Origin: Bacteroidota bacterium
GTDB lineage: Bacteria > Bacteroidota > Bacteroidia > Sphingobacteriales > Sphingobacteriaceae
Length of the DNA: 64,000 nucleotides
Direction: 5' to 3'
NCBI GenBank assembly: GCA_013288685.1
Contig: JABDBM010000011.1
Span: 1-64,000 of the forward strand
Shown: positions 1 to 64,000 of the stretch, one piece after another
How the letters are laid out: each line of letters begins with the position of its first letter
Numbering within the stretch: the stretch's first letter is position 1
Translations under genes and position numbers: made by a program
Notes under the pieces: model-generated
What the model was told of the DNA's origin: nothing
Seen by the model: the letters and a program-made list of their open reading frames with translations, nothing else
Databases searched by the model: none

Positions 1-1
1 A

Positions 2-994
2 TGGGAATCAACCGCGCAGCTTGATTTGGGTTTAGATGTGGCTTTCTTTAATAACCGTTTATCAGCCGAGTTTGATTATTACGACAAGCAAACCCATAAT
101 TTATTGCTAAATGTGAATATCCCAGGCACTACAGGCTTCGGTACACAAACCCAAAACCTGGGCAAACTGTACAACAAGGGGATTGAGGTGGTGCTATCAT
201 CCGATAATTTTGTGGGTAAGTTTAAATGGACCACCAGTGTAAACTTTGCCTGGAACGTAAACAAAGTAACCTTTGTTAACGGACAAATAATTGGCACAAG
301 TAACCTAAACCGTGTGATAGAAGGGCAGCCAATTGGCGTGTTTTACGGGCCGGAATATGCTGGCGTTAATCCAGCCAATGGTGATGCCTTATATTACCTG
401 AATACCAAAAATGCCGATGGCACGCTTAATCGCGGTACAACCAAAGATTATGATGCAGCGCAGGATGTTGTACTGGGTAATCCAACGCCCAAGTATACCG
501 GTGGTATAACCAATACTTTTAGTTATTCCGGATTTGATTTGTCACTATCCTTTCAAGGTGTGTATGGCAACAAAATATTTAACAGCGCCGGGCAATACAT
601 GAGTTCGAACGCCAGTAATGGATATGATAATCAAACTATCGATCAGCTAAGTTACTGGACCAAACCGGGTGATATTACCAATGTACCTGAACCGAGGTTG
701 TTTGATCCTAACGGAACCAATAACTCCAGCCGTTATTTGTCCAATGGGTCATACCTCAGGTTAAAAACAGCATCGTTGGGTTATACGCTGCCAAAAGCAT
801 TGGTCTCCAAATGGAACATTGAGAAAGTACGGGTATTTGTAAACGGATTTAACTTGTTTAAGATAACACCATACAAAGGTTGGGACCCTGAAGTAAATGC
901 GGATTTCTCTGCCAGCAACATCAGCCTGGGGAACGATTTTTACTCGGCGCCGCAGCCGCGTACCATTACTTTCGGTGTAAACATTGGTTTATAA
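2..994 (+). CDS. SusC/RagA-type TonB-linked outer membrane receptor, C-terminal part
   Basis: The reading frame is open from the first bases of the window, so this is the last 330 residues of a longer gene (SusC-type receptors are usually about 1000 residues). The visible part is the distal beta-barrel, rich in aromatic alternating strands, with the family's late segments (NGSYLRLKTASLGYTLP, RVFVNGFNLF) and a short final strand ending FGVNIGL. SusC proteins form the TonB-driven channel that imports glycans or peptides bound by a SusD lid. The SusD partner follows 17 nt later, so the two are very probably co-transcribed. The substrate cannot be read from this fragment. Confidence 0.93.
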   Translation, partial: WESTAQLDLGLDVAFFNNRLSAEFDYYDKQTHNLLLNVNIPGTTGFGTQTQNLGKLYNKGIEVVLSSDNFVGKFKWTTSVNFAWNVNKVTFVNGQIIGTSNLNRVIEGQPIGVFYGPEYAGVNPANGDALYYLNTKNADGTLNRGTTKDYDAAQDVVLGNPTPKYTGGITNTFSYSGFDLSLSFQGVYGNKIFNSAGQYMSSNASNGYDNQTIDQLSYWTKPGDITNVPEPRLFDPNGTNNSSRYLSNGSYLRLKTASLGYTLPKALVSKWNIEKVRVFVNGFNLFKITPYKGWDPEVNADFSASNISLGNDFYSAPQPRTITFGVNIGL

Positions 995-1011
995 TTAAAA
1001 ATTAAAGCAAC

Positions 1012-2391
1012 ATGAAAAAATTAATATATGTAACCGCTTTAAGCACAGCCTTTGTTTTAGGCGCGTGCAACAAAGCGCTCGACTTGAAGCCATTCCAGTC
1101 GATAGACCAAAGCCAGGCGCTGCTAACGGCAAAAGATGTACAAATAACGCTTGTAGGTGCCTATAACGCTTTAAGCAACGGCAACCTTTACGGTGGCGGC
1201 ATTTATGTAAATGCTGATTTAATGTCCACACAACCCGAAACAGAATGGACAGGCACTTTCCAGGGACTTACCCAATTGGTTAACCAAACCATCCCAATCA
1301 ACAATGGCTTTGTTGAAGGTACCTGGCTGGCCGCTTACTCTGCTATTAATTCGGTAAATAATGTGCTTTCGGCATTAGATAAAGTAAATGCAAGCGATAA
1401 AGACCGCACCGAAGGCGAAGCCAGGTTTATACGCGGACTGATATATTTTGATATGGTGCGTTTGTTTGGCCGGGCATGGAACGATGGTGACCCTAATACC
1501 AATTTGGGTGTGCCCATTGTGTTAACGCCTACCAAATCGGTTGATGCATCGTCATTGGTAGCACGATCTACAGTTGCCCAGGTGTATGCACAGGCCATCG
1601 CTGATTTGAAGGCTGCCGAAAGCAAACTCCCTGCCAGCAATAGTTTCTACGCCAATAAATACTCGGCGTCGGCCATATTGGCCAGGTTATACCTGCAACA
1701 GGGCGATTATACCAATGCAGCAAACGAGGCAACTTTGGTTATAGCCTCCGGGAATTACGCCCTTAATCCTAACTATGCGGATGAGTTTCCGTACACAGGC
1801 CGATCATCAGGGCATGTGGATAATACGCCAGAGGATGTTTTTGCCATCCAGTTTACCGCGCAGTCTGTTAATGTTGTTAATTTCAATGATTTTAATACCG
1901 AATATGCCTCGCCCAATGACGCCGGCCGTGGTGATGTGGTGATTGACCAAAGCTTTGTTGATGAGTTTGCTGATACCGATACCCGCAAAGCATTGTTTTA
2001 TGATGATGCGGGATCACTAAGAACTGATAAGTTTAGCAATGTGGATGGCAACGCACACGTAATACGCCTGGCCGAACTATACCTGATCAGGGCCGAAGCT
2101 AACCTGAGGATTTCGCCAGCTTCGGCCATTGGCGATACCCCGGCGAACGATGTTAACCAGGTTCGCAGCCGTGCAGGCATTGTGCCATTGGTTGTAGTAA
2201 GTGTAAACGATGTTTTAACCGAGCGTCGTCACGAATTGTGCTTTGAAGGTGGATTCTTTTTACACGATGGAAAACGAACCGCACAAAATATAAACGGACT
2301 ACCTTACAACTCGACCAGGCTGGTTTTCCCGATCACGCAAGTTGAGCTGAATGCTAATCCTAAACTGGTGCAAAATCCTGGATACAACTAA
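1012..2391 (+). CDS. SusD/RagB family nutrient-binding outer membrane lipoprotein
   Basis: A 459-residue protein with a lipoprotein signal peptide: a hydrophobic stretch and lipobox LGAC place the lipidated Cys at residue 19. The body has the TPR-like SusD architecture, with the typical segments EGEARFIRGLIYFDMVRLFG and, near the end, RLAELYLIRAEANLR followed by VNQVRSRAGI and ERRHELCFEG. It should sit on the outer membrane as the binding lid of the SusC-type channel encoded just upstream. No glycoside hydrolase lies nearby, so the ligand is unknown. A strong intrinsic terminator follows the stop codon, ending the susCD unit. Confidence 0.95.
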   Translation: MKKLIYVTALSTAFVLGACNKALDLKPFQSIDQSQALLTAKDVQITLVGAYNALSNGNLYGGGIYVNADLMSTQPETEWTGTFQGLTQLVNQTIPINNGFVEGTWLAAYSAINSVNNVLSALDKVNASDKDRTEGEARFIRGLIYFDMVRLFGRAWNDGDPNTNLGVPIVLTPTKSVDASSLVARSTVAQVYAQAIADLKAAESKLPASNSFYANKYSASAILARLYLQQGDYTNAANEATLVIASGNYALNPNYADEFPYTGRSSGHVDNTPEDVFAIQFTAQSVNVVNFNDFNTEYASPNDAGRGDVVIDQSFVDEFADTDTRKALFYDDAGSLRTDKFSNVDGNAHVIRLAELYLIRAEANLRISPASAIGDTPANDVNQVRSRAGIVPLVVVSVNDVLTERRHELCFEGGFFLHDGKRTAQNINGLPYNSTRLVFPITQVELNANPKLVQNPGYN

Positions 2392-2414
2392 ACTAAATTA
2401 ATCAACTATACCGT

Positions 2415-2446
2415 GCCGGAATTAGCAATAATTCCGGCTTTTTTTT
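2415..2446 (+). terminator. Intrinsic terminator of the susCD operon
   Basis: A perfect 10-bp inverted repeat (GCCGGAATTA / TAATTCCGGC) encloses a GCAA loop and is followed by eight T residues. It lies 23 nt after the susD stop codon. Confidence 0.92.
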
Positions 2447-2569
2447 GCATGTGATGCACTTGCAATATTGGTAATTTTCACACATTAATGCCCGGTTTTA
2501 GTAATTATGTTTGTTTAGCTACTAAGTAGGTTTTTTCAAAAAATATTTGGTCAGTTAATAGTTAATTAG

Positions 2570-2605
2570 AAAAAGTCAGTCACGCGAGGTAACTGACTTT
2601 TTTTT
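2570..2605. terminator. Hairpin with T-run, possibly bidirectional terminator
   Basis: AAAAAGTCAGT pairs with ACTGACTTTTT across an 11-nt loop, with T-runs in both directions. It lies between the susD terminator and the 3' end of the DUF5916 gene on the minus strand, and could stop transcription from that side. The 2392-2778 gap otherwise holds the 2415 terminator and the dispersed repeat at 2623. Confidence 0.6.
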
Positions 2606-2622
2606 ATTTGGTATATAACCCT

Positions 2623-2758
2623 CGATGTCATTATAAACGAAGTGAGAAATCTTAACAAATGTACGTAAACGCCATGGGGGCTGAGACGCATAGCGCACAA
2701 CGGGCAACTCGCGATGGGCCGCTCGTAAAGTTTTCTCCCTGCGGTCGAAATTGACATG
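2623..2758. repeat. MITE-like dispersed inverted repeat, copy 1
   Basis: About 135 bp with imperfect terminal inverted repeats: the left end reads GATGTCATTATAAACGAAGT and the right end, inverted, reads CCATGTCAATTTCGACCGCA. Both arms continue into a GAGAAA(A/T)C block. A second copy with the same ends lies at 12705-12818. It has no open frame of note. Confidence 0.7.
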
Positions 2759-2778
2759 GAGGTTAGCCTTTATACAAA

Positions 2779-4956
2779 CTAATTATTCAGCCAATAAGTA
2801 AGCTTAAACACCAAAGCCCTGGTTTTAACATTAAAAGGAGCGGGCAAATAATTATCGGTATACACAATAAAGAAATCTGATGCAGGTCTGAATCGGTATT
2901 GCAACCGCAAATTAATATTTATATTTTTCCCTTGTTCGTTGTATTGTGTATAATCCGTCAGGAAAAACTTATTGGTGAGGGTTACGTCAATTTTAGGGCC
3001 TACCAGCCAGAAGCTTTTTTGGCCCCAGGGCTGTGGCAACTGCAGCATATTCAAAGTAGTTGCCAGCGCAATATTTACATAAGGTTGTATGCGATACCCA
3101 ATATCGTTAGCGATACTTATTTTTTTGCCATTATCATAATAGCCACCATAATCTAAAGTTAAGTCGTAAGTAAAAATGCTTTGCGGCAACGAGAAATAGG
3201 ATATCTCGGCGTTATACCAGCGGCTTTCAAACCCTGTTGGCAGTGCTTTGCCTACATAGTTAGTAGGATCGAAAGGAGCCAGCAGCTTTACATAGTCGTT
3301 TTCGACCAAAGCTGTTAGTACACTTTTATTGCGGAAGGTAATCTGGTACGACAAAAAGTCGCGGTAATCGGTAGGGGTGAAGGATGGATTATAATAGTCT
3401 GTAAAACTCAGCGTAGGGCCATGGCTTAAAATTGCCCCGCGTGTCGGGAAGAAGAGGTGACTGATTACAGGGTTCAATTTAATATAGCCCTTACGGGGAA
3501 CATACCCAACTTCGGCGTTGTAATTAGCGCCAACCACTTCGTATTCGGCGCCTACGGTCCAGTATTTGTCGGCATATTGCAGGTTGCCGGCCTGGGTAAA
3601 ATCGTGGCCCTTTTTTGTTGGACTGAATGATTTTAAAACCAGCGCCTTACCTGTCCATAAATTTTGCGCTGATGCCAGGTTAAATTCAACCCCGATATTG
3701 TTATTGTATTTTGAATTATTAGGCTGACTTGTCGTCGGCGCCGCCGGATAGCTAAACGATTCCTTATTTACAAACAGGAAACCTATGTTTGAGCGGGCAA
3801 ATATTTTGCGCTGTAGCGCGATGGTCGTAAAATTTTGCGCCGGTAACGAATCATTGCTGGCCGTTTGCATATCCATAACGCCAATACGCCAGTTTTTATC
3901 CAACTTGCCGCTCAATCGCGCCCCACCGATGATGCCCGAGTTTAAACCTATTCTTCGCGAAAAAAACGGACGGATAGAGGCATACCCAAAATTGCCAAAC
4001 TGATCGCCGTTCTCTAAAAAAAACTGCCGGGTTTCCGGGTAAAAAAGCTCGTAGCGACTTAGGTCGGTAACCTGCTTATCTGCATCCACCTGCGAAAAAT
4101 CGGGGTTTACGGTGAGGTCCAGGTTAAGGGCCGATGACATCGCTATTTTTGCATCCACACCCGCTTCTCCTTTTGTGGCAACGGCTTTATTGTGGGAATA
4201 GTCTTTGTTAATTCCCCCCAACACATAAGGAATAATCGAAATATTGGGTCCCGGATCGGGCGGGGGAGTGTCCCATACCAACGTTCCGGTATAGGCTAAC
4301 GACGCAGTTGGGAATTGCCGCGGAACGGGTGCCCATGATGACTTTTCGGTGGTTTTAAGGTCGTTGCGGCTAAAATTAATGCCCCATTCCATTATCCCCT
4401 TTTTATAACGTATCGCTTTAAATGGAATGGCGGCCTCAAAAATATACCTGTCCTTATAATCTTTAACCGCCGAAATCCATTTGTTGGTCCAGCTCAGGTC
4501 AACACTACCGCCGCCGTACATGGTGCCGTCCCACTCAGCGCCCGCTGCGTTGGAACCAAACGAGTAACCATTGGTTTGATCGTTAAACGTATCCATAAAA
4601 AAAATAAAGTTGTCGTTTTTCAAAAAAGAAAAATCACGCTTTAACGATTCCACCATGTTGGGTCCGGGTACCGTTTTATAACACACGGCCAAAATGTAAA
4701 TATTATTTTGGTCGTAAGCCATGCGTATTTCAGTGGGTACTTTGGCAAAGCTGGTGTCCATAGGTAGCACCATGTGAAAGTTTTTGGCAACTTCGGCATC
4801 CTGCCAGGCCTGCTCATCCATAACGCCGTCAATTTTTATGGGCGATGTGAGTTGATGGATATGATATTTAAAATTGCTGTTCTTTTTTTGTGCCCAAAGC
4901 TGGAAACTAAACAGGCAAAAAAAATAAATAAGTATAGCTTTCCGGTTCAAATTCAA
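2779..4956 (-). CDS. DUF5916 domain-containing outer membrane protein with CBM9-like N-terminal domain
   Basis: A 725-residue secreted protein with a signal peptide ending around QLWAQ. Residues of about 35-230 match a family-9 carbohydrate-binding/DOMON-like fold (PIKIDGVMDEQAW at the start, then MEWGINFSRND). The rest is the DUF5916 beta-barrel-like region (FSQVDADKQVTDLSRYELFYPETRQFF is a family hallmark). The protein ends in an aromatic strand, VFKLTYWLNN, as outer-membrane barrels do. Proteins of this type are common in Bacteroidota, but their role is not settled. It stands alone between non-coding gaps. Confidence 0.85.
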   Translation of the reverse strand: MNLNRKAILIYFFCLFSFQLWAQKKNSNFKYHIHQLTSPIKIDGVMDEQAWQDAEVAKNFHMVLPMDTSFAKVPTEIRMAYDQNNIYILAVCYKTVPGPNMVESLKRDFSFLKNDNFIFFMDTFNDQTNGYSFGSNAAGAEWDGTMYGGGSVDLSWTNKWISAVKDYKDRYIFEAAIPFKAIRYKKGIMEWGINFSRNDLKTTEKSSWAPVPRQFPTASLAYTGTLVWDTPPPDPGPNISIIPYVLGGINKDYSHNKAVATKGEAGVDAKIAMSSALNLDLTVNPDFSQVDADKQVTDLSRYELFYPETRQFFLENGDQFGNFGYASIRPFFSRRIGLNSGIIGGARLSGKLDKNWRIGVMDMQTASNDSLPAQNFTTIALQRKIFARSNIGFLFVNKESFSYPAAPTTSQPNNSKYNNNIGVEFNLASAQNLWTGKALVLKSFSPTKKGHDFTQAGNLQYADKYWTVGAEYEVVGANYNAEVGYVPRKGYIKLNPVISHLFFPTRGAILSHGPTLSFTDYYNPSFTPTDYRDFLSYQITFRNKSVLTALVENDYVKLLAPFDPTNYVGKALPTGFESRWYNAEISYFSLPQSIFTYDLTLDYGGYYDNGKKISIANDIGYRIQPYVNIALATTLNMLQLPQPWGQKSFWLVGPKIDVTLTNKFFLTDYTQYNEQGKNININLRLQYRFRPASDFFIVYTDNYLPAPFNVKTRALVFKLTYWLNN

Positions 4957-5211
4957 ATAGTATTAGGGTTAGTAGGGCCGACGTTTAAAAAAGTTAAGAA
5001 TACGCATAATTTAGACCTATTATTAATATTTTGTTGATAATTACCCCTTTGTTAACAACTATAGTGGGTTTGGCGATGTATTAGTAAAAATACTTGTTAA
5101 ATATTTGTTAAAATATTAGTCTGCTAACTCTATAGGCTTTATATTTGTATAATTATTTTTATCGATCTAACCAATTAGTTCTTTATGATAAATAATGAGG
5201 TCAGTTACTAC

Positions 5212-5249
5212 AAAAAAGAGTGAGCGCCAGCTTCCTCTTTTTTTTTGTT
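5212..5249. terminator. Hairpin with T-run
   Basis: AAAAAAGAG-t-GAGC pairs with GCTT-c-CTCTTTTTT around a gcca loop (one mismatch, one G-T pair), followed by a T-run on the + strand and mirrored by a T-run on the minus strand. It may terminate the minus-strand DUF2007 genes or a short + transcript from the TATATTTG box at 5140. Confidence 0.55.
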
Positions 5250-5322
5250 TTGCTCGCAAAATTTTTAACGATTTGTCATTTATCGATACCTTAGAAAGAA
5301 CATTATTGAGCGGCGCGTAAAT

Positions 5323-5405
5323 CCGGCATCCAAATAAATCTGAAACGGCTAAGCACTCTGGGGCACCGCTTAAAGCCAACGATAACGAAAAATCGAACAT
5401 CCGAA
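5323..5405. repeat. Dispersed intergenic repeat, copy 1 of 2 in the window
   Basis: About 83 bp sharing AAATC(T/C)GAAACGGC, AAGC(A/C)CTCT, GCACCGC and AAAATCGAA blocks, in the same order, with 49772-49855. Both copies lie immediately 3' of a minus-strand stop codon, 10 and 6 nt away. Confidence 0.65.
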
Positions 5406-5415
5406 ATAAAATAGA

Positions 5416-5838
5416 TCATTCAAACTCCTGTCTGCAATTGTTACAGTGCCAGTTTTTGGGCGAGTAAAACGGATTAGCCAGGTTGGCGAATGAGCTGAAC
5501 AGGCTCTCGTCTCTGTCCTGACCAATATTAGTTACATTGGTTGATGCGCAAAACGGGCATACCACATACGTATCCGTTTCGCCGTCAATTTCGTGAATAT
5601 CCTGTTCGTGCAGATCATCGTCGCTGGCTAAAATTTCGCGGCAGCGCTCCATATCGCGTTCAAATATTTTAAGTTTTATTCCGCCAACAGCCTGGTTATA
5701 AAGTGGATTGGCGCCAATAGTGTTTTCGTCGGCAATAAAACAAGGTATGCCGTTGGCCTCCAGCCGGGTGCGCAAAATATGCGCCAGCATGGGGTCATAA
5801 TACGATTCAAAGGTTACTATTTTGTCGTCGTCGTTCAT
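5416..5838 (-). CDS. DUF2007 domain protein with C-terminal zinc ribbon, copy B
   Basis: A 140-residue soluble protein. Residues of about 6-75 match the DUF2007 'putative signal transducing protein' domain (YYDPMLAHILRTRLEANGIP, then GGIKLKI). The C-terminal part has paired cysteines CPFC and CNNC, suggesting a zinc ribbon. It is a close paralogue of the gene at 5912-6343, from which it is separated by 73 bp, so the two arose by tandem duplication. Function is unknown; the domain name is only a prediction. Confidence 0.85.
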   Translation of the reverse strand: MNDDDKIVTFESYYDPMLAHILRTRLEANGIPCFIADENTIGANPLYNQAVGGIKLKIFERDMERCREILASDDDLHEQDIHEIDGETDTYVVCPFCASTNVTNIGQDRDESLFSSFANLANPFYSPKNWHCNNCRQEFE

Positions 5839-5911
5839 CTCAGCAAATTAAGCCATTTTACGCTAAGATAGTCGGATTTTGTGTAATTTGGTTACAATAA
5901 GGCCGCAAAAC

Positions 5912-6343
5912 TTATTGAAAGGTCTCCCCGCAGTTAAAACAATGCCAGGCTGTACGAAAATAAACCGGAACCCCTGTAAAAAAGGATACTAATACACTCG
6001 GCAAATGAAATTTAACCTCGGTATCAGTACCATACTTTACATCGTTTGATCCGCAATAAGGGCAAACAATAACAGCCGCGGTTTCATGGTCAATTTCAGG
6101 ATATATTTCATCATTTGTATCGCCGTCTATGGCTAAAATTTCGTGGCACCTGTCCAAATCTTTCTCAAATACATTGAGTTTTACGCCGCCAATAGCCTGG
6201 TTATAATAAGGGATAATCTCGGCAGTATTATAATCACTAACAAAACAGGGAATACCATTGGCTTCCAACCGGGTGCGTATAATTTGCGCCAGCATCGGGT
6301 CGTAGTACGATTCAAAGATTACTATTTTATCATCTTCGCTCAT
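5912..6343 (-). CDS. DUF2007 domain protein with C-terminal zinc ribbon, copy A
   Basis: A 143-residue paralogue of the gene at 5416-5838, sharing the N-terminal block (DDKIV-FESYYDPMLA-I-RTRLEANGIPCF) and the paired cysteines CPYC and CFNC of the predicted zinc ribbon. The linker before the second Cys pair differs and is more hydrophobic. The start codon is ATG at 6341-6343. The duplicated segment appears to extend upstream of the gene, because an almost identical stretch (GTAATTTGGTT) precedes both copies. Confidence 0.85.
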   Translation of the reverse strand: MSEDDKIVIFESYYDPMLAQIIRTRLEANGIPCFVSDYNTAEIIPYYNQAIGGVKLNVFEKDLDRCHEILAIDGDTNDEIYPEIDHETAAVIVCPYCGSNDVKYGTDTEVKFHLPSVLVSFFTGVPVYFRTAWHCFNCGETFQ

Positions 6344-6399
6344 GGCAGATAATTTATATTTTTTGCTAAAATACTTAGATTTTTTGTAATTTGGTTGCT

Positions 6400-7362
6400 A
6401 TGAATCGTATCGACCGGGTTTCGGCTATTTTAATTCAGTTACAATCGCGCAGGGTGGTGAAAGCTATGGATATAGCCGAACGTTTTGGCATTAGTTTGCG
6501 CACCGTTTACCGGGATGTAAAAACATTGGAAGAAGCCGGGATACCCATCATTGGCGAAGCCGGCGTGGGCTATTCAATTATGGATGGATATCGTTTGCCG
6601 CCTGTAATGTTTACCCGTGAAGAAGCTACTGCCTTTTTAACTGCCGAAAAGTTTGTAGAGAAACTAACCGATACCTCCACGATGGAACACCACAAATCGG
6701 CCATGTACAAAATAAGGGCGATATTGAAAACGGCCGAAAAACAATTGCTGGAAGAAATTGATGACAGTATTGAAGTATTAAAAAGCCACGCCCAACTGGC
6801 AGTGAAAAATACAGATCATATACAGACCCTGTTAAATAGTATTGCTCGTAAGCAGGTGTTAACCATTAACTACTTTGCCAACCATAGCCAGGAACATACC
6901 AAACGTGATATTGAACCTATAGGCGTTTTTTTTAAGGATAGCGCCTGGCACCTGATAGCCTTTTGCAGAATGCGGAACGACTACCGCGATTTCAGGGTCG
7001 ACAGGATTAACCATTTGGTGGTAACTGATAAAATATTTCATAATAAGCACCCCACATTAAAAGCTTATATAGCCCAAACAGCCAAAGAGCAGGAGCTGGA
7101 TTTAGTGATAATGCGTGTTGATAAAAAAGTATACGCTCATCTGGAACATCAAAAATATTACAGCGGTTTTGTATCCGAAAAAACAATTGGCAGCCAAATA
7201 GAAATGACTTTCCTTACCGCTTCGCTTGAGGGATTTGCCCGCTGGTATTTGATGTTTGGCGACCAGGCCGAAATCCTCAGTCCGGATAGTTTAAAAGAGC
7301 GGGTGGGTAATATTGCCGCCAACATCGCACAAAAAAATCTTCAATTAACAAATTCCTACTGA
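6400..7362 (+). CDS. YafY-type transcriptional regulator with HTH and WYL domains
   Basis: A 320-residue DNA-binding regulator. Residues of about 5-60 form a winged helix-turn-helix of the DeoR/HTH_11 type (ERFGISLRTVYRDVKTLEEAGIP). The C-terminal half carries the WYL ligand-sensing fold, with PIGVFFKDSAWHLIAFCR and the conserved FRVDRI segment. I chose the ATG at 6400; a TTG three codons upstream is possible but less likely. The EVE-domain gene follows 54 nt downstream and may be in the same unit. The target and ligand are unknown. The upstream region overlaps the duplicated DUF2007 leader. Confidence 0.9.
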   Translation: MNRIDRVSAILIQLQSRRVVKAMDIAERFGISLRTVYRDVKTLEEAGIPIIGEAGVGYSIMDGYRLPPVMFTREEATAFLTAEKFVEKLTDTSTMEHHKSAMYKIRAILKTAEKQLLEEIDDSIEVLKSHAQLAVKNTDHIQTLLNSIARKQVLTINYFANHSQEHTKRDIEPIGVFFKDSAWHLIAFCRMRNDYRDFRVDRINHLVVTDKIFHNKHPTLKAYIAQTAKEQELDLVIMRVDKKVYAHLEHQKYYSGFVSEKTIGSQIEMTFLTASLEGFARWYLMFGDQAEILSPDSLKERVGNIAANIAQKNLQLTNSY

Positions 7363-7416
7363 CATAGGGTTGTCATTAGCGTGTGTTTATTTTGTTATAA
7401 AATTAAATATTCGCTA

Positions 7417-7830
7417 ATGCAGTATTGGATAGTAGTAGTCTCGAAAGATCATATTGCCCGCGGCGTTGCGGGTGGTTTTATGCAGGCCAACCACGGCAAG
7501 CAGGGGCCATTAAAACGGATGTCGGTAAATGACTGGGTAATTTGTTATTCGCCCAAACAAAGTTACGCCGGCAACGAACCATGCCAGGCATTTACTGCTA
7601 TTGGCCAGGTGGCTGATGATATGGTTTATCAGCATAAAATGAATGATGATTTCACCCCGTACAGGCGAAACATCAACTACTACGCATGTACTGAAGCCCC
7701 GATAATCCCAATGATTGAAAATCTTGATTTTATTAAAAATAAAAAGCAGTGGGGATACCAGTTCCGTTTCGGTTTTTTTGAGATACCGGAAGCAGATCTC
7801 AAACTAATCAAGTCGAAAATGGTTGATTAA
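7417..7830 (+). CDS. EVE domain-containing protein (UPF0310-like)
   Basis: A 137-residue protein that is all EVE domain, starting MQYWIVVVSKDH and including the family features GGFMQANHGK, the hydrophobic VNDWVICYSPK strand and the C-terminal FGFFEIPEADL. EVE domains are PUA-like folds that bind modified nucleic-acid bases. I start at ATG 7417 because the family begins there; a GTG at 7381 adds an unconserved tail. The last three codons and the stop (GTTGATTAA) are themselves one unit of the word repeat that fills the following gap. Confidence 0.88.
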   Translation: MQYWIVVVSKDHIARGVAGGFMQANHGKQGPLKRMSVNDWVICYSPKQSYAGNEPCQAFTAIGQVADDMVYQHKMNDDFTPYRRNINYYACTEAPIIPMIENLDFIKNKKQWGYQFRFGFFEIPEADLKLIKSKMVD

Positions 7831-7928
7831 GTTGATTGGGTGAGTTGTTGATTAAGTTAATTGACGCTCAAACAACAACTAAATCAACCCAATCAACTTT
7901 GTCTAACTTAATCTAACTCAATCAACTA
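7821..7928. repeat. Inverted degenerate word array, GTTGATTAAG family
   Basis: The left arm repeats the word GTTGATTAAG/GTTGATTGGG and begins inside the EVE gene's stop codon. The right arm carries the inverted words (AATCAACTTAAT type) and ends six bases before the next start codon. The same word family recurs at 13589-13780. Confidence 0.8.
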
Positions 7929-7934
7929 AAGAAA

Positions 7935-8360
7935 ATGAGCACGCTAACATTAAAAACAGACATCGCCTTTAAGGCGCCAATTGCCGAAGTGTGGAAAGGC
8001 CTTACGGACCCGGCTATTGTAAAACAGTATTTTTTTGGTACCAATGTAAAATCCGATTATGAAGTTGGCAGCCCTATTACCTTTAGCGGCGAGTGGGAAG
8101 GTAAAACCTACGAAGACAAAGGAACAGTGCTTGCAATTGATGTACCGAAATTGTTAAAATATACTTATTGGAGCAGCATGAGCGGCACCGAAGATAAACC
8201 CGAACACTACAACGATATCACGTATGAACTTTCGGAAAAGGGCGAGATAACCACATTAACCATCACTCAGGAAGGTGTTAAAAGTGAGGAAGCAAAGGAA
8301 CATTCTGAACAGATGTGGACATCAGTATTTGATGGTTTGAAAAAGATATTGGAGAAGTAA
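7935..8360 (+). CDS. SRPBCC/AHSA1 domain protein
   Basis: A 141-residue protein of the START-like SRPBCC fold, AHSA1 branch: it opens with the FKAPIAEVWKGLTDPAIVKQYFFG signature (split here as FKAPIAEVWKGL and YFFGTNV) and ends with the long C-terminal helix EQMWTSVFDGLKKILEK. Such proteins form a deep hydrophobic pocket and are often small-molecule binders or stress proteins. The next gene, a GyrI-like ligand-binding protein, starts 5 nt after the stop codon, so the two form an operon. No ligand can be named. Confidence 0.88.
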   Translation: MSTLTLKTDIAFKAPIAEVWKGLTDPAIVKQYFFGTNVKSDYEVGSPITFSGEWEGKTYEDKGTVLAIDVPKLLKYTYWSSMSGTEDKPEHYNDITYELSEKGEITTLTITQEGVKSEEAKEHSEQMWTSVFDGLKKILEK

Positions 8361-8365
8361 GCCCC

Positions 8366-8833
8366 ATGATATCGAAAACTGATTTGGTGCATTTAGATGC
8401 ATTTAATATAATTGGGATAGCCGCGCGCACTACTAACCAAAATGCGCAGGCCCGAACGGACATTGGTGAGCTTTGGACACGGTTTATGCAGGACAATATC
8501 CTTCAGCAAATTCCCGGCAAGGTAACCGATGATATTTATTGTGTTTATACCGATTATGAAACTGACCATACAGGTCCTTATACTGCTATATTGGGCTGCA
8601 AGGTAAATTCTCTTACAGAGATACCCGATGGATTTACAGGCATAACCATAGCTGCCGAAAAATATGAAGTTTATTTTTTGGAAGGGAAATTTCCGGATAA
8701 TGTTGGCGATGCCTGGATGTCAATTTGGGAAAATGCTACAGACAGAAAATATACCGCGGATTTTGATTTGTACAGCGCCGGCGCGAAAAGCTTTGAAGAA
8801 ACAGAGGTGAAGATTTATTTGGCGGTGCAGTAA
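8366..8833 (+). CDS. GyrI-like small-molecule-binding domain protein
   Basis: A 155-residue stand-alone effector-binding domain of the AraC_E_bind/GyrI superfamily. It has the two-fold SHS2-like pattern: IIGIAARTTNQN, a central DIYCVYTDYE with TAILGCKV, and the late ITIAAEKYEVYFLEGKFPD followed by AWMSIWE. There is no DNA-binding domain. It is co-transcribed with the AHSA1-type gene upstream; the pairing of two ligand-binding folds suggests shared sensing or sequestration of a small molecule, which is an inference. A long palindromic terminator follows directly. Confidence 0.85.
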   Translation: MISKTDLVHLDAFNIIGIAARTTNQNAQARTDIGELWTRFMQDNILQQIPGKVTDDIYCVYTDYETDHTGPYTAILGCKVNSLTEIPDGFTGITIAAEKYEVYFLEGKFPDNVGDAWMSIWENATDRKYTADFDLYSAGAKSFEETEVKIYLAVQ

Positions 8834-8834
8834 A

Positions 8835-8874
8835 TTTTTGATAGAGACGCGAGGCATCGCGTCTCTATCAAAAA
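8835..8874. terminator. Bidirectional terminator between convergent genes
   Basis: A perfect 18-bp inverted repeat (arms 8835-8852 and 8857-8874, core GATAGAGACGCGA) around a GGCA loop, with T-rich flanks on both strands. It fits exactly between the stop codons of the convergent GyrI-like and pyrC genes. The GAGACGCG core resembles palindromes that are dispersed in many bacterial genomes. Confidence 0.88.
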
Positions 8875-10209
8875 TTATCTTACAAATCCCAACCGCTTAC
8901 CATTCACTCCTTCAACCAATTCTCCATCAGCCCAAACTACATTGCCCGAAACCAGTGTACAAGCAATTTTCGAATGAAAAGTTACCCCTTCAAACGGGCT
9001 CCATTTGCATTTATAAAGAATATTTTCTTTTTCGACTGTGGTTGGAGATTTCAAATCAACCAGCACCAAATCGGCCCAATAGCCTTCACGGATAAAGCCG
9101 CGTTTTTCAATCTGAAAACAAACGGCAACGTTATGCGCCATTTTTTCGGCAATTTGTTCCAGTGTTATTTTGCCCTGGTGATATAACTCAAGCATTGCGG
9201 GGAGGGCATGTTGCACTAACGGTCCGCCCGACGGCGCCTGCAAATAGGGAAGGGATTTTTCTTCTAAAGTGTGCGGCGCATGGTCGGTGGCGATAACATC
9301 AATGCGGCCGCTTAATACAGCTTTTAAAATAGCGTCGCGGTCGCTTTCTTTTTTTACAGCCGGGTTCCATTTAATCAGGTTACCTTTGGTTTCGTAATCT
9401 TTATCGCTAAACCAAAGATGGTGGATGCAGGCTTCGGCGGTAATTTTTTTATCCTTTAGCGGTGTGGTATTATCAAAAAGATAGGTTTCCTTTTCGGTAG
9501 AGATATGTAAAATATGCAGCCGTGTTCCATACTTTTTAGCCAAATCAACCGCCATGGACGATGACAGGTAGCATGCTTCTTCGCTGCGGATTTTAGGATG
9601 TAGCCTTACGGGTATATTTTCGCCAAGCAGTTGTTTAAAATGTTCCAAATTGGCTTTAATGGTGGCTTCATCCTCACAATGCGTAGCCACCAGCATGGGC
9701 GATTGTGCGAAAATATGTTCCAGCGTTACCGGGTTGTCCACCAGCATATTCCCGGTTGATGAACCCATAAAAACCTTGATGCCGCAAACATTGGCTGTAT
9801 CGGTGCGCAACACCTCGTCCAGGTTATCGTTGGAGGCTCCCATATAAAACGAGTAATTAGCCAGCGAGGTTTGGGCGGCAATCTGGTATTTGTCTTCCAG
9901 CAATTCTTGCGTAAGCGTATTAGGCACGGTATTGGGCATCTCCATAAACGAAGTAATACCGCCGGCAACAGCCGCCCGCGATTCGGTATAAATATTTGCT
10001 TTATGCGTTAATCCTGGCTCACGAAAATGCACCTGGTCGTCAATACAGCCGGAGAAAAGGTGCAGGCCTTCGGCATTAATTACCTTGTCTGCGGGGGCGT
10101 CAATCTGCTTGTCAATGCGTTCAATAAAACCGTTTTTTACCAATACATCAGCAACAAACTGCTGGTTTTCGTTAACTACAGTGGCAGATTTTATCAGGAT
10201 AGCACTCAT
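8875..10209 (-). CDS. pyrC: Dihydroorotase
   Basis: A 444-residue amidohydrolase that converts N-carbamoyl-aspartate to dihydroorotate in pyrimidine synthesis. Metal-site segments seen are DDQVHFREPG, MEMPNTVPNTL, LVATHCEDE, LHILHISTEKE and the late VIATDHAPHT. The usual DxHxH reads DDQVH, as I recall for Bacteroidota dihydroorotases, so one His ligand is replaced by Gln. I start at ATG 10209 rather than the first in-frame Met at 10290, because the extra 27 residues translate a CGACTTTC-type word repeat and a TATCTTTG promoter box lies only 5 nt before 10209. Confidence 0.93.
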   Translation of the reverse strand: MSAILIKSATVVNENQQFVADVLVKNGFIERIDKQIDAPADKVINAEGLHLFSGCIDDQVHFREPGLTHKANIYTESRAAVAGGITSFMEMPNTVPNTLTQELLEDKYQIAAQTSLANYSFYMGASNDNLDEVLRTDTANVCGIKVFMGSSTGNMLVDNPVTLEHIFAQSPMLVATHCEDEATIKANLEHFKQLLGENIPVRLHPKIRSEEACYLSSSMAVDLAKKYGTRLHILHISTEKETYLFDNTTPLKDKKITAEACIHHLWFSDKDYETKGNLIKWNPAVKKESDRDAILKAVLSGRIDVIATDHAPHTLEEKSLPYLQAPSGGPLVQHALPAMLELYHQGKITLEQIAEKMAHNVAVCFQIEKRGFIREGYWADLVLVDLKSPTTVEKENILYKCKWSPFEGVTFHSKIACTLVSGNVVWADGELVEGVNGKRLGFVR

Positions 10210-10214
10210 GTCTG

Positions 10215-10222
10215 CAAAGATA
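10215..10222 (-). promoter_or_regulatory. -7 box TATCTTTG of pyrC
   Basis: A perfect match to the Bacteroidota -7 consensus TAnnTTTG on the minus strand. Only 5 nt separate it from the ATG, which predicts a leaderless or nearly leaderless transcript. Confidence 0.7.
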
Positions 10223-10293
10223 GGAGAAAGTCGGGAAAGTTGGAAAATACCGAAAGTTGGTAAAGTCGGAAAAGTCAGTACAGTTGGCAAATC
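10221..10293. repeat. Degenerate word array, AAAGT(C/T)GG family
   Basis: Repeats of GAAAGTCGG, GAAAGTTGG, TAAAGTCGG and AAAGTCAG abut the pyrC promoter box. The same family recurs at 11246, 25432, 32865, 55962 and 61502. Confidence 0.75.
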
Positions 10294-10335
10294 TTTGGAA
10301 TTCTGACGGCCAACGGCCTGCTACAAACTACCAAC

Positions 10336-10974
10336 TCACTTCCCTCCCCAATAATAATTCAATCCTAAAAATAGGTTATTATCCAGCCCGGCAGTTATGG
10401 TGTGGTTTTTGGTCTGATAGTCTAAACTGTAACCAATATTACCAAAGCCTAAAGTTACACCCAGCTTCTTTGTCGGGAAAAAAACAAAATTAGGCGATGC
10501 GCCAATGGCAAAGGTGCCATTGTTAAGGTTGGCGGTGTTATTTAAGGTAGTAAAACCAATTTGCGGAAAAAAACCAAACTTTTCCGTAATCATACAATAA
10601 TACCGCAAATCAAGACCTACACCTATAACGTTGGTGCTGTAAACGTCGGTTTTTACATAATTATCGGTTGTATTAAGGTACGAATAATAATATGACGACT
10701 CAGTACCAGATCCATGCGAGTAGGACCCCTGTATGCCTATAGATAGTTTATTGCTTAAAAAAAAGCCAAACTCGGGGCTCATGGTAAAAGTACTCACCTT
10801 GGTAACATAATAATTGGTATAGCCGGATGCGTAGCTATAAGTATTTTCGGACCCATAGCTGTTATAACTATAATTCATGCTGCCGCCGATGTAAAATTTG
10901 CCGCTACCTGTTTGTGCCGATGCCGCACCGCAAAAAAACAGGAATATTAAGGATAGGAGTAAGGTGTGTTTCAT
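10336..10974 (-). CDS. Small outer membrane beta-barrel protein
   Basis: A 212-residue protein with a signal peptide (MKHTLLLSLIFLFFCGAASAQ) and repeated amphipathic, aromatic-rich strands ending NLFLGLNYYWGGK, typical of eight-stranded OmpA/OmpW-like barrels. A stretch rich in Ser, Tyr and Gly (NYSYNSYGSENTYSYASGY) probably forms an extracellular loop. I start at the Met that begins the signal peptide; the frame is open a further 49 codons upstream but codes for nothing export-like. Function is unknown. It follows 46 bp from an in-frame word-repeat region near pyrC and is transcribed toward it. Confidence 0.85.
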   Translation of the reverse strand: MKHTLLLSLIFLFFCGAASAQTGSGKFYIGGSMNYSYNSYGSENTYSYASGYTNYYVTKVSTFTMSPEFGFFLSNKLSIGIQGSYSHGSGTESSYYYSYLNTTDNYVKTDVYSTNVIGVGLDLRYYCMITEKFGFFPQIGFTTLNNTANLNNGTFAIGASPNFVFFPTKKLGVTLGFGNIGYSLDYQTKNHTITAGLDNNLFLGLNYYWGGK

Positions 10975-11245
10975 GAAATTGATTTTTGTGCAAATTAGTT
11001 GAATTGGTTGGTAAATTAATAAAGCGTGGATAAATTGCTTGTTTGTATAGATGGATGTGGCTTTTAAGGTTCTAATTTTATCGCAAGTCGGGTTTGGGCG
11101 GCCCAAACGGTCGGTAATCATTGCACTTGCATCGCTTATTTAGGGATGTTTATGACTTGTCGCTTCCAGGGCAGCCACAAGCGCGGCCCTACAGGTTTCA
11201 GATAATTGTATCGGAGCCTGGCAAAAAGCGACGGCAAACAATCTC

Positions 11246-11320
11246 CGTTTTTCCAGACTTTCCGGACTTTGCCAACTGCTTCAAAAACCTTTCGCCTTTA
11301 GCCTTTTACCTTTCGCCTCA
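11246..11320. repeat. Degenerate word arrays GACTTTCCG and CCTTTCGCC
   Basis: Two adjacent short word arrays (CAGACTTTCCGGACTTTGCC, then CCTTTCGCCTTTAGCC) lead directly into the TACCTTTG box of the helicase gene. Confidence 0.65.
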
Positions 11321-11328
11321 AAAAACCG

Positions 11329-11336
11329 TACCTTTG
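11329..11336 (+). promoter_or_regulatory. -7 box TACCTTTG of the helicase gene
   Basis: Perfect TAnnTTTG followed by CCCC and the start codon, so the predicted transcription start is at or next to the ATG. Confidence 0.7.
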
Positions 11337-11340
11337 CCCC

Positions 11341-12687
11341 ATGTCCGTAACTTTCGAAGATTTTAATTTTAACCGGCAAATTTTAAATGCCATTGCCGAT
11401 GCCGGTTATACCGAAGCTACGCCCATACAGCAAAAAGCTATTCCGCCTATTTTAAACGGACAGGATGTAATGGGCATTGCCCAAACAGGTACCGGTAAAA
11501 CGGCTGCTTACGTACTGCCCATTATCATGAGGCTTAAGTACGCGCAAGGCGACCATGCCCGCGCCCTCATCATTTCGCCCACGCGCGAATTGGCCATGCA
11601 AATTGAGGAAAATGTAAAAACTTTCGCCGCCAATACCGATTTACGGGTGGTGGTGGTGTACGGCGGCCTTGGCCCTAAAACACAAATTGAGCAGATTAAC
11701 AAAGGTGTTGATATTATTGTAGCCACGCCCGGCCGGTTTATGGATATTTACCTGGCTGGCCACATCGTTACCAAAACGCTGCAAGTGCTGGTGTTAGACG
11801 AAGCTGATAAGATGATGGATATGGGCTTTATGCCGCAAATTAACCGGATTTTAGAGGTAGTGCCAGTAAAACGCCAGAATCTGTTGTTTTCGGCAACCAT
11901 GTCTGACAAGATACACGAGTTGAGTAATAACTTTTTGGAATTTCCAACAGTAATCGAAATAACACCACAAGCTACCCCGGCGCAAACTGTGGACCAACAA
12001 TTGTATTTTGTACCCAATGTTAAAACCAAAATCAACCTGCTTAAAAAGCTGCTTGATAAGGAAGACGACATAAAAAAACTGATGATCTTCTGTAAAACCC
12101 GTTTGGCCGCCGAAGATGTGTACAAGTTTTTATTACGCAAATTTGGCGAAGCTGAGGTAAAGGTTTTACACGCCAATAAAGGGCAAAACACCCGCATCAA
12201 TGCCATAAATGCCTTTAAAGCCGATGAAGTAAAGATATTGGTAGCTACCGATGTGGCATCGCGGGGCATAGATGTGAGCGATGTGAGTCACGTAATAAAC
12301 TTCGATGTGCCGGTTGTAATTGAGGATTACGTACACCGCATTGGCAGAACCGGCAGGGCTTACCAAAAGGGAGTGGCGGTTACGTTTTGTAACCCGGCCG
12401 AAGAATACTATATCCGCAAGGTAGAAAAACTGATAAGGCAAAGTATTCCGGTGTATGCCATGCCTGATGATGTTTTTGTTGAGGCCACACCGTACGATGA
12501 AAAGCAGGACCAGGACAGAGAGATAGACATGCAAAAGCGCCGCGACGATCCGGAGTTTAAGGGCGCGTTTCATGAAAAGAAAACCCTTAACCAGCGGAAG
12601 AAGTTTGATGCGGCTAAGGCAAAAGCTACCGGCAATCAGAAGCAAAAAAGAACAAAATCACCAAAGGAATATAGGAAGAAACGTTAA
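11341..12687 (+). CDS. DEAD-box ATP-dependent RNA helicase, RhlE-like
   Basis: A 448-residue two-domain helicase. Motifs appear in order: Q motif (FNRQILNAIADAGYTEATPIQ), Walker A AQTGTGKT, PTRELA, TPGR, the DEAD box in VLDEADKM, SAT in FSATM, then TDVASRGID and HRIGRTGRA. A basic C-terminal tail of about 60 residues (many Lys and Arg) should bind RNA. It unwinds RNA in ribosome assembly or mRNA turnover, and such genes are often cold-induced. The gene stands alone and has a promoter box immediately upstream of the start. Confidence 0.95.
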   Translation: MSVTFEDFNFNRQILNAIADAGYTEATPIQQKAIPPILNGQDVMGIAQTGTGKTAAYVLPIIMRLKYAQGDHARALIISPTRELAMQIEENVKTFAANTDLRVVVVYGGLGPKTQIEQINKGVDIIVATPGRFMDIYLAGHIVTKTLQVLVLDEADKMMDMGFMPQINRILEVVPVKRQNLLFSATMSDKIHELSNNFLEFPTVIEITPQATPAQTVDQQLYFVPNVKTKINLLKKLLDKEDDIKKLMIFCKTRLAAEDVYKFLLRKFGEAEVKVLHANKGQNTRINAINAFKADEVKILVATDVASRGIDVSDVSHVINFDVPVVIEDYVHRIGRTGRAYQKGVAVTFCNPAEEYYIRKVEKLIRQSIPVYAMPDDVFVEATPYDEKQDQDREIDMQKRRDDPEFKGAFHEKKTLNQRKKFDAAKAKATGNQKQKRTKSPKEYRKKR

Positions 12688-12704
12688 ATATATACAACAA
12701 CCAC

Positions 12705-12818
12705 CGATGTCATTTTGAACGAAGTGAGAAATCTTATACGACTGGCATAATCGCCATACATAGTTCGCTGCGCGTGGCGTATAAGATTTCTCCCCCGTAC
12801 CTCGGTCGAAATGACATG
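12705..12818. repeat. MITE-like dispersed inverted repeat, copy 2
   Basis: A 114-bp element with inverted ends: GATGTCATTTTGAACGAAGT on the left and, inverted, CATGTCATTTCGACCGAGGT on the right. The inner arms AAATCTTATACG and CGTATAAGATTT pair as well. It fills the gap between the helicase and the small membrane protein and is related to 2623-2758. Confidence 0.8.
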
Positions 12819-12831
12819 ATTTTTATTGATC

Positions 12832-13098
12832 ATGAAATTCAGATTAACCCCATTAAACTTTGCCTCGGCATTTTTACTGTTTGTAGCCGTTTACAGCTGG
12901 ATATACGGCGTTAAAATATCCGGACACCAATTTAAACAGATGAGTGGCGCCATCGGTTGGATATTTTTACTGTTTGCAGTTGTAGTGTCATTTATGGATA
13001 TCATGTTCCGTAATTTCTTCCCCGAGACCAAAAAAATATGGATTGTAGAGCTAAGCTTTATAACTTTGGCGGCTATTCTGCTTTTGATAGTAAAATAG
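12832..13098 (+). CDS. Small membrane protein of unknown function
   Basis: An 88-residue protein with three predicted membrane helices (about residues 8-26, 38-57 and 67-87) and a short basic N-terminus. I do not recognise the family. I use ATG 12832; a TTG two codons upstream is less likely. The gene begins 14 nt after the end of a MITE-like repeat, so its promoter must lie in or before that element. Confidence 0.65.
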   Translation: MKFRLTPLNFASAFLLFVAVYSWIYGVKISGHQFKQMSGAIGWIFLLFAVVVSFMDIMFRNFFPETKKIWIVELSFITLAAILLLIVK

Positions 13099-13106
13099 CT
13101 TTTAAT

Positions 13107-13215
13107 ACCCTTTGTTATTTTACCACAAAGGACACAACGGTTTCACAAAGGACACAAAGAAAAAAACTTGGTGTTCTCTGGCTTTCTCTCTTTGTGCCTT
13201 CTGCGGTTAAATCAA
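13107..13215. repeat. Inverted word array, ACAAAGGACACAA family
   Basis: The left arm carries ACAAAGGACACAA twice. The right arm inverted reads TTTAACCGCAGAAGGCACAA. This ACCGCAGA-type sequence resembles an intergenic repeat seen in many environmental bacteria, and is my recollection rather than a search result. Confidence 0.65.
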
Positions 13216-13255
13216 CAAGCAATAATATCGCAAATTAATAACGAATATATTTTTA

Positions 13256-13588
13256 ATGAAAACCGCTGAAATTAAGCTAACGATACAACTCGACGATAAT
13301 AATGTTCCCGAAAACATCCTTTGGGAATCAACTGATGCTCAAAACAAGGAGGCCCTTCCTGTAAAATCAATGATGCTGGCCCTGTGGGATCAAAGTTATA
13401 AAAATACCCTCCGTATTGATTTGTGGACGAAAGATATGCCCGTAGATGAAATGAAACGTTTCTTTTACGAAACCTTGCAAACCATGGGCGATAGCTTTTT
13501 GCGCGCCACCGGCGAAACCAATATCGTAGAAGACCTGCGCGACTATTGCGCACACTTTGCCGATAAAATGGAGATAAAAGAGAAATGA
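13256..13588 (+). CDS. gldC: Gliding motility protein GldC
   Basis: A 110-residue soluble protein of the GldC family: it opens KTAEIKLTIQLDDNNVPENI and continues with the conserved ALPVKSMMLALWDQSYKNTLRIDLWTKDM (split here at ALPVKSMMLALWD and RIDLWTKDM) and ETLQTMGDSFLRATG. GldC assists gliding motility and is linked to the type 9 secretion/gliding machinery in Flavobacterium. Here it stands apart from other gld genes. The stop codon leads straight into a GTTGATT word array. Confidence 0.93.
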   Translation: MKTAEIKLTIQLDDNNVPENILWESTDAQNKEALPVKSMMLALWDQSYKNTLRIDLWTKDMPVDEMKRFFYETLQTMGDSFLRATGETNIVEDLRDYCAHFADKMEIKEK

Positions 13589-13780
13589 GTTAGTTGATTG
13601 AGCTTAATAAGTTGGATTAAGTTGATTAGGTTTGTTGAGTTGAGCAAACAATTCAAAGTTTTGTTTGTTGCCCGGGTTAAAGATTTTTCAAAGTCATAAC
13701 TTTTTAACAACTTTATCGGCACAATCCAACTTAATGATCAAACCAAACTCAACCAACTTAATCGAACTTAATCAACCTAT
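13589..13780. repeat. Inverted degenerate word array, GTTGATTAAG family
   Basis: The left arm (GTTAGTTGATTGAGCTTAAT and further units) and the right arm (inverted AACTTAATCAAC units) enclose about 70 bp that includes TAACTTTTT, a possible weak -7 box. Same family as 7821-7928. Confidence 0.8.
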
Positions 13781-13786
13781 ACATTA

Positions 13787-16700
13787 ATGTTCAAATTCTC
13801 CTTTCGTCAACAGGTACTGGCAGGTTTTGTAGTATCGGTAATATTGGTATTTATCGTCGGGATTTTATCCTATAAAAGCATTCACCAGTTGGAAAGTGAT
13901 TCCAACATGGTGGAGCATACACAAAAGGTTATCAAAACATCAACGCATTTGCTGCAATTGATGATAGATGCCGAAACAGGCATGCGCGGTTATATAGCCA
14001 CAGGCAAACCTGTCTTCTTAGACCCTTATCATGCCGCACTTCCCTCTATCCATGCTGATGTTATGGCGCTTGGGGGCCTTATTGCAGATAATCAGGTACA
14101 GATAAAAAGAGTGGATAGCCTTAAACAATTTGTGGATGCGCAGCTAAACATCCTTAAAACAAATATTGATACCCTACCCATAAAAGGACTTGCCTATATG
14201 GTTGACCGTAATACACTGCTTAAGGGTAAGCATACTATGGACGAAATACGCGTACTGGTTGATAATATGCGCGATACAGAAAATAAGTTATTGAGTATTC
14301 GAAAGGTGAGTTCCGAAGAGGCATCGTCAAGAGCAATTCAAATAATTATTGTCGGTTCGTTCGTTTTTTTGGCTATTATTATTTTGTTGTTTTTTTATAT
14401 ACAGGAAACATTTGAAAAACAAAAGCGAATTGAGAGTGAAATAAAAGTAACGAATACCGAACTGGAAAAGGTATTGGCCGAAAATAAAACCCAAAACTGG
14501 CTGCTCACCGGCGCGGGTATACTCAACGAAAAAATGCAGGGCCAGCAAAGCGAAAAAGAGCTGGCGGGAAATATCCTGGGCGAAATTTGCAATTATACTA
14601 AAGCACTAACCGGTACCATTTATTTGTACGATGAGAATGCCGAAAGCCTGGGTCTGTATGCGTCGTACGCTTTTAATGACCCCACAGCGCTAAAAACCAT
14701 TATCAAACTAAACGATGGCTGGATAGGACAGGTGGCAAAAGATAAAAAAGCAGCCGTTGTAAAAGGTAAATTGAATGACAGGCTGGAATTGGGTTCGTCA
14801 CTGATTCAGCAAAACCTGCTGGAAAGCCTGATTGTCCCCTTCTTTTTTGATAGGAGTCTGAAAGGCGTTATAGAAGTTGCCTACGCAGATAGTTTGGACG
14901 AAAACTGCCGTAACTATATTTTGTCGGTTATGGAAGATGTGGGCATAGCGATCAACACTGCCCAGGCGCGCACCATAATGCATAACCTGCTGTTACAAGT
15001 GCAACAGCAAACCGAAGAACTGGAAGCACAACAGGAAGAAATGCGCCTTACCAACGAAGAGTTGCTAAGTAAGACCGAAATGCTGCAGGATTCGGAAGAG
15101 GAGTTGCGGAGCCAGCAGGAAGAGCTGCGTACCATTAATGCCGAACTGGAAGAAAAAGCCAATTTGCTGGAAGAAAAGAACTACGATATTGAGTTGGCCC
15201 GGCAGGCCATTGACCTTAAAGTACAGGAACTGGAAACTACGGGAAAATATAAATCGGAGTTTTTGGCTAACATGAGCCACGAGTTACGTACCCCGCTAAA
15301 CAGTATATTGGTATTGGCCCAGGTGCTTAAAGAAAATCGGCCGGCCAATTTGTCAGACGATCAGATAAAATATGCCGGTGTAATCTTTAACGCCGGCAAT
15401 GATTTGCTCACGCTGATTAACGACATTCTCGACCTGTCGAAAATTGAATCGGGTAAGCTGGATATGCAAATTGAACCAGTGAAAATTGCCGACATACTGC
15501 ATGACATGGAAATGCTGTTTGGCGGTATTGCAGCGGGTAAAAATATCAAATACGTTATTACTACTGATAAAAACCTGCCGGTAAATTTGTTTACCGATAA
15601 GATGAGAATTGAGCAGGTTTTGAAAAACCTGCTATCCAACGCATTTAAGTTTACTCCGGATGATGGCAGGGTGTCTATTAACGTAGTGCAAGGCGCAGAC
15701 GATGAAACGGTTGAATTCCGCATAAAGGATACGGGTATCGGCATTCCGGAAGATAAGCAGCAGGTAATATTCGAGGCATTTCAGCAGGCTGATGGTTCAA
15801 CCAGTCGCAAATACGGCGGGACAGGACTGGGACTATCCATCAGTCGCGAACTGGTAATTTTGCTTGGCGGTAAAATTAACCTCAGTAGCGAACCGGGCAA
15901 GGGCAGCGAATTTGTTTTAACAGTTCCGCATGAATTAATTTTAGCCCAGCCTGTAAATGAACCAATGGCTACAGCCGAAACATTTAAAGCCAACAGAACA
16001 TTTTTAACTCCTGCAAAACAAATAACCATTAAGAACAACCGGGAACCTTTAGTAATAATTGTAGAAGACGACCGTAATTTTGCCGATATACTGCACACCT
16101 ATTCGCACGATCATGGTTATAAATCAATAATCGTTAACGATGGTGCAAATGCCTTAGAAATAATTAAGGAGCATCAGCCCGATGCGGTGATACTGGATAT
16201 AATGTTGCCAGGCAAGGATGGCTGGCAAATATTAAAGGAGCTGAAACATACGCCGGAAACAGCGCATATTCCGGTACACCTGATGTCGGCCGGCGAGGCG
16301 GCAGCTAACAGGGTGCAGCGCGAAGGCGCCATCAGTTTCCTTAAAAAGCCCATTGACGCAGGTTCAATAGATAAATTGTTTGGCGATATTATGCTGCAAA
16401 GCGGCACCCAATTTAAACAGATATTATTAGTTGAGGATAACCATACGCAAAGCCATGCCCTTAACGAATTGATGCAAAACAAAGGCATCAAGGTTGATCA
16501 GGCTTTTGACGGCGAAACAGCCTTCAAATTGCTGCAGGAGAACGACTACCAATGTGTAATTTTAGATTTAAACCTCCCCGATATTTCCGGCATCGATTTA
16601 CTGGATAAAATAAAGGCATTGGACAAGTTTAAGTCACTCCCGGTAATTATCAATACGGCTATGGAACTGGATAAAAACTCGGTAAGCCGGCTGATGCAAT

Positions 16701-17230
16701 ATGCCAACGCCATGGTAATAAAAACCAATAAATCGGCCGACAGGCTGATTGACGAGGTGAATTTATTTTTAAACAAAATCAGCGAAACAGCTAACAAGCA
16801 AAAAGGTTTAGGAATTACATCAAAAGTAAAAATGAACACAAAAAGCAAAGAAGCAATAAAAGGGAAAAAGGTGCTGATAGTTGACGATGATATGCGCAAT
16901 ATTTTTGCCTTAAGCAGCGCCTTACAAAATTACGAGATAATTGTTGAGACCGCGTATGACGGTCAGGATGCTATTAATAAGCTGGAAGAAGTTTCGGGTA
17001 TTGACCTGGTGCTGATGGATATTATGATGCCAGTAATGGATGGCTACGAGGCCATGCGCCAAATACGCAAACAAAGCAAATGGACCAAGCTACCTATAAT
17101 AGCCTTAACTGCCAAAGCCATGATGGACGACCGTGAAAAATGTATAACCGCAGGCGCCAACGATTATATTACCAAACCTGTGGATATGGACAGGCTAATT
17201 TCGCTGATGCAGCTTTGGCTGGAGGCGTGA
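13787..17230 (+). CDS. Hybrid sensor histidine kinase: CHASE3, GAF, kinase and three receiver domains
   Basis: A 1147-residue membrane kinase. Order: TM1 (residues about 8-28), periplasmic CHASE3 sensor (about 35-175, with DAETGMRGYIATG), TM2 (about 185-207), GAF (about 240-395), a Gln/Glu-rich coiled coil (about 400-485), HisKA with H498 in MSHELRTPLN, HATPase (G1 and G2 boxes DTGIGIPED and GGTGLGLSIS), then three receivers with phosphoacceptors D804, D927 and D1078. This is the plan of multi-step phosphorelay kinases. No output DNA-binding domain is fused and no HPt or response regulator gene is adjacent, so downstream partners lie elsewhere. A GAF plus CHASE3 input suggests both periplasmic and cytosolic sensing. 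Confidence 0.95.
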   Translation: MFKFSFRQQVLAGFVVSVILVFIVGILSYKSIHQLESDSNMVEHTQKVIKTSTHLLQLMIDAETGMRGYIATGKPVFLDPYHAALPSIHADVMALGGLIADNQVQIKRVDSLKQFVDAQLNILKTNIDTLPIKGLAYMVDRNTLLKGKHTMDEIRVLVDNMRDTENKLLSIRKVSSEEASSRAIQIIIVGSFVFLAIIILLFFYIQETFEKQKRIESEIKVTNTELEKVLAENKTQNWLLTGAGILNEKMQGQQSEKELAGNILGEICNYTKALTGTIYLYDENAESLGLYASYAFNDPTALKTIIKLNDGWIGQVAKDKKAAVVKGKLNDRLELGSSLIQQNLLESLIVPFFFDRSLKGVIEVAYADSLDENCRNYILSVMEDVGIAINTAQARTIMHNLLLQVQQQTEELEAQQEEMRLTNEELLSKTEMLQDSEEELRSQQEELRTINAELEEKANLLEEKNYDIELARQAIDLKVQELETTGKYKSEFLANMSHELRTPLNSILVLAQVLKENRPANLSDDQIKYAGVIFNAGNDLLTLINDILDLSKIESGKLDMQIEPVKIADILHDMEMLFGGIAAGKNIKYVITTDKNLPVNLFTDKMRIEQVLKNLLSNAFKFTPDDGRVSINVVQGADDETVEFRIKDTGIGIPEDKQQVIFEAFQQADGSTSRKYGGTGLGLSISRELVILLGGKINLSSEPGKGSEFVLTVPHELILAQPVNEPMATAETFKANRTFLTPAKQITIKNNREPLVIIVEDDRNFADILHTYSHDHGYKSIIVNDGANALEIIKEHQPDAVILDIMLPGKDGWQILKELKHTPETAHIPVHLMSAGEAAANRVQREGAISFLKKPIDAGSIDKLFGDIMLQSGTQFKQILLVEDNHTQSHALNELMQNKGIKVDQAFDGETAFKLLQENDYQCVILDLNLPDISGIDLLDKIKALDKFKSLPVIINTAMELDKNSVSRLMQYANAMVIKTNKSADRLIDEVNLFLNKISETANKQKGLGITSKVKMNTKSKEAIKGKKVLIVDDDMRNIFALSSALQNYEIIVETAYDGQDAINKLEEVSGIDLVLMDIMMPVMDGYEAMRQIRKQSKWTKLPIIALTAKAMMDDREKCITAGANDYITKPVDMDRLISLMQLWLEA

Positions 17231-17620
17231 ACGGGCCGCAGGGGCCGCCTTTTTGAATGATTTGGTTAAATATTTAACGGACGAATGCTGTTGGGCTGAA
17301 TAGCAGTCAAAAAAAGTCACGAAATGGCGTAATTTAATAGGCGAAGGGAAACGCCCGTCGACGGATATGCCGGCCGATATTGGGCATTTTTTTTAATGCG
17401 CGATGTGCTTACCCCATCCAGACAGAGCATTTCGAAGGTGAAACCAATAAATAGCAAAATAATCTCAAATAAAAAGCCTCAGAGAGGCCGTGTGTTTGTA
17501 GAAAATTGCCACGTCTAATGTTAGGCTACAGCGGAGCCACCTGTTGAACACTATGCAAGCTTTGACTCCGCAGTGTTTTTTTAAGACATAAACAAGCGAG
17601 GCGCCATGATGTGCTCTTTT
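17231..17620. other. 390-bp intergenic region with degraded REP pair
   Basis: After the kinase comes a weak hairpin with T-run (ATGCC/GGCAT, 17367-17394), possibly a terminator. Then comes a degraded REP pair (17475-17538) and a GCGGAG/CTCCGC inverted pair ending in T7 (17531-17581). No gene was recognised. Confidence 0.65.
17475..17538 (-). repeat. Degraded solo REP pair (BIME-like)
   Basis: A type-2 REP hairpin (GCCTC-AGA-GAGGC, 17475-17489) followed by GTGTGTTTGTAG, and then a mutated type-1 hairpin (GGCTAC-AGC-GGAGCC, 17524-17538) followed by ACCTGTT. The order, orientation and 49-bp spacing match the intact inverted pair at 36951-37013 beside the RAYT gene. Confidence 0.7.
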
Positions 17621-20101
17621 TTACTCCACCTTATACCGACACACCTGCCTGCCAATATTGCCATTGCCATCAATGCCTTCAATAATTATGCGGTACGTTC
17701 CTTTGCTATCGGCGTTAAAATATTCAAACGCGGCAAGGCCATCTTTATCGGTGGCGATATTGGGGTTCCAATAAATGGTGGTGCGCAAATCGGCTATTTG
17801 TTTGTTGGTTTTTGGATAATCGTATTGAGGCGAATAAAATTCTCGGGCTTTGTAATAGCCTTTGGGTGAATAACTTATAATGTTTCGGTTCGAGCTTGCT
17901 TCCCAGTAGTTACCTTTTTTGGTATTAATTAGTATAAGGCCATTATGACCTTCGCTACCATAAACTGAACTAAATCCAACGGACTTCAAAACTTCCACAC
18001 TTTCAACAATTTCGGGCGGAAGTGTATTTAACGTTTCTGCACTCATTGTAATGCCGTCAACCTTAATTAGCATTGCGTGCGGCATACCATCATTTCCGAA
18101 CATAGCCGGAAAATAAACCATTTTATCATCGTCCCATAAAAAAAATACCGACCGCAACTTTCCCATCAGGCAGGTTGCAATATTCATACAAGCTCCCGAC
18201 AAATCCTTTGTTAATAGTACCTGGTCAGCATTTCCCGGCCCGTTTAAATTAGATGAATTTGGCAACGGTTTTTCAGCCTTTATCGTTACCTCTTTCAATT
18301 GTTTTATATGATTGCCTATACCATATTTAACCTGCTCATCGTACGTTTTTTTGCTGTTAGCTAAGTAGGCCGACAGAATAGTATCCTTGTTGCCACGTTC
18401 TTCAGCTATCCGGTATTTTTGAGTTATTGGTGCAACGCCCCCACTATCCAATTCAAGTTCAACGTTTTTCTTTTTTGATTGCACCACAAACTTTGTACTA
18501 TCTGCAAACTGAAGATTTTTAAATGCAAAATAGCCCTTGTCGTCCGATACAGTATCCTCCATAAAAAAACCGTTGGACGAACTCAATACTGATATCTTGC
18601 CCTTTGCTATGGGTTTACCACCTGGTGTTTTCAAATAACCTGCTATTTGTAACGAGTTTTCCGGTTGATAAACAACAGAGGTAAAGTTACCGGTTAATAT
18701 TTGTTTCCAAACAAAGCGGTGGTATCCCTGTGTAAGCATCAGCACATCTAAATCTTCGTTGGCTTGCTCATTCGCTGTAAAATAATAATTCGGTTTTTCT
18801 ACAAAACCTTTTATGTCTGACGTTAACAACAAGCTCGAAAATATGGTACTGGCATCCGCCTCGTCTTCGGGCACTTTTGTTTCGTCGGTTACCGCTACCG
18901 AAAAGTTGCCTAAAGCAGGCTTGCCTTCTGAATTTTTCGCAGTAAGGTTAATTTTTATTTTTTGCCTTGCGGCCACACCGTCTACAGGTGCAGCTACCGA
19001 TAGGTTCAACTCATCGTGGTTTTTAATAAACACCAGGCGTTCATTTAAAGGCTCCCCACCCGGCGAAAACAAAGTGAACTGTACAATGCCCGAAGGGAAT
19101 TTGCTTTTAGGGATAATTGAGCTAAAAGCCGACTTTGATGATTTGCTTTTGGCGGCATAATATACTTCGCCGCCGCTTTGTGCTACCAGGCTTATTTCAC
19201 TTATCCCGGTTTCGCCCGCAAAGCCGGGGCTGCCTGCTACTTTTACTTCGAGGTATAAGGGGTCTGTGTTATCTACCGACAAAACATAGCCTTTAAGCAA
19301 AGGCTTTGGCAGTTCGATGCTTTTTTCGGAGCCATCGGCATAAGCAACCAGCGCCTTGTAGATTCTGCCGTTAATGGGTAGTAAATTAAATACACCCATA
19401 CCCAAATGGCGGCTGCTAAACCGTGCAACCTCCTGGTTTTGGTCGTCGGTAATAATTCCCGAAATCTCTTTGCCCAAGCCATCTTCGCCAACTGCTTTGA
19501 AGGCAACTTTTGAATTGATTCCATAAACCAAATTGCCACTTTCCGGTAAGAACTGAACATCGGTTTTAGCCGATTGAGGTAACATTGTTGCCAATTGCTT
19601 AGCAGCAGGTTTTACAGGTTTACGTGTATTATTAATAGTTAAAGCCGGTAATATAGCGTTGCCAATTTTTATTAGTTGATCATAAAAATATTCGCTGCCT
19701 GCATTTCGCATCCAGTTGGTATATGCCCTTATGTGGTAGTTTCCGGCTTTGATCGTGTCGGATATTTTAAAATCACCCCAGGTAAGGCCGCCCGCTAAGG
19801 GCAGTTTAACATATTGCTGAACCAAACTTTTTGGGTTGACGAGCTCAACGGTTACAACACCGCTTATACCCGATAGTATATGCTTGCTGCCTGCGGTAAC
19901 ATAGGTTTTAAACCAAATGTCTTCGCCTGCTGCGTAATAAGGCTTGTCCAATTGCAAATACACCTTTTCAACGGGGTTCGCCGCCGAATTATTTTTTAGT
20001 GAATTAATTGCGCGCGATAAAACGGTAGTGTCATTTTGGGCAAATAGCGATAGGCTTGCTAAAATCAAGCAAACAGTGCATACGCAAAATTTAACTTTCA
20101 T
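17621..20101 (-). CDS. MG2-like and TonB-plug domain surface protein without barrel
   Basis: An 826-residue secreted protein with a signal peptide ending SLSLFAQ. Residues of about 45-150 resemble the macroglobulin MG2 domain (EKVYLQLDKPYYAAGEDIWF). The middle holds Ig-like modules, and near residue 505 a carboxypeptidase-regulatory-like beta domain (IAGYLKTPGGKPIAKGKIS). Near residues 640-760 lies a TonB-receptor plug (MLIKVDGITMSAETLNTL, then VESVEVLKSVGFSSVYGSEG). No beta-barrel follows. Similar proteins are frequent in Bacteroidota and of unknown role. The plug may dock to another outer-membrane protein; this is an inference. The gene is monocistronic. Confidence 0.85.
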   Translation of the reverse strand: MKVKFCVCTVCLILASLSLFAQNDTTVLSRAINSLKNNSAANPVEKVYLQLDKPYYAAGEDIWFKTYVTAGSKHILSGISGVVTVELVNPKSLVQQYVKLPLAGGLTWGDFKISDTIKAGNYHIRAYTNWMRNAGSEYFYDQLIKIGNAILPALTINNTRKPVKPAAKQLATMLPQSAKTDVQFLPESGNLVYGINSKVAFKAVGEDGLGKEISGIITDDQNQEVARFSSRHLGMGVFNLLPINGRIYKALVAYADGSEKSIELPKPLLKGYVLSVDNTDPLYLEVKVAGSPGFAGETGISEISLVAQSGGEVYYAAKSKSSKSAFSSIIPKSKFPSGIVQFTLFSPGGEPLNERLVFIKNHDELNLSVAAPVDGVAARQKIKINLTAKNSEGKPALGNFSVAVTDETKVPEDEADASTIFSSLLLTSDIKGFVEKPNYYFTANEQANEDLDVLMLTQGYHRFVWKQILTGNFTSVVYQPENSLQIAGYLKTPGGKPIAKGKISVLSSSNGFFMEDTVSDDKGYFAFKNLQFADSTKFVVQSKKKNVELELDSGGVAPITQKYRIAEERGNKDTILSAYLANSKKTYDEQVKYGIGNHIKQLKEVTIKAEKPLPNSSNLNGPGNADQVLLTKDLSGACMNIATCLMGKLRSVFFLWDDDKMVYFPAMFGNDGMPHAMLIKVDGITMSAETLNTLPPEIVESVEVLKSVGFSSVYGSEGHNGLILINTKKGNYWEASSNRNIISYSPKGYYKAREFYSPQYDYPKTNKQIADLRTTIYWNPNIATDKDGLAAFEYFNADSKGTYRIIIEGIDGNGNIGRQVCRYKVE

Positions 20102-20296
20102 AGTTTAGGAATTGGTGAAGCAATTTATAAAATCAATTGCTAACATGCAAATGCTTTTTAAACAGCTATTTACAGCAAATGCAATTAAAAGTAAAATATA
20201 ACTTGTGCTGTACCTCAAATGTCTCCTCTATTAAAACAATCGGGTAAAATGCGAGGCAAATTTTTTATCAGGATAGCACCAATTTCGGCTAAAACC

Positions 20297-20340
20297 TTTA
20301 TTTTTTGGCCTTGTCCCGTCGGCTTTAGCCAACGGCAATG
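20297..20340. repeat. CGTTGGCTTTAGCC-type palindromic repeat fragment
   Basis: TCGGCTAAAACC and CGTCGGCTTTAGCCAACGG blocks related to the composite palindrome at 49580-49735. The surrounding 20102-20397 gap shows nothing else that I recognise. Confidence 0.6.
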
Positions 20341-20397
20341 AAGGAATAATGTTCTTTGTTACGACTTTTATCTAATAAACCATTACCGATGAACCAA

Positions 20398-21081
20398 TCA
20401 GTCGCGCCACAGATAAGGGAACAACAACATTGAAGTAGCAATAACAATAGCATTAATAGCCAACAGCACACCCATATTACTATAACTAAGGCTGCGCTCC
20501 AAACCATCCATGGCATTTTTGCTGATGCGGATAAGCAGCAAAATAACAGGGATAATTACCGGGAAACTTAAAATGGCCATCAGTGTGCCATTGTTGCCGG
20601 CTTTGCTGGCTATTGCGGATATCATGGTAAAAACGGTAGAAAAACTGATACTGCCCAGCAGTACTGCTAAAAAATAAAAGAGTAAATCGCCGACTGTGTT
20701 AGTGAAGAAAACCTGGTAAACCAGTAAAGCCAGCACGCTTAGCAACGACATGAGCATGATATTGTAAATGGTTTTTGAAAGGATAATAGCCTGCGGACTG
20801 GCGATGGAATAATAATACAGCAACCGGGCTTTGCTTTCCTGCATAAAGCTTTTGGCTATGGCGTTTACTGAAGCAAACAGCATGATGATCCAAAATAAAA
20901 CGTTCCACACCACAGGATAACCGTTGCTATGATCGAACCCCGGATTTAAATTAAAAGAGATATAACAGATAAATACCGTTGACACCACATAAAGCAACAC
21001 CCCGTTAAAGGCGTATTTTGAGCGCCATTCCAGCATTATTTCTTTTTTAAGAAGCTCCCATGTTTGGTTTACCAATTGCAT
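20398..21081 (-). CDS. ccmB: Heme exporter protein CcmB
   Basis: A 227-residue integral membrane protein with six predicted helices and the CcmB signature regions (KKEIMLEWRSKYAFNGVLLY at the start, and IASPQAIILSKTIYN). With CcmA it forms the ABC component that drives release of heme from CcmC/CcmE during cytochrome c maturation. The start at 21081 follows a TATATTTG box by 4 nt; the frame is open 27 codons further upstream but that part is promoter and repeat sequence. No ccmA is adjacent, while ccmC, ccmD, ccmE and ccmF are 6-15 kb away on the other strand. Confidence 0.93.
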   Translation of the reverse strand: MQLVNQTWELLKKEIMLEWRSKYAFNGVLLYVVSTVFICYISFNLNPGFDHSNGYPVVWNVLFWIIMLFASVNAIAKSFMQESKARLLYYYSIASPQAIILSKTIYNIMLMSLLSVLALLVYQVFFTNTVGDLLFYFLAVLLGSISFSTVFTMISAIASKAGNNGTLMAILSFPVIIPVILLLIRISKNAMDGLERSLSYSNMGVLLAINAIVIATSMLLFPYLWRD

Positions 21082-21085
21082 GGGG

Positions 21086-21093
21086 CAAATATA
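21086..21093 (-). promoter_or_regulatory. -7 box TATATTTG of ccmB
   Basis: Perfect TAnnTTTG, then GCCCC-type spacing of 4 nt to the ATG, as in the helicase promoter. Confidence 0.7.
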
Positions 21094-21159
21094 ATGAATG
21101 TCATTGGTCAATCGCTTCGCTGTCATTAAGTCATTGTATGGTTGTAGCAGGGCATTTAT

Positions 21160-21270
21160 CATCCTGGAGCGGAGCGAAGAACCTTCTCAGCCGTGCAATA
21201 ACCAATATGCATAGTTAGCCATGTATGTCGCAAAAGATTCTTCGCTTCGTTCCCAGAATGACAAAAGGAA
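21160..21270. repeat. Imperfect inverted repeat with AAGATTCTTCGCT ends
   Basis: The left end reads CTGGAGCGGAGCGAAGAACC and the right end reads AAAGATTCTTCGCTTCGTTC, which is inverted with respect to it. It looks like a dispersed palindromic element between the divergent ccmB and alkyltransferase genes. Confidence 0.6.
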
Positions 21271-21278
21271 GAAATATC

Positions 21279-21286
21279 TATCTTTG
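21279..21286 (+). promoter_or_regulatory. -7 box TATCTTTG of the alkyltransferase gene
   Basis: Perfect TAnnTTTG 46 nt upstream of the chosen ATG. Short CAACTTAATCAAC words lie in the predicted leader. Confidence 0.6.
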
Positions 21287-21332
21287 TTTAACCATTAAAT
21301 TAATTCAACTTAATCAACTACTCGCCAGCAAA

Positions 21333-21818
21333 ATGCCCACCATCTACCACCAAACACCATTAGGCATTACCCGGATCACTGAGGAGGATGGGTTTATTAC
21401 CTCTGTTTACATGCTTGATGAGGACCTTGAACCTACGCCCGCCACTACGCCCTTGTTAAAAGAGACGGTTAAGCAACTGGATGAATATTTTGCCGGAGAA
21501 AGGAAAGAGTTTGATTTACCGGTTAAACAACAGGGCACCCCATTTCAGCAGCAGGTTTGGGATGAATTATCAAAAATCGGTTATGGCGACACCATTAGCT
21601 ATGGGCAACAATCAAAACTGATGAATAATCCATTGGGAATAAGGGCCATTGCATCGGCCAATGGCAAAAATCATTTGATAATAGTAGTGCCATGCCACCG
21701 CGTTATTGGCGCTGACGGCAGTTTGACTGGTTTTGGCGCTGGTATATGGCGAAAAAAATGGTTATTGGAGCACGAAGCCCGCATAGCAGGCAAAGGGCAA
21801 ACTAAGCTGGATCTTTAA
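21333..21818 (+). CDS. ogt: Methylated-DNA--[protein]-cysteine S-methyltransferase
   Basis: A 161-residue suicide DNA-repair protein that transfers the methyl group of O6-methylguanine to its own Cys. The active-site loop VVPCHRVIG is present, preceded by the recognition helix segment GDTISYGQQSK, the arginine-finger region RAIASANGKN, and followed by GSLTGFGAGIWRKKWLLEHE. The N-terminal part is short, as in Ogt rather than Ada. ATG 21333 starts the conserved domain; the upstream in-frame extension runs through a promoter box. The 3' end overlaps the convergent hybrid kinase by 17 nt. Confidence 0.93.
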   Translation: MPTIYHQTPLGITRITEEDGFITSVYMLDEDLEPTPATTPLLKETVKQLDEYFAGERKEFDLPVKQQGTPFQQQVWDELSKIGYGDTISYGQQSKLMNNPLGIRAIASANGKNHLIIVVPCHRVIGADGSLTGFGAGIWRKKWLLEHEARIAGKGQTKLDL

Positions 21819-23748
21819 CCAGTTCGCCCCTTTTTAATAAACGCTGTATCTTTCTGTAAAGTTCGCGCGGCTGAAATGGTTTTGACAACACATCATTCAT
21901 CCCTGAAAGCAGCGCTTCTTCCTGTTCGTAATCAAATGACGCTGCTGATAACGAGATAATGGGAACATCCCTTTTTGGCTCATCAAAAGTACTTCGTATA
22001 GCCTTGGCTGCCTGGTAACCGTTCATTTCGGGCATGTGGGTATCCATTAAAATCAAGTCGTAGTGGTTTATTTGCAGCTTTTCAATCGCCTTATAGCCGT
22101 TATCAACCATCTCCACTTCGATGTCCCAATCTTTCAGCATTTTCGATAACATAAACTGGTTAACCAGGTTATCTTCGGCCACCAGGATACTTACATTTTC
22201 AAATGGTTCCAGGGCTTTCTCTTTTATAAACGCAGCTTTCTCCTTTGGTTTTCCGGCAAGGGTGTACCAGTTTACAAAGCTAAAGCGGCTCCCTTTGCCT
22301 AAATGACTAATAACAGTAAGCTTACCTCCCTTTAACTCGACTAATTTTTTTACGATAGCGAGGCCTAAACCTGTACCCCCATATTTTGTCGCGGTGTCAT
22401 CTTCCGCTTGCTCAAACGAATCAAAAATATGTGCAATCCTGTCATCGGGGATACCAATCCCGCTGTCTTCAACGGTAAATTTTAGTTGTACCTGGTCATC
22501 TATCTTTTCCAATAGCGATACCTGTAAGCGTACGTAACCACGTTCGGTAAATTTAATGGCGTTGCTTAGCAAATTCATTAATATTTGGTTTAGCCGCAAC
22601 GAATCAACCATTAAATTTACAGGTACTCCGGCGTCTATTTCTAACAAAAACTCAATATTGTGTTCGTCTGCCTTAAATTTAAGTAAGCCATAAACCGCGC
22701 GTAACAGATCGTGCAGGTTATTTGCCGACCGGATAATGCTAAATTTGCCAGCTTCCATTTTCGAAATATCCAACACATCATTAATAACGCCTAATAATGA
22801 CTGCGATGATACCTCCAGCAGATCAATCATACTCACCTGCTGTTCATTCAGTTGGGTTTTGCGCAACAGATTGGTTAAACCAATGATGCCGTTAACAGGC
22901 GTGCGCAATTCGTGGCTCATGTTGGCCAAAAAATTCTCTTTTATTTTCTTGCCGTACTCCGCCGTCTCCTTTTGCTTAATTAGCTGGTTTTGATAATTTT
23001 TTTGCAGCGAAATGTCACTAATATTTAAAAATATGGTTTCGTTTTGGCATGCCGCACGGCATTCGGCCCAAATAACGCCGCCATTTAAAGTGTTAAACTG
23101 AAATTCAAAAACAGAATTGCCCAAACAATCTGCCATAATCTCTGCTAATTTCTCCCTAAATGCCGGTCTGATATCCTCAGCACCCAAATTTATAATGCTT
23201 TTGCCGCGCAAATCGTCGGGCACGTAACCTAATATTTTTTCGACCGCAGGATTGATGCTTTTGATATGAAAATCTTTTGAATCGAGGGCGCAGATAATAT
23301 CGGCCGAGTTTTTTACCACTATAGCATAATTCTGCAACTCGCTGTTTTTTTTCCGGATCTCGGCCTGATAACGGGCTAATTTGATAAACGAATCAATTTT
23401 GGCCGATGTTATATAAGGGTCGAGTGGTTTATACAGGTAATCAATAGCTCCTTTGTTAAAGCCTTTTAATGCATATTTTGGTTCTTTTGAAATTGCTGTC
23501 ACAAAAATAATCATGATGTCCCTGGTTTGGGGATTCGATTTCATGATTTCAGCAAATTCAAAGCCATCCATCAGCGGCATCTGCACATCAACCAAAGCAA
23601 TGGAAATATGGTTTTGCAGCGCCAATTTCAACGCCTCGTTGGGCGAAGTGGAAGAAAATATCCGAATATCGTTGCGGTCCAATAAAGCCTTCAGCGCCGT
23701 TATATTATCTTCTATATCATCAACTATAAGAATATTTATAGGGATCAT
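21802..23748 (-). CDS. Hybrid histidine kinase REC-PAS-HisKA-HATPase-REC
   Basis: A 648-residue cytosolic kinase without membrane helices. An N-terminal receiver carries D54 (ALVDVQMPLMDG). A PAS domain follows at about 145-255 (ICALDSKDFHIKSINPAVEKILGY). HisKA has H279 in MSHELRTPVNG, and the ATPase has DSGIGIPDD and GGTGLGLAIV. A second receiver near residues 510-635 carries D569 (LILMDTHMPEMNG). It lies 15 nt after cheB in a cheR-cheB-kinase operon, so the receptor-methylation-type enzymes probably act in the same signalling route. The 3' end overlaps ogt by 17 nt, tail to tail. Confidence 0.94.
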   Translation of the reverse strand: MIPINILIVDDIEDNITALKALLDRNDIRIFSSTSPNEALKLALQNHISIALVDVQMPLMDGFEFAEIMKSNPQTRDIMIIFVTAISKEPKYALKGFNKGAIDYLYKPLDPYITSAKIDSFIKLARYQAEIRKKNSELQNYAIVVKNSADIICALDSKDFHIKSINPAVEKILGYVPDDLRGKSIINLGAEDIRPAFREKLAEIMADCLGNSVFEFQFNTLNGGVIWAECRAACQNETIFLNISDISLQKNYQNQLIKQKETAEYGKKIKENFLANMSHELRTPVNGIIGLTNLLRKTQLNEQQVSMIDLLEVSSQSLLGVINDVLDISKMEAGKFSIIRSANNLHDLLRAVYGLLKFKADEHNIEFLLEIDAGVPVNLMVDSLRLNQILMNLLSNAIKFTERGYVRLQVSLLEKIDDQVQLKFTVEDSGIGIPDDRIAHIFDSFEQAEDDTATKYGGTGLGLAIVKKLVELKGGKLTVISHLGKGSRFSFVNWYTLAGKPKEKAAFIKEKALEPFENVSILVAEDNLVNQFMLSKMLKDWDIEVEMVDNGYKAIEKLQINHYDLILMDTHMPEMNGYQAAKAIRSTFDEPKRDVPIISLSAASFDYEQEEALLSGMNDVLSKPFQPRELYRKIQRLLKRGELVKDPA

Positions 23749-23763
23749 CTAAGGTAAAAATAG

Positions 23764-24339
23764 TTACTTTTTCAGTAGGTCAAAAATCTCACTGCTCCTT
23801 AGTACGTAATCAACTGCAGAAATGTTTATCGCCGCATCAGGCATTTCGCGCATTTCTGCGTCTTCGGGATGTTGGGCTATGGTTAATGCGCCTGCGTTAC
23901 GTAATTTTAACATCCCCTCGGCTCCATCCGGGTTAGCGCCCGAAAATAAAATGGCCGCACAACGATCATCATAAGCATCGGCAGCGCTCTCGAAAGTGAC
24001 ATCGATAGATGGCTTTGAGTACAATACAGCTTCTGATACATCAAGGCTAAAATAGCCATTTTTTTCAAGTAGTGTATGGTAATTGGCAGGGGCCAGATAG
24101 ATGTTATTTTTTAAGATTTTTTCTTTGTCAGATATTTCTTTAAAAGGCATATTGCTGTTATCGGCAAACATCCGTTCAATCTCGCTTACAAAATTTCTTT
24201 TGCGATGGATGATAATGATTACCGTTTTGCCGAAGTCGGCGGGCAAGGTTTTTACTACGTTAAACAGCAGCTTAAATGAACCCGCAGAACCGCCAAGCAA
24301 CAGCATTTCAGCGTTGCGCCAGCGGTTTATTATATCCAT
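23764..24339 (-). CDS. CheB-type methylesterase domain protein
   Basis: A 191-residue protein consisting only of the CheB catalytic domain, with no receiver. The GGSAGSFKLL nucleophile loop, the IIIHRKRNF histidine segment and the FSGANPDGAEGM aspartate segment are present, as is AQHPEDAEMREMPDAAI. CheB demethylates glutamates on chemoreceptors; stand-alone forms occur in kinase-linked systems. I use ATG 24339, one base after the cheR stop; a TTG four codons upstream would overlap it. It belongs to the cheR-cheB-kinase operon. Confidence 0.9.
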   Translation of the reverse strand: MDIINRWRNAEMLLLGGSAGSFKLLFNVVKTLPADFGKTVIIIIHRKRNFVSEIERMFADNSNMPFKEISDKEKILKNNIYLAPANYHTLLEKNGYFSLDVSEAVLYSKPSIDVTFESAADAYDDRCAAILFSGANPDGAEGMLKLRNAGALTIAQHPEDAEMREMPDAAINISAVDYVLRSSEIFDLLKK

Positions 24340-24340
24340 A

Positions 24341-25171
24341 TCAAGAGCCAATTTTTTGGTAAATATTTTCTTTTTGGTTTACAGCTACAAACTTTCTTTT
24401 AAACAGATCAGACCGGATAGTTTCTTTACTACCCAAACACAGGAAGCCATGCGGACACAAACTGTTATAAAAAAGCTCCAATATGCGTTCCTGTAACTGC
24501 GTTTCAAAATAGATAAAAACGTTGCGGCAGGTAATCAATTGAAATTCGTTAAACCCTGTATCCGATATTAAATTATGAACGGAAAATAAGGTATTTAGTT
24601 TCAATTCGCTATGAATAGTAGCAGCATCGTACATGGTAGTAAAATGATCGGTTAATGATCCGTTGAGACCTGCAATCTGGTAATTTTCGGTATAGCTTTT
24701 GATGTTTCGAAAACTGTAGATCCCTTTCCGAGCTTCTTTTAGCACTACCGTATTAATATCAGTGCCATAAATAAACGATTTATCTTTTAGCCCCGCCTGC
24801 CGCATTAAAATAGCCAGCGAGTAAACCTCCTCGCCCGATGCACACCCTGCCGACCATATTTTTATATGCTGATAGGTAGAAAGATATGGCAACACCTGGC
24901 TGTTTAGCGCCTTGTAAAATGAAGGATCACGAAACATCTCGGTAACATTTACCGTAATTTCTTCTAAAAAATCCTGGAAAAAACCGGGGCTGTTTATCAA
25001 AGCCTGTTTTAAATCGTAGAAACTCAGTTTCTTTAACTGCATAATACGGGTAAGCCGCCTTTTTAGGGAGGCTTTGGTGTAATCAGAAAAATCAAAGCCA
25101 TGTACCTTTTTCACCAGGTCAATCAGCTCGGCTATTTGTTCGGGGGTTAATCCCTGGTGGGTTACGTCCAT
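24341..25171 (-). CDS. CheR-type protein-glutamate methyltransferase
   Basis: A 276-residue S-adenosylmethionine-dependent methyltransferase. The N-terminal CheR helical domain (DFSDYTKASLKRRLTRIM) is followed by the catalytic domain with EMFRDPSFY, the SAM loop IWSAGCASGEEVYSLAI, IYGTDINTVVLKEARKGIYS and CRNVFIYF. I start at ATG 25171; upstream codons translate a degenerate AGTCTTGAGT word array. No MCP receptor, CheA or CheW is nearby. With CheB and the hybrid kinase it looks like a split version of CheB/CheR-kinase systems that act outside classical chemotaxis. Confidence 0.93.
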   Translation of the reverse strand: MDVTHQGLTPEQIAELIDLVKKVHGFDFSDYTKASLKRRLTRIMQLKKLSFYDLKQALINSPGFFQDFLEEITVNVTEMFRDPSFYKALNSQVLPYLSTYQHIKIWSAGCASGEEVYSLAILMRQAGLKDKSFIYGTDINTVVLKEARKGIYSFRNIKSYTENYQIAGLNGSLTDHFTTMYDAATIHSELKLNTLFSVHNLISDTGFNEFQLITCRNVFIYFETQLQERILELFYNSLCPHGFLCLGSKETIRSDLFKRKFVAVNQKENIYQKIGS

Positions 25172-25431
25172 ATTTAGTACTGAGTCTTGGTCTGAAGTCT
25201 TGAGTTGGAAGTCTTCAGTCCGGAGAAAACGCAATATAGGTATTTTGGTTTTATTGAGAGATAAACAAACAGGAACCGAAAGGATGAAATCAGTAAGCAA
25301 CGGGTGAAGTCCAGCGAAAGAAATTCATTAATGATGAGTAAAGTCCGCCGGATTCCGGATTTTCGGTTTCGAATTTAAAAGCTCCAACAACCCGGAGGTT
25401 ACCCTTGTGAATGAAATTTTTACAAAAAAAT

Positions 25432-25468
25432 CTTCCCGACTTTCTAACTTTCCCAACTTTCGGACTAT
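25432..25468. repeat. Degenerate word array, GACTTTC family
   Basis: CGACTTTCTAACTTTCCCAA-type words just upstream of the next + strand gene; the same family as 61502-61614. Confidence 0.6.
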
Positions 25469-25503
25469 TTTAGCATCTTTAAACTAATTTTTAATTAAAC
25501 AAG

Positions 25504-26700
25504 ATGCGGTTCCCCTGGCACATCCTTTTATTCATATTTTTTCCGTTTGCTGCATTTGCTCAATACGGCGTTATTACCGGCAAAGTACGCAATGCCGAAA
25601 CTAAAAATCCGTTGTCCCGAGCCAGCGTTTTTTTGGGTAATTCGTCAGTAGGTACCATTAGCAGCGAAGACGGTTCGTTTACCCTAAACGACGTACGGCA
25701 AGGTCAATATACCCTGGTAGTTAGTATTTTAGGATATGAGCAGTATTCAAAAACCTTACTGGTGGGCACTGAGCCTATAAGGCTTGATATTGAATTAACC
25801 CCAAAACCGCTAATGCTGCGCGAAGTGGTCATTCAATCAAGCGCCGACTGGAAAAAAAATTACGAAGCTTTTAGGAAGGAGTTTATCGGTAGTGATGAAA
25901 ATGCCAAGCAATGTTTTGTGATTAATCCGCATATCCTTAATATTACTTATAATCCAACAAAGCAGGTGTTACACGCCGATGCAGATGAATTTTTGATAGT
26001 CGAGAACAGGGCGCTGGGTTACCGGGTAAAATTTTTGTTAAACGATTTCAACGACGATAAAGTCGCAAATATTATATCGCACTCAGGTCAGCAAGTGTTT
26101 GAAGACCTGCCCGGGAGTGATGCACAAAAAAAGAAATGGCACCAAAAACGTGAGGAGGCTTACTATGGGTCGTCAATGCATTTTTATCGTTCATTGTTAG
26201 CGGATAAATTAACTGAGGAAGGTTTTCAAATATATAATTTCAGCCGCTACCTTAACCCGAAGCGACCACCCGACGAAGTAATAAAACAAAAGATAAGACA
26301 GTTTTATGACCAGCGTAGGCCCGATTCTCAAAAATACTACGTCGATTTGGCCAACATGTCCAAATATTACAACGAGAGTTTGATGAGACCTGCCTTAAAC
26401 CAGTTTGAAGTACTCATTCAAACAGGTCAACCAGGGGTGTATGGAATGCATTTTATTAGAAATTACCTATACGTTGTATACACAAAGAAAACCGATGATA
26501 CCTATGACCGGGACCTATACCGCCCGCTCGATTTTCCTAACTACGCCGTAAGTGTGCTTACTTTATTAAATGGCCCATACGTATTGTTCGATAAGAATGG
26601 TATTGAGATTGAAAACGCCCCATTGCATGAAGGGGCCTGGGCACGGAACCGGCTATCGGATATGCTACCGGTAAACTATGTGCCGGATGTTGTTAAGTAA
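25504..26700 (+). CDS. Secreted protein with carboxypeptidase-regulatory-like N-terminal domain
   Basis: A 398-residue exported protein. The signal peptide ends AAFAQ, and residues of about 20-105 form the carboxypeptidase D regulatory-like beta sandwich (ITGKVRNAETKNPLSRASVF, then FTLNDVRQGQYTLVVS). The remaining 290 residues match a Bacteroidota family that I know only as hypothetical: SADWKKNYEAFRKEFIG opens it and many Tyr/Phe strands follow. It probably sits in the periplasm or at the outer membrane. No functional partner is evident; an inverted TCATTGG word array follows before ccmC. Confidence 0.8.
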   Translation: MRFPWHILLFIFFPFAAFAQYGVITGKVRNAETKNPLSRASVFLGNSSVGTISSEDGSFTLNDVRQGQYTLVVSILGYEQYSKTLLVGTEPIRLDIELTPKPLMLREVVIQSSADWKKNYEAFRKEFIGSDENAKQCFVINPHILNITYNPTKQVLHADADEFLIVENRALGYRVKFLLNDFNDDKVANIISHSGQQVFEDLPGSDAQKKKWHQKREEAYYGSSMHFYRSLLADKLTEEGFQIYNFSRYLNPKRPPDEVIKQKIRQFYDQRRPDSQKYYVDLANMSKYYNESLMRPALNQFEVLIQTGQPGVYGMHFIRNYLYVVYTKKTDDTYDRDLYRPLDFPNYAVSVLTLLNGPYVLFDKNGIEIENAPLHEGAWARNRLSDMLPVNYVPDVVK

Positions 26701-26780
26701 TGTCATTGGTCATTGGTCATTAGATTGTTAGTTGACTATTGCAAATTAATTTAATGACCAATGACCAATGACTAATGACA
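26701..26780. repeat. Inverted degenerate word array, TCATTGG family
   Basis: The left arm TGTCATTGGTCATTGGTCAT and the right arm, inverted units CCAATGACCAATGA, enclose about 25 bp. The right arm ends 7 bp before the ccmC -7 box. The same family recurs at 59881-59982. Confidence 0.85.
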
Positions 26781-26786
26781 AAAACC

Positions 26787-26794
26787 TACCTTTG
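26787..26794 (+). promoter_or_regulatory. -7 box TACCTTTG of ccmC
   Basis: Perfect TAnnTTTG, 6 nt before the ATG at 26801. It decides the start: the more upstream in-frame ATG at 26768 lies in the word repeat and would put the promoter box inside the gene. Confidence 0.72.
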
Positions 26795-26800
26795 CCAAGC

Positions 26801-27475
26801 ATGAAATTTATATATCAAACCTGGTGGAAAGTACTGGCTGTACTGATCATTTTATACACCTTAGTTGCCGGCTTTTTGCTGGATGTGCCCAAATTACCCA
26901 TAATGCACGAAACCATCCGCAACGTTTATTTTCACGTACCTATGTGGATGGCCATGTTTACCGTTTTTACAATATCGGTTATTTACAGCGTTGCCTATTT
27001 AAACACAGGTAATGAGAAATACGATTTAATAGCCGTTGAGTGTGTTAACACTGGTACTTTTTTTTATGTGCTTGGGCTAATTACCGGCATGATGTGGGCA
27101 AAATATACCTGGGGCGCGTATTGGAGCAACGATCCCAAGCAGAACAGTGCTGCTATCGCCTTTTTGTTGTATTGTGCTTATGCTGTGTTGCGAAACTCTA
27201 TAGACGAGGAGCAAAAACGGGCGAAAATATCTGCCATCTATAACATATTTGCTTTCCCGATAATGGTGGTGCTTATTATGGTTTTACCGCGAATGACGGA
27301 TTCACTGCATCCCGGTAACGGTGGTAACCCTGCCTTCGGCAAACTGGATATGGACAACCACATGCGGATTGTGTTGTATCCGGCTTTTATAGCCTGGTGC
27401 CTGCTGGCAGTTTGGATTGCATCACTTAGATACCGTATCCGTTTAATTGAGTATAAAAGAAACGAAATAAATTAA
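26801..27475 (+). CDS. ccmC: Heme handling protein CcmC
   Basis: A 224-residue membrane protein with six predicted helices. The heme-handling tryptophan-rich WWD-type segment reads KYTWGAYWSNDPK, flanked by histidines in NVYFHVPMWM and MDNHMRIVLYPAF. CcmC loads heme onto CcmE in the system I cytochrome c pathway. ccmD follows after 1 nt, so both are translated from one transcript. The remaining ccm genes are scattered over the window. Confidence 0.94.
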   Translation: MKFIYQTWWKVLAVLIILYTLVAGFLLDVPKLPIMHETIRNVYFHVPMWMAMFTVFTISVIYSVAYLNTGNEKYDLIAVECVNTGTFFYVLGLITGMMWAKYTWGAYWSNDPKQNSAAIAFLLYCAYAVLRNSIDEEQKRAKISAIYNIFAFPIMVVLIMVLPRMTDSLHPGNGGNPAFGKLDMDNHMRIVLYPAFIAWCLLAVWIASLRYRIRLIEYKRNEIN

Positions 27476-27476
27476 C

Positions 27477-27686
27477 ATGAAGAAAATATTGCTTTTAGCA
27501 CTTTTGCTGGCAGGTTGTATGGTTGCTTTTGCGCAGCAAAGCGGTGGCGTTGAAATGGCCGATACCATGCGTAGCGAGGGTAAAATATATGTGGTAATAG
27601 CCACTATTACCATTATTTTTGTTGGATTGGCCATCTATTTGTTTGCAATTGACCGCCGGTTAAAAAAAATCGAAAAGGAAAAGTAG
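27477..27686 (+). CDS. ccmD: CcmD-like small membrane protein
   Basis: A 69-residue protein with a signal-like first helix (MKKILLLALLLAGCMVAFAQ), one central helix (about residues 36-55, YVVIATITIIFVGLAIYLF) and a basic C-terminal tail (DRRLKKIEKEK). Its size, single helix and position directly after ccmC match the CcmD family, which helps release holo-CcmE from CcmABC. The first helix may be a cleavable signal; a Cys at residue 14 could also hint at a lipoprotein, though the lipobox LLAGC is unusually early. Confidence 0.8.
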   Translation: MKKILLLALLLAGCMVAFAQQSGGVEMADTMRSEGKIYVVIATITIIFVGLAIYLFAIDRRLKKIEKEK

Positions 27687-27839
27687 TTCAAATATTTAGC
27701 CTATCGCGTTTAAACATGCATTTTAGTGTAATATTAAGCAGGTCGGATCAGTTAGTGGATAATAAATTTGCGATATTGATAAAAATTGTACCAAATTTGA
27801 GCACTTTTTTAACAATTTAATAATTATTCAAAATAGTTT

Positions 27840-29276
27840 ATGGATACTAATATTTTGGTTGAAGATGAAGAGACCCACTTTTTTGGTGATGTGTGTAAGA
27901 ATTTTGATTACGCTGCACAGTTCACTAATCATGAGGCAGGCTTATTAGACCAGATAAAATCGTGTAACAGCGTATACCGTTTCCGCTTCCCGATACGGCG
28001 CGCTCATGGCTTCGAAGTAATTGACGCATGGCGGGTTGAGCACTCGCAACATCAAAGCCCCACAAAAGGTGGCATCCGCTACAGCGAGATGGTTAATGAG
28101 GATGAGGTAATGGCCCTTGCCGCGTTAATGACCTACAAATGTGCCATTGTAAATGTACCTTTCGGCGGCGCAAAAGGCGGGATAAAAATCAATCCCAAAA
28201 ACTATTCGCTGCAGGAGCTTGAAAATATAACCCGCCGTTATACGGTAGAGCTAATCAAAAAAAACTTTATTGGCCCCAGCATTGACGTGCCTGCTCCGGA
28301 TTATGGATCGGGCGAGCGCGAGATGAGCTGGATTGCCGACACCTATGCCACCATGAACCCCGGCCAATTGGATGCCATGGGTTGCGTAACCGGGAAACCA
28401 ATTGCGCTGCAAGGCATACAGGGCCGTAAAGAAGCTACCGGCAGGGGAGTGGCCATCGCCATCCGCGAATGCGTAAGCGTTGCCGAGGATATGAAACGGA
28501 TTGGCCTTACAACTGGCTTATCGGGCAAGCGCGTAATTGTACAAGGCTTAGGTAATGTAGGCTATCATTCAGCAAAGTACCTGGCCGAGTTTGGCGCAAT
28601 TGTAGTTGGATTATGCGAGTATGAAGGCGCAATTTATAACGAAGACGGGCTGGATGTGGATGCAGTTTTTCAGCATCGCAAAGCAACCGGATCAATTTTA
28701 GGTTATCCTGGTGCAAAACAGGAGTTTAAAAACTCTATGGAAGGACTGGAGCAGCCCTGCGATATTTTAGTACCGGCAGCACTTGAAAACCAGATAACAG
28801 AATTAAACGTACGCAGCTTACATGCAAAAATAATTGCTGAAGGCGCCAACGGCCCTACATCGCCCGGAGCAGAAGAAATTTTTTACGAAGGTGGCGGCAT
28901 CATTATCCCCGATATGTATGCCAACGCCGGCGGTGTTACGGTTTCTTATTTCGAGTGGTTAAAAAACCTGTCGCACGTAGCATTTGGCCGTATGAACAGG
29001 CGTTTTGAAGAGAATACCAACCTTAACCTGGTAAATATGGTTGAAGGGTTAACCGGCGTGGCCCTAACACCCATGCAGCGGTCAACCATTATCAAAGGCG
29101 CATCCGAGCTGGAACTGGTAAATTCAGGTTTGGAAGATACCATGATCCGTTCATACCACGAGATCAGGGAAACCTTTAAGGCGACGCCTAAAATAGATAC
29201 ATTGCGCACCGCAGCTTTTGTAGGCGCTATCAACAAAATTGCCGGCTCGTACAAAACATTAGGTGTTTGGCCGTGA
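27840..29276 (+). CDS. gdhA: Glu/Leu/Phe/Val dehydrogenase (glutamate dehydrogenase)
   Basis: A 478-residue enzyme that interconverts glutamate and 2-oxoglutarate plus ammonia. The substrate domain has [10 protein letters not shown] and the catalytic-lysine loop [13 protein letters not shown], then [16 protein letters not shown]. The Rossmann domain has [15 protein letters not shown]. The family's [10 protein letters not shown] loop is present. The length fits the hexameric NAD(P)-dependent type II-like enzymes; cofactor choice cannot be settled by eye. A strong terminator follows. It separates ccmCD from ccmEF. Confidence 0.93.
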
Positions 29277-29325
29277 TTTTTTTGTTGTTGTAGTGTTTTA
29301 AAGTTGAAATGTTTTAATTTATTGC

Positions 29326-29360
29326 ATGGCCGAACAGGGGAACTGTTCGGCCATTTTGTT
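29326..29360 (+). terminator. Intrinsic terminator after glutamate dehydrogenase
   Basis: A 12-bp perfect stem (ATGGCCGAACAG / CTGTTCGGCCAT) with a GGGAA loop, followed by TTTGTT. Confidence 0.9.
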
Positions 29361-29421
29361 ACGATGAAATATATTTGTCAGTCAGACATATAAGTTACAT
29401 CAATTAACAAACTAAACTTGC

Positions 29422-29429
29422 TACTTTTA
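29422..29429 (+). promoter_or_regulatory. -7-like box TACTTTTA of the T9SS cargo operon
   Basis: One mismatch to TAnnTTTG (final A), 14 nt upstream of the ATG at 29444. Confidence 0.5.
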
Positions 29430-29443
29430 TACGGACAAACGTG

Positions 29444-31132
29444 ATGAAGCCAATTATATATCTGTTCGTATTATTTTTATTGATAAGTTTTGGTGCGCTG
29501 GGCCAAACCAGTACGCCAAATATTGGCTTTGAGGACGGTTCATTTAACCATTGGGAATGCTTTGTTGGCTTTATCGACTCGGCCGGGAATATTAATGTTA
29601 CCTCTTCCGCCAATATTTACGACCGCCATACCATGATTGGCGCCGAGTCGGCAGGGATAACCGATCCTTATGGTAAATTTCCGGTGCTTTGCCCCAATGG
29701 CAGTAAACATTCTATCAGGTTAGGTAATTCTGATACTGCCAAACAGGCCGAACGGGTTACCTATACTTTCACGGTACCCAGCGAAAGCGCTTTCAGCATT
29801 ATTTTTAATTACGCGGTTGTTTTACAGAACCCTAATCATCAGCCCTATCAGCAACCTAAATTTACCGCCAGGGTGTACGACATAAGCGATAGTAAATATA
29901 TCGATTGTCCTTCCTTTAATTTTGTTGCCGGTACAAACCTGCCGGGATTTAAATTATCAAACGTGGTGGGAGCTCGCGGCGCGTCTATTTATTACAAAGA
30001 TTGGTCAACCGCGACGGTAGACCTGCATTTGTTTGCCGGTAAAACCATGCGTATAGAGTTTACCACCAATGATTGCACAAAGGGGGCGCATTTTGGCTAT
30101 GCTTACCTGGATGTAATTGAAAACACTGATACGCCCATCGCCGGCAATGCTTATTGCGCCGGGCAAAAATCAGTAACATTATATGCGCCAAACGGTTTTG
30201 CATCATACCAATGGTTTAACGGCGATCTGTCGCAACAAGTGGGCGTGGGGCAGAGTATCACCTTGTCGCCGCCACCGCCCGATTTAAGCAAGTTTGCTGT
30301 AAAAATTTTTCCGTATCCCGATTTGGGTTGTGTAGATACCCTGTACACGATAGTAAACCGTATTGATGAAGGGTTTAGATTAAATGTGATGGATACGGTA
30401 CACGGCTGCACCGGCGAGGGGGCCGATCTTACTGCACCAGCCGTAACCGCGGGCAGCAGCGCCGGGATGACGCTTACTTATTTTAATGATGTTTTAGGCA
30501 CCAGTCACTTATACAATCCCAACAAAATAACAACACCGGGCACTTATTATATCCAGGGAGTTAATAAAGAAGGCTGCATGAATATATTGCCTGTGCAGGT
30601 AGTAATTGGCCTGCCACCACTTGACGTATCCGACCCTGAGCCCATTACATTTCCGGCGGCAATTGATTTGTCAAAGACATTTACTCACCACCCCGGAGTT
30701 ACTTATAGTTATTATAACGATGCTTCAACTTCATCGCCGGTGCAAAACTATACCAATATCCAATATTCGAACAAATTCTATATTAAAGCCGAAGATCTTT
30801 ACGGATGCGACACTATGGCCCAGGTAAATGTGGTAGTAAACCCGCCGGCGCCTTATACAGTAACTGCCCCTACAGCATTTACCCCGAACAGCGATGGCAT
30901 AAACGATCATTTTATAGTAACCTTAGCCGGTATAGCAAGCTTTCAATCGGTAAGGATATTTAACCGGTACGGCCAGTTGGTTTTTACCGCCAAATCGCCG
31001 GGCGAGTTTTGGGATGGTAATTTTAACGGACAAAAGCTGCCCGCAGGGACCTATTACTGGGTATTTGAGGGGATGGACGATTATTATAAGCGGAAATTCA
31101 GCAAGGCTGCCTACATAACACTATTACGATGA
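29444..31132 (+). CDS. T9SS type B sorting domain (gliding motility-associated C-terminal) surface protein
   Basis: A 562-residue secreted protein. A signal peptide (ISFGALGQ) precedes a jelly-roll-like N-terminal region (about residues 30-230, including HSIRLGNSD), two or three Ig-like or PKD-like modules rich in Cys and Pro, and a C-terminal domain of about 85 residues. This last domain (PTAFTPNSDGINDHFIV, then VRIFNRYGQLVF and KLPAGTYYWVFEG) is the CHU_C/type B signal that routes cargo through the type 9 secretion system. I use ATG 29444; a GTG one codon upstream is possible. It overlaps the next gene by 4 nt and leads a three- or four-gene operon. Confidence 0.92.
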   Translation: MKPIIYLFVLFLLISFGALGQTSTPNIGFEDGSFNHWECFVGFIDSAGNINVTSSANIYDRHTMIGAESAGITDPYGKFPVLCPNGSKHSIRLGNSDTAKQAERVTYTFTVPSESAFSIIFNYAVVLQNPNHQPYQQPKFTARVYDISDSKYIDCPSFNFVAGTNLPGFKLSNVVGARGASIYYKDWSTATVDLHLFAGKTMRIEFTTNDCTKGAHFGYAYLDVIENTDTPIAGNAYCAGQKSVTLYAPNGFASYQWFNGDLSQQVGVGQSITLSPPPPDLSKFAVKIFPYPDLGCVDTLYTIVNRIDEGFRLNVMDTVHGCTGEGADLTAPAVTAGSSAGMTLTYFNDVLGTSHLYNPNKITTPGTYYIQGVNKEGCMNILPVQVVIGLPPLDVSDPEPITFPAAIDLSKTFTHHPGVTYSYYNDASTSSPVQNYTNIQYSNKFYIKAEDLYGCDTMAQVNVVVNPPAPYTVTAPTAFTPNSDGINDHFIVTLAGIASFQSVRIFNRYGQLVFTAKSPGEFWDGNFNGQKLPAGTYYWVFEGMDDYYKRKFSKAAYITLLR

Positions 31133-31752
31133 ACCACAGAATTGTTGTTGTAACGATCCAGCTTTTATTAATTAGTACCAGCCTTTTTGCACAATCAGCG
31201 GCAGAAAGTTTTGAATCGGCGTTAATACCAAAAAAGGGTGGGGCAGTGGTTGTTTATTCGGGCGATAGTCATTCGTTTACAGTGGATATTATCTCTGATG
31301 ATATAAAGCCCCTTGATCATCCGGGGATGGTAATCGTAGATAATAAAACGTTGCAATTTGTATGTATAGGTTATAAAGTAGTAAAGGAAAATGGCACTGC
31401 CGAAGAAATACAAAAAACGCAATTGCTAACTTATATGCAGTATGAGCTGGATTATGTTAAAAATGATGTAAATATGGATTACACAGACCTGCATAAGTAT
31501 TGGGTAGTTATTAACGACAAAATTTTTCTTTTATGGTATTATAACATGCCTGCCGACAACAAATCGGTATTAAAACAAATTAACCTCTCCACCCTTTGCT
31601 TTACGCATGTCTTAAATTTAAACACTCCGTTTGTTAACGGCGATAATTTTGATGATGATAAGGGCTTATTATTAAAAGTTGCCCAAACGCTAAAGCAAAA
31701 CAATTTTAAGATAAGCTTCGACGATCTATATAAAAAACTTAATCCTAAATGA
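31129..31752 (+). CDS. Secreted protein of unknown function
   Basis: A 207-residue protein with a clear signal peptide (LLLISTSLFAQS). The mature part is acidic, rich in Asp, Asn and Tyr, with no Cys cluster and no motif I recognise. It overlaps the T9SS cargo gene upstream by 4 nt (ATGA) and the membrane-protein gene downstream by 4 nt, so all three are translationally coupled and it may assist or accompany the surface protein. Confidence 0.75.
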   Translation: MNHRIVVVTIQLLLISTSLFAQSAAESFESALIPKKGGAVVVYSGDSHSFTVDIISDDIKPLDHPGMVIVDNKTLQFVCIGYKVVKENGTAEEIQKTQLLTYMQYELDYVKNDVNMDYTDLHKYWVVINDKIFLLWYYNMPADNKSVLKQINLSTLCFTHVLNLNTPFVNGDNFDDDKGLLLKVAQTLKQNNFKISFDDLYKKLNPK

Positions 31753-32258
31753 ACAAACTGGCCGTCAAGAAAAACGAAAACCGGCAGGCACTAAGGCGCG
31801 ATAAAATTTTGGCATACATCAAGTTTGTTCTCTACGTTTTAGGCGCTGTTAGCAGTTTTTATACAGCGGTGCAATATGATTTTACGTTTATCAGCTTTTG
31901 GACAGTGCTATTAATTGCGGTACCCCCCGGATTGCTTACCGCGTTTATTTTATTAAAGAATTACAAGTCGTATTTTTATTCGGTTGCACTGTTCAGCTTT
32001 TTCTTTTCCGGGGCATTTTTTTTGATCAATAATTTTTCCAAAGAGCCATTTATTAAACTGAAACTACCGATTCTTAAAAAGATGGAAGGAGGGCGGGGCG
32101 GCCCGTATGTAACGATACAGTACGATGGATTCGACGAAACCATCGCTGTAAATGATGATGACGACAACCTGCAATTTAAACATGCATTGTATCTTAACCT
32201 AACTGTTAAAAAAGGAACGTTTGGCTACTATATTATCGAGGACAGAAAATTAGAATAA
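31749..32258 (+). CDS. Two-helix membrane protein of unknown function, paralogue 1
   Basis: A 169-residue protein with a basic N-terminus, predicted membrane helices at about residues 20-42, 48-70 and 75-95, and a soluble C-terminal domain (KMEGGRGGPYVTIQYDGFD, then QFKHALYLNLTVKKGTFGYY). It is closely related to the gene at 32312-32839; the last 28 residues are nearly identical in protein and in DNA. I do not recognise the family. It overlaps the gene upstream by 4 nt. Confidence 0.75.
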   Translation: MNKLAVKKNENRQALRRDKILAYIKFVLYVLGAVSSFYTAVQYDFTFISFWTVLLIAVPPGLLTAFILLKNYKSYFYSVALFSFFFSGAFFLINNFSKEPFIKLKLPILKKMEGGRGGPYVTIQYDGFDETIAVNDDDDNLQFKHALYLNLTVKKGTFGYYIIEDRKLE

Positions 32259-32311
32259 AAACCGCCGTAATAGCAATGGTTATAAACACAAATAAAAAAA
32301 TATAGTAACCG

Positions 32312-32839
32312 ATGATGAATTTCGCCAAACGGATGGAAAAGCTGGCTAAACGGAAGAACGACCGCATACAGTTTTTAAGAAAAAATAAAATTCAGACAAC
32401 GATATATTTTGCGTCATTTATAATGATTTTTGTTGGCGCAATTTATAGTGGCAGGCAATATAATTTTACTTTTATCAGTTTTTGGACAGCGGTGTTAATC
32501 GGAACGATCCCGGGGGGAATTTCCGCGCTTATTTTGATACGAAAATTTAAATTTGGCGCCGCATTTATCATCTCGAACGCGCTTCTTTGTGGTATATTTT
32601 TCCTGATCAATGGATATTCAACAAACCGGGTTATAACGTTAAAACAACCAATTACGGAAAAGATAGTAGGCGGCCGAACTGGACCTTATGTAACGGTGCA
32701 ATTTGACGGTATTGACAAAACTATTTCTGTGAACATTGATCCCAACTCCGCGCAATTTAAACATGCATTGTATCTTAACCTAACCGTTAAAAAAGGAACG
32801 TTTGGATATTATATTATTGAAGACAGAAAGTTGGAATAA
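32312..32839 (+). CDS. Two-helix membrane protein of unknown function, paralogue 2
   Basis: A 175-residue paralogue of 31749-32258, with the same helix layout (about residues 30-95), the same YNFTFISFWTAVL block and the same soluble tail (GGRTGPYVTVQFDGIDKTIS). The N-terminal halves differ much more than the C-terminal thirty residues, a pattern that suggests local gene conversion. Two in-frame ATGs (32312 and 32315) are equally good. It lies 53 nt after its partner, probably in the same unit. Confidence 0.75.
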   Translation: MMNFAKRMEKLAKRKNDRIQFLRKNKIQTTIYFASFIMIFVGAIYSGRQYNFTFISFWTAVLIGTIPGGISALILIRKFKFGAAFIISNALLCGIFFLINGYSTNRVITLKQPITEKIVGGRTGPYVTVQFDGIDKTISVNIDPNSAQFKHALYLNLTVKKGTFGYYIIEDRKLE

Positions 32840-32864
32840 ATCCAAAAAGTAAAGTAAAAAGCGC

Positions 32865-32918
32865 CGGAAGTCTCCGTCTTTCGGACTTTACTGACTTTCC
32901 CGACTTTTCGGACTAAGA
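32865..32918. repeat. Degenerate word array, GACTTTC family
   Basis: Words of the type TTTCGGACTTTACTGACTTT and CCCGACTTTTCGGACT upstream of ccmE; related to 55962 and 61502. Confidence 0.65.
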
Positions 32919-32976
32919 AGAACGATTCTAAATAAGATTAATGTCTTGTAATAAACATTATTAACTTTACGTTTTG

Positions 32977-32984
32977 TACTTTTG
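32977..32984 (+). promoter_or_regulatory. -7 box TACTTTTG of ccmE
   Basis: Perfect TAnnTTTG 29 nt upstream of the ccmE ATG; the predicted leader contains an AGGAGGT sequence. Confidence 0.65.
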
Positions 32985-32997
32985 TAATCCGAAATAC

Positions 32998-33004
32998 AGG
33001 AGGT
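32998..33004 (+). promoter_or_regulatory. Shine-Dalgarno AGGAGGT of ccmE
   Basis: A full-strength anti-16S match 9 nt before the ATG. This is unusual in a phylum whose genes mostly lack it, and unlike the leaderless-type starts elsewhere in this window. Confidence 0.6.
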
Positions 33005-33013
33005 AAACCGCTC

Positions 33014-33424
33014 ATGAAAAAAAGTTCAATTTTAGGTTTGGTAACCATAGCGGTAGCTATTGCCGTTATTATCAGTCTTTACTCCAGCACCAGCACTTAC
33101 GGTACGTTTAACGATGCCAAAAAAACAGAAAGTGAATTGCATGTAGTAGGTCACCTGGATAAAGACAAGGCTTTGTATTACGATGCCGCAAAAGATGCCA
33201 ACTATTTTTCGTTTTATGTAAAAGACAATAAGGGCGAAGAATGTAAAGTAGTATATGGCGGCACCAAACCGCAGGATTTTGAAAAATCGGAGCAAATTGT
33301 TCTAACCGGCAAGATGGAGGGCACTGAATTTCATGCATCCACTATCCTGATGAAATGCCCTTCCAAGTACACCAAGGATCAAGTAGAAGTTACAGAGGCT
33401 AAAGCAAAATCGGCCAATTTATAA
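33014..33424 (+). CDS. ccmE: Cytochrome c maturation heme chaperone CcmE, CxxxY type
   Basis: A 136-residue periplasmic protein anchored by one N-terminal helix (residues about 6-24). The OB-fold core has HVVGHLDKDKALYY, FSFYVKDNKG and the family's VVYGGTKPQDF. The heme-attachment site reads CPSKY (C115 to Y119), so Cys replaces the histidine of classic HxxxY CcmE. CxxxY forms are known from some archaea and Desulfovibrio. CcmE receives heme from CcmC and passes it to the CcmF lyase, whose gene starts 9 nt downstream. Confidence 0.93.
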   Translation: MKKSSILGLVTIAVAIAVIISLYSSTSTYGTFNDAKKTESELHVVGHLDKDKALYYDAAKDANYFSFYVKDNKGEECKVVYGGTKPQDFEKSEQIVLTGKMEGTEFHASTILMKCPSKYTKDQVEVTEAKAKSANL

Positions 33425-33433
33425 AATCATTTA

Positions 33434-35899
33434 ATGGATAAAGTTTTTCAGGGCGAACATTTGTTACCCGGCCATATCGGGCAAATGTTTGTTATTCTCT
33501 CTTTCGGCGGGGCGCTGCTTTCAACTATAAGTTATTATTTTGCCACTACCAGCACCGATAAGCTGGATACCTCGTGGTTGCGCATGGGCCGCTGGGCTTT
33601 TTACATCAATAGCTTGTCTATTTTGGGTTTGGGCACTTGCCTTTTTTATGTAATTTACAATCACTATTTCGAATATCATTATGCCTGGGCATATACCTCA
33701 CGTTCATTGCCGGTGTACTATATTGTATCCGGTTTTTGGAACGGACAGGAAGGCGGCTTTATGCTATGGACTTTCTGGCAAGCCGTTTTAGGTAATATCC
33801 TTATCCGCAAAGCGAAATCATGGGAGAAACCGGTGATGACCGTTATCGGCCTTTCGCAATTGTTTTTGGCTTCGATGTTGTTGGGTATCGAATTTTTTGG
33901 CGCCCGAATAGGCAGTTCGCCATTTTTGCTGTTACGTAATGCCGTTGAAGGTCCCATTTTCTCTCGCACCGATTATTTGAGTTTTATAAAAGACGGTCAG
34001 GGCATGAACCCGCTGCTGCAAAATTACTGGATGGTAATACACCCGCCAACCTTGTTTTTAGGTTTAGCATCAGTAGTAGTTCCGTTTGCTTATGCGATAG
34101 CTGGTTTATGGCAAAAGCGTTTTAAAGAATGGATAACTCCAGCTATCCCTTACACGTTGTTTGCCGGTATGATTTTGGGTATTGGCGTTATAATGGGTTC
34201 GCTTTGGGCTTATGAATCGCTCAACTTTGGCGGCTTTTGGGCCTGGGACCCGGTAGAGAATGGATCCATCTTCCCCTGGCTTACGCTGATAGGCGGCGTG
34301 CACGTGATGATTGTTTATAAAAATACAGGTCACTCATACTTTACCGCGACATTTTTAATATTGATGAGTTTTGTTATGGTGCTGTATATGTCTTTCCTGG
34401 CGCGCAGTGGTGTGCTCGGCGAAACTTCTGTACATGCCTTTACCGACTTAGGAATGTTTTGGCACCTGGTTGTTTTTATACTGGTATTTTTGGGTCTATC
34501 GTTATTCTTTTTAATTACGCGGTTTAAAGAAATGCCTATTACCAAAAAGGATGAGGATACCTATTCGCGCGAGTTTTGGATGTTTGTGGGCGCAATCTTT
34601 TTAGCTTTATCCTGCTTCCATTTGGTGCTGGTAACTTCTATACCCGTTTGGAACCGCATGTTTGGTACCAAAGTAGCGCCGCCGGTAGATTTGGTTGGCC
34701 ACTATAACGTAATACAAGGTTCGTTTGCAATGGTGATAACGCTGCTTACCGGTATAACCCAGTTTTTAAAATATAAGAAGACAGATACCACCCGCTTTTT
34801 CATCACCACGTTGGTATACATTGGTGGGGCCGTACTAATAACGGCGCTTATTGTTTGGGGAACGGGCTTGTACAAGCTGAAGTTTGTCTTTATGATGGTG
34901 ATGCTGGGCTCCATTTATTCGCTGCTGGTAAACGGCAAAGTGCTGGCCGATGCGTTGAAAGGTAAATTTAAACTGGCCGGGTCGGCCGTGGCCCATATTG
35001 GTTTCGGTTTGATGCTGGTTGGCGCACTGATAGCCGCCGGCACCCGCGAAGTGGTGTCAAAAAATGAAACAGGCAACATTAATATTGCAGGTTTTGATAA
35101 AAACACCGGCGCAGGTGATGCAAAGGAAAATGTCATGATCTACAAAAATCAACCCACCAAAATGGGTGATTATACGGTAACCTACATTGGCGACTCGACA
35201 GCGGAGCCCAACCACTACTATAAAGTTGATTACAAGCGTTTGGACGCCGCAGGTAAAATTACCGAAGAGTTTGTGTTAAAGCCTAACGTACAGATAAGCC
35301 GCGAAATGGGGCTAACGCCATCGCCTGATACCAAACATTATTTAACGCACGATTTGTACACGCATATTACTGCGTTACCACAGCCCAAAGCAGCAGCCCC
35401 GGCTGATGGCGGTGCACATGGCGAAGCAGATGACGATGCCGATTATGATGCACCTATTGCCCACGAAGTGGCGGTAGGGGATACCATTCGATTCCGTGAA
35501 GGGTATATGATACTTAAATCGTTGAACAAGGAGGCACACGTACAGAACATACCTATTACTGCCGATGATATAGCTGTAGGTGCTAAACTGGAAGTCTTTT
35601 CGCACGAAAAAACCTACGAGGCCGAGCCTGTTTACATGATAAAAGACAAAAAGAGCGTTTTTGATTTTGACCGAAAGGTTGAAGATGCCGGATTGAAACT
35701 GCGTTTGTCAAAAATATTGCCCGATAAAGGCAAGGTAGAAATCACCGTTTACCAGCAGCCCCAAAACAAACGTCCGTGGATAGTAATGCGCGCGTTGGAT
35801 TTTCCATACATCAACTTCCTGTGGGCTGGAACAGTCATTATGATTATTGGTTTTTTACTTTCGATCTTCCGCCGAAACAGCGAATTGAAAGTAGAATAG
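33434..35899 (+). CDS. ccmF: Cytochrome c heme lyase subunit CcmF
   Basis: An 821-residue polytopic membrane protein. Conserved parts seen are WNGQEGGFMLWTFW, the histidine pair in NYWMVIHPPTLF, and the WWD segment FGGFWAWDPVENGSIFPWL, with LARSGVLGETSVHAF after it. About 14 helices are followed by a periplasmic domain of some 230 residues (with a His/Asp-rich insert near ADGGAHGEADDDADYDAP) and a last helix near residue 800. It ligates heme to apocytochromes c. It is longer than the roughly 650-residue proteobacterial form, because of that C-terminal domain. The gene is in an operon with ccmE. Confidence 0.94.
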   Translation: MDKVFQGEHLLPGHIGQMFVILSFGGALLSTISYYFATTSTDKLDTSWLRMGRWAFYINSLSILGLGTCLFYVIYNHYFEYHYAWAYTSRSLPVYYIVSGFWNGQEGGFMLWTFWQAVLGNILIRKAKSWEKPVMTVIGLSQLFLASMLLGIEFFGARIGSSPFLLLRNAVEGPIFSRTDYLSFIKDGQGMNPLLQNYWMVIHPPTLFLGLASVVVPFAYAIAGLWQKRFKEWITPAIPYTLFAGMILGIGVIMGSLWAYESLNFGGFWAWDPVENGSIFPWLTLIGGVHVMIVYKNTGHSYFTATFLILMSFVMVLYMSFLARSGVLGETSVHAFTDLGMFWHLVVFILVFLGLSLFFLITRFKEMPITKKDEDTYSREFWMFVGAIFLALSCFHLVLVTSIPVWNRMFGTKVAPPVDLVGHYNVIQGSFAMVITLLTGITQFLKYKKTDTTRFFITTLVYIGGAVLITALIVWGTGLYKLKFVFMMVMLGSIYSLLVNGKVLADALKGKFKLAGSAVAHIGFGLMLVGALIAAGTREVVSKNETGNINIAGFDKNTGAGDAKENVMIYKNQPTKMGDYTVTYIGDSTAEPNHYYKVDYKRLDAAGKITEEFVLKPNVQISREMGLTPSPDTKHYLTHDLYTHITALPQPKAAAPADGGAHGEADDDADYDAPIAHEVAVGDTIRFREGYMILKSLNKEAHVQNIPITADDIAVGAKLEVFSHEKTYEAEPVYMIKDKKSVFDFDRKVEDAGLKLRLSKILPDKGKVEITVYQQPQNKRPWIVMRALDFPYINFLWAGTVIMIIGFLLSIFRRNSELKVE

Positions 35900-35908
35900 C
35901 CATTTTAA

Positions 35909-36628
35909 ATGGACACGATAATCAGTCATCAGGAAAATATGCTCAATAATGGATTTACCGTTGTTGAGCATATATATTCTACTGATGAGCTTAAAGCCAT
36001 TATTGAAACAATTAACCAGGCCGATCAATCAAGTTCCACTTTTCGCAAAACGAGCGATCTGTTTGCCATACGGCAATTTTTAAAAGAAGTACCCGGAGTT
36101 AAAGAACTCATTTTTACTAATAAGCTAACGGCTTTTATAAATGATCTGTTTGGAGTCGGCTATTTCGTAGTAAAATCCATTTATTTTGATAAACCCGAAA
36201 AATCAAACTGGTTTGTAGGCTGGCACCAGGATTTAACGATATCAGTCGACAAAAAAGTCAATTTATCAGGTTACGGTCCGTGGACGGCAAAGTTAAACCA
36301 GTTTGCGGTGCAGCCGCCGCTCGACCTCCTCCAAAACAATTTTACCATTCGTATTCATTTGGATGATACCAATGAAGGTAACGGGGCGTTGAAAGTGCTG
36401 GCCGGTTCGCACCTCAAAAACATCCGCAGGATGGAAAACGTGGATTTGGCAAATGAAAATGAAATCAGTTGCTGTGTGAACGCCGGTGGAGTGATGGTAA
36501 TGCGGCCTTTGCTATTTCATGCTTCAAACCGTACCACCAACAGCCGAAAGCGCCGGGTGATTCATATTGAATTTAGTAAAGCTGATTTGCCGGATGGAGT
36601 TTGTTGGGCGGAAAAGGAAGGTTGCTAA
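35909..36628 (+). CDS. Phytanoyl-CoA dioxygenase (PhyH) family protein
   Basis: A 239-residue Fe(II)/2-oxoglutarate-dependent oxygenase. The iron-binding HxD is in GWHQDLTIS, the distal His in LLFHASNRT, and the 2-oxoglutarate arginine probably in KRRVIHIEF. GNGALKVLAGSH is the usual family segment. Substrates range widely, so no specific reaction can be assigned. It follows ccmF by 9 nt and may be read through from it. Its last nine codons and stop lie inside a 131-bp tandem duplication, whose second copy sits downstream as a non-coding remnant. Confidence 0.9.
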   Translation: MDTIISHQENMLNNGFTVVEHIYSTDELKAIIETINQADQSSSTFRKTSDLFAIRQFLKEVPGVKELIFTNKLTAFINDLFGVGYFVVKSIYFDKPEKSNWFVGWHQDLTISVDKKVNLSGYGPWTAKLNQFAVQPPLDLLQNNFTIRIHLDDTNEGNGALKVLAGSHLKNIRRMENVDLANENEISCCVNAGGVMVMRPLLFHASNRTTNSRKRRVIHIEFSKADLPDGVCWAEKEGC

Positions 36629-36861
36629 CACGTGGCTCCTCCGGAGCCTATTTTAGGGTGCGGCATTTTCTATAAACACGTGGCCTCTCTGAGGCCGGTT
36701 ATTTGAGAGTGTTTGTTAGCAATTTATTTATTTGTTGGGCGGAAAAGGAAGGTTGCTAACACGTGGCTCCTCCGGAGCCTATTTTAGGGTGCGGCATTTT
36801 CTATAAACACGTGGCCTCTCTGAGGCCGGTTATTTGAGAGTGTTTGTTAGCAATTTATTTA
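36600..36861 (+). repeat. 131-bp perfect tandem duplication carrying two REP pairs
   Basis: Positions 36600-36730 and 36731-36861 are identical by eye. Each unit holds the final codons of the dioxygenase gene, a type-1 REP (GGCTCC-TCC-GGAGCC, 36634-36648 and 36765-36779) and a type-2 REP (GGCCTC-TCT-GAGGCC, 36682-36696 and 36813-36827). Both REP types are preceded by ACACGT. Confidence 0.92.
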
Positions 36862-36950
36862 TTAAATCAAGTGACTACACCATTGGGCTGTAGTTACTGG
36901 CCCGATTACCTATAAATATATCATTTAGACATAATCCCTAATAAACAAAC

Positions 36951-37013
36951 GGCCTCAGAGAGGCCGCGTGTTTATAGCAACCAACCACCACCAACATAGG
37001 CTCCGGAGGAGCC
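36951..37013 (-). repeat. Inverted REP pair beside the RAYT gene
   Basis: A type-2 hairpin (36951-36965, followed by GCGTGTTTATAG) and a type-1 hairpin (36999-37013, followed by ACGTGTTA) in inverse orientation to the REPs in the tandem duplication. It lies 29 bp beyond the transposase stop codon. Confidence 0.88.
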
Positions 37014-37042
37014 ACGTGTTAAAAAACCAACAACCACCATGT

Positions 37043-37504
37043 CTACTCAAAAAAATCAAATAGATATTGCTCTTCAAATGGTATCTCAAATTTCTTTAAT
37101 AAATTCAAATACTCCTGTTTGAATGTTTTTTTCTGATGGTGAACTTCCTGATTAAGAACATATTTGGCAACTGCATCAATATGCGAGTGGGAATAGGAAA
37201 AAACGCCATATCCATCTTGCCAGCTAAATTTACCGCGCATCCAATTTTTGCTGTTGATAAATTCGTTGCTTTCAACTTTAATTTGCTTTACAAAATCAGA
37301 TATCAAAATGTTGGGCTTAAAGCCGACAAATAAATGTGCATGATCGGGCATGCAATTAACGGCCAGCAGTTTTGCTTTCCTTGCCTGTACCAGTGATGTT
37401 ATATATTTATGCAATTCTTCCTTATGCTCCTTAGCAATTAAGCTTTGCCGGTTTTGAACTGCAAAAACAAATTGCAGGTAAATTTGTGAAAAGGTATTGG
37501 CCAT
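37043..37504 (-). CDS. REP-associated tyrosine transposase (IS200-like, RAYT)
   Basis: A 153-residue single-strand DNA transposase of the Y1 HUH type. The HUH motif is H55-A-H57 in MPDHAHLFVGF, and the catalytic Tyr is Y115 in AKYVLNQEVHHQ. The conserved FVKQIKVESNEFIN and KFSWQDGYGVFSYS segments are intact, so the enzyme looks functional. No IS200 left- or right-end copies of a mobile unit are seen. Instead six REP hairpins of two types lie 3' of the gene, in both orientations, as in known RAYT/REP systems. A small gap of 44 nt separates it from the upstream gene, which is on the same strand. Confidence 0.9.
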   Translation of the reverse strand: MANTFSQIYLQFVFAVQNRQSLIAKEHKEELHKYITSLVQARKAKLLAVNCMPDHAHLFVGFKPNILISDFVKQIKVESNEFINSKNWMRGKFSWQDGYGVFSYSHSHIDAVAKYVLNQEVHHQKKTFKQEYLNLLKKFEIPFEEQYLFDFFE

Positions 37505-37527
37505 AATTCTATTTAATTAAAAATTAT

Positions 37528-37588
37528 TCTTGTTCTTTGGTTCCAAATTCAATTCCATGATTCTTGCTCTTTGGTCCCAAATTCAATT
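37528..37588. repeat. Imperfect 31-34-bp direct repeat at the 3' end of the neighbouring gene
   Basis: TTCTTGTTCTTTGGTTCCAA and TTCTTGCTCTTTGGTCCCAA, each followed by ATTCAATTCC, repeat 34 bp apart. The downstream copy lies in the last codons of 37549-38316, the upstream one in the gap before the RAYT gene. Confidence 0.8.
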
Positions 37589-38316
37589 CCGATGCCCTCA
37601 AAAAAGCTCTTCATTAAATCGAATTTCTGATTACAGTAACTTCCCATGGTTATTCTGTCCGATTGCGATCTAAACTGCTTGCATTCAAAACATATCGCAA
37701 AATAATCAAAAACTTTACCATTACGGTCAATAAAAACTAAAGCGTTTCTGGGTGAATAGCATGTAGCGCCCGGAGGCCAAAAATGTGTTGGTTTGCGGGC
37801 CTTTGTGTTGTAAATAATGTTGGTGAGTTTGTTGATTTGTTTTTGGTTCAACTCCTTTAACTCTATCAATGAGGTATGATTTAATTTTCCGGAATCTATA
37901 TGAAGGCCAGCACGGTATACTATTTCGGCAGGGAACTTTTTTGCCAACATAATTTTAATTTTAAAGATATCTGATCGGATTGTATCACCAATGCGCACTG
38001 TATCGCCTCTGTCAATATCGCCGTGGGGTCCTACATAAGGGAAAGAGACGGCCAGTATTTTTGCTGCTTTTAAAAACGGATACTTTTTAAGGCGTTGCGC
38101 AACTGTGTATCGGGTTGTAAGTGTACAATTGTTCTCAGCGTAATGATTTCGGAACCAATCCTCATAGCTTAGTAAAGCCTTTGGCCGAACGTGTATGTGT
38201 TTATACTTACCCGTATCTGTACCGAATTCGTAACTGCCATTTAAACTCGAACTGCCAGCTTTATGGAGTCCTATCAAAAACAACAGGCAAAGAGGTATCA
38301 GGATTATTTTTATCAT
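37549..38316 (-). CDS. Secreted protein of unknown function with Cys-rich C-terminal region
   Basis: A 255-residue protein with an N-terminal signal or anchor (IKIILIPLCLLFLIGL). I recognise no named domain, but a conserved-looking block (CYSPRNALVFIDRNGKVFDYF, read as CYSPRNALVFID and GKVFDYF) followed by CFECKQF suggests a structural or redox Cys pair seen in other hypothetical Bacteroidota proteins. The C-terminal SWN tail probably results from a short tandem duplication; the ancestral end may have been at KEQE. It may be co-transcribed with the RAYT gene 44 nt downstream. Confidence 0.7.
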   Translation of the reverse strand: MIKIILIPLCLLFLIGLHKAGSSSLNGSYEFGTDTGKYKHIHVRPKALLSYEDWFRNHYAENNCTLTTRYTVAQRLKKYPFLKAAKILAVSFPYVGPHGDIDRGDTVRIGDTIRSDIFKIKIMLAKKFPAEIVYRAGLHIDSGKLNHTSLIELKELNQKQINKLTNIIYNTKARKPTHFWPPGATCYSPRNALVFIDRNGKVFDYFAICFECKQFRSQSDRITMGSYCNQKFDLMKSFFEGIGIEFGTKEQESWN

Positions 38317-38330
38317 AGTACAATAGGTGT

Positions 38331-39251
38331 TTACTCCCTCAAAAATGCCACAATCCTCGCATTCACCTTCTTCGCCTGCTCAATATGTGGCAAATGCCCT
38401 GCATCATCCACGGGAAAAAATTGACACTTTAAAACACTGCGTACCGAATCGCTATAGGCAAACGGTACGGTATGATCTTCCTTGCCCCATATTAATAGTA
38501 CCTGTTTGTGCGTGCTGTTAAGTGCGGCATTGCTTTCCCGGCCTTTGTAATTATAATTATACCGGGTGGAAACCAAAGCGTGTCTAAAGCCTTTGTATTG
38601 CATTTGTAACCTGTATTTTTTAATCCAATCCGGGTGGCGTTGTGGGTATTTAAAATCGGCCAACTGTCCGCTGGCGCGTTCGTCGCCATGGGTTGCCTCG
38701 TAAAATGAGGTATAAAACTGCGGTGCAGATGGTGTCATGTTAGGGTACACCGGGTCAATTAATATTACTTTGCTAACCAAATCTGGGTGTATTGCGGTAA
38801 AATTGGTAGCTACGCCGCCGCCAAACGAAACCCCGGCCAGGCTTACTGGCGTTTTTAAATGCAGCTGATTGATGAGATCGAGGAGTTGGGTTTCATAAAA
38901 AGCCTGGGTGTAAACGGAATCTGGCCTGTCGGAAAAGCCGCGGCCATACATATCGTACCGTAAAACCCGGAAGCCCTGTTTAACCAATTCATTAAAGGTG
39001 CTGTCCCAAATAAAGTAAGGTACGCTGAAGCCATGTATTAATATAATTACTTTGCCTGTATCAGGGCCGGCTATTTGGTAATGGGTAACACCCTGGCTTA
39101 ATTTAATGTATTGCCCGGATGTGCCTTTCCGTTCGGTATCGGTTAATGTTGTTTTTTCTTTATTGCCTTTAAAATATAAAACAGCTGCAAAAAGGCCGAA
39201 AAGCACGGCTAAAAATAAAATAGTATTGAAAATGATTTTGAGTATGCGCAT
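38331..39251 (-). CDS. Alpha/beta hydrolase, membrane-anchored
   Basis: A 306-residue enzyme with one N-terminal helix (residues about 5-27) and an alpha/beta hydrolase fold: oxyanion loop LIHGFSVPYFIW, the GVSFGGG nucleophile elbow, an acid in WGKEDHTVPF and the catalytic His in DDAGHLPHIEQ. The substrate is unknown. Because the N-terminal helix lacks a clear cleavage site, it may remain membrane-bound. It ends 14 nt from the start of the unknown gene at 38316, so they may form an operon. Confidence 0.9.
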   Translation of the reverse strand: MRILKIIFNTILFLAVLFGLFAAVLYFKGNKEKTTLTDTERKGTSGQYIKLSQGVTHYQIAGPDTGKVIILIHGFSVPYFIWDSTFNELVKQGFRVLRYDMYGRGFSDRPDSVYTQAFYETQLLDLINQLHLKTPVSLAGVSFGGGVATNFTAIHPDLVSKVILIDPVYPNMTPSAPQFYTSFYEATHGDERASGQLADFKYPQRHPDWIKKYRLQMQYKGFRHALVSTRYNYNYKGRESNAALNSTHKQVLLIWGKEDHTVPFAYSDSVRSVLKCQFFPVDDAGHLPHIEQAKKVNARIVAFLRE

Positions 39252-39317
39252 GTTTTGAATTGAGTGAGAATAGGCTAAAATTAGTAGAAATATTTCAGAT
39301 GGCCGTCTTTTTAACTG

Positions 39318-39324
39318 TAATTTG
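39318..39324 (+). promoter_or_regulatory. -7-like box TAATTTG before the DUF2520 gene
   Basis: TAATTTG (one base shorter than TAnnTTTG) lies 4 nt before the ATG at 39329, matching the short-leader pattern of other genes here. Confidence 0.45.
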
Positions 39325-39328
39325 CACT

Positions 39329-40111
39329 ATGCGTATCAGTATAATAGGTTCGGGCAACGTGGCTACCCATTTAGCGGCCGCGTTAAAAAATGCAGGGCAT
39401 AGGTTAGTACAGGTTTATAGCAGGGATATACAAAACGCGGCCCTGCTGGCCTACCACGTTGGAGCCGAAGCAATTGATGATTTAAACCACGTCAGTTCGG
39501 AGACCGATTTGTTTGTGATTTCGGTAAAGGATGATGCTATACCTGCCGTCGCGCGAGAACTGGCATCGTACCATAAACTAACCGTCCATACCTCTGGAGC
39601 AGTTGACTTAGCTGCTTTAACTGATGTCAATCCGAAATCTGGTGTTTTTTATCCTTTACAGACCCTCAGCAAAAATAAAGAGGTTGATTTTTTAACCGTT
39701 CCGCTTTGTATTGAGGGGGCGGATGAAGAGATAACCACTACGCTGCTACAACTGGCACAAACCATCAGCAATAATGTTTACCGGGTAAATTCCGAACAGC
39801 GAAAGATATTGCACCTGGCGGCTGTTTTTGCCTGTAATTTCCCTAATTACCTGTATGGGGTTGCCCAAAAACTGTTGGGGGCTAATAATATGGGTTTTGA
39901 AATGCTGCGCCCTTTAATTTTAGAGACCGCACAGAAAGTGCAGGAACGTTTGCCGGCTGAGGTACAAACTGGCCCTGCTGTACGGAAAGACGAAAACACA
40001 ATGGCCGCTCATCTGCAAATGCTAAACGGCGAGCCCGATTTTGAGCAACTTTACAAATTGTTAAGTCAGGGTATTATCAAAAACGATATTGCACAACACG
40101 GGCATAAGTAA
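39329..40111 (+). CDS. Rossmann-fold oxidoreductase-like protein with DUF2520 domain
   Basis: A 260-residue protein. The N-terminal dinucleotide-binding domain starts ISIIGSGNVATHLAAAL and ends around residue 115 with TSGAVDL. The C-terminal DUF2520 helical domain includes FYPLQTLSK and HLAAVFACNFPNYLYGVAQKL (given here as HLAAVFACNFPNYL). It resembles ketopantoate reductase-type enzymes; the reaction is unknown. I start at ATG 39329 because it opens the nucleotide-binding strand and follows a promoter-like box; the in-frame ATG at 39260 adds an unconserved tail. Ferredoxin and iscX genes follow. Confidence 0.88.
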   Translation: MRISIIGSGNVATHLAAALKNAGHRLVQVYSRDIQNAALLAYHVGAEAIDDLNHVSSETDLFVISVKDDAIPAVARELASYHKLTVHTSGAVDLAALTDVNPKSGVFYPLQTLSKNKEVDFLTVPLCIEGADEEITTTLLQLAQTISNNVYRVNSEQRKILHLAAVFACNFPNYLYGVAQKLLGANNMGFEMLRPLILETAQKVQERLPAEVQTGPAVRKDENTMAAHLQMLNGEPDFEQLYKLLSQGIIKNDIAQHGHK

Positions 40112-40117
40112 TTTTGT

Positions 40118-40125
40118 TACTTTTG
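40118..40125 (+). promoter_or_regulatory. -7 box TACTTTTG of the ferredoxin gene
   Basis: Perfect TAnnTTTG, 5 nt before the ATG at 40131; it decides that start over an in-frame ATG at 40089. Confidence 0.68.
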
Positions 40126-40130
40126 CTGAG

Positions 40131-40463
40131 ATGGACATTTATAAAGTTAAATTAAACTTTGAGGCGAAAGGCCTTGCCAGCGTTGAACTGCCGATTGCCG
40201 AAGGTGAATCGGTGTTAGACGTATGCCTGGAGAACGGCATTGAACTGCAGCACAATTGCGGTGGCGTATGCGGATGCAGCACATGCCACGTTTATGTAAA
40301 TAAGGGGATGGATAACATCCAGGAAATATCAGATAAGGAAGAAGATTTTATCGACCGTGCTGTAAACCCGCGCATTAATTCGCGGCTGGGTTGCCAGTGT
40401 ATATTAATTGATGGCGATATAGAAATCACGTTGCCCGATCAATCGCAGTTTTTAGGCCACTAG
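40131..40463 (+). CDS. fdx: [2Fe-2S] ferredoxin, ISC type
   Basis: A 110-residue adrenodoxin-like ferredoxin. The cluster cysteines are in HNCGGVCGCSTCHVY (C-x5-C-x2-C) with the distal one in RLGCQCILI. The start of the fold reads VKLNFEAKG. ISC ferredoxins supply electrons for Fe-S cluster assembly and other routes. The iscX gene lies 197 bp downstream, consistent with an Fe-S assembly role, though iscS and iscU are not in the window. Confidence 0.9.
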   Translation: MDIYKVKLNFEAKGLASVELPIAEGESVLDVCLENGIELQHNCGGVCGCSTCHVYVNKGMDNIQEISDKEEDFIDRAVNPRINSRLGCQCILIDGDIEITLPDQSQFLGH

Positions 40464-40465
40464 TT

Positions 40466-40650
40466 GGAAATTGCGGTGATTTTTAGAACTGATTACTGTG
40501 ATTTTTATTTGGGGGGATGACTGTGATTTAAAATGAATGCACCAATTTTTTTTGATTTAAGCGTATTATAAATATTTGTGGTTTACTTGATTGAAATTTG
40601 ATTCCAGATGTAATCGCTGTAATCAAAAAATAATCACTGTAATCCCAAAA
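40466..40650. repeat. Inverted degenerate word array, TCACTGTAATC family
   Basis: The left arm has TTGCGGTGATTTT, GATTACTGTGATTTT and GACTGTGATTTAA; the right arm has ATCGCTGTAATC and ATCACTGTAATC. The same family returns at 40935-41040 between iscX and the KdsC-like gene. Confidence 0.75.
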
Positions 40651-40660
40651 AAATAAAGAC

Positions 40661-40903
40661 ATGACAGATAATAAATTTAGCCTGCCTATTCACTGGAAGG
40701 ATCACGAAGACATTGCAATTGAGCTTTACGAAAAGTTTGGCGACGATTTTGATGAATCGAAAATATACCGTATCCGCTTTACCGATTTGTTAGAGTGGAT
40801 ACTGACGCTCCCTAACTTTGCCGGTACCCGCGAAGAATCAAACGAAGGTCACCTTGAACAAATCCAATCGGCCTGGGTTTACGAATGGCGGGATAATCAG
40901 TAG
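40661..40903 (+). CDS. iscX: Fe-S assembly protein IscX
   Basis: An 80-residue acidic protein of the IscX/YfhJ family: LPIHWKDHEDIAIELYEKFG, then RFTDLLEWILTLPNF and the C-terminal IQSAWVYEWRD. IscX binds IscS and iron and tunes Fe-S cluster assembly. It lies after the ISC-type ferredoxin gene, and both sides are flanked by arrays of the same TCACTGTAATC words. Confidence 0.9.
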   Translation: MTDNKFSLPIHWKDHEDIAIELYEKFGDDFDESKIYRIRFTDLLEWILTLPNFAGTREESNEGHLEQIQSAWVYEWRDNQ

Positions 40904-40934
40904 TTTTCAGTGGGCATTTTCCAGTTGGCAGGTT

Positions 40935-41040
40935 TGATAAAAAAGAATCGACGTTTTTAATCACTGCAATCGCTTTTAAAATCACTGCAATCCAAAAAAA
41001 TAATCACTGAAATCATTTTTTAAATCGGTGTAATCCCCAA
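40935..41040. repeat. Degenerate word array, TCACTGCAATC family
   Basis: Repeated ATCACTGCAATC, ATCACTGAAATC and ATCGGTGTAATC words run to within 4 nt of the next ATG. Confidence 0.75.
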
Positions 41041-41043
41041 AAA

Positions 41044-41565
41044 ATGGAATCATACCTTAATAAACTAAAAGATATAACCACATTTATTTTTGATGTAGAC
41101 GGTGTGCTTACCGATGGCTCAGTTTCTGTAGCAGAAAATGGTGAACAAACCCGTTCCTTTAATATAAAAGACGGTTACGCGCTGCAACTGGCGGTTAAGT
41201 GTGGTTATAATGTTTGCGCTGTTTCGGGCAGCCGCTCCAAAAGTGCGCTTTACCGACTAAACAGCCTGGGAGTAAAGGATGTTTATATGGGCATTCATAC
41301 CAAAATAGAAAAGGTTAAAATTTATTTGGAGGAACGGAGCATCATTTTTAGTAATGTGTTATACATGGGCGATGACATCCCGGAATTGGAAGTAATGAAA
41401 ATTGTAGGCTTGCCGGTTTGCCCGGCTGATGCTGTGGAAGAAATAAAAGCCGTAAGCATGTATGTTTCGCCATTAGCCGGAGGCAAAGGCTGTGCCCGTG
41501 ATATAATTGAAAAAGTGCTGAAAGTACAAGGTAAATGGCTAAACGAAGAGGCGTATAGCTGGTAG
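41044..41565 (+). CDS. kdsC: HAD-family hydrolase, KdsC-like 3-deoxy-D-manno-octulosonate-8-phosphate phosphatase
   Basis: A 173-residue cap-less HAD phosphatase. The nucleophile motif FDVDGVLTDG, the VSGSRSKSAL serine motif and the late GDDIPELEVM acid motif match the KdsC tetramer family, and the length is typical. KdsC makes Kdo for lipopolysaccharide by dephosphorylating Kdo-8-phosphate. The substrate is assigned from family resemblance only. Its stop codon (TGGTAG) is part of the first word of the array that follows. Confidence 0.88.
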   Translation: MESYLNKLKDITTFIFDVDGVLTDGSVSVAENGEQTRSFNIKDGYALQLAVKCGYNVCAVSGSRSKSALYRLNSLGVKDVYMGIHTKIEKVKIYLEERSIIFSNVLYMGDDIPELEVMKIVGLPVCPADAVEEIKAVSMYVSPLAGGKGCARDIIEKVLKVQGKWLNEEAYSW

Positions 41566-41735
41566 TTCATGGGGAATGGTTCATGGCAGAAGAAGGCCCA
41601 CAACTGATGGGTCATAGACCATAACAAAATTGTATTTTCGTGACAACTCGCTTTTAATAATTTACCATTTTTTCTATGGACTATCGACCATGATCGATGG
41701 ACTTTTTACCATGAACCATCAACTATGAACCATGA
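41566..41735. repeat. Inverted degenerate word array, GGTTCATGG family
   Basis: The left arm (GTTCATGGGGAATGGTTCAT) begins in the KdsC-like stop codon. The right arm (ACCATGAACCATCAACTATG and on) supplies the maf start codon. The loop contains TATTTTCG, a possible -7 box. Same family as 62576-62712. Confidence 0.85.
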
Positions 41736-42303
41736 ACTTCCGCCACTAATCCTCGCATCCAAATCGCCACGCAGGCAGGAACTGCTTCGGCTGATGGACA
41801 TTGAATTTCGTATTGTTTTAAAGGATGTTGACGAATCGTACCCGGATGATTTGCAACCCGAAGCAGTGGCGCTTTATATTGCTGAAAAAAAGGCTCGTGC
41901 CTTTGACGAAACCGTTGGCGATGAAATTGTGCTCACTGCCGATACTATTGTATGTATTGATAACTTGATATTAGGCAAACCCGAATCGGCTGCCCATGCG
42001 GTTGAAATGTTGCAATTGCTTTCGGGCAGGATGCACCGCGTAATTACCGGGGTATGTTTGTTGCATAAACATCAGTACCATTCGTTTTACGATATTTCGG
42101 AAGTGTATTTTGGTAAGCTAAGCGATGAGGAAATTGTTAACTACGTTGAAAAATACCAGCCAATGGATAAAGCCGGTTCTTATGGTATTCAGGAGCGCAT
42201 TGGTTTGATTGGTATTGAGAGGATAAATGGTTCGTACACCAACGTAGTTGGGTTGCCTACCGAAAAATTATACAGAGAGTTGGCCAAACTGAACCGGGAT
42301 TAA
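41725..42303 (+). CDS. maf: Maf-family nucleotide pyrophosphatase
   Basis: A 192-residue house-cleaning enzyme that hydrolyses non-canonical or excess nucleoside triphosphates. The signature LASKSPRRQELL is near the N-terminus, with the catalytic LTADTIVCIDNLILGKPES (given as TADTIV and GKPES), and DKAGSYGIQE. The start codon and codons 2-4 (MNHE) derive from the inverted word repeat. The stop codon (GATTAA) also falls within the following GGATTAAGCGGATTAG word. Confidence 0.92.
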   Translation: MNHELPPLILASKSPRRQELLRLMDIEFRIVLKDVDESYPDDLQPEAVALYIAEKKARAFDETVGDEIVLTADTIVCIDNLILGKPESAAHAVEMLQLLSGRMHRVITGVCLLHKHQYHSFYDISEVYFGKLSDEEIVNYVEKYQPMDKAGSYGIQERIGLIGIERINGSYTNVVGLPTEKLYRELAKLNRD

Positions 42304-42368
42304 GCGGATTAGTGGATTTCCGGGATTTAAAATCCGAAAAATCCCATTAATTTGTCTAATCCCGGTTC
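42300..42368. repeat. Inverted degenerate word array, GGATTAG family
   Basis: GGGATTAAGCGGATTAGTGG on the left pairs loosely with CCCATTAATTTGTCTAATCC on the right, between the convergent maf and peptidase genes. Confidence 0.65.
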
Positions 42369-42373
42369 TGGTA

Positions 42374-44377
42374 TTATTTAACCTCCATCGTGTTATTCTT
42401 CCTGTTCATATCCGGCAAAGCGGCGTCCGGGTCAACGGTTACGCTTTCAGCTTCGGTGGTTGTAGGGATTACGAGCGTTATGCCTTTATTTTGCAGCCAG
42501 GTCTCCACCGGTAATTGGATGCGTTTTTTGCTACCGTCTTTTAATTTTACTTCAACAGCAAAAGGCATGGCCATTTGTTCCTTATTAGCAACCGTTACGC
42601 GGATGCCTTTTTTAGGGTCGTTATCTACATATTTGGCATCAATAATAGCTAAATCAAGCGCGTAGTTATTGTAAAACCAGCCTTTCCAAAACCACGATAA
42701 ATCTTCGCCGCCTCCATTGTCCATTGAGCGGAAAAAGTCATCAGGCTGCGGGTGTTTATAGGCCCATTTGTGAATATAGTTGCGGAAAGCATAGTCAAAT
42801 CTGTCCGGTCCTAAAATCTGCTCCCGCAATAGCACTAAACCGAATGCAGGTTTAAAATAAGTAAGCGGATGACGGTACTTTTCGGGTATGGCATCGGCAG
42901 CTGTCATGATGCTGGGCGCTTTGGGGTCGATGATCACCTTTACAATTTCATCAGCCGGGTTACCGCCTCCGGGTGCATATTCGCCATCACGCTTTGGCGC
43001 AAACTCGCCGTGGTTAAAATTGTCGGACGCGTATACATCAATAAAAGTATTAAAACCTTCGTCCATCCAGCCAAAGCGGCGCTCATCGCTGCCAACAATC
43101 ATCGGGAACCAGTTGTGGCCAATTTCATGAGCGGTTACCCAGTATAATTCGGCGCCTTTATCGCCTATCCCATCGAACACAATTCCGGGGTATTCCATCC
43201 CTCCCGCAACGCCAGCCTCGTTAACTGCGCAGGGGTAAGGGTACACAAACCATTTTTCGGAGAAATATTCTATCGATTTTTTTAAATATTCCGTGGCACG
43301 TCCCCATGCGGCGGTACCCTGGCTTTCAACCGGGTAAACCGACATGGCCATGGATTTTTTTCCACCCGGCAAATTTACGCGGGCCGCGTCCCAAATATAG
43401 GCTTTGGATGCACCAAAGGCCACATCGCGGGTGTTCAGCATTTTAAAATGCCAGGTTAATGTTGGCTTTGCCGATTGTTTCAAGGCGTGGTTGTTTACCT
43501 CATCGGCGGTGCGAATCATTATCGTGTTATCGCTTTTGCGGGCCTCAGCCATCCTTGCCATTTGTTTGGCGGTAAGTACCTCGGCAGGGTTTATTAACTC
43601 GCCAGAGCCGGCTACAATCATGTCAGACGGCACGGTTACCGAGTAATCAACATCGCCGTATTCTAAGTAGAACTCACCGCTGCCTAAAAACGGCAGGGTA
43701 TCCCATCCTCGGGTATCATCGTACACACACATGCGCGGAAACCATTGGGCAATTTCGTATATGGTGCCGTTTTTGGTCTGGTTAAAATCAGTCCGATTAC
43801 CGAAAATACCGGGAATAGTGTATTTATAATGAATAATCAGGTCAATCCCCCCACCGTTGGGTAACATTGCTTTTGGCAGCCGGATCTGCATACGGGTATC
43901 GTTAATAATAAAATCAACTTTTTGGATAACATCGCCGTGATTGATGGCAACCGATGCTATCTCATATCCATCGGTATGCTGATTGGGGCCGGGTGCAAAG
44001 CCGGTCACAAAGTTAGAACGTGCATCTTTCTTATAGGTGTTCTGATCCAGTTGCAGCCACAAATACTGCAAGGCATCGGGGCTGTTATTGGTATAATGAA
44101 TTTTTTCGGTAGCAGTTAGCGTTTTGCTGCCGGTATCGATAGTGGCGTTTAACACATAATCTACCCGGTTTTGCCAATATTTTGGACCGGGTTCACCATT
44201 GGCCGAATGAAATTCGTTGCCCTTTTCGCTATAGTAAAGCGGCGAAAATAATTCAGAAGATTGGTAGTTGGTGGTAATGGTATCGTTGGTATTGGGCGCC
44301 CTGCGGCGGCGTTGCGCTTGCGATGAAGCAGCTACCAATAATAAAAGTGAACCAAGGACAATAAATTTCAATTTCAT
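42374..44377 (-). CDS. M1 family zinc metallopeptidase, exported
   Basis: A 667-residue aminopeptidase-like enzyme. The signal peptide (LLLLVAASSQAQ) is followed by an M1 N-terminal beta domain and the gluzincin site HEIGHNWFPMI with the third ligand Glu in WMDEGFNTFID. The GAMEN-like exopeptidase motif reads GGMEYPG. A C-terminal Ig-like domain ends the protein. It probably cleaves peptides in the periplasm or outside the cell. ATG 44377 begins the signal peptide; the upstream in-frame Met at 44434 adds a tail without export features. Confidence 0.92.
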   Translation of the reverse strand: MKLKFIVLGSLLLLVAASSQAQRRRRAPNTNDTITTNYQSSELFSPLYYSEKGNEFHSANGEPGPKYWQNRVDYVLNATIDTGSKTLTATEKIHYTNNSPDALQYLWLQLDQNTYKKDARSNFVTGFAPGPNQHTDGYEIASVAINHGDVIQKVDFIINDTRMQIRLPKAMLPNGGGIDLIIHYKYTIPGIFGNRTDFNQTKNGTIYEIAQWFPRMCVYDDTRGWDTLPFLGSGEFYLEYGDVDYSVTVPSDMIVAGSGELINPAEVLTAKQMARMAEARKSDNTIMIRTADEVNNHALKQSAKPTLTWHFKMLNTRDVAFGASKAYIWDAARVNLPGGKKSMAMSVYPVESQGTAAWGRATEYLKKSIEYFSEKWFVYPYPCAVNEAGVAGGMEYPGIVFDGIGDKGAELYWVTAHEIGHNWFPMIVGSDERRFGWMDEGFNTFIDVYASDNFNHGEFAPKRDGEYAPGGGNPADEIVKVIIDPKAPSIMTAADAIPEKYRHPLTYFKPAFGLVLLREQILGPDRFDYAFRNYIHKWAYKHPQPDDFFRSMDNGGGEDLSWFWKGWFYNNYALDLAIIDAKYVDNDPKKGIRVTVANKEQMAMPFAVEVKLKDGSKKRIQLPVETWLQNKGITLVIPTTTEAESVTVDPDAALPDMNRKNNTMEVK

Positions 44378-44551
44378 GAGGAGTTTTTTACTGATTGCAA
44401 TATACGGAGGGGATTTTGGAATTCGGATTTTCAATTTCGGATTTGCGCTATTTAGGCATTTTTTTTTGTAAGAAATAGGTTACAAATTTTTTTTATTTTG
44501 TTTATGGAAAAACAGAAGCAGCTGCATCCCTAAACAAAGATTGCTGCTGAT

Positions 44552-45295
44552 ATGACCACTATCCGGAAAATTACCATTCCTAACCCCTGCCAACAGCCCT
44601 GGCAGCAGATGACGCCTAATGCCGAAGGCAGGCACTGCGACCATTGCGCCAAAACCGTTATTGACTTTGCCAGTATGACAGATACGGAATTAATCAGGTA
44701 CCTAATTACCCACAACAATGTTTGCGGCAGTTTTAGCGAGCCGCAATTAAACAGCGTTAACATCCAACTATACACCCAAAGCTTAAAAGCAGAAACCGGT
44801 TGGAAAAAATGGCTGATGACAATAGCATTGTTTGGATCTACCTTATTTTATAAAGCCAGCGGGCAAACCACCACGGTTACCGCCCCCAAAGTTGAACAAA
44901 GCCCGTTAGCTAATTACCCAAATGGTTTCGCGCTGGGAAAGATAGCAATGAGCCCGCCTGCACAACGAGAAATTAAAGGACAGATATTGGATGATGATTG
45001 CCAGCCATTGCCAGGCGCTACAATCAGGTTGCCGGGGACAAATTTGGGTACACAAACTGATACAAACGGCAGATTTGAGCTTCATGTACCCTTATCGGCA
45101 AAACAACTAAGTGTAAGTTTTATTGGGTTTAAAACTGCGACGATGCAAATTGACAGTGTGCAAGATAAAATTTACGATTTGAAATTGACGCTGTCGGCGT
45201 CGATGATGGGCGAGGTGGTGATCATAAAACAGCCTTTGTACAAGCGGCTATATTACCGGTATATAAGGAGGCCATTTAGGGCAATATTCAATTGA
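44552..45295 (+). CDS. Cys-motif single-pass protein with CarboxypepD_reg-like domain, first gene of a six-gene unit
   Basis: A 247-residue protein. An N-terminal 60-residue module has four cysteines (C13, C29, C32, C58) in the pattern NPC-W-M-P-GRxCxxCxKxVIDF, suggesting a metal-binding fold. A membrane helix (about 85-102) and a carboxypeptidase-regulatory-like domain (about 137-215, EIKGQILDDDCQPLPGATI) follow. It has no signal peptide, so the Cys module is probably cytosolic and the beta domain periplasmic. The next gene, a paralogue, begins 6 nt later. The role is unknown; a sensor or anti-sigma-like anchor is conceivable. Confidence 0.78.
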   Translation: MTTIRKITIPNPCQQPWQQMTPNAEGRHCDHCAKTVIDFASMTDTELIRYLITHNNVCGSFSEPQLNSVNIQLYTQSLKAETGWKKWLMTIALFGSTLFYKASGQTTTVTAPKVEQSPLANYPNGFALGKIAMSPPAQREIKGQILDDDCQPLPGATIRLPGTNLGTQTDTNGRFELHVPLSAKQLSVSFIGFKTATMQIDSVQDKIYDLKLTLSASMMGEVVIIKQPLYKRLYYRYIRRPFRAIFN

Positions 45296-45301
45296 AATGA
45301 T

Positions 45302-45883
45302 ATGAAGCAAAAAATCCAAAGCATAGCGATAAAAAATCCATGCACCGAGAGTTGGGATAACATGCAACCATCCGCAGCAGGCAGATATTGCGAAAGCTGC
45401 AGGAAAAACGTTATTGATTTTACAGGATTATCTAATCAGCAAATACTAAACCAAATAGCCGGGCAAAGCCGGTTATGCGGTAAGTTTAATAATACACAAT
45501 TAAGTGATTTTAACCGGTATCTCGCAGAAGCACGCCAGCCTGGTTTTTCGTGGAAACGGCTTGGTTTGGCGGCGGCATTATTTTCATTTTTACCTTTTGT
45601 AAAAGCGGAAGCACAAGTTAAAACATTAACTGAAAGCCGGGCGGAAAAGACTAAACGCGCTTTCCATCATCATAAAAAAGTCGATTTTTTGGTTGGCAAA
45701 AGTTTATTGCCAAAAGATATAAAAGATGAACTGGAATTTCCGCCAATTGTTCAAAATCATGATTTGCAAACTTACCAGGAATATTTAACAGGCAAAGTAG
45801 GAGGTCTTTCTATCAGATATTCCTTTCCGCGCAGATTGTGGTATGACATAAGATGGAAAATTAAGTTAATATTGGGGAAGTAA
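45302..45883 (+). CDS. Cys-motif single-pass protein, paralogue of the preceding gene
   Basis: A 193-residue protein that shares the N-terminal Cys module with the upstream gene at the same spacing (C14, C30, C33, C59; NPCTESWDNMQPSAAGRYCE). A membrane helix lies at about 85-103 (GLAAALFSFLPFVKAEAQ). The C-terminal part differs: a His/Lys-rich stretch (KRAFHHHKKVDFL) and a basic tail, with no regulatory-like domain. It lies 7 nt before the Lgt-like gene, so it belongs to the same transcription unit. Confidence 0.75.
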   Translation: MKQKIQSIAIKNPCTESWDNMQPSAAGRYCESCRKNVIDFTGLSNQQILNQIAGQSRLCGKFNNTQLSDFNRYLAEARQPGFSWKRLGLAAALFSFLPFVKAEAQVKTLTESRAEKTKRAFHHHKKVDFLVGKSLLPKDIKDELEFPPIVQNHDLQTYQEYLTGKVGGLSIRYSFPRRLWYDIRWKIKLILGK

Positions 45884-45890
45884 AAAGTAA

Positions 45891-46640
45891 ATGCATTTCC
45901 CGGTAAATATCCCCATAGGCAAATCTTTCATCCCCGTTCACTTTGTTTGCGAAACATTAGCATACTTTATTGGGTACCGCTACTATGCCTATTTACGGAC
46001 ACATACGCAGGACACGATCAGTACCGAAAACAGGCTGATCATATTTATTGGTGCTGCTTTTGGCGCTTTAATAGGTTCGCATGTTGTGGGGGTACTCGAA
46101 AATCCGCCGGCGCTCGCGCATTTTAGCCTCGTTTATTTTATGGGAAACAAAACCATAGTAGGCGGTATGCTGGGCGGTTTGATTGGTGTTGAACTGACAA
46201 AAAAGATGATTGGTGTCTGCGTGTCATCTGGCGATTTAATGGTTTACCCTTTAATTTTGGCAATGATCATCGGTCGCACCGGGTGCTTTTTGGCAGGACT
46301 AGAGGATGGTACCTACGGTATAGCTTCCAATTTACCCTGGGCCGTAAATTTTGGCGACGGCATCAGGAGGCATCCCACCAATTTATACGAAATAGTGTTT
46401 TGGGTATTGCTATGGGTTGTTTTACGGATTATCGAAAAACATTCCGAGTTTACCGATGGCTCAAAATTTAAAATATTTCTATCCGCCTACCTGGTTTTCC
46501 GTTTTTTGGATGAGTTTATCAAGCCCGACTATTTTTTCGGTTTTGGCTTATCGGTAATTCAATTGGTTTGTGTCGCCGGGATTTTGTATTATTATAAAGT
46601 TTTTTTATACCCTTCCAAACTGATAAAACCCCATGCCTGA
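45891..46640 (+). CDS. Divergent Lgt-like membrane protein (prolipoprotein diacylglyceryl transferase family)
   Basis: A 249-residue polytopic membrane protein with about seven helices and Lgt-like landmarks: IGRTGCFLAGLEDGTYG (Lgt signature region, R129 kept) and RHPTNLYE (Lgt HPxQLYE). Two residues known as essential in E. coli Lgt differ: the HGGL histidine position reads V90-G-G, and the Asn after the signature Arg reads C132. It is therefore probably not the housekeeping Lgt. It may bind or transfer a lipid in a specialised role. It overlaps the radical SAM gene by 8 nt, indicating coupled translation. Confidence 0.85.
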   Translation: MHFPVNIPIGKSFIPVHFVCETLAYFIGYRYYAYLRTHTQDTISTENRLIIFIGAAFGALIGSHVVGVLENPPALAHFSLVYFMGNKTIVGGMLGGLIGVELTKKMIGVCVSSGDLMVYPLILAMIIGRTGCFLAGLEDGTYGIASNLPWAVNFGDGIRRHPTNLYEIVFWVLLWVVLRIIEKHSEFTDGSKFKIFLSAYLVFRFLDEFIKPDYFFGFGLSVIQLVCVAGILYYYKVFLYPSKLIKPHA

Positions 46641-48030
46641 ACGTCCGTATATTTACTATGATTTTACTTTAAGCATTTGCTCAACCTGTTTACGCCGTGT
46701 TGATGCCAAAATTGTTTTTGAAGACGATAAGGTTTATATGCTAAAAACCTGCCGCCAGCATGGATTTGAAAAAGTGCTGATAGCTACCGACATTGAATAT
46801 TATAAAAACTGCCGCAATTATGCAAAGCGCAGCGAAATGCCCCTAAAATTTAACACCAAAACCCACTACGGCTGCCCGTACGATTGCGGCCTGTGCCAGG
46901 ATCATGAGCAGCATTCGTGTTTAACTGTGGTGGAGGTTACTGATCGTTGCAATTTAAGCTGCCCTACCTGCTATGCCATGTCGTCGCCATCGTATGGCAG
47001 GCACCGCACACTGGCCGAAATTGAGCAGATGCTGGATGTAATCGTCGAAAATGAAGGCAAACCCGATGTGGTGCAGATTAGCGGCGGCGAACCTACGGTA
47101 CATCCCCAGTTTTTTGAGATACTGGATATCGCCAAAACAAAGCCCATTAAACACTTGATGGTAAATACCAACGGCATCAGGATTGCCAAAGACGAAAGCT
47201 TTGTTGAACGCCTGGCCACTTACATGCCCGATTTTGAGATCTACCTGCAATTTGATTCTTTTAAAAAGGAAGCGCTGGAACAATTACGCGGCGAAGACCT
47301 GCGCGATGTTCGGATTAAAGCGCTGGAAAATCTGAACAAATACAACCTGTCGACCACGCTTGTAGTTACCCTGCAAAAAGGGTTAAACACCGACGAAATA
47401 GGCGCGATAATTGAATATGCGTTAAAACAACCATGTGTTAGGGGCGTAACCTTTCAGCCAACACAACAGGCCGGGCGACTGGAGAACTTTAACCCTACAA
47501 CCGACCGCTATACGCTAACCGAAGTGCGAGCCGCCATATTAGAGCAAACCGACATTTTTAAAAAGCATGATTTAATTCCGGTACCCTGTAACCCCGATGC
47601 CCTGGTAATGGGTTATGCCTTAAAGCTGGGCGGACAGGTTTTCCCGCTTACGCGGATGATAAACCCGGATGATTTGCTGGATAATTCAAAAAATACCATT
47701 GTTTACGAACAGGACGAGCGCCTGAAGATGCACCTGCTAAATATGTTTAGCACCGGCAATTCCGTTGATAAAGCCGGCGAACATCTAAAATCAATAATGT
47801 GCTGCCTGCCAGAAATTGACGCACCCAATTTGAGTTACGATAACCTGTTCAGGGTGATTATCATGCAGTTTATTGATGCGCAAAACTTTGATGTGCGGGC
47901 CATTAAAAAATCGTGTGTGCATATTGTAAATAAAGATATGCAGATCATCCCGTTTGAAACCATGAACATTTTTTACAGGGATGATAAAATTGAATATTTG
48001 AAACAGCTACGGGCGGAAATATTAGTATGA
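46633..48030 (+). CDS. Radical SAM enzyme of the MJ0619/Tes (COG1964) type
   Basis: A 465-residue radical SAM protein. The SAM cluster site is C106-x3-C110-x2-C113 (VTDRCNLSCPTCYA). Before it lie a Cys/His module (C16, C19, C40, H43) and a further cluster motif CPYDCGLCQDHEQHSC (C81, C85, C88, C96). Inside the barrel are QISGGEPTVHPQ, VNTNGIRIA, YLQFDS and GVTFQPTQQAGR. These blocks match archaeal MJ0619/Tes proteins, which join lipid tails in tetraether synthesis. The overlap with an Lgt-like gene makes a lipid substrate plausible. The exact reaction here is unknown and the match is from memory, not a search. Confidence 0.88.
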   Translation: MPERPYIYYDFTLSICSTCLRRVDAKIVFEDDKVYMLKTCRQHGFEKVLIATDIEYYKNCRNYAKRSEMPLKFNTKTHYGCPYDCGLCQDHEQHSCLTVVEVTDRCNLSCPTCYAMSSPSYGRHRTLAEIEQMLDVIVENEGKPDVVQISGGEPTVHPQFFEILDIAKTKPIKHLMVNTNGIRIAKDESFVERLATYMPDFEIYLQFDSFKKEALEQLRGEDLRDVRIKALENLNKYNLSTTLVVTLQKGLNTDEIGAIIEYALKQPCVRGVTFQPTQQAGRLENFNPTTDRYTLTEVRAAILEQTDIFKKHDLIPVPCNPDALVMGYALKLGGQVFPLTRMINPDDLLDNSKNTIVYEQDERLKMHLLNMFSTGNSVDKAGEHLKSIMCCLPEIDAPNLSYDNLFRVIIMQFIDAQNFDVRAIKKSCVHIVNKDMQIIPFETMNIFYRDDKIEYLKQLRAEILV

Positions 48031-48338
48031 TGGAAGATGATTTAAACCGGGATAATTTACCTGCAGGCGACGGTAAACCAACAAATGAAACCAAGCCACC
48101 GGCCGGAATGTATATTGTAGGTTATAACCTGCTCGGCCTTGCTGCCTATACCGCGTTGTTTGGTTTTGCTAGTGGCGGCGGCTTTATACTTGATGCGGTT
48201 GTACTATTTGTGCATGTTGTTATTTGTATAATTCTGGCCTTAGCTAACAGGAGCTGGATTTGGTTGCTGAGTGGTTTGTTAGTTTTAGCCATTGGATTTT
48301 CTACATGCGTAATGATGGCCAGCCACGGAGGAATCTAA
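48027..48338 (+). CDS. Small membrane protein of the lipid-type operon, paralogue 1
   Basis: A 103-residue protein with a hydrophilic N-terminus of about 28 residues (acidic and proline-rich) and three predicted helices. It shares with the next gene the pattern H-x3-C-x2-LALA followed by LLVLAIGFSTC, so the two are paralogues. The Cys in GFSTC lies at a membrane face. It overlaps the radical SAM gene by 4 nt. No family was recognised. Confidence 0.72.
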   Translation: MMEDDLNRDNLPAGDGKPTNETKPPAGMYIVGYNLLGLAAYTALFGFASGGGFILDAVVLFVHVVICIILALANRSWIWLLSGLLVLAIGFSTCVMMASHGGI

Positions 48339-48345
48339 ACAATTT

Positions 48346-48609
48346 ATGGCCGAAATTGAGATGAGCAATAACACTTTAGCAGTAGTAATAAACATGGTAT
48401 TGTTAATAGCCTATACCTTGTATATACGACTTAATGATCCCAATGCAGATAGCATTTTTACCCTCGTCGTTTTTATTGCTTTGCATTTTATAGCATGTTT
48501 TGTATTGGCGCTTGCGCTAAAGGACTATCGCAAAGGGCTTTTTTTAGCGTCAGCATTGGTATTGCTTGTCGGTTTCTCAACCTGTTATTTAGCTTACAGT
48601 ATTCATTGA
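48346..48609 (+). CDS. Small membrane protein of the lipid-type operon, paralogue 2
   Basis: An 87-residue protein with three predicted helices, lacking the long N-terminal tail of paralogue 1. The C-terminal half aligns with it (HFIACFVLALALKD, then LVLLVGFSTCYLAYS). A second in-frame ATG lies 5 codons in. The gene is 7 nt after its partner, and ends with a 7-nt overlap with the convergent Ppx/GppA gene. It is the last gene of the six-gene unit. Confidence 0.72.
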   Translation: MAEIEMSNNTLAVVINMVLLIAYTLYIRLNDPNADSIFTLVVFIALHFIACFVLALALKDYRKGLFLASALVLLVGFSTCYLAYSIH

Positions 48610-49532
48610 CCCACCATCTCCGCTAACACCCCTTCTTTTAACGAACTGGTTGACATCACCACCTTTTCAACGCCCAGCCTTTCCATAACAAACCGGGTAA
48701 GTATCGAGGCAGTTACAATCATATCAATACGTACGGGCGGAATACCCTTGGTTGCCAAGCGCTCCTGATGCGACGATTGAATAAGCTTTTCGGTAACTGC
48801 TAAAAGTTCATCCTGTTTAAAATCATAACGTTTGGTTTTCTGCAAATCGAACTTGTTTCCTTTATCCGCTTCAATTAAACCTCCATACGTTTCAAATACG
48901 CCCGATGAGCCTATCATATTATCAATAGGATAATTGGCAGTTGTGGCAAACAGATCAGGCAGAATGTCACCAAGGTAAATATTCAACGCGGTAATAGACT
49001 CCGGTGGTATGGGATCAGTGCGGTGAAATTTATCCATCAATCGCGCGGCGCCAATTTCGAAGCTTTGTTTCCATAACAACTCCTGATTGTTGCAGATGAT
49101 AAACTCCACACTACCGCCGCCAATATCCATAATAAGGCTATTTTTGCCCGTGAGGCAGCCTGCGGCTTTGATCCCTTTATAAATATACCCGGCTTCGGCA
49201 TCGCCATCAATAATTTTAATTGCAATGCTTGTTTGGGCTTTAACTTCGCTAATAAAATCCTCCCCGTTTGCCGCGCTGCGCAATGCTGATGTGGCAATGG
49301 CCCTAACTTGTTGAACATGGTGCTGCAAAAGCAATTCCTTAAAATGATGCATGGTTTTAATCCCCCGCTCAAAAGCAGCAGGCTGAATTACACCTTTATT
49401 AATGCCGCCTTCGCCTAATTTTACAGGTTCTTGCAAATGCACAATTTCGTTAAAGTTACCGACATTACCATCCACAATCAGCAAGTGAAAAGTGTTGGTA
49501 CCTAAATCCATTACCGCTATGGGATTATTCAT
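48603..49532 (-). CDS. Ppx/GppA family exopolyphosphatase
   Basis: A 309-residue ASKHA-fold phosphatase. The P-loops appear as VMDLGTNTFHLLI and IMDIGGGSVEFII, and a conserved GSSGVFETYGG lies later. Bacteroidota members of this length lack the C-terminal HD domain of E. coli Ppx. It degrades polyphosphate or pppGpp; which one cannot be judged from sequence alone. Its 3' end overlaps the preceding convergent gene by 7 nt. Confidence 0.9.
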   Translation of the reverse strand: MNNPIAVMDLGTNTFHLLIVDGNVGNFNEIVHLQEPVKLGEGGINKGVIQPAAFERGIKTMHHFKELLLQHHVQQVRAIATSALRSAANGEDFISEVKAQTSIAIKIIDGDAEAGYIYKGIKAAGCLTGKNSLIMDIGGGSVEFIICNNQELLWKQSFEIGAARLMDKFHRTDPIPPESITALNIYLGDILPDLFATTANYPIDNMIGSSGVFETYGGLIEADKGNKFDLQKTKRYDFKQDELLAVTEKLIQSSHQERLATKGIPPVRIDMIVTASILTRFVMERLGVEKVVMSTSSLKEGVLAEMVGQ

Positions 49533-49579
49533 ATCAGCTAATAAATGAAAAATCCGGCAAAAGGTTTAATAAAAGAATT

Positions 49580-49735
49580 AAAACATTGCCGTTGGCTTCA
49601 GCCAACGGACTTATGTCGAAAATAAAAGGCTTTAGCCGAAATAATTGCCATGTTTCGTTAAGCATGGCGATTATTTCGGCTAAAGCCGGGTCAAATTGCT
49701 TAGGTTATCCGTTGGCTGAAGCCAACGGCAATAGT
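49580..49735. repeat. Composite palindromic repeat, CCGTTGGCT family
   Basis: A 20-bp palindrome CCGTTGGCTTCAGCCAACGG (49589-49608), a long inverted repeat with arms 49628-49652 and 49663-49687 (core GGCTTTAGCCGAAATAATTG), and a second palindrome CCGTTGGCTGAAGCCAACGG (49709-49728) form a symmetric nest. It lies in the 49533-49861 gap, which otherwise contains the repeat at 49772. A related fragment is at 20297-20340. Confidence 0.85.
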
Positions 49736-49771
49736 TTAAATTGAAATCCTAAATTCTGTTAAGTCCGGAAT

Positions 49772-49855
49772 TTACATAAATCCGAAACGGCGAAGCCCTC
49801 TTGAGCACCGCCGAAAACGGATAACTGCGGAAAATCGAAATTCCGACATCCAAAA
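49772..49855. repeat. Dispersed intergenic repeat, copy 2 of 2 in the window
   Basis: About 84 bp related to 5323-5405 (AAATCCGAAACGGCGAAGCC and later AAAATCGAAATTCCGACATC). It lies just after the stop codon of the ABC permease gene on the minus strand. Confidence 0.65.
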
Positions 49856-49861
49856 TCAAAA

Positions 49862-51115
49862 TTATTCCTTATAAAAAAACCATTTCCTCAGCTCCTTAAA
49901 GCTGGCCTTTTTGCCGTACATCAATATACCCACCCTGTAAATACGTGCAGCCACATAAGTGGTGAACAGGAAACCAGCAATCATCAACACCATCGATATA
50001 GCTAACTGTGTATCTGTTACGCCACCAAAAGGTAATCGTATCATCATGGCAACCGGGGCCGTTAACGGAATCATGGAGAGCCAAATTGCCAAAGTACTAT
50101 CGGGCGTATAAAACAATACCGATACCGATAAAATGTAGGTGAACAATAATGGCAAGGTTATGGGAAACATAAACTGTTGCGTTTCGGTCTCGCTATCTAC
50201 TGCCGAACCTACGGCAGCAAATAATGCGCTGTATAAAAGGTATCCCGATAAAAAATAAAAGATAAAGCATCCCAATATATACCCAAACGGAATACTTTTT
50301 AACGCAGTAAGAGCGCTCATCATACCACCCTGCGGTGCCGAGAATGCAGCGCCAGCAATTTTCGTGGTAATAATCGACAATATAACCCAGGCGCCAAATT
50401 GCGTTAACCCTACCAGGCCTACACCTATTATCTTACCTAACATCAACTGGAATGGTTTTACTGAGGATATGATCACCTCGATAATGCGGCTGGTTTTTTC
50501 TTCAATAACGCCCCGCATTACCTGTGAGCCGTAAACAAGCAACGATATATAGATTAAAATAGCGCAGGCTATTCCAACACTTATATCAGCCACAACACTG
50601 CCCTTTTTGTCGCCTGTATCAGAAACTTCAATCGGGTTTAATGATATATCGCTTTTTATAGAGTGTAATAGAGCGGTGTCGATATGATTTTTTAACATGC
50701 CATTATTAATAGCAATGGCATTCATTTGCCGTTCAATCTCGCCTGAAATAGTAAAGGCGGGTTTCTTTTTCGAAAATATTTCAACCGCATCTTTTTTGGT
50801 ATAATCAACAGGTATCAGTAAGGCGAATTCATTTTCCTTAGTTTTCAAGACTTGCTTTATCGCTGTTAACGATTGTTTGTCCGTTTCAAATTTCAGGTTT
50901 TTTATATTATGAAATTTGCCCTCGAATGCGCCGCTCTGGTCAACAACCTTTATCACCTGTTGTTCGCTTATCTCGCCCGCACTTTTACCTATCAATGTAA
51001 TAACGGCACCCATTACTAAAATAAGAATAGGGACTACAAAAATCATGATGATAAATGATTTTTTCCTTACCCGGGTTACGTATTCGCGCTGTATGATTAA
51101 TAAAACTTTGTCCAT
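49862..51115 (-). CDS. ABC-2 type transporter permease (NatB-like)
   Basis: A 417-residue membrane protein. It has an N-terminal helix (MDKVLLIIQREYVTRVRKKS opens it), a periplasmic domain of about 140 residues, and five or six helices in the second half, with VMRGVIEEKTSRIIEVIISS, a characteristic ABC-2 coupling segment, before the third helix. It pairs with the ATPase gene 3 nt upstream. NatAB-like systems export sodium ions or drugs; the actual substrate here is unknown. Confidence 0.9.
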   Translation of the reverse strand: MDKVLLIIQREYVTRVRKKSFIIMIFVVPILILVMGAVITLIGKSAGEISEQQVIKVVDQSGAFEGKFHNIKNLKFETDKQSLTAIKQVLKTKENEFALLIPVDYTKKDAVEIFSKKKPAFTISGEIERQMNAIAINNGMLKNHIDTALLHSIKSDISLNPIEVSDTGDKKGSVVADISVGIACAILIYISLLVYGSQVMRGVIEEKTSRIIEVIISSVKPFQLMLGKIIGVGLVGLTQFGAWVILSIITTKIAGAAFSAPQGGMMSALTALKSIPFGYILGCFIFYFLSGYLLYSALFAAVGSAVDSETETQQFMFPITLPLLFTYILSVSVLFYTPDSTLAIWLSMIPLTAPVAMMIRLPFGGVTDTQLAISMVLMIAGFLFTTYVAARIYRVGILMYGKKASFKELRKWFFYKE

Positions 51116-51118
51116 GGC

Positions 51119-52027
51119 TTAGTGAATTAGGTTTACTTGTTCAATAAAAATCTCGTTCATGCTGGGTATTACCTCCTGCAGCATATTGATATGTACCTTC
51201 GGTATCATATACTGTAAAACATCGTTGGATGTCAGGCTGTCGCTAATCTTTATTTTAATGGTATGATCGTTATCGTCGCCCGCTGTTTCCTCAATCACTT
51301 CAAAGGGTTGATCACCGTCGAAAATTAATTGATTACCGTTATAGGCAAGTCTATAAGTGGCGTTTCGGTACGAGTTACGGATGCTTTTAACTGTTCCATC
51401 CAATATTTTATGCGATTGGTGAAGCAACGCGATGGCATCGCAAAGCTCCTCCACCGATTCCATCCTGTGGGTGGAAAACAGGATGGTGGCGCCTTTTTTA
51501 TTCAGCTCCAATATCTCGTTTTTGATGGTTTCGGCATTTACCGGGTCGAAGCCGCTGAAAGGTTCATCCAAAATAATCAAATCAGGTTCATGCAGTACGG
51601 TCGCCACAAACTGCGCTTTTTGCTGCATGCCTTTTGATAGCTCTTCGATCTTCATTTTCCACCAGGTTTCCATACCTAATTTTTCGAACCATATTTTTAA
51701 ACGCCGGCGGGCCTCATCGCGGCTTAGGCCTTTCAGGCGTGCTAAGTAGATCATCTGTTCGCCAATCTCCATTTTTTTGTAGAGGCCGCGTTCTTCGGGC
51801 AGATAACCTATTTTTTCGATATGCGATTGATTGAGCTTTTCGCCGTTAAAATACACCTCGCCACTATCTGGCGCGGTAATTTGGTTAATTATGCGGATAA
51901 GCGAAGTTTTGCCGGCGCCATTCGGTCCTAACAGACCAAATATTTGCCCGCTTTCAACCTCCAAACTTACACCGCTTAACGCAGTGTGCCCGGCGTATTG
52001 TTTTACAATGTTACGGATGCTTAACAT
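51119..52027 (-). CDS. ABC transporter ATP-binding protein (NatA-like)
   Basis: A 302-residue ATPase with Walker A GLLGPNGAGKTSL, the signature region ELSKGMQQKAQ (SKGMQQ in place of the canonical SGGQ, as in NatA-type ATPases), Walker B LIILDEPFSGFD and switch His in FSTHRME. The last 90 residues form a C-terminal regulatory domain. It drives the permease whose ATG lies 3 nt downstream. The divergent gap (52028-52225) shared with the nucleoside hydrolase gene holds both promoters. Confidence 0.93.
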   Translation of the reverse strand: MLSIRNIVKQYAGHTALSGVSLEVESGQIFGLLGPNGAGKTSLIRIINQITAPDSGEVYFNGEKLNQSHIEKIGYLPEERGLYKKMEIGEQMIYLARLKGLSRDEARRRLKIWFEKLGMETWWKMKIEELSKGMQQKAQFVATVLHEPDLIILDEPFSGFDPVNAETIKNEILELNKKGATILFSTHRMESVEELCDAIALLHQSHKILDGTVKSIRNSYRNATYRLAYNGNQLIFDGDQPFEVIEETAGDDNDHTIKIKISDSLTSNDVLQYMIPKVHINMLQEVIPSMNEIFIEQVNLIH

Positions 52028-52225
52028 AGATAAGAGTTTTTTACTACAGGTTAATAGTTTTTAATTTAGATATAAGCGTGGTGTTAAAGTTACAAAGGAT
52101 TGATTTTAATTGTATTACTATTGTAGAAAATTGTTGGGATATGTACTTTTGATATAAGTTTTAACGCTATTATATGGCAACATAATAAGGGCGGGTGCGT
52201 AAAAGAAAAATACAATAAAACAGCG

Positions 52226-53398
52226 ATGTTAAAAAGAATATTCACCGTCCTTATCATTTTTTGCTGCGCTACACCTGCTTTTACGCAAAAACGCACTACC
52301 CCCATCCACATCATTTTCGATAGCGACATGGGGCCTGATTATGATGATGTAGGCGCCATAACCATTCTACATACATTTGCCGACAGGGGCGAAGCCAAAA
52401 TTTTAGCCACCATAGCCAGCACTAAATACGAAGGCGTTGCCGGGGTGCTCAACGTGTTTAATACTTATTTTAACCGTCCAAACATTCCGATAGGCGTTCC
52501 CAAAGGATACGCTTTGGACCTGCGTGATTTTCAGCACTGGACAGATACATTGCTGGTAAAATATCCGCATCAAATTAAAACCAATGCTGAGGCAGAGGAT
52601 GCAGTAACCCTATACCGGGAAATATTGGCAAAACAACCCGACCATAGCGTTACCATTGTAACCATCGGTTTTTTAACCAACCTCTCTAATTTATTAAACA
52701 CCGGTGCCGATTCATTTTCTTCCCTTTCGGGGAAAGAACTGGTGAAAAAGAAGGTGGAGTTGCTGGTATGCATGGGCGGAAAATTCCCATCGGGCTACGA
52801 GTTTAATGTGATGAAGGATGCCCCCGCATCAAAAAACGTGTACCAAAACTGGGGCACCCCGGTTATTTTTAGCGGATTTGAGATTGGTGAAAAAATAAAA
52901 GTTGGTTTGCCTTTAATTCATAACGATGCCATAAAAAACAGCCCTGTAAAAGACGTGTTCAGTCTTTCCATCCCGCAAGCAGCCGAAGATTCTGTGGGCC
53001 GTAAAAGCTGGGACGAAACCGCTGTTTTGGTAGCCCTAAGAGGTTATTCGCGGTGGTACACCCTGCACCCCGGCCGCATTGTAATGGCCCCCGATGGCAG
53101 TAACAGCTGGGACGAAAACGGAACCGGGCAAAGCTACCTGGTTGAAAAAGTTGATTATAAAGAAGTGCAGAATTTGATAAACCAATTGATTATGCACCAA
53201 CCGCTTAAAATTGCCGGTAAAAAAACAGCGGCAGTTGTGTTGCCGCAATCAAATACCGGACAGCCTAAAATAGGTAACCACGGTTATACCACTGCCAGGG
53301 TGACAAAAATATTGAAAGTACGGGAAAACGTGAGGAGAATACAGGCCCGCGTTGATAAGGTTGAGGCCCAGATAGCAAGAGCGGAAGCCAAAAATTAG
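52226..53398 (+). CDS. Exported inosine-uridine-type nucleoside hydrolase
   Basis: A 390-residue protein with a signal peptide (LIIFCCATPAFTQ). The Ca-binding aspartates open the fold as FDSDMGPDYDD (D32 to D41; one residue longer than the usual DTDPGIDD). Later motifs include VTIVTIGFLTNLSNLL, CMGGKFPSGYEFNV and SWDETAVLVAL with the catalytic-side Asp. It should cleave nucleosides in the periplasm for salvage. About 70 C-terminal residues rich in Lys, Arg and Glu (coiled-coil-like) go beyond the catalytic domain. Confidence 0.88.
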   Translation: MLKRIFTVLIIFCCATPAFTQKRTTPIHIIFDSDMGPDYDDVGAITILHTFADRGEAKILATIASTKYEGVAGVLNVFNTYFNRPNIPIGVPKGYALDLRDFQHWTDTLLVKYPHQIKTNAEAEDAVTLYREILAKQPDHSVTIVTIGFLTNLSNLLNTGADSFSSLSGKELVKKKVELLVCMGGKFPSGYEFNVMKDAPASKNVYQNWGTPVIFSGFEIGEKIKVGLPLIHNDAIKNSPVKDVFSLSIPQAAEDSVGRKSWDETAVLVALRGYSRWYTLHPGRIVMAPDGSNSWDENGTGQSYLVEKVDYKEVQNLINQLIMHQPLKIAGKKTAAVVLPQSNTGQPKIGNHGYTTARVTKILKVRENVRRIQARVDKVEAQIARAEAKN

Positions 53399-53406
53399 CG
53401 ATCAAA

Positions 53407-53994
53407 TCAGAACATAGATTGTGTGCTTTGCTCATTAATAAATGCCGACACCCGCTTTAATATAAAAAGAATGCAGAGCGGCGTAAGTAAATCAACAAAC
53501 CGCATATAATTTGCGATTGCGGGATAAGGAGAGACGCGAAACACTACTATTAAAGCTATTTCGGCGACAAATACCAGCACCAGGCTAAAACCAAATAATA
53601 TATAGGGAAGCGAAATATACCTGTTTTGAATCCGGAACAACTGTATAAAAAAGTAAATACCAATTACAATGGTTAAAAAGCCCATCGGTGCAACATACGA
53701 ACTACCCAGTTTCGCTTCAGGAAAAAATTTGATGATAGCGTAGGCCCCCCGGATGCAGGTGTATAGGATAAGGGCGGTAACAACAGCACTCTTTTCATCG
53801 AAGGCCTTTAAAACCCGTACCAGGTAAATCATCAGCAAAATATAAATTATTTGTAATGCAGGTTCAAGGGCTGGGTATTGCCCAACTTTTACCGGCATGG
53901 TGCCTATTTTTAAATAGATAGACAAAGCCAATAGCACGGTGTACATAACGGTAATAATAATGAAGAACCGGTTAGTTTCGGAATTGAGCCTCAT
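53407..53994 (-). CDS. Six-helix membrane protein of unknown function
   Basis: A 195-residue integral membrane protein with about six helices and short loops (for example FIIITVMYTVLLALSIYL and PLCILFILKRVSAFI). I recognise no family. A long hairpin ends just 3 nt before its ATG on the coding strand, so initiation may be unusual. It lies downstream of the acid phosphatase gene on the same strand. Confidence 0.7.
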   Translation of the reverse strand: MRLNSETNRFFIIITVMYTVLLALSIYLKIGTMPVKVGQYPALEPALQIIYILLMIYLVRVLKAFDEKSAVVTALILYTCIRGAYAIIKFFPEAKLGSSYVAPMGFLTIVIGIYFFIQLFRIQNRYISLPYILFGFSLVLVFVAEIALIVVFRVSPYPAIANYMRFVDLLTPLCILFILKRVSAFINEQSTQSMF

Positions 53995-53997
53995 GAA

Positions 53998-54038
53998 AAT
54001 CGGGATAAGTTTATAAATTTAATAAACTTATCCCGATT
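53998..54038 (-). terminator. 17-bp perfect hairpin between phosphatase and membrane protein genes
   Basis: Arms 53998-54014 and 54022-54038 (AATCGGGATAAGTTTAT and its complement) with a 7-nt loop. On the coding strand it is followed by TTTTC and then the ATG of 53994, so it acts as a terminator of the upstream gene or as a control of the downstream start. Confidence 0.75.
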
Positions 54039-54059
54039 ATTTGGCTAATACATAAAGTT

Positions 54060-54989
54060 TCAGGAGCCCTTGATATTTGTTAAACTTTCCCTGGTTTTTA
54101 ATGCCCATTCTTTTTTTACCTGTTCAAAATCTTTGCGGAATTTTTCATTTTGAAAAAGGAAGTTAACAAATTGCCTTGCAAATATTCTTGAACCTTCGCA
54201 ATCACTTGGGTAGTGTACCCCAATAATTTGCCGCGCACGGCACATGTTGTAAGCATTTGCCGTAAAAAAGTCGGTAAATTCCGGCGCTAATTCCTGGTAG
54301 ATATAGGCACGGATGTAGGCATAAGTAACGTGCCCGCTGGGGTACGACGAAGCTCGGGATTCTTCCAAATCGTGAATTTGAGGTTCCAAAATATAGGGGC
54401 GTACACGGCCATATTTAAATTTTAATCCCCAAAGAAAGAAGTCACCATCTCTTTCTACTTTATCCATTAGTGAATCTGTTAATGGAAGTTTTTGAGGCCC
54501 GGTCCAATAGCCGATTAATTGACCGATATCGCTTGGGCTTTGGGGATTATCAGACATGTAAATGCTTGTAGTTATATCCTCCAGTGTCCGGCTGTGTTGC
54601 AGGGCTAACAGGTAGTTTAACTCCGCGCGTGTTTGGTCCGAGCTGTTGGCGGGCGGGTCGGGAAGTTTAAACTCGTCAAGTGAAGTATTTGTGAGATAAA
54701 CCGGTTTAACGGCAAGCACCTTACCGGCCCAGGCCTGGTCAAAAGGGAATTTTAAGTTATCTAAATTCTGTTTGACAGGGTTGGGCTTTGGACTGAGGGA
54801 TTGAAATATTTTATAATTGCCACGCACCGGCGTTAATTCCGCGGCTGAGCCACGAGTGTTTTTTTGCCCAAGCGAAATAAACGGGGCTACTACCAAAAGG
54901 GCGAAGAACAGTGTATTTATTTTGGGGTGATATATGCGGGTCCCCTTAGCACGGGCGCAAAAATTGTGTAGTATTGCTATTGTTTTCAT
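54060..54989 (-). CDS. Class A non-specific acid phosphatase (PAP2 superfamily)
   Basis: A 309-residue exported phosphatase. The three PAP2 motifs are KFKYGRVRP (K-x6-RP), SYPSGHVTY (PSGH) and RARQIIGVHYPSD (R-x5-H-x3-D). The export signal is preceded by about 24 residues (MKTIAILHNFCARAKGT...), which is long; the true start may be internal, but I see no better ATG. It releases phosphate from many organic esters in the periplasm. An intrinsic-type hairpin follows. Confidence 0.9.
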   Translation of the reverse strand: MKTIAILHNFCARAKGTRIYHPKINTLFFALLVVAPFISLGQKNTRGSAAELTPVRGNYKIFQSLSPKPNPVKQNLDNLKFPFDQAWAGKVLAVKPVYLTNTSLDEFKLPDPPANSSDQTRAELNYLLALQHSRTLEDITTSIYMSDNPQSPSDIGQLIGYWTGPQKLPLTDSLMDKVERDGDFFLWGLKFKYGRVRPYILEPQIHDLEESRASSYPSGHVTYAYIRAYIYQELAPEFTDFFTANAYNMCRARQIIGVHYPSDCEGSRIFARQFVNFLFQNEKFRKDFEQVKKEWALKTRESLTNIKGS

Positions 54990-55069
54990 GTTTTTTTATT
55001 TTGATTGAAATTATCTCTAACCTGGTTAGAAAAGTTGTAAATAATGACTGACTTTTAATAAAGCCTTAA

Positions 55070-55909
55070 ATGAAACACGGAAGAAGCCCTTATACATCTA
55101 CATTTTACATGTGGAGCGGCGTGGCGGCTTTTTTTTATTCATCGCACCTAACCTCGTTTCATAGCCACAATACCATGCAATTGGTACTGGATACTCAAAA
55201 GGACTTCCGGTTTAAAACAAAGGATTGCAAATGGAACACCTACAAAAGCCTCATCATTAAGGAAAACGTTGTTCATCAATTAGACACCAACGACAGCGTT
55301 CAATTAATCATTTACCTTGATGCGGAAACAAGGATTGCCCAGGCGATAAAATCAAAGTACCTGGCTGATGCTGAAATTTTTCCACTGAATTTAAATGTTT
55401 TCCATTTTGCAAATTCAAACGAATTGCAGCAGGCTTTGATAGCGCCTGAACCGACCCTTTTGGAAGGCCTGATCAACAAGATATTGGCTAGTCTATCGCT
55501 CGAAATTGGAAATGCCCCCGCAGATAAAAGGATTTTATTAATAGAACAAATCATTTCGACAACGCATCCCGAAGAGACGGCCATAAAATCACTTGCCGAT
55601 AAAGCCTGTTTATCCGAAAGCAGACTGCGCTCTTTATTTAAGGAGGTAACCGGTGTATCCTTGTATCGCTATATGCTTTGGAATAAAATAAGGTACGCAA
55701 CCAACCAAATTATGGCCGGAAATACAGTGAATGATGCTGCAATTGATGCCGGTTTTACCGACAGTAGTCATTTTCATAAAATGATGGTACAGATGTTTGG
55801 CATAAGTCCCTCAAAGTTTTTAAAAGATAATAAAGCAGATAGCCTGGTATTGTGCGATAATTCGCCATTGCATTTTGAAACCAGAGTTTATAATAAAGGG
55901 AAAGCGTGA
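55070..55909 (+). CDS. AraC family transcriptional regulator
   Basis: A 279-residue regulator. The N-terminal half is a ligand-sensing region without clear named domain. The C-terminal two helix-turn-helices (about residues 170-265) read AIKSLADKACLSESRLRSLF and NDAAIDAGFTDSSHFHKMM followed by FGISPSKFL, the second recognition motif. It is divergent to the acid phosphatase gene and may regulate it; this is an inference. A strong terminator follows. Confidence 0.92.
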   Translation: MKHGRSPYTSTFYMWSGVAAFFYSSHLTSFHSHNTMQLVLDTQKDFRFKTKDCKWNTYKSLIIKENVVHQLDTNDSVQLIIYLDAETRIAQAIKSKYLADAEIFPLNLNVFHFANSNELQQALIAPEPTLLEGLINKILASLSLEIGNAPADKRILLIEQIISTTHPEETAIKSLADKACLSESRLRSLFKEVTGVSLYRYMLWNKIRYATNQIMAGNTVNDAAIDAGFTDSSHFHKMMVQMFGISPSKFLKDNKADSLVLCDNSPLHFETRVYNKGKA

Positions 55910-55921
55910 AATGATTAAACA

Positions 55922-55957
55922 AAAAAGCCCGGAGTTATAATAACTTCGGGCTTTTTG
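55922..55957 (+). terminator. Terminator between AraC and dnaJ genes
   Basis: A 16-bp stem with one G-T pair (AAAAAGCCCGGAGTTA / TAACTTCGGGCTTTTT) and a 3-nt loop, lying between convergent genes and with T-runs on both strands. Confidence 0.88.
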
Positions 55958-55961
55958 TTTT

Positions 55962-56003
55962 CTATCTTTCGGACTTTACTGACTTTTCCGACTTTCCGGA
56001 CTT
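55962..56003. repeat. Degenerate word array, GACTTTC family
   Basis: TTTCGGACTTTACTGACTTT and CCGACTTTCCGGACTT words run into the last codons of dnaJ. Confidence 0.6.
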
Positions 56004-57171
56004 ACTCAAAATACTCCTTCATCCGCTCAAAGAAACTTTTCTCGTTCTTTCCCGGATTGGGTTTAAAGTTGGGTGATCCCTGTAGTTTTTCCAGCATCTC
56101 GCGTTCTTCGCGGCTTAATGCTTTGGGTGTCCAGATGTTGATGTGTACCAATTGGTCGCCGCGGTGGTAGGAGTTCACTTCGGGCACGCCTTTACTTTTC
56201 AAGCGCAGTATTTTTCCACCCTGGGTTCCCGGGTCAATTTTTATTTTAACCTTGCCGTCAATGGTGGGTACTTCAACGCTGGTACCGATAGCAGCATCAA
56301 CAAAGCTGATGTGCAAATCGTATATCACGTTGTTACCGTCACGTTTTAACGTTTCGTGCGGTATCTCTTCAATCAGGATGATCAAATCGCCGGGCATACC
56401 GCCACGTGGCGCTGCATTACCTTTGCCGCTCATGCTTAACTGCATGCCTTCGCTAACACCCGCAGGGATGTTGATGCTGATGGTTTCCTCGCCGCGAACA
56501 ACGCCGTCACCATGACATACATTACATTTGGACAAAATGGTTGAACCTTCGCCATTACAGGTAGGGCAGGTGCTGGTAGTTTGCATCTGGCCCAATATAG
56601 TATTGGTTACCCGGCGCACTGCACCCGAGCCACCGCAGGTTTTACAGGTTTGGAATGATGATTTATCCTTTGCGCCTGTACCTTCGCAGGTTTTACAAAC
56701 TATTTGTTTGTTTACTTTTATTTTCTTTTCGGCGCCATTGGCAATTTCTTCCAGCGTAAGCCTGACTTTTATACGCAGGTTGCTGCCACGTTGTACCCTG
56801 CGGCCGCCGGCACTGCCACTTTGCCTGCCACCGCCAAAAAAGCCTTCAAACGGACTGCCACCGCCAAATATATCACCAAACTGACTGAATATGTCGTCCA
56901 TATTCATACCGCCACCGCCATAGCCGCCGCCTCCATTAGCCGAATGCGCATTCGCCGCATGACCAAACTGATCATACCGCTGGCGTTTTTCGGGCGTGCT
57001 TAATACCTCGTAAGCTTCGGCTGCTTCTTTAAATTTTTCTTCGGCTGCCTTGTCACCTTCGTTTTTGTCGGGGTGATACTTAATGGCCATTTTACGATAA
57101 GCCTTTTTTATCTCATCGGCATCGGCGCCTTTTGCTACGCCAAGTACATCGTAGTAATCTCTTTTAGCCAT
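56002..57171 (-). CDS. dnaJ: Molecular chaperone DnaJ
   Basis: A 389-residue Hsp40 with the full class I layout. The J domain (about 1-70) contains HPD in [11 protein letters not shown] Gly/Phe-rich region follows ([14 protein letters not shown] and others), and the zinc domain has four CxxCxGxG units ([32 protein letters not shown]). The C-terminal substrate-binding domain completes it. It recruits substrates to DnaK and stimulates its ATPase. grpE lies upstream on the same strand; dnaK is not nearby. Confidence 0.97.
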
Positions 57172-57177
57172 CTTTAT

Positions 57178-57393
57178 TAATTTCGGAATTCGGAATGTCG
57201 ATTGCGGAATTGTTTAATTTCCAAATCTCGATCTCGAGTTTATATTGTGTGAAAATTATTATTGTAATATATTATCTGCCATTCGCTATTTATCACAGCT
57301 GTAATACTATCTGAAGCTGAAATTCCGAAATCGACATCCCGACTTCCGAATTAAAACTAATTCCGCATTCGAAATTCCGACTTCCGCATTCAA
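57178..57393. repeat. Inverted degenerate word arrays, GGAATTCGGAAT family
   Basis: Words such as ATTTCGGAATTCGGAATGTC near dnaJ and, inverted, ATTCCGACTTCCGCATTC near the grpE stop flank an AT-rich core (about 57240-57300) that should include a dnaJ promoter. Confidence 0.75.
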
Positions 57394-57981
57394 TTAAGCT
57401 CCTACAATTACTTTAGCAAAGCGAATTACCTTATCGTTAAGCAAATAGCCTTTTTCCATTTCATCAATCACCTTACCTTTCCAGTCTTCGGTAGGGGCAG
57501 GGATGTTGGTAATAGCTTCATGAACATCAGCATCAAACGGACCGCCTATGGCTTCCATTTCTTTTAGCCCTTTTTGCGCCAATATATTTTTCATTTTATT
57601 TTGGATCAGCACAACACCTTCCTTTACTGGTGCAGCATCAGTTGCACTTTCCATCGCTCTTAATGCGCGTTCAAAATCGTCCAGCACGGGCAGCAGGGAT
57701 ACTATTACATCCTTGCCTTCCATTTTGCGGGCTTCTTCGCGTTCTTTAATAGTACGTCTTCTGAAATTATCGAACTCGGCATATAAACGGAGGTATTTGT
57801 CGTTGGCTAAAGCTAATTCCTGCTTCACCAACTCCACAGCCGACGTCATTTCAGCTTCGGCAGCTTCTGCACTTTGGTCCTGCCCGTTTGCCTCCTCATT
57901 TCCGTTCATTATATCGTTTAAAACTTCAGGGTTTTCTGAATCCTCTTTCTTTTTTTTCTTCAACATATCGTTAAAATTCAT
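57394..57981 (-). CDS. grpE: Nucleotide exchange factor GrpE
   Basis: A 195-residue cochaperone of DnaK. An N-terminal acidic, Gln-rich disordered part precedes a long coiled coil (LRLYAEFDNFRRRTIKERE) and the beta-wing domain (GGPFDADVHEAITNIPAP). I use ATG 57981 (MNFNDMLKKK); a TTG five codons upstream is possible. It lies 222 bp upstream of dnaJ in the same direction. Confidence 0.95.
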   Translation of the reverse strand: MNFNDMLKKKKKEDSENPEVLNDIMNGNEEANGQDQSAEAAEAEMTSAVELVKQELALANDKYLRLYAEFDNFRRRTIKEREEARKMEGKDVIVSLLPVLDDFERALRAMESATDAAPVKEGVVLIQNKMKNILAQKGLKEMEAIGGPFDADVHEAITNIPAPTEDWKGKVIDEMEKGYLLNDKVIRFAKVIVGA

Positions 57982-58049
57982 AGCTGATAGTGCCAATCAA
58001 GTATCTTGCCATTGCTATAAAGCCGACATCGTGGCAGTCAGTTTGCACT

Positions 58050-58125
58050 TGGGTGTGCGCGGTTGGCAGTTGACAGGTGCGGTTGGCAGTTTTCAGGTCA
58101 GTGTCAATAGTTGTCATGACAGTGA
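58050..58125. repeat. Degenerate word array, CGGTTGGCAGTT family
   Basis: GCGGTTGGCAGTTGACAGGT and GCGGTTGGCAGTTTTCAGGT in tandem with related flanks, in the divergent gap between grpE and the SIMPL gene. No GC-rich loop or second arm is obvious. Confidence 0.6.
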
Positions 58126-58229
58126 ATCATGATGGAATTTGTAACTTAAAAACTATCAGGAACAATAAATTTATAAACGGTACGTCAATAGCTTAAACCT
58201 GAGTAATCCATTAACACAAAACAATCCCC

Positions 58230-59180
58230 ATGAGAAAAATTCTATTACTGCTGGCTGTTGTTTTTATAACAAAGCTTGCGTTTGCACAAGTATCCGGCAA
58301 TAGCAATTATCAAAGCCAAACGCACTTTCCGGATAATAATATCAGTATCAACCCTCCTCTTAGCAAGGATATTTTGGTTAGCGCCAAGGCGCTGGCAAAT
58401 GTAAAAGCCGACAGTTATGTGGCTATTTTTAGTGTTTCGCAAAACGGAAAAACGGCTGATGAGGTTAACACCCTTATGGATAAACGCATTAGCCAGGCTA
58501 TAGCCGATATTAAATTGAAGAGTAAGGATGTGGAGATTTATATTGATATGATTTCGTTTGTACCAGTATACGAATATGAGGTGGAGAAAAAGATATTCAG
58601 CAAAAAAAATTACAACGAACTGCCTGCCGGGTTCGAACTAAAAAAGAATATTCATATAAAATATACCAACCCCAATCTGTTAAACGACATTATTTCAATT
58701 CTATCAGCCAACGAGGTTTATGATTTAGTGAGAGTAGATTATTTCTCGAGTACGTTGGAAGCTGTTAAAAAAGAGTTGATGAACCGCGCCAAAGGAATAC
58801 TACAGGATAAAATAAAAAATTACGAACAGATTTTAGGAGCAAGTTTAGCTGCGGTTGACAAGGGTTTGTCTGATGGCTACAAAGTGGTATTGCCGGTTGA
58901 AATGTACCAGTCGTACCAGGCCTATAACAGTTCTTCGTTGAATTTAGGAAAGTCGATGTCGGTTAATAATGCCAGCAAGTCAACTACGCTCTACTATCAA
59001 CCAGTTGTGGATAAAGAATTTGATTTCGTTATTAACCCTGCTGTTTTAGAGCCTGTTATACAAGTGATGTACGAGATTAATTTGGTGATAAACAGAGAGA
59101 ACAGGCCAGGTGCTAAAAGCCCCGAGTACCTGTTAATAACACCAAGCGGCGAAGTGAAAAATTTAAATCTTAAACAATAA
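58230..59180 (+). CDS. SIMPL (DUF541) domain-containing exported protein
   Basis: A 316-residue protein with a signal peptide (LLLLAVVFITKLAFAQ). The SIMPL domain is recognised by VSAKALANVKADSYVAIFSV with LMDKRISQAIADIKLKSKDVE (quoted as KRISQAIADIKLKSKD), and ends near residue 245. SIMPL proteins occur widely in periplasms, with links to oxidative stress or signalling in some cases; a precise role here is unknown. The last 70 residues are less typical. It converges with ftsE. Confidence 0.83.
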   Translation: MRKILLLLAVVFITKLAFAQVSGNSNYQSQTHFPDNNISINPPLSKDILVSAKALANVKADSYVAIFSVSQNGKTADEVNTLMDKRISQAIADIKLKSKDVEIYIDMISFVPVYEYEVEKKIFSKKNYNELPAGFELKKNIHIKYTNPNLLNDIISILSANEVYDLVRVDYFSSTLEAVKKELMNRAKGILQDKIKNYEQILGASLAAVDKGLSDGYKVVLPVEMYQSYQAYNSSSLNLGKSMSVNNASKSTTLYYQPVVDKEFDFVINPAVLEPVIQVMYEINLVINRENRPGAKSPEYLLITPSGEVKNLNLKQ

Positions 59181-59186
59181 AATCAA

Positions 59187-59873
59187 TTAACCAATTGTAA
59201 CATCCTCCAAAACCTTCCCGTTTTCGCATTTAATAATACGCGATGGAAACGTGCGGATAATATGATAATCGTGCGTGGCAATGACAACGGCTGTACCTTC
59301 GTTTTGGCTGATCTGTTTTAGCAACAATACAATTTCTTCCGAAGTATCCGGGTCGAGGTTGCCGGTTGGCTCGTCGGCCAAAATAATTTCAGGGTTGTTT
59401 AACAAGGCACGGGCTATTACCACGCGCTGCTGCTCGCCGCCCGAAAGTTCATGCGGCATTTTTTTTAATTTAGAACGCAGGCCTACTTTTTCCAGCACAT
59501 CCAGTATACGTTCGGCAATTAGCTGTTTATCTTTCCAGCCGGTGGCGCGCATTACAAATTGCAGGTTCTGTTCAACAGAGCGATCAATCAGCAATTGAAA
59601 ATCCTGGAAAACGATACCGAGCTTGCGGCGTAAAAACGGCACATCCTTGCTTTTCAGGTTATTCAAATCGTACCCACAGGCAATGCCTTCGCCGGTGGAG
59701 ATATTGACATCGCCGTATAAAACTTTCAGCAAACTGCTTTTACCTGACCCGGTTTGACCTATGAGCCAAACAAAGTCGCCCTTGTCAACGTGCAGGTTAA
59801 CATCTGCCAGTACATGGTGGGCCTGCTGAAAAATATCAACACCGCGCAGCTTTATAATCGAGTTTCCAATCAT
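59187..59873 (-). CDS. ftsE: Cell division ATP-binding protein FtsE
   Basis: A 228-residue ABC ATPase. Walker A reads [12 protein letters not shown], the signature is [16 protein letters not shown] and Walker B is [12 protein letters not shown]. The overall length and the opening ([20 protein letters not shown]) match FtsE, which with FtsX activates septal peptidoglycan hydrolases. FtsX is not adjacent in this window. The upstream gap carries a TCATTGGG inverted word array and a possible promoter (TATTTTCG) within it. Confidence 0.9.
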
Positions 59874-59880
59874 CTTTTTA

Positions 59881-59982
59881 GGTCATTGGGTCATTGAGTC
59901 ATTGGGTCATTAAGATTTCGTATTTCTCGATTAAACGAACCGAAAATACCAATGACTTAATGACTCAATGATCCAACGACTG
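59881..59982. repeat. Inverted degenerate word array, TCATTGGG family
   Basis: The left arm GGTCATTGGGTCATTGAGTC and the right arm, with AATGACTTAATGACTCAATG, enclose about 35 bp with GGTATTTTCGG on the minus strand, a -7-like box for ftsE. Confidence 0.85.
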
Positions 59983-59988
59983 AGTTCG

Positions 59989-60192
59989 TCAAAGTTCTAA
60001 TTTTAAGATCTGCCCAAAAGGCAAATCTTTAATAATATTCATTATGTAGTCGGTTTTGTCGTGCAGCCCCACTTTATCTAATGATTTCTCAGGCCTGTCG
60101 ACCCTGAAATACGCCAGCAACGTAAACTTATCATCACGCAACTGTACGTAATCCGGTATTTTGGCAACGCCTTTTACTTTGATAATATACAT
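59989..60192 (-). CDS. Small conserved-looking protein of unknown function
   Basis: A 67-residue soluble protein (MYIIKVKGVAKIPDYVQLRD, then FRVDRPEKSLDKVGLHDK and a C-terminal IKDLPFGQILKLEL). I do not recognise its family. I use ATG 60192; the in-frame upstream Met at 60237 would translate an AAGTCCATGG word repeat. It sits between ftsE and sucC, on the same strand as both. Confidence 0.6.
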   Translation of the reverse strand: MYIIKVKGVAKIPDYVQLRDDKFTLLAYFRVDRPEKSLDKVGLHDKTDYIMNIIKDLPFGQILKLEL

Positions 60193-60195
60193 TTT

Positions 60196-60275
60196 TAAGT
60201 CCATGGACCATAGTCGATAGTCCATGGTTAAAGCCAAAACGACAGTAAACTATGGTCCATCGACTATGGACTTTT
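60196..60275. repeat. Inverted degenerate word array, GTCCATGG/ATAGTCGATAG family
   Basis: AAGTCCATGGACCATAGTCG and the inverse AAACTATGGTCCATCGACTA face each other across about 20 bp between sucC and the 67-residue gene. Confidence 0.82.
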
Positions 60276-61469
60276 TTAAAGCGCTAACACTTCCTTCACC
60301 CTTGCGGCTGCTTCTTTCAGCAATATGGCCGAGTATACCTTTAAACCCGAATTGTCTATCAGTTGTTTTGCTTCAACAGCATTTGTTCCCTGTAAACGAA
60401 CGATGATAGGTACGGGGATATTGCCTATTTCCTGGTAAGCATCAATAACACCCTGTGCCACACGGTCGCAACGAACGATGCCGCCGAAAATATTGATCAG
60501 GATAGCCTTTACATGCGGATCTTTTAAAATGATGTTGAAAGCAGCTTTTACAGTTTCGGCATTGGCGGTTCCGCCTACGTCTAAAAAGTTAGCAGGTTCG
60601 CCACCGGCAAGTTTAATAATATCCATGGTGGCCATGGCTAAACCGGCACCGTTAACCATACAGCCAACGTTACCGTCGAGCTTTACATAGTTAAGGTTCG
60701 ATTTGCTGGCTTCCACTTCCATCGGGTCTTCCTCGTTAACATCGCGTAAAGCAGCAAAATCAGGATGACGGAACAACGCATTGTCGTCCAGATTCACTTT
60801 GGCGTCAACAGCTAATATTTTATTGTCCGATGTTTTTAAAACCGGGTTAATTTCAAATTGCGAAGAATCGGTAGCGTCATAAGCTTTATACAGGGAAGTG
60901 ATGAATTTCACCATGTCCTTATGGGCATCGCCCGATAAACCTAAGTTAAAGGCAATTTTACGTGCCTGGAAACCTTGCAAACCAACTTTAGGGTCGATTT
61001 CTTCTTTGTGTATCAGCTCGGGAGTTTTGTGTGCAACTTCTTCAATGTCCATACCGCCTTCGGTTGAGTACATGATGATGTTGCGGCCCTTTGCCCTGTC
61101 GAGTAATACGCTGATATAAAATTCTTTGGTTTCGCTGTCGCCGGGGTAGTAAACATCCTGGGCAACCAATATTTTGCGTACCAACTTACCTTCGGGGCCG
61201 GTTTGCGGGGTAACCAACTGCATCCCTAATATATCGGTTGCACGTTGTTTAACCTCATCAAGGTTTTTAGCTAATTTAACGCCGCCACCTTTACCACGGC
61301 CGCCTGCATGAATCTGAGCCTTTATAACTACCCAGCCCGATCCATAATCTTCTTTCATTTTTTGTGCAGCTTCAACTGCCTGCGCCACAGTGTCGGCAAC
61401 AATGCCTTCCTGAACCCTAACGCCAAAGCTTTTTAATATCGCTTTTCCCTGATATTCGTGAATATTCAT
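60276..61469 (-). CDS. sucC: Succinyl-CoA ligase beta subunit, ADP-forming
   Basis: A 397-residue subunit of the TCA-cycle enzyme that makes ATP from succinyl-CoA. The ATP-grasp N-terminal domain (MNIHEYQGKAILKSFGV, IHAGGRGKGGGVK) and the CoA-ligase domain with GGTANAETV and INIFGGIVRCDRVA are complete. It acts in the cytoplasm with SucD, which is not in the window. The frame's stop codon sits in a T-run shared with the inverted word array. Confidence 0.96.
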   Translation of the reverse strand: MNIHEYQGKAILKSFGVRVQEGIVADTVAQAVEAAQKMKEDYGSGWVVIKAQIHAGGRGKGGGVKLAKNLDEVKQRATDILGMQLVTPQTGPEGKLVRKILVAQDVYYPGDSETKEFYISVLLDRAKGRNIIMYSTEGGMDIEEVAHKTPELIHKEEIDPKVGLQGFQARKIAFNLGLSGDAHKDMVKFITSLYKAYDATDSSQFEINPVLKTSDNKILAVDAKVNLDDNALFRHPDFAALRDVNEEDPMEVEASKSNLNYVKLDGNVGCMVNGAGLAMATMDIIKLAGGEPANFLDVGGTANAETVKAAFNIILKDPHVKAILINIFGGIVRCDRVAQGVIDAYQEIGNIPVPIIVRLQGTNAVEAKQLIDNSGLKVYSAILLKEAAARVKEVLAL

Positions 61470-61501
61470 GTCTTTTGAAGAATTTGCGGTAAAGCTAATA
61501 A

Positions 61502-61614
61502 ATAAGTCCGAAAGTCGGGAAGTCGGAGAGTCCGAAAGAAAATTATTGGCGGTGATTTTTTATAGATAAATTTCGGTATTCCTAACTTTCCGACTTTTCG
61601 GACTTTCGGACTAA
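61502..61614. repeat. Inverted degenerate word array, GACTTTC/GAAAGTC family
   Basis: The left arm TCCGAAAGTCGGGAAGTCGG and the right arm TTTCCGACTTTTCGGACTTT enclose about 45 bp between the divergent sucC and lolD-like genes. The right arm ends a few bases before the lolD -7 box. Confidence 0.88.
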
Positions 61615-61619
61615 AAAAC

Positions 61620-61627
61620 TACCTTTA
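61620..61627 (+). promoter_or_regulatory. -7-like box TACCTTTA of the LolD-like gene
   Basis: One mismatch to TAnnTTTG (final A), 5 nt before the ATG at 61633, the same layout as the helicase and ccmC promoters. Confidence 0.62.
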
Positions 61628-61632
61628 CGGCC

Positions 61633-62286
61633 ATGCTCAAAGCCAAAAACATCCATAAAGCATACGGACAACTTCAAATATTAAAAGGTGTTGACCTTGA
61701 GGTATCCCGTGGCGAAATAGTTACCATAGTTGGCCCATCCGGTGCCGGCAAAAGTACACTACTTAATATATTAGGCACGCTGGACCGGCCCGACTCAGGA
61801 CAGTTATTTATTGATGATATTGAGGTAAGTAAGCTGAATAACAAAAGCCTGAGTGCTTTCCGTAATCAGCGTATCGGTTTTATCTTCCAGTTTCACCATT
61901 TACTGGGCGAGTTTGATGCGATTGAAAATGTTTGCATGCCGGCGTTTATTGCAGGCACATCGCGCAGCGCTGCCGAAAAAAGGGCTGTTGAATTGTTAGA
62001 GTTATTAGGCCTGGGCGATCGGCTTAATCATAAACCTAACCAGTTATCAGGCGGCGAGCAGCAAAGGGTAGCAGTAGCTCGCGCGCTGATAAATAAGCCA
62101 TCGTTAATATTTGCAGATGAACCATCCGGTAACCTCGATTCTGCCAACGCGCTTGAACTGCATGAGTTGTTTATTAAACTGCGCAAGGAATTTAACCAAA
62201 CCTTTGTAATAGTAACCCACAACCAGGACCTGGCCGACCTGGCCGACCGAACAGTGGTAATGAAAGATGGTTTGATTATAAGTTAA
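61633..62286 (+). CDS. lolD: LolD-like ABC transporter ATP-binding protein
   Basis: A 217-residue ATPase with Walker [15 protein letters not shown], signature [16 protein letters not shown], Walker [13 protein letters not shown] and switch His VTHNQD. The MacB/LolD subfamily is indicated by the [20 protein letters not shown] stretch. It likely powers lipoprotein release or another inner-membrane MacB-type process; the partner permease is not adjacent. The next gene starts 5 nt later. Confidence 0.85.
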
Positions 62287-62291
62287 GCGAC

Positions 62292-62591
62292 ATGTATACC
62301 CTGATTACCGCCGCCAATTCGGCTCAAGCTCATCAACTTAAAAATAGGCTTGACAAAACTGATATTATATTGGGCGATTATGAAGCGCTGCCGGCATTTA
62401 TGTTGAAGGCAGATAATATGATTAGACTGCCAAACCCGGCATCCGCAGCTTATGCGCATGAGATGCTGACTTTATGTTTGGATAAGGATATTGATACCGT
62501 ATATGCCTTACGCGATAATGAATTGTTGATTTTGTTACAGAGCGAACAATTATTTGCTGAATATGGAATAGAATTAGTTCATGGTTCATAG
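62292..62591 (+). CDS. Small protein of unknown function
   Basis: A 99-residue soluble protein (MYTLITAANSAQAHQLKNRL, then KADNMIRLPNPASAAYAHEM and DTVYALRDNELLILLQSEQL). It is probably co-transcribed with the LolD-like gene 5 nt upstream. I recognise no named family. Its last residues (LVHGS) and stop codon (TAG) derive from a GGTTCATAG word repeat, suggesting the reading frame has been extended or reset there. Confidence 0.7.
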   Translation: MYTLITAANSAQAHQLKNRLDKTDIILGDYEALPAFMLKADNMIRLPNPASAAYAHEMLTLCLDKDIDTVYALRDNELLILLQSEQLFAEYGIELVHGS

Positions 62592-62712
62592 TTCGTGGTT
62601 CATAGTAGAAAATGCATAAGTTTGCCAAAAGTTTATGGTTGATAGTTCATGGTTCATAGCTCGAACCTTCAATCATTGACTTTCGGCTATGAACCATTAA
62701 CCATTAACTATG
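62576..62712. repeat. Inverted degenerate word array, GGTTCATAG family
   Basis: The left arm GTTCATGGTTCATAGTTCGT includes the stop codon of the upstream gene. The right arm (GCTATGAACCATTAACCATT and on) includes the start codon of the downstream gene. A perfect TAAGTTTG box lies between them (62617-62624). Confidence 0.88.
62617..62624 (+). promoter_or_regulatory. -7 box TAAGTTTG inside the repeat loop
   Basis: Perfect TAnnTTTG, between the two arms of the word array, 85 nt upstream of the MBL gene start. A transcript starting here would carry only the second arm. Confidence 0.6.
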
Positions 62713-63549
62713 AACCTCTTTTCAATAGATACCGGCTTTTTTAAATTAGACGGCGGCGCCATGTTTGGGGTAGTGCCCAAAACCATCTGGAACAAAACCA
62801 ACCCGGCCGACGAAAATAATTTATGTACCTGGGCCTTACGCTGCCTGTTGGTGGAGGACGAAGGCAGGCTGATATTAATAGATACTGGCGTGGGTGATAA
62901 GCAGGATGCTAAGTTTTTCGGTCATTATTATTTGCATGGTGATGCTACTATGGATAAATCATTAGCAGCGCTCGGTTTTCACCGCGACGATATTACCGAC
63001 GTATTTTTAACCCACCTGCATTTTGACCATGTAGGCGGCGCTGTGATTCGCGAAGGCGAAAGGCTTTTACCGCGCTTTAAAAACGCCACCTATTGGAGCA
63101 ATCAACAACATTGGGATTGGGCCGTTAACCCCAACGAGCGCGAAAAAGCATCATTTTTAAAAGAAAATATTTTACCCATACAGGAAAGCGGGCAACTGAA
63201 ATTTGTAGCTGCCGAAAGCGGGGTTCAGTTTACCGAAAACATCCACATCCGTTTTGCCTATGGGCATACTGATGCCATGATGCTGCCGCTGATAAATTAT
63301 AAGGATAAGCAAATATTATACATGGCCGATATGTTGCCATCCGTGGGCCATATCCCGCTGCCCTATGTAATGGCTTATGATATGTTCCCGCTAACGACCC
63401 TTACCGAAAAAAAAATACTGTTAACCGAATTGGTGGAAAAAGAGATCGTTTTATTCCTGGAGCACGATCCTGTAAATGAATGCTGCACCTTGCAACAAAC
63501 CGAAAAAGGAATACGGTTAAAGGATGCGTTTAAATTAGCACAATTGTAA
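62710..63549 (+). CDS. MBL-fold metallo-hydrolase
   Basis: A 279-residue metallo-beta-lactamase-fold protein. Zinc ligands are in THLHFDHVGG, with a further His in YGHTDAMM and LYMADM, and the late EHDPVNECC carries a final His. It resembles quorum-quenching and glyoxalase-like MBL proteins, but no substrate can be named. The start codon and the next two codons lie in the inverted word array. A UUCG-loop terminator follows. Confidence 0.88.
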   Translation: MNLFSIDTGFFKLDGGAMFGVVPKTIWNKTNPADENNLCTWALRCLLVEDEGRLILIDTGVGDKQDAKFFGHYYLHGDATMDKSLAALGFHRDDITDVFLTHLHFDHVGGAVIREGERLLPRFKNATYWSNQQHWDWAVNPNEREKASFLKENILPIQESGQLKFVAAESGVQFTENIHIRFAYGHTDAMMLPLINYKDKQILYMADMLPSVGHIPLPYVMAYDMFPLTTLTEKKILLTELVEKEIVLFLEHDPVNECCTLQQTEKGIRLKDAFKLAQL

Positions 63550-63601
63550 TTGGCATAATTAAAGATTATCCGAATCCCGGATTTATATGTTTAAACACGA
63601 G

Positions 63602-63624
63602 TATGACTTCGGTCATATTTTTTT
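63602..63624 (+). terminator. UUCG tetraloop terminator
   Basis: TATGAC-TTCG-GTCATA with seven T residues after it. It ends the MBL gene transcript. The remaining gap to 63847 holds a small CATCATT/AATGATG hairpin and no recognisable gene. Confidence 0.9.
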
Positions 63625-63847
63625 GTGATTCTCATCATTCCAAAATGATGGGCATGGCGGTATTATTGTCAAATAAATTAAAACTTGTAAATATGCCATT
63701 AAAGCCGGTTGTTCCTTGTTACTGTCCTGTTTCTAACATTTCAGTATACTCCCCTGGCGCTTAACTGACTTTTGAGTAGGTAAAGCTACCTATGTGGACT
63801 GTATTTTATTGTTTCTCTTTTTGTATCAGCCAACATTTCTCATTTCT

Positions 63848-64000
63848 ATGAATTTCCCTGTATCACAACCAGAGCCGTCGTTATCGTTAAATTTAATTAA
63901 CCAGCTACCTGGCATGTTTTACCGGTACTCGTTTCAATATGCCCACGGTTTTACATTTGTAAGCAACGGATGCCGGGTGTTAACAGGTTATACGGAACAC
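63848..64000 (+). CDS. PAS-domain sensor protein, 5' part only
   Basis: The first 51 codons of a gene that runs off the window. After a short leader it has NLINQLPGMFYRYSFQYAHG, then FTFVSNGCRVLTGYTEH, the start of a PAS fold as in sensor histidine kinases and diguanylate cyclases (LPGMxYR...FVSxGCxxLTGY). The output domain cannot be seen. No clear promoter box lies within 40 nt of the ATG. Confidence 0.78.
   Translation, partial: MNFPVSQPEPSLSLNLINQLPGMFYRYSFQYAHGFTFVSNGCRVLTGYTEH

Follow-up and report, generated by a model that had tools for sequence, protein, structure and literature searches.

Four closely packed genes occupy positions 45891-48609 of the window, the 64,000-nucleotide stretch of a Mucilaginibacter-type genome analysed here. 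They encode an Lgt-like membrane protein (LGT2), a radical SAM enzyme (RSAM) and two small membrane proteins (M1 and M2), laid out as follows:

45891..46640, forward strand: LGT2, Lgt-like membrane protein (ORF, 249 aa; PF01790)
46633..48030, forward strand: RSAM, radical SAM enzyme of the Tes/TrsS superfamily (ORF, 465 aa; PF04055)
48027..48338, forward strand: M1, small membrane protein (103 aa; three TM windows by hydropathy; family A4)
48346..48609, forward strand: M2, small membrane protein (87 aa; three TM windows by hydropathy; family A4)

LGT2 and RSAM overlap by 8 nt, RSAM and M1 by 4 nt, and a gap of 7 nt separates M1 from M2; the gene order, overlaps and gap given in the original prediction agree with the ORF coordinates to the base. 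The mutual similarity of the two small proteins, also predicted, amounts to 33% by tblastn, over part of M2, and 29% in the family alignment.

The radical SAM enzyme and the Lgt-like protein

RSAM scores 91.2 bits against PF04055 and is 88-95% identical within the genus. In the PDB, its sequence matches the archaeal tetraether synthase Tes (7tol, E 1.1e-63), and its fold can be superposed on Tes from end to end (7tom, E 2.4e-33, TMq 0.76); in both comparisons the RiPP maturase SkfB comes next. The Cys layout first read as CxxC, CPYDCGLC and CNLSCPTC is recovered as C16xxC19, C81xxxC85xxC88 and C106xxxC110xxC113, and a C-terminal domain completes the chain:

46678..46761, forward strand: rubredoxin-type motif C16xxC19-x20-C40xxH43, spaced as in Tes, with the three Cys in 22 of 22 rows
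46873..46905, forward strand: N-terminal auxiliary cluster motif C81xxxC85xxC88xxH91, the three Cys columns kept in 17, 17 and 18 of 22 rows
46948..46971, forward strand: radical SAM cluster motif C106xxxC110xxC113, in 22 of 22 rows
47587..47916, forward strand: C-terminal domain with a distinct set of Cys, from the alignment with 7TOL

The corresponding rubredoxin site of Tes is C9X2C12X20C33X2H36 (PMC9433317; here and below, the part of the text available), and C73, C77, C80 and a His of the Tes N-cluster are the counterparts of RSAM C81, C85, C88 and H91. Tes Met439 is retained as M411, and Tyr459 is replaced by Ile, a loss that need not be fatal because the Tes variants Y459F/L are active, as is M439A (PMC9433317). 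In the C-terminal region of Tes lies an auxiliary cluster, the presumed carrier of the substrate radical (PMC9433317). Of the five Tes Cys that are candidate ligands there, RSAM keeps one, C456, as C428 (47914-47916), while C338, C438, C455 and C470 are represented by A323, I410, S427 and E442. RSAM has other Cys in this region, C319 (47587-47589) and C390-C391 (47800-47805), which like C428 do not vary across the 26 rows of alignment A3, and it may hold a C-terminal cluster on Cys other than those of Tes. The structural model is weak in this part, with pLDDT <50 at 341-361 and 369-400.

The proposal of a Tes/MJ0619-type enzyme stands for the whole-length fold and fails for family membership. 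RSAM scores 270.1 bits with the NCBIfam model for Tes (cut-off 450), and the higher score of 319.7 bits for TrsS is also below its cut-off of 490; plain membership of either family is ruled out by these curated cut-offs and the C-terminal Cys. In the tree, the Lgt-linked rows are placed apart from Tes and from the methyltransferase-linked rows with a support of 90/82.

The Lgt-family assignment of LGT2 holds up, with 77.6 bits against PF01790 (cut-off 24.9) and an AF2 model whose sole PDB match at E<=0.001 is 5azb (TMq 0.65). By column mapping onto 5azb, R129 (46275-46277) is the counterpart of R143 of E. coli Lgt; R204 (46500-46502) is that of R239, Y200 that of Y235 and E208 that of E243, and the R143 and R239 counterparts are kept in all 73 LGT2 sequences. 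The H103 position is taken by V90 (46158-46160), and His occurs in this column in none of the 73 (M33, V27, I6, L6, T1). Since substitutions of H103 in E. coli Lgt, Tyr included, were unable to complement (PMC4728403, available part), classic thiol transfer by LGT2 appears doubtful from its residues. The genome carries another Lgt that has Tyr at the H103 position, an observation that tempers this doubt. LGT2 also scores below the Lgt equivalog cut-offs of TIGR00544 (23.2 against 118.9 bits) and NF000778 (41 against 334 bits). A Cys at the N146 position was considered as a hallmark of LGT2 and dropped, as the second Lgt of the genome has Cys there too.

Distribution of the cassette and its small membrane proteins

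LGT2, RSAM and the small Cys-tail proteins travel as a unit through many bacteria. Among 100 relatives, LGT2 and RSAM are present in the identical 38 genomes, and the small-protein family is found in 37, exactly the Mucilaginibacter genomes with both enzymes; among the matches listed, the small proteins lie on the same contig as RSAM and near it. The predicted coupling also extends across Bacteroidota, where 31 of 395 genomes have both enzymes and three have one (RSAM alone in 2, LGT2 alone in 1). The Fisher p values for co-occurrence, 1.8e-28 and 1.5e-42, are indicative, because related genomes are not independent. At 74 of the 80 named loci LGT2 is the upstream neighbour of RSAM in the same orientation, and the two genes overlap in 52; this linkage together with the co-occurrence rules out chance neighbours. 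Genomes G131 and G365 have the two genes on separate contigs, still co-occurring. At some loci, among them those of Hymenobacter and Algibacter, other genes separate LGT2 from RSAM; these vary, and no gene common to the intervals was seen. Further, Actinomycetota have sets of all three on three records, and an ICMT/PEMT-like methyltransferase is added to the set in distal Bacteroidota. Superfamily relatives of RSAM adjoin a methyltransferase in two haloarchaea and one Mycolicibacterium, so an Lgt-like partner is not general in the superfamily.

Of the parts of the cassette, the small proteins tell us more, because their C-terminal Cys is conserved. The last helix of M1 ends in IGFSTC with Cys94 (48306-48308) and a tail of 9 residues, and that of M2 in VGFSTC with Cys80 (48583-48585) and a tail of 7. 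Of the 79 loci examined, with L007 left out, 72 have a small TM ORF <=200 nt downstream and 7 lack one by this rule; 69 of these 72 ORFs have [GSA]xC within the last 21 residues; elsewhere in the same loci the motif is found in 2 of 27 small TM ORFs, both of which resemble further copies. No small Cys-tail protein was seen near the two genes of G131. The 18-residue stretch leading into the last helix carries 2.7 K/R on average and the tail 0.14, a charge pattern which suggests that the Cys tail lies outside. A lipobox has G, A or S before its Cys; the usual lipobox is not seen here, A or S preceding the Cys in 6 of 69 proteins and the window having IGFSTC and VGFSTC. The original prediction described the small proteins without their conserved tail.

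Small proteins of Mucilaginibacter are 34% identical overall against 74% over the eight residues ending in the Cys, a value that is partly built in because the segment was chosen by motif. Moreover, N, Y, H and C inside the membrane are conserved in this genus, and at least two small proteins occur in 16 of 29 of its loci within the short flanks covered. No profile homology was detected among the three small-protein alignments (A4, A5 and A6); at the Cys tail A5 can be aligned with A4 and with A6, and A6/A4 do not align. Single-linkage clustering at E 1e-3 chains 73 of 80 small proteins into one cluster, and an independent origin of the Cys tail is therefore not claimed.

Possible functions of the cassette

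Overall, the cassette probably carries out a modification, of a lipid or of a protein with a lipid, that has yet to be described. The explanation that we lean towards, while rating it somewhat short of an even chance, is a lipid-modification system in which the dedicated small membrane protein with its Cys tail receives a modification derived from a lipid. The conserved arginines of LGT2 would bind phospholipid, and LGT2 would transfer a lipid group onto the small protein, at the Cys that closes its last helix on the outer side. Cytosolic RSAM would make a 5'-deoxyadenosyl radical that activates an unreactive C-H bond of the lipid tail, either preceding or following lipid attachment. A bolder form of this explanation, distinctly less likely, is a new kind of protein lipidation, common to Bacteroidota and Actinomycetota and present also on plasmids, in which LGT2 and RSAM act together on small uncleaved membrane proteins and load their C-terminal Cys with a lipid altered by radical chemistry. 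Several observations speak against an acceptor: the H103 column without His, the departure from a usual lipobox, a Cys predicted outside when the radical SAM enzyme is expected in the cytosol, and the 7 of 79 loci and G131, where no such small protein was seen by the rule used or near the genes.

The conserved N, Y, H and C within the membrane fit a functional subunit no less than a substrate. The small proteins might then be a membrane anchor, an electron or sulfur donor or a lipid presenter, with a free modified lipid (for example thiolated, methylated or desaturated) as the product. The methyltransferase that joins the set in distal Bacteroidota would be in keeping with this, as would the S-containing lipid obtained from Tes with limiting SAM (PMC9433317); however, the partner of an enzyme 88-95% identical within the genus would be expected to vary less than the 34% seen, and we consider such a role unlikely. 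About equally improbable is that RSAM modifies the small protein itself by RiPP-like C-S, C-C or methyl chemistry, with LGT2 helping to place or lipidate it. High variability around a conserved tail, frequent multiple copies beside the enzyme and SkfB as the next PDB match point this way, whereas the nearest solved relative of RSAM acts on lipids and the conserved Cys is predicted on the other side of the membrane from the enzyme.

Tetraether-like tail joining is possible and not favoured. RSAM would join iso-branched fatty acyl tails into a membrane-spanning lipid of the iso-diabolic type, with LGT2 handling lipid and the small proteins helping, a role in making membrane-spanning lipids having been proposed for bacterial Tes homologues (PMC8941075, available part). 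The Tes fold over the whole chain, the retained rubredoxin, N-cluster and SAM-cluster ligands with M411, and the activity of the Tes variants are all compatible with it. Yet most of the C-terminal Cys of Tes are missing, although RSAM has others there, the Tes and TrsS models are both unmet, the tree separates the Lgt-linked rows, and a dedicated, highly variable Cys-tail protein has no obvious role. As originally worded, the joining of iso-branched tails is thus unsupported, and we rank it as the least likely of these explanations. Diacids in soil Bacteroidetes are not addressed in the available part of a lipid paper (PMC10025309).

No description of an Lgt-like/radical SAM/small-protein cassette was found in the titles and abstract starts of the open-licence papers searched, and to that extent the expectation of an undescribed system is borne out. 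Among the papers listed, PMC7641849 and PMC12010503 contain 'radical SAM' and the Lgt name once each. Published work leaves open the function of tetraether synthase homologues in bacteria for which no such lipids are known (PMC9433317, PMC8941075, available parts). The cassette supplies two partners for one large bacterial branch of these homologues, and it offers, in genera that can be cultured (Mucilaginibacter, Flavobacterium, Chitinophaga and Hymenobacter), a small protein with a conserved Cys as a compact candidate acceptor that lends itself to testing. If true, the acceptor explanation would extend lipoprotein biology as well as the lipid chemistry of radical SAM enzymes. The cassette also cautions that a bacterial Tes homologue need not be a marker of membrane-spanning lipids.

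Comparison with known systems

With Tes/GDGT-MAS, MJ0619 (7TOL/7TOM; NF045702), RSAM shares the whole-length fold, the rubredoxin site, the N-cluster Cys/His, the SAM cluster and M411. It differs in its C-terminal Cys, in Ile for Tyr459, and in being bacterial and accompanied by Lgt-like and small proteins. The bacterial membrane-spanning lipid synthase Mss is also a radical SAM enzyme. It is reported to couple two fatty acids, in a paper that lists it apart from Tes (PMC11868695, available part).

The radical SAM (seleno)protein TrsS (NF045646) is the top-scoring model and covers nearly the whole length of RSAM, which nevertheless stays below 490 bits and does not keep the Tes-type C-terminal Cys. 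An adjacent methyltransferase is a mark of TrsS; none was found among six scanned neighbours in the window, whereas three plasmid homologues (L156, L157 and L158, the haloarchaeal and Mycolicibacterium relatives named above) have one adjoining, by Pfam on two. These homologues score 335-352 bits with TrsS in the two scanned, also <490.

Lgt (5AZB; PF01790) shares with LGT2 the fold, the counterparts of R143, R239, E243 and Y235 and the GRxG signature. LGT2 is distinct in lacking His at H103, in falling short of the NCBIfam lgt models, in its radical SAM gene partner and in sharing its genome with a second Lgt. The small proteins, finally, resemble Lgt acceptors in that their Cys stands at the predicted outer end of the last membrane helix.

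Linkage and distribution of the cassette

The cassette and its neighbours lie in the window as follows:

44552-45883, +, two related ORFs sharing an N-terminal Cys motif, about 30% identical
45891-46640, +, Lgt-like protein (LGT2)
46633-48030, +, radical SAM protein of the Tes/TrsS superfamily (RSAM)
48027-48338, +, small membrane protein M1
48346-48609, +, small membrane protein M2
48603-49532, -, Ppx/GppA phosphatase gene, overlapping the end of M2 by 7 nt

The ORF coordinates and overlaps of the original prediction proved exact, and the coupling of the two enzymes that it proposed recurs in related genomes. LGT2 and RSAM are found in the identical 38 of 100 relatives. A scan of named genomes gave at least 587 pattern matches, at least 584 of them relatives, from which the best 80 were taken and all examined. 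An Lgt-like gene lies upstream on the same strand in 74 of these 80 loci, overlapping the RSAM ORF in 52, within 100 nt of it in 3 and farther away, up to 3.9 kb, in 19. In three of the other six (L080, L133, L142) the contig extends only 50 to 309 nt beyond the start of RSAM, and in L084, L111 and L134 no Lgt-like gene was found upstream in the stretch examined.

When a cut-off of 1e-40 is applied to both enzymes, 31 of 395 genomes of the phylum carry both, and only G161 and G191 carry RSAM without an Lgt-like match. This cut-off excluded nine genomes with Lgt-like matches between about 1e-15 and 1e-20, among them G191, whose match shares the RSAM contig some 500 nt away. The two genes are on separate contigs in G131 and G365. 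G114 (L181) is the sole genome among the 395 with a gene of the LGT2 subfamily and no RSAM partner at 1e-40. A stop codon interrupts the RSAM frame in L007 (genome G023) and in G229; either the gene is broken there or the sequencing was at fault.

The first ORF of the 44552-45883 pair matches CarbopepD_reg_2, and several Mucilaginibacter loci have similar ORFs close to the cassette; the pair is probably not part of the cassette system. The Ppx/GppA gene is a frequent downstream neighbour in Mucilaginibacter.

Beyond the core group, three distal Bacteroidota loci (L162, L163, L164) combine RSAM with an ICMT/PEMT-like methyltransferase and an Lgt-like gene (Pfam on two), the latter followed in L162 and L164, the two inspected in detail, by a small transmembrane (TM) protein ending in FGAC or FGSC plus a tail. 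In G191, one ending in SGGMC plus a tail sits between the Lgt-like and RSAM genes. RSAM homologues also occur in ten plasmid records, among them Salinirubellus, Haloarcula sinaiiensis and Halalkalicoccus, and the neighbourhood was examined in the seven others. Among the seven, an Lgt-like gene is near the homologue in Persicobacter, M. branderi, M. avium and Nonomuraea, and a methyltransferase takes its place in M. vanbaalenii, Halorarius and Haloarcula halophila. At L156, L157 and L158, on Mycolicibacterium and haloarchaeal plasmids, the methyltransferase gene adjoins a Tes/TrsS-type RSAM. In the two mycobacterial sets the Lgt-like and RSAM genes flank two small TM genes with tails such as SAGxCTGLNP, and in Nonomuraea a small Cys-tail protein overlaps the start of the Lgt-like ORF. 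All three gene kinds stand together in L159, L160 and L161 of the Actinomycetota (two mycobacterial plasmids and the Nonomuraea record, which is filed as a plasmid).

Small membrane proteins with a cysteine tail

Directly after RSAM, 72 of 79 loci (L134, lacking downstream sequence, is excluded) have a small ORF with at least two predicted TM segments. The rule used found none in L079, L086, L100, L111, L124, L143 and L145; looser rules recover one in L086, L143 and L145 and, about 2 kb on, in L124. The motif [GSA]xC stands within the final 21 residues of 69 of the 72, usually as [IV][GS][LF][GS]xC[GS], the exceptions being L099 with F instead of C, L133 with a longer tail and L137 with PLC. 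Other small TM ORFs of the same loci carry it in 2 of 27 cases, both resembling further copies of the system. Lys and Arg average 2.7 in the 18 residues preceding the last helix and 0.14 in the tail, and are more numerous before than after that helix in 57 of 69 proteins. By the positive-inside rule of membrane topology, the Cys is predicted to lie outside, at the helix end, as in an Lgt substrate. A C-terminal His, often in NFH or NMH, ends 14 of the 72 first small proteins (L071, L081, L082, L095, L096, L105, L139, L144 and others), a second possible tail feature.

Copy number was counted in 29 of the 30 Mucilaginibacter loci (L003-L032; L007 was left out because its RSAM frame is interrupted): one copy in 13, two in 13, three in 1 and four in 2, all lower bounds because only short flanks were covered. 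The Mucilaginibacter proteins are 34% identical over their whole length and 74% across the eight residues that end with the Cys, a figure arising partly from how they were picked; N and Y in helix 1 and H/Q and C in helix 2 are also conserved. A fragment resembling the RSAM C-terminus (L037:911-1045, genome G007; 60% identity) lies amid extra small-protein copies, as if left by a decayed cassette.

A family profile finds the small protein in 37 of the 100 relatives, namely the Mucilaginibacter genomes with both enzymes, and each listed match shares a contig with RSAM, close by. Strong matches to a flavobacterial profile occur in 12 of 395 genomes, all RSAM-bearing, and adjoin RSAM in 11, that of G307 being on another short contig; three extra matches at about 1e-3 look like noise.

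The enzymes beside Lgt and Tes

LGT2 matches PF01790 at 77.6 bits (cut-off 24.9), and the sole PDB match of its AF2 model (pLDDT 84.9) at E<=0.001 is E. coli Lgt (5azb, TMq 0.65). In 73 Lgt-like sequences (the window, 64 from named loci and 8 distal or actinobacterial), counterparts of R143, G145, R239 and Y235 (E. coli numbering) are present throughout, and the E243 position holds E in 61 and D in 12. The H103 position is occupied by M (33), V (27), I (6), L (6) or T (1); according to an excerpt of PMC4728403, substitution of R143 or H103 abolishes activity in E. coli Lgt. E21 corresponds roughly to Y26, on an alignment that is weak (12.7 bits). A second Lgt of the window genome on another contig (L001, contig C134; 120.6 bits) carries Tyr and Cys at the H103 and N146 positions, respectively, and E. 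coli is therefore an imperfect yardstick for this phylum, in which both positions deserve attention.

RSAM matches PF04055 (91.2 bits) and an HMPTM zinc-ribbon model (67.9 bits). Among NCBIfam models TrsS scores highest (319.7 bits against a cut-off of 490), followed by Tes (270.1 against 450); RSAM falls short of both cut-offs, and the Tes-type assignment originally predicted does not extend to family membership. The best solved structure by sequence is Tes (7tol, E 1.1e-63), and the fold matches 7tom/7tol with a TM-score of 0.76 by query length over 504 columns (model mean pLDDT 70.4). In a tree of 23 RSAM rows, 11 core-type Bacteroidota rows form a single group (100/99), to which three distal Bacteroidota rows attach (91/89). 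Four rows of the actinobacterial type, including G191 of the Bacteroidota, are set apart (100/100), and Tes clusters with three methyltransferase-linked rows and one other (90/82). The tree shows that the window RSAM does not group with Tes; its branches are long and the tool warns of possible false joins, so that it does not fix the root.

Judged by the ligands given in an excerpt of PMC9433317, RSAM retains, like Tes, the rubredoxin site, the N-terminal cluster and the SAM cluster. In a 22-row alignment with one Tes row, Tes C338, C438, C455, C456 and C470 correspond to RSAM A323, I410, S427, C428 and E442. If three of these Cys hold the C-terminal cluster of Tes, as its labile Met439 suggests, RSAM is without at least two; Met439 itself corresponds to M411. 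RSAM has C319 and C390-C391 instead, which together with C428 are kept in all 26 rows of a further RSAM alignment (A3), and C319, C390/C391 and C428 might hold an alternative cluster. Ile in place of Tes Tyr459 proves little because Y459F/L variants of Tes remained active, as the same excerpt of PMC9433317 reports. The actinobacterial type has lost the N-terminal cluster Cys and has Tes-like C-terminal Cys in the 22-row alignment; cluster content therefore differs across the superfamily.

Possible function and relation to known systems

Genes, order, co-occurrence, fold, retained residues and Cys tail are observed; the joint scheme that we tentatively favour goes further. LGT2 would bind a phospholipid, the Cys of the small protein would be the acceptor and RSAM would act on the lipid tail. 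The simplest version is at odds with the lack of a His at the H103 position and with the expected place of RSAM in the cytosol. It is unlikely that RSAM modifies the small protein directly, and we consider it just as doubtful that the small proteins are subunits with a free lipid as product. The joining of lipid tails, raised in the original prediction, seems slightly less probable still.

The excerpts of PMC9433317 and PMC8941075 mention bacterial Tes homologues whose function is not known. Searches of the open-licence literature yielded no description of the three-part set, in keeping with the prediction of an undescribed system. The kinds of enzyme involved are already known; what appears to be new is the set of three parts, along with the family of Cys-tail proteins.
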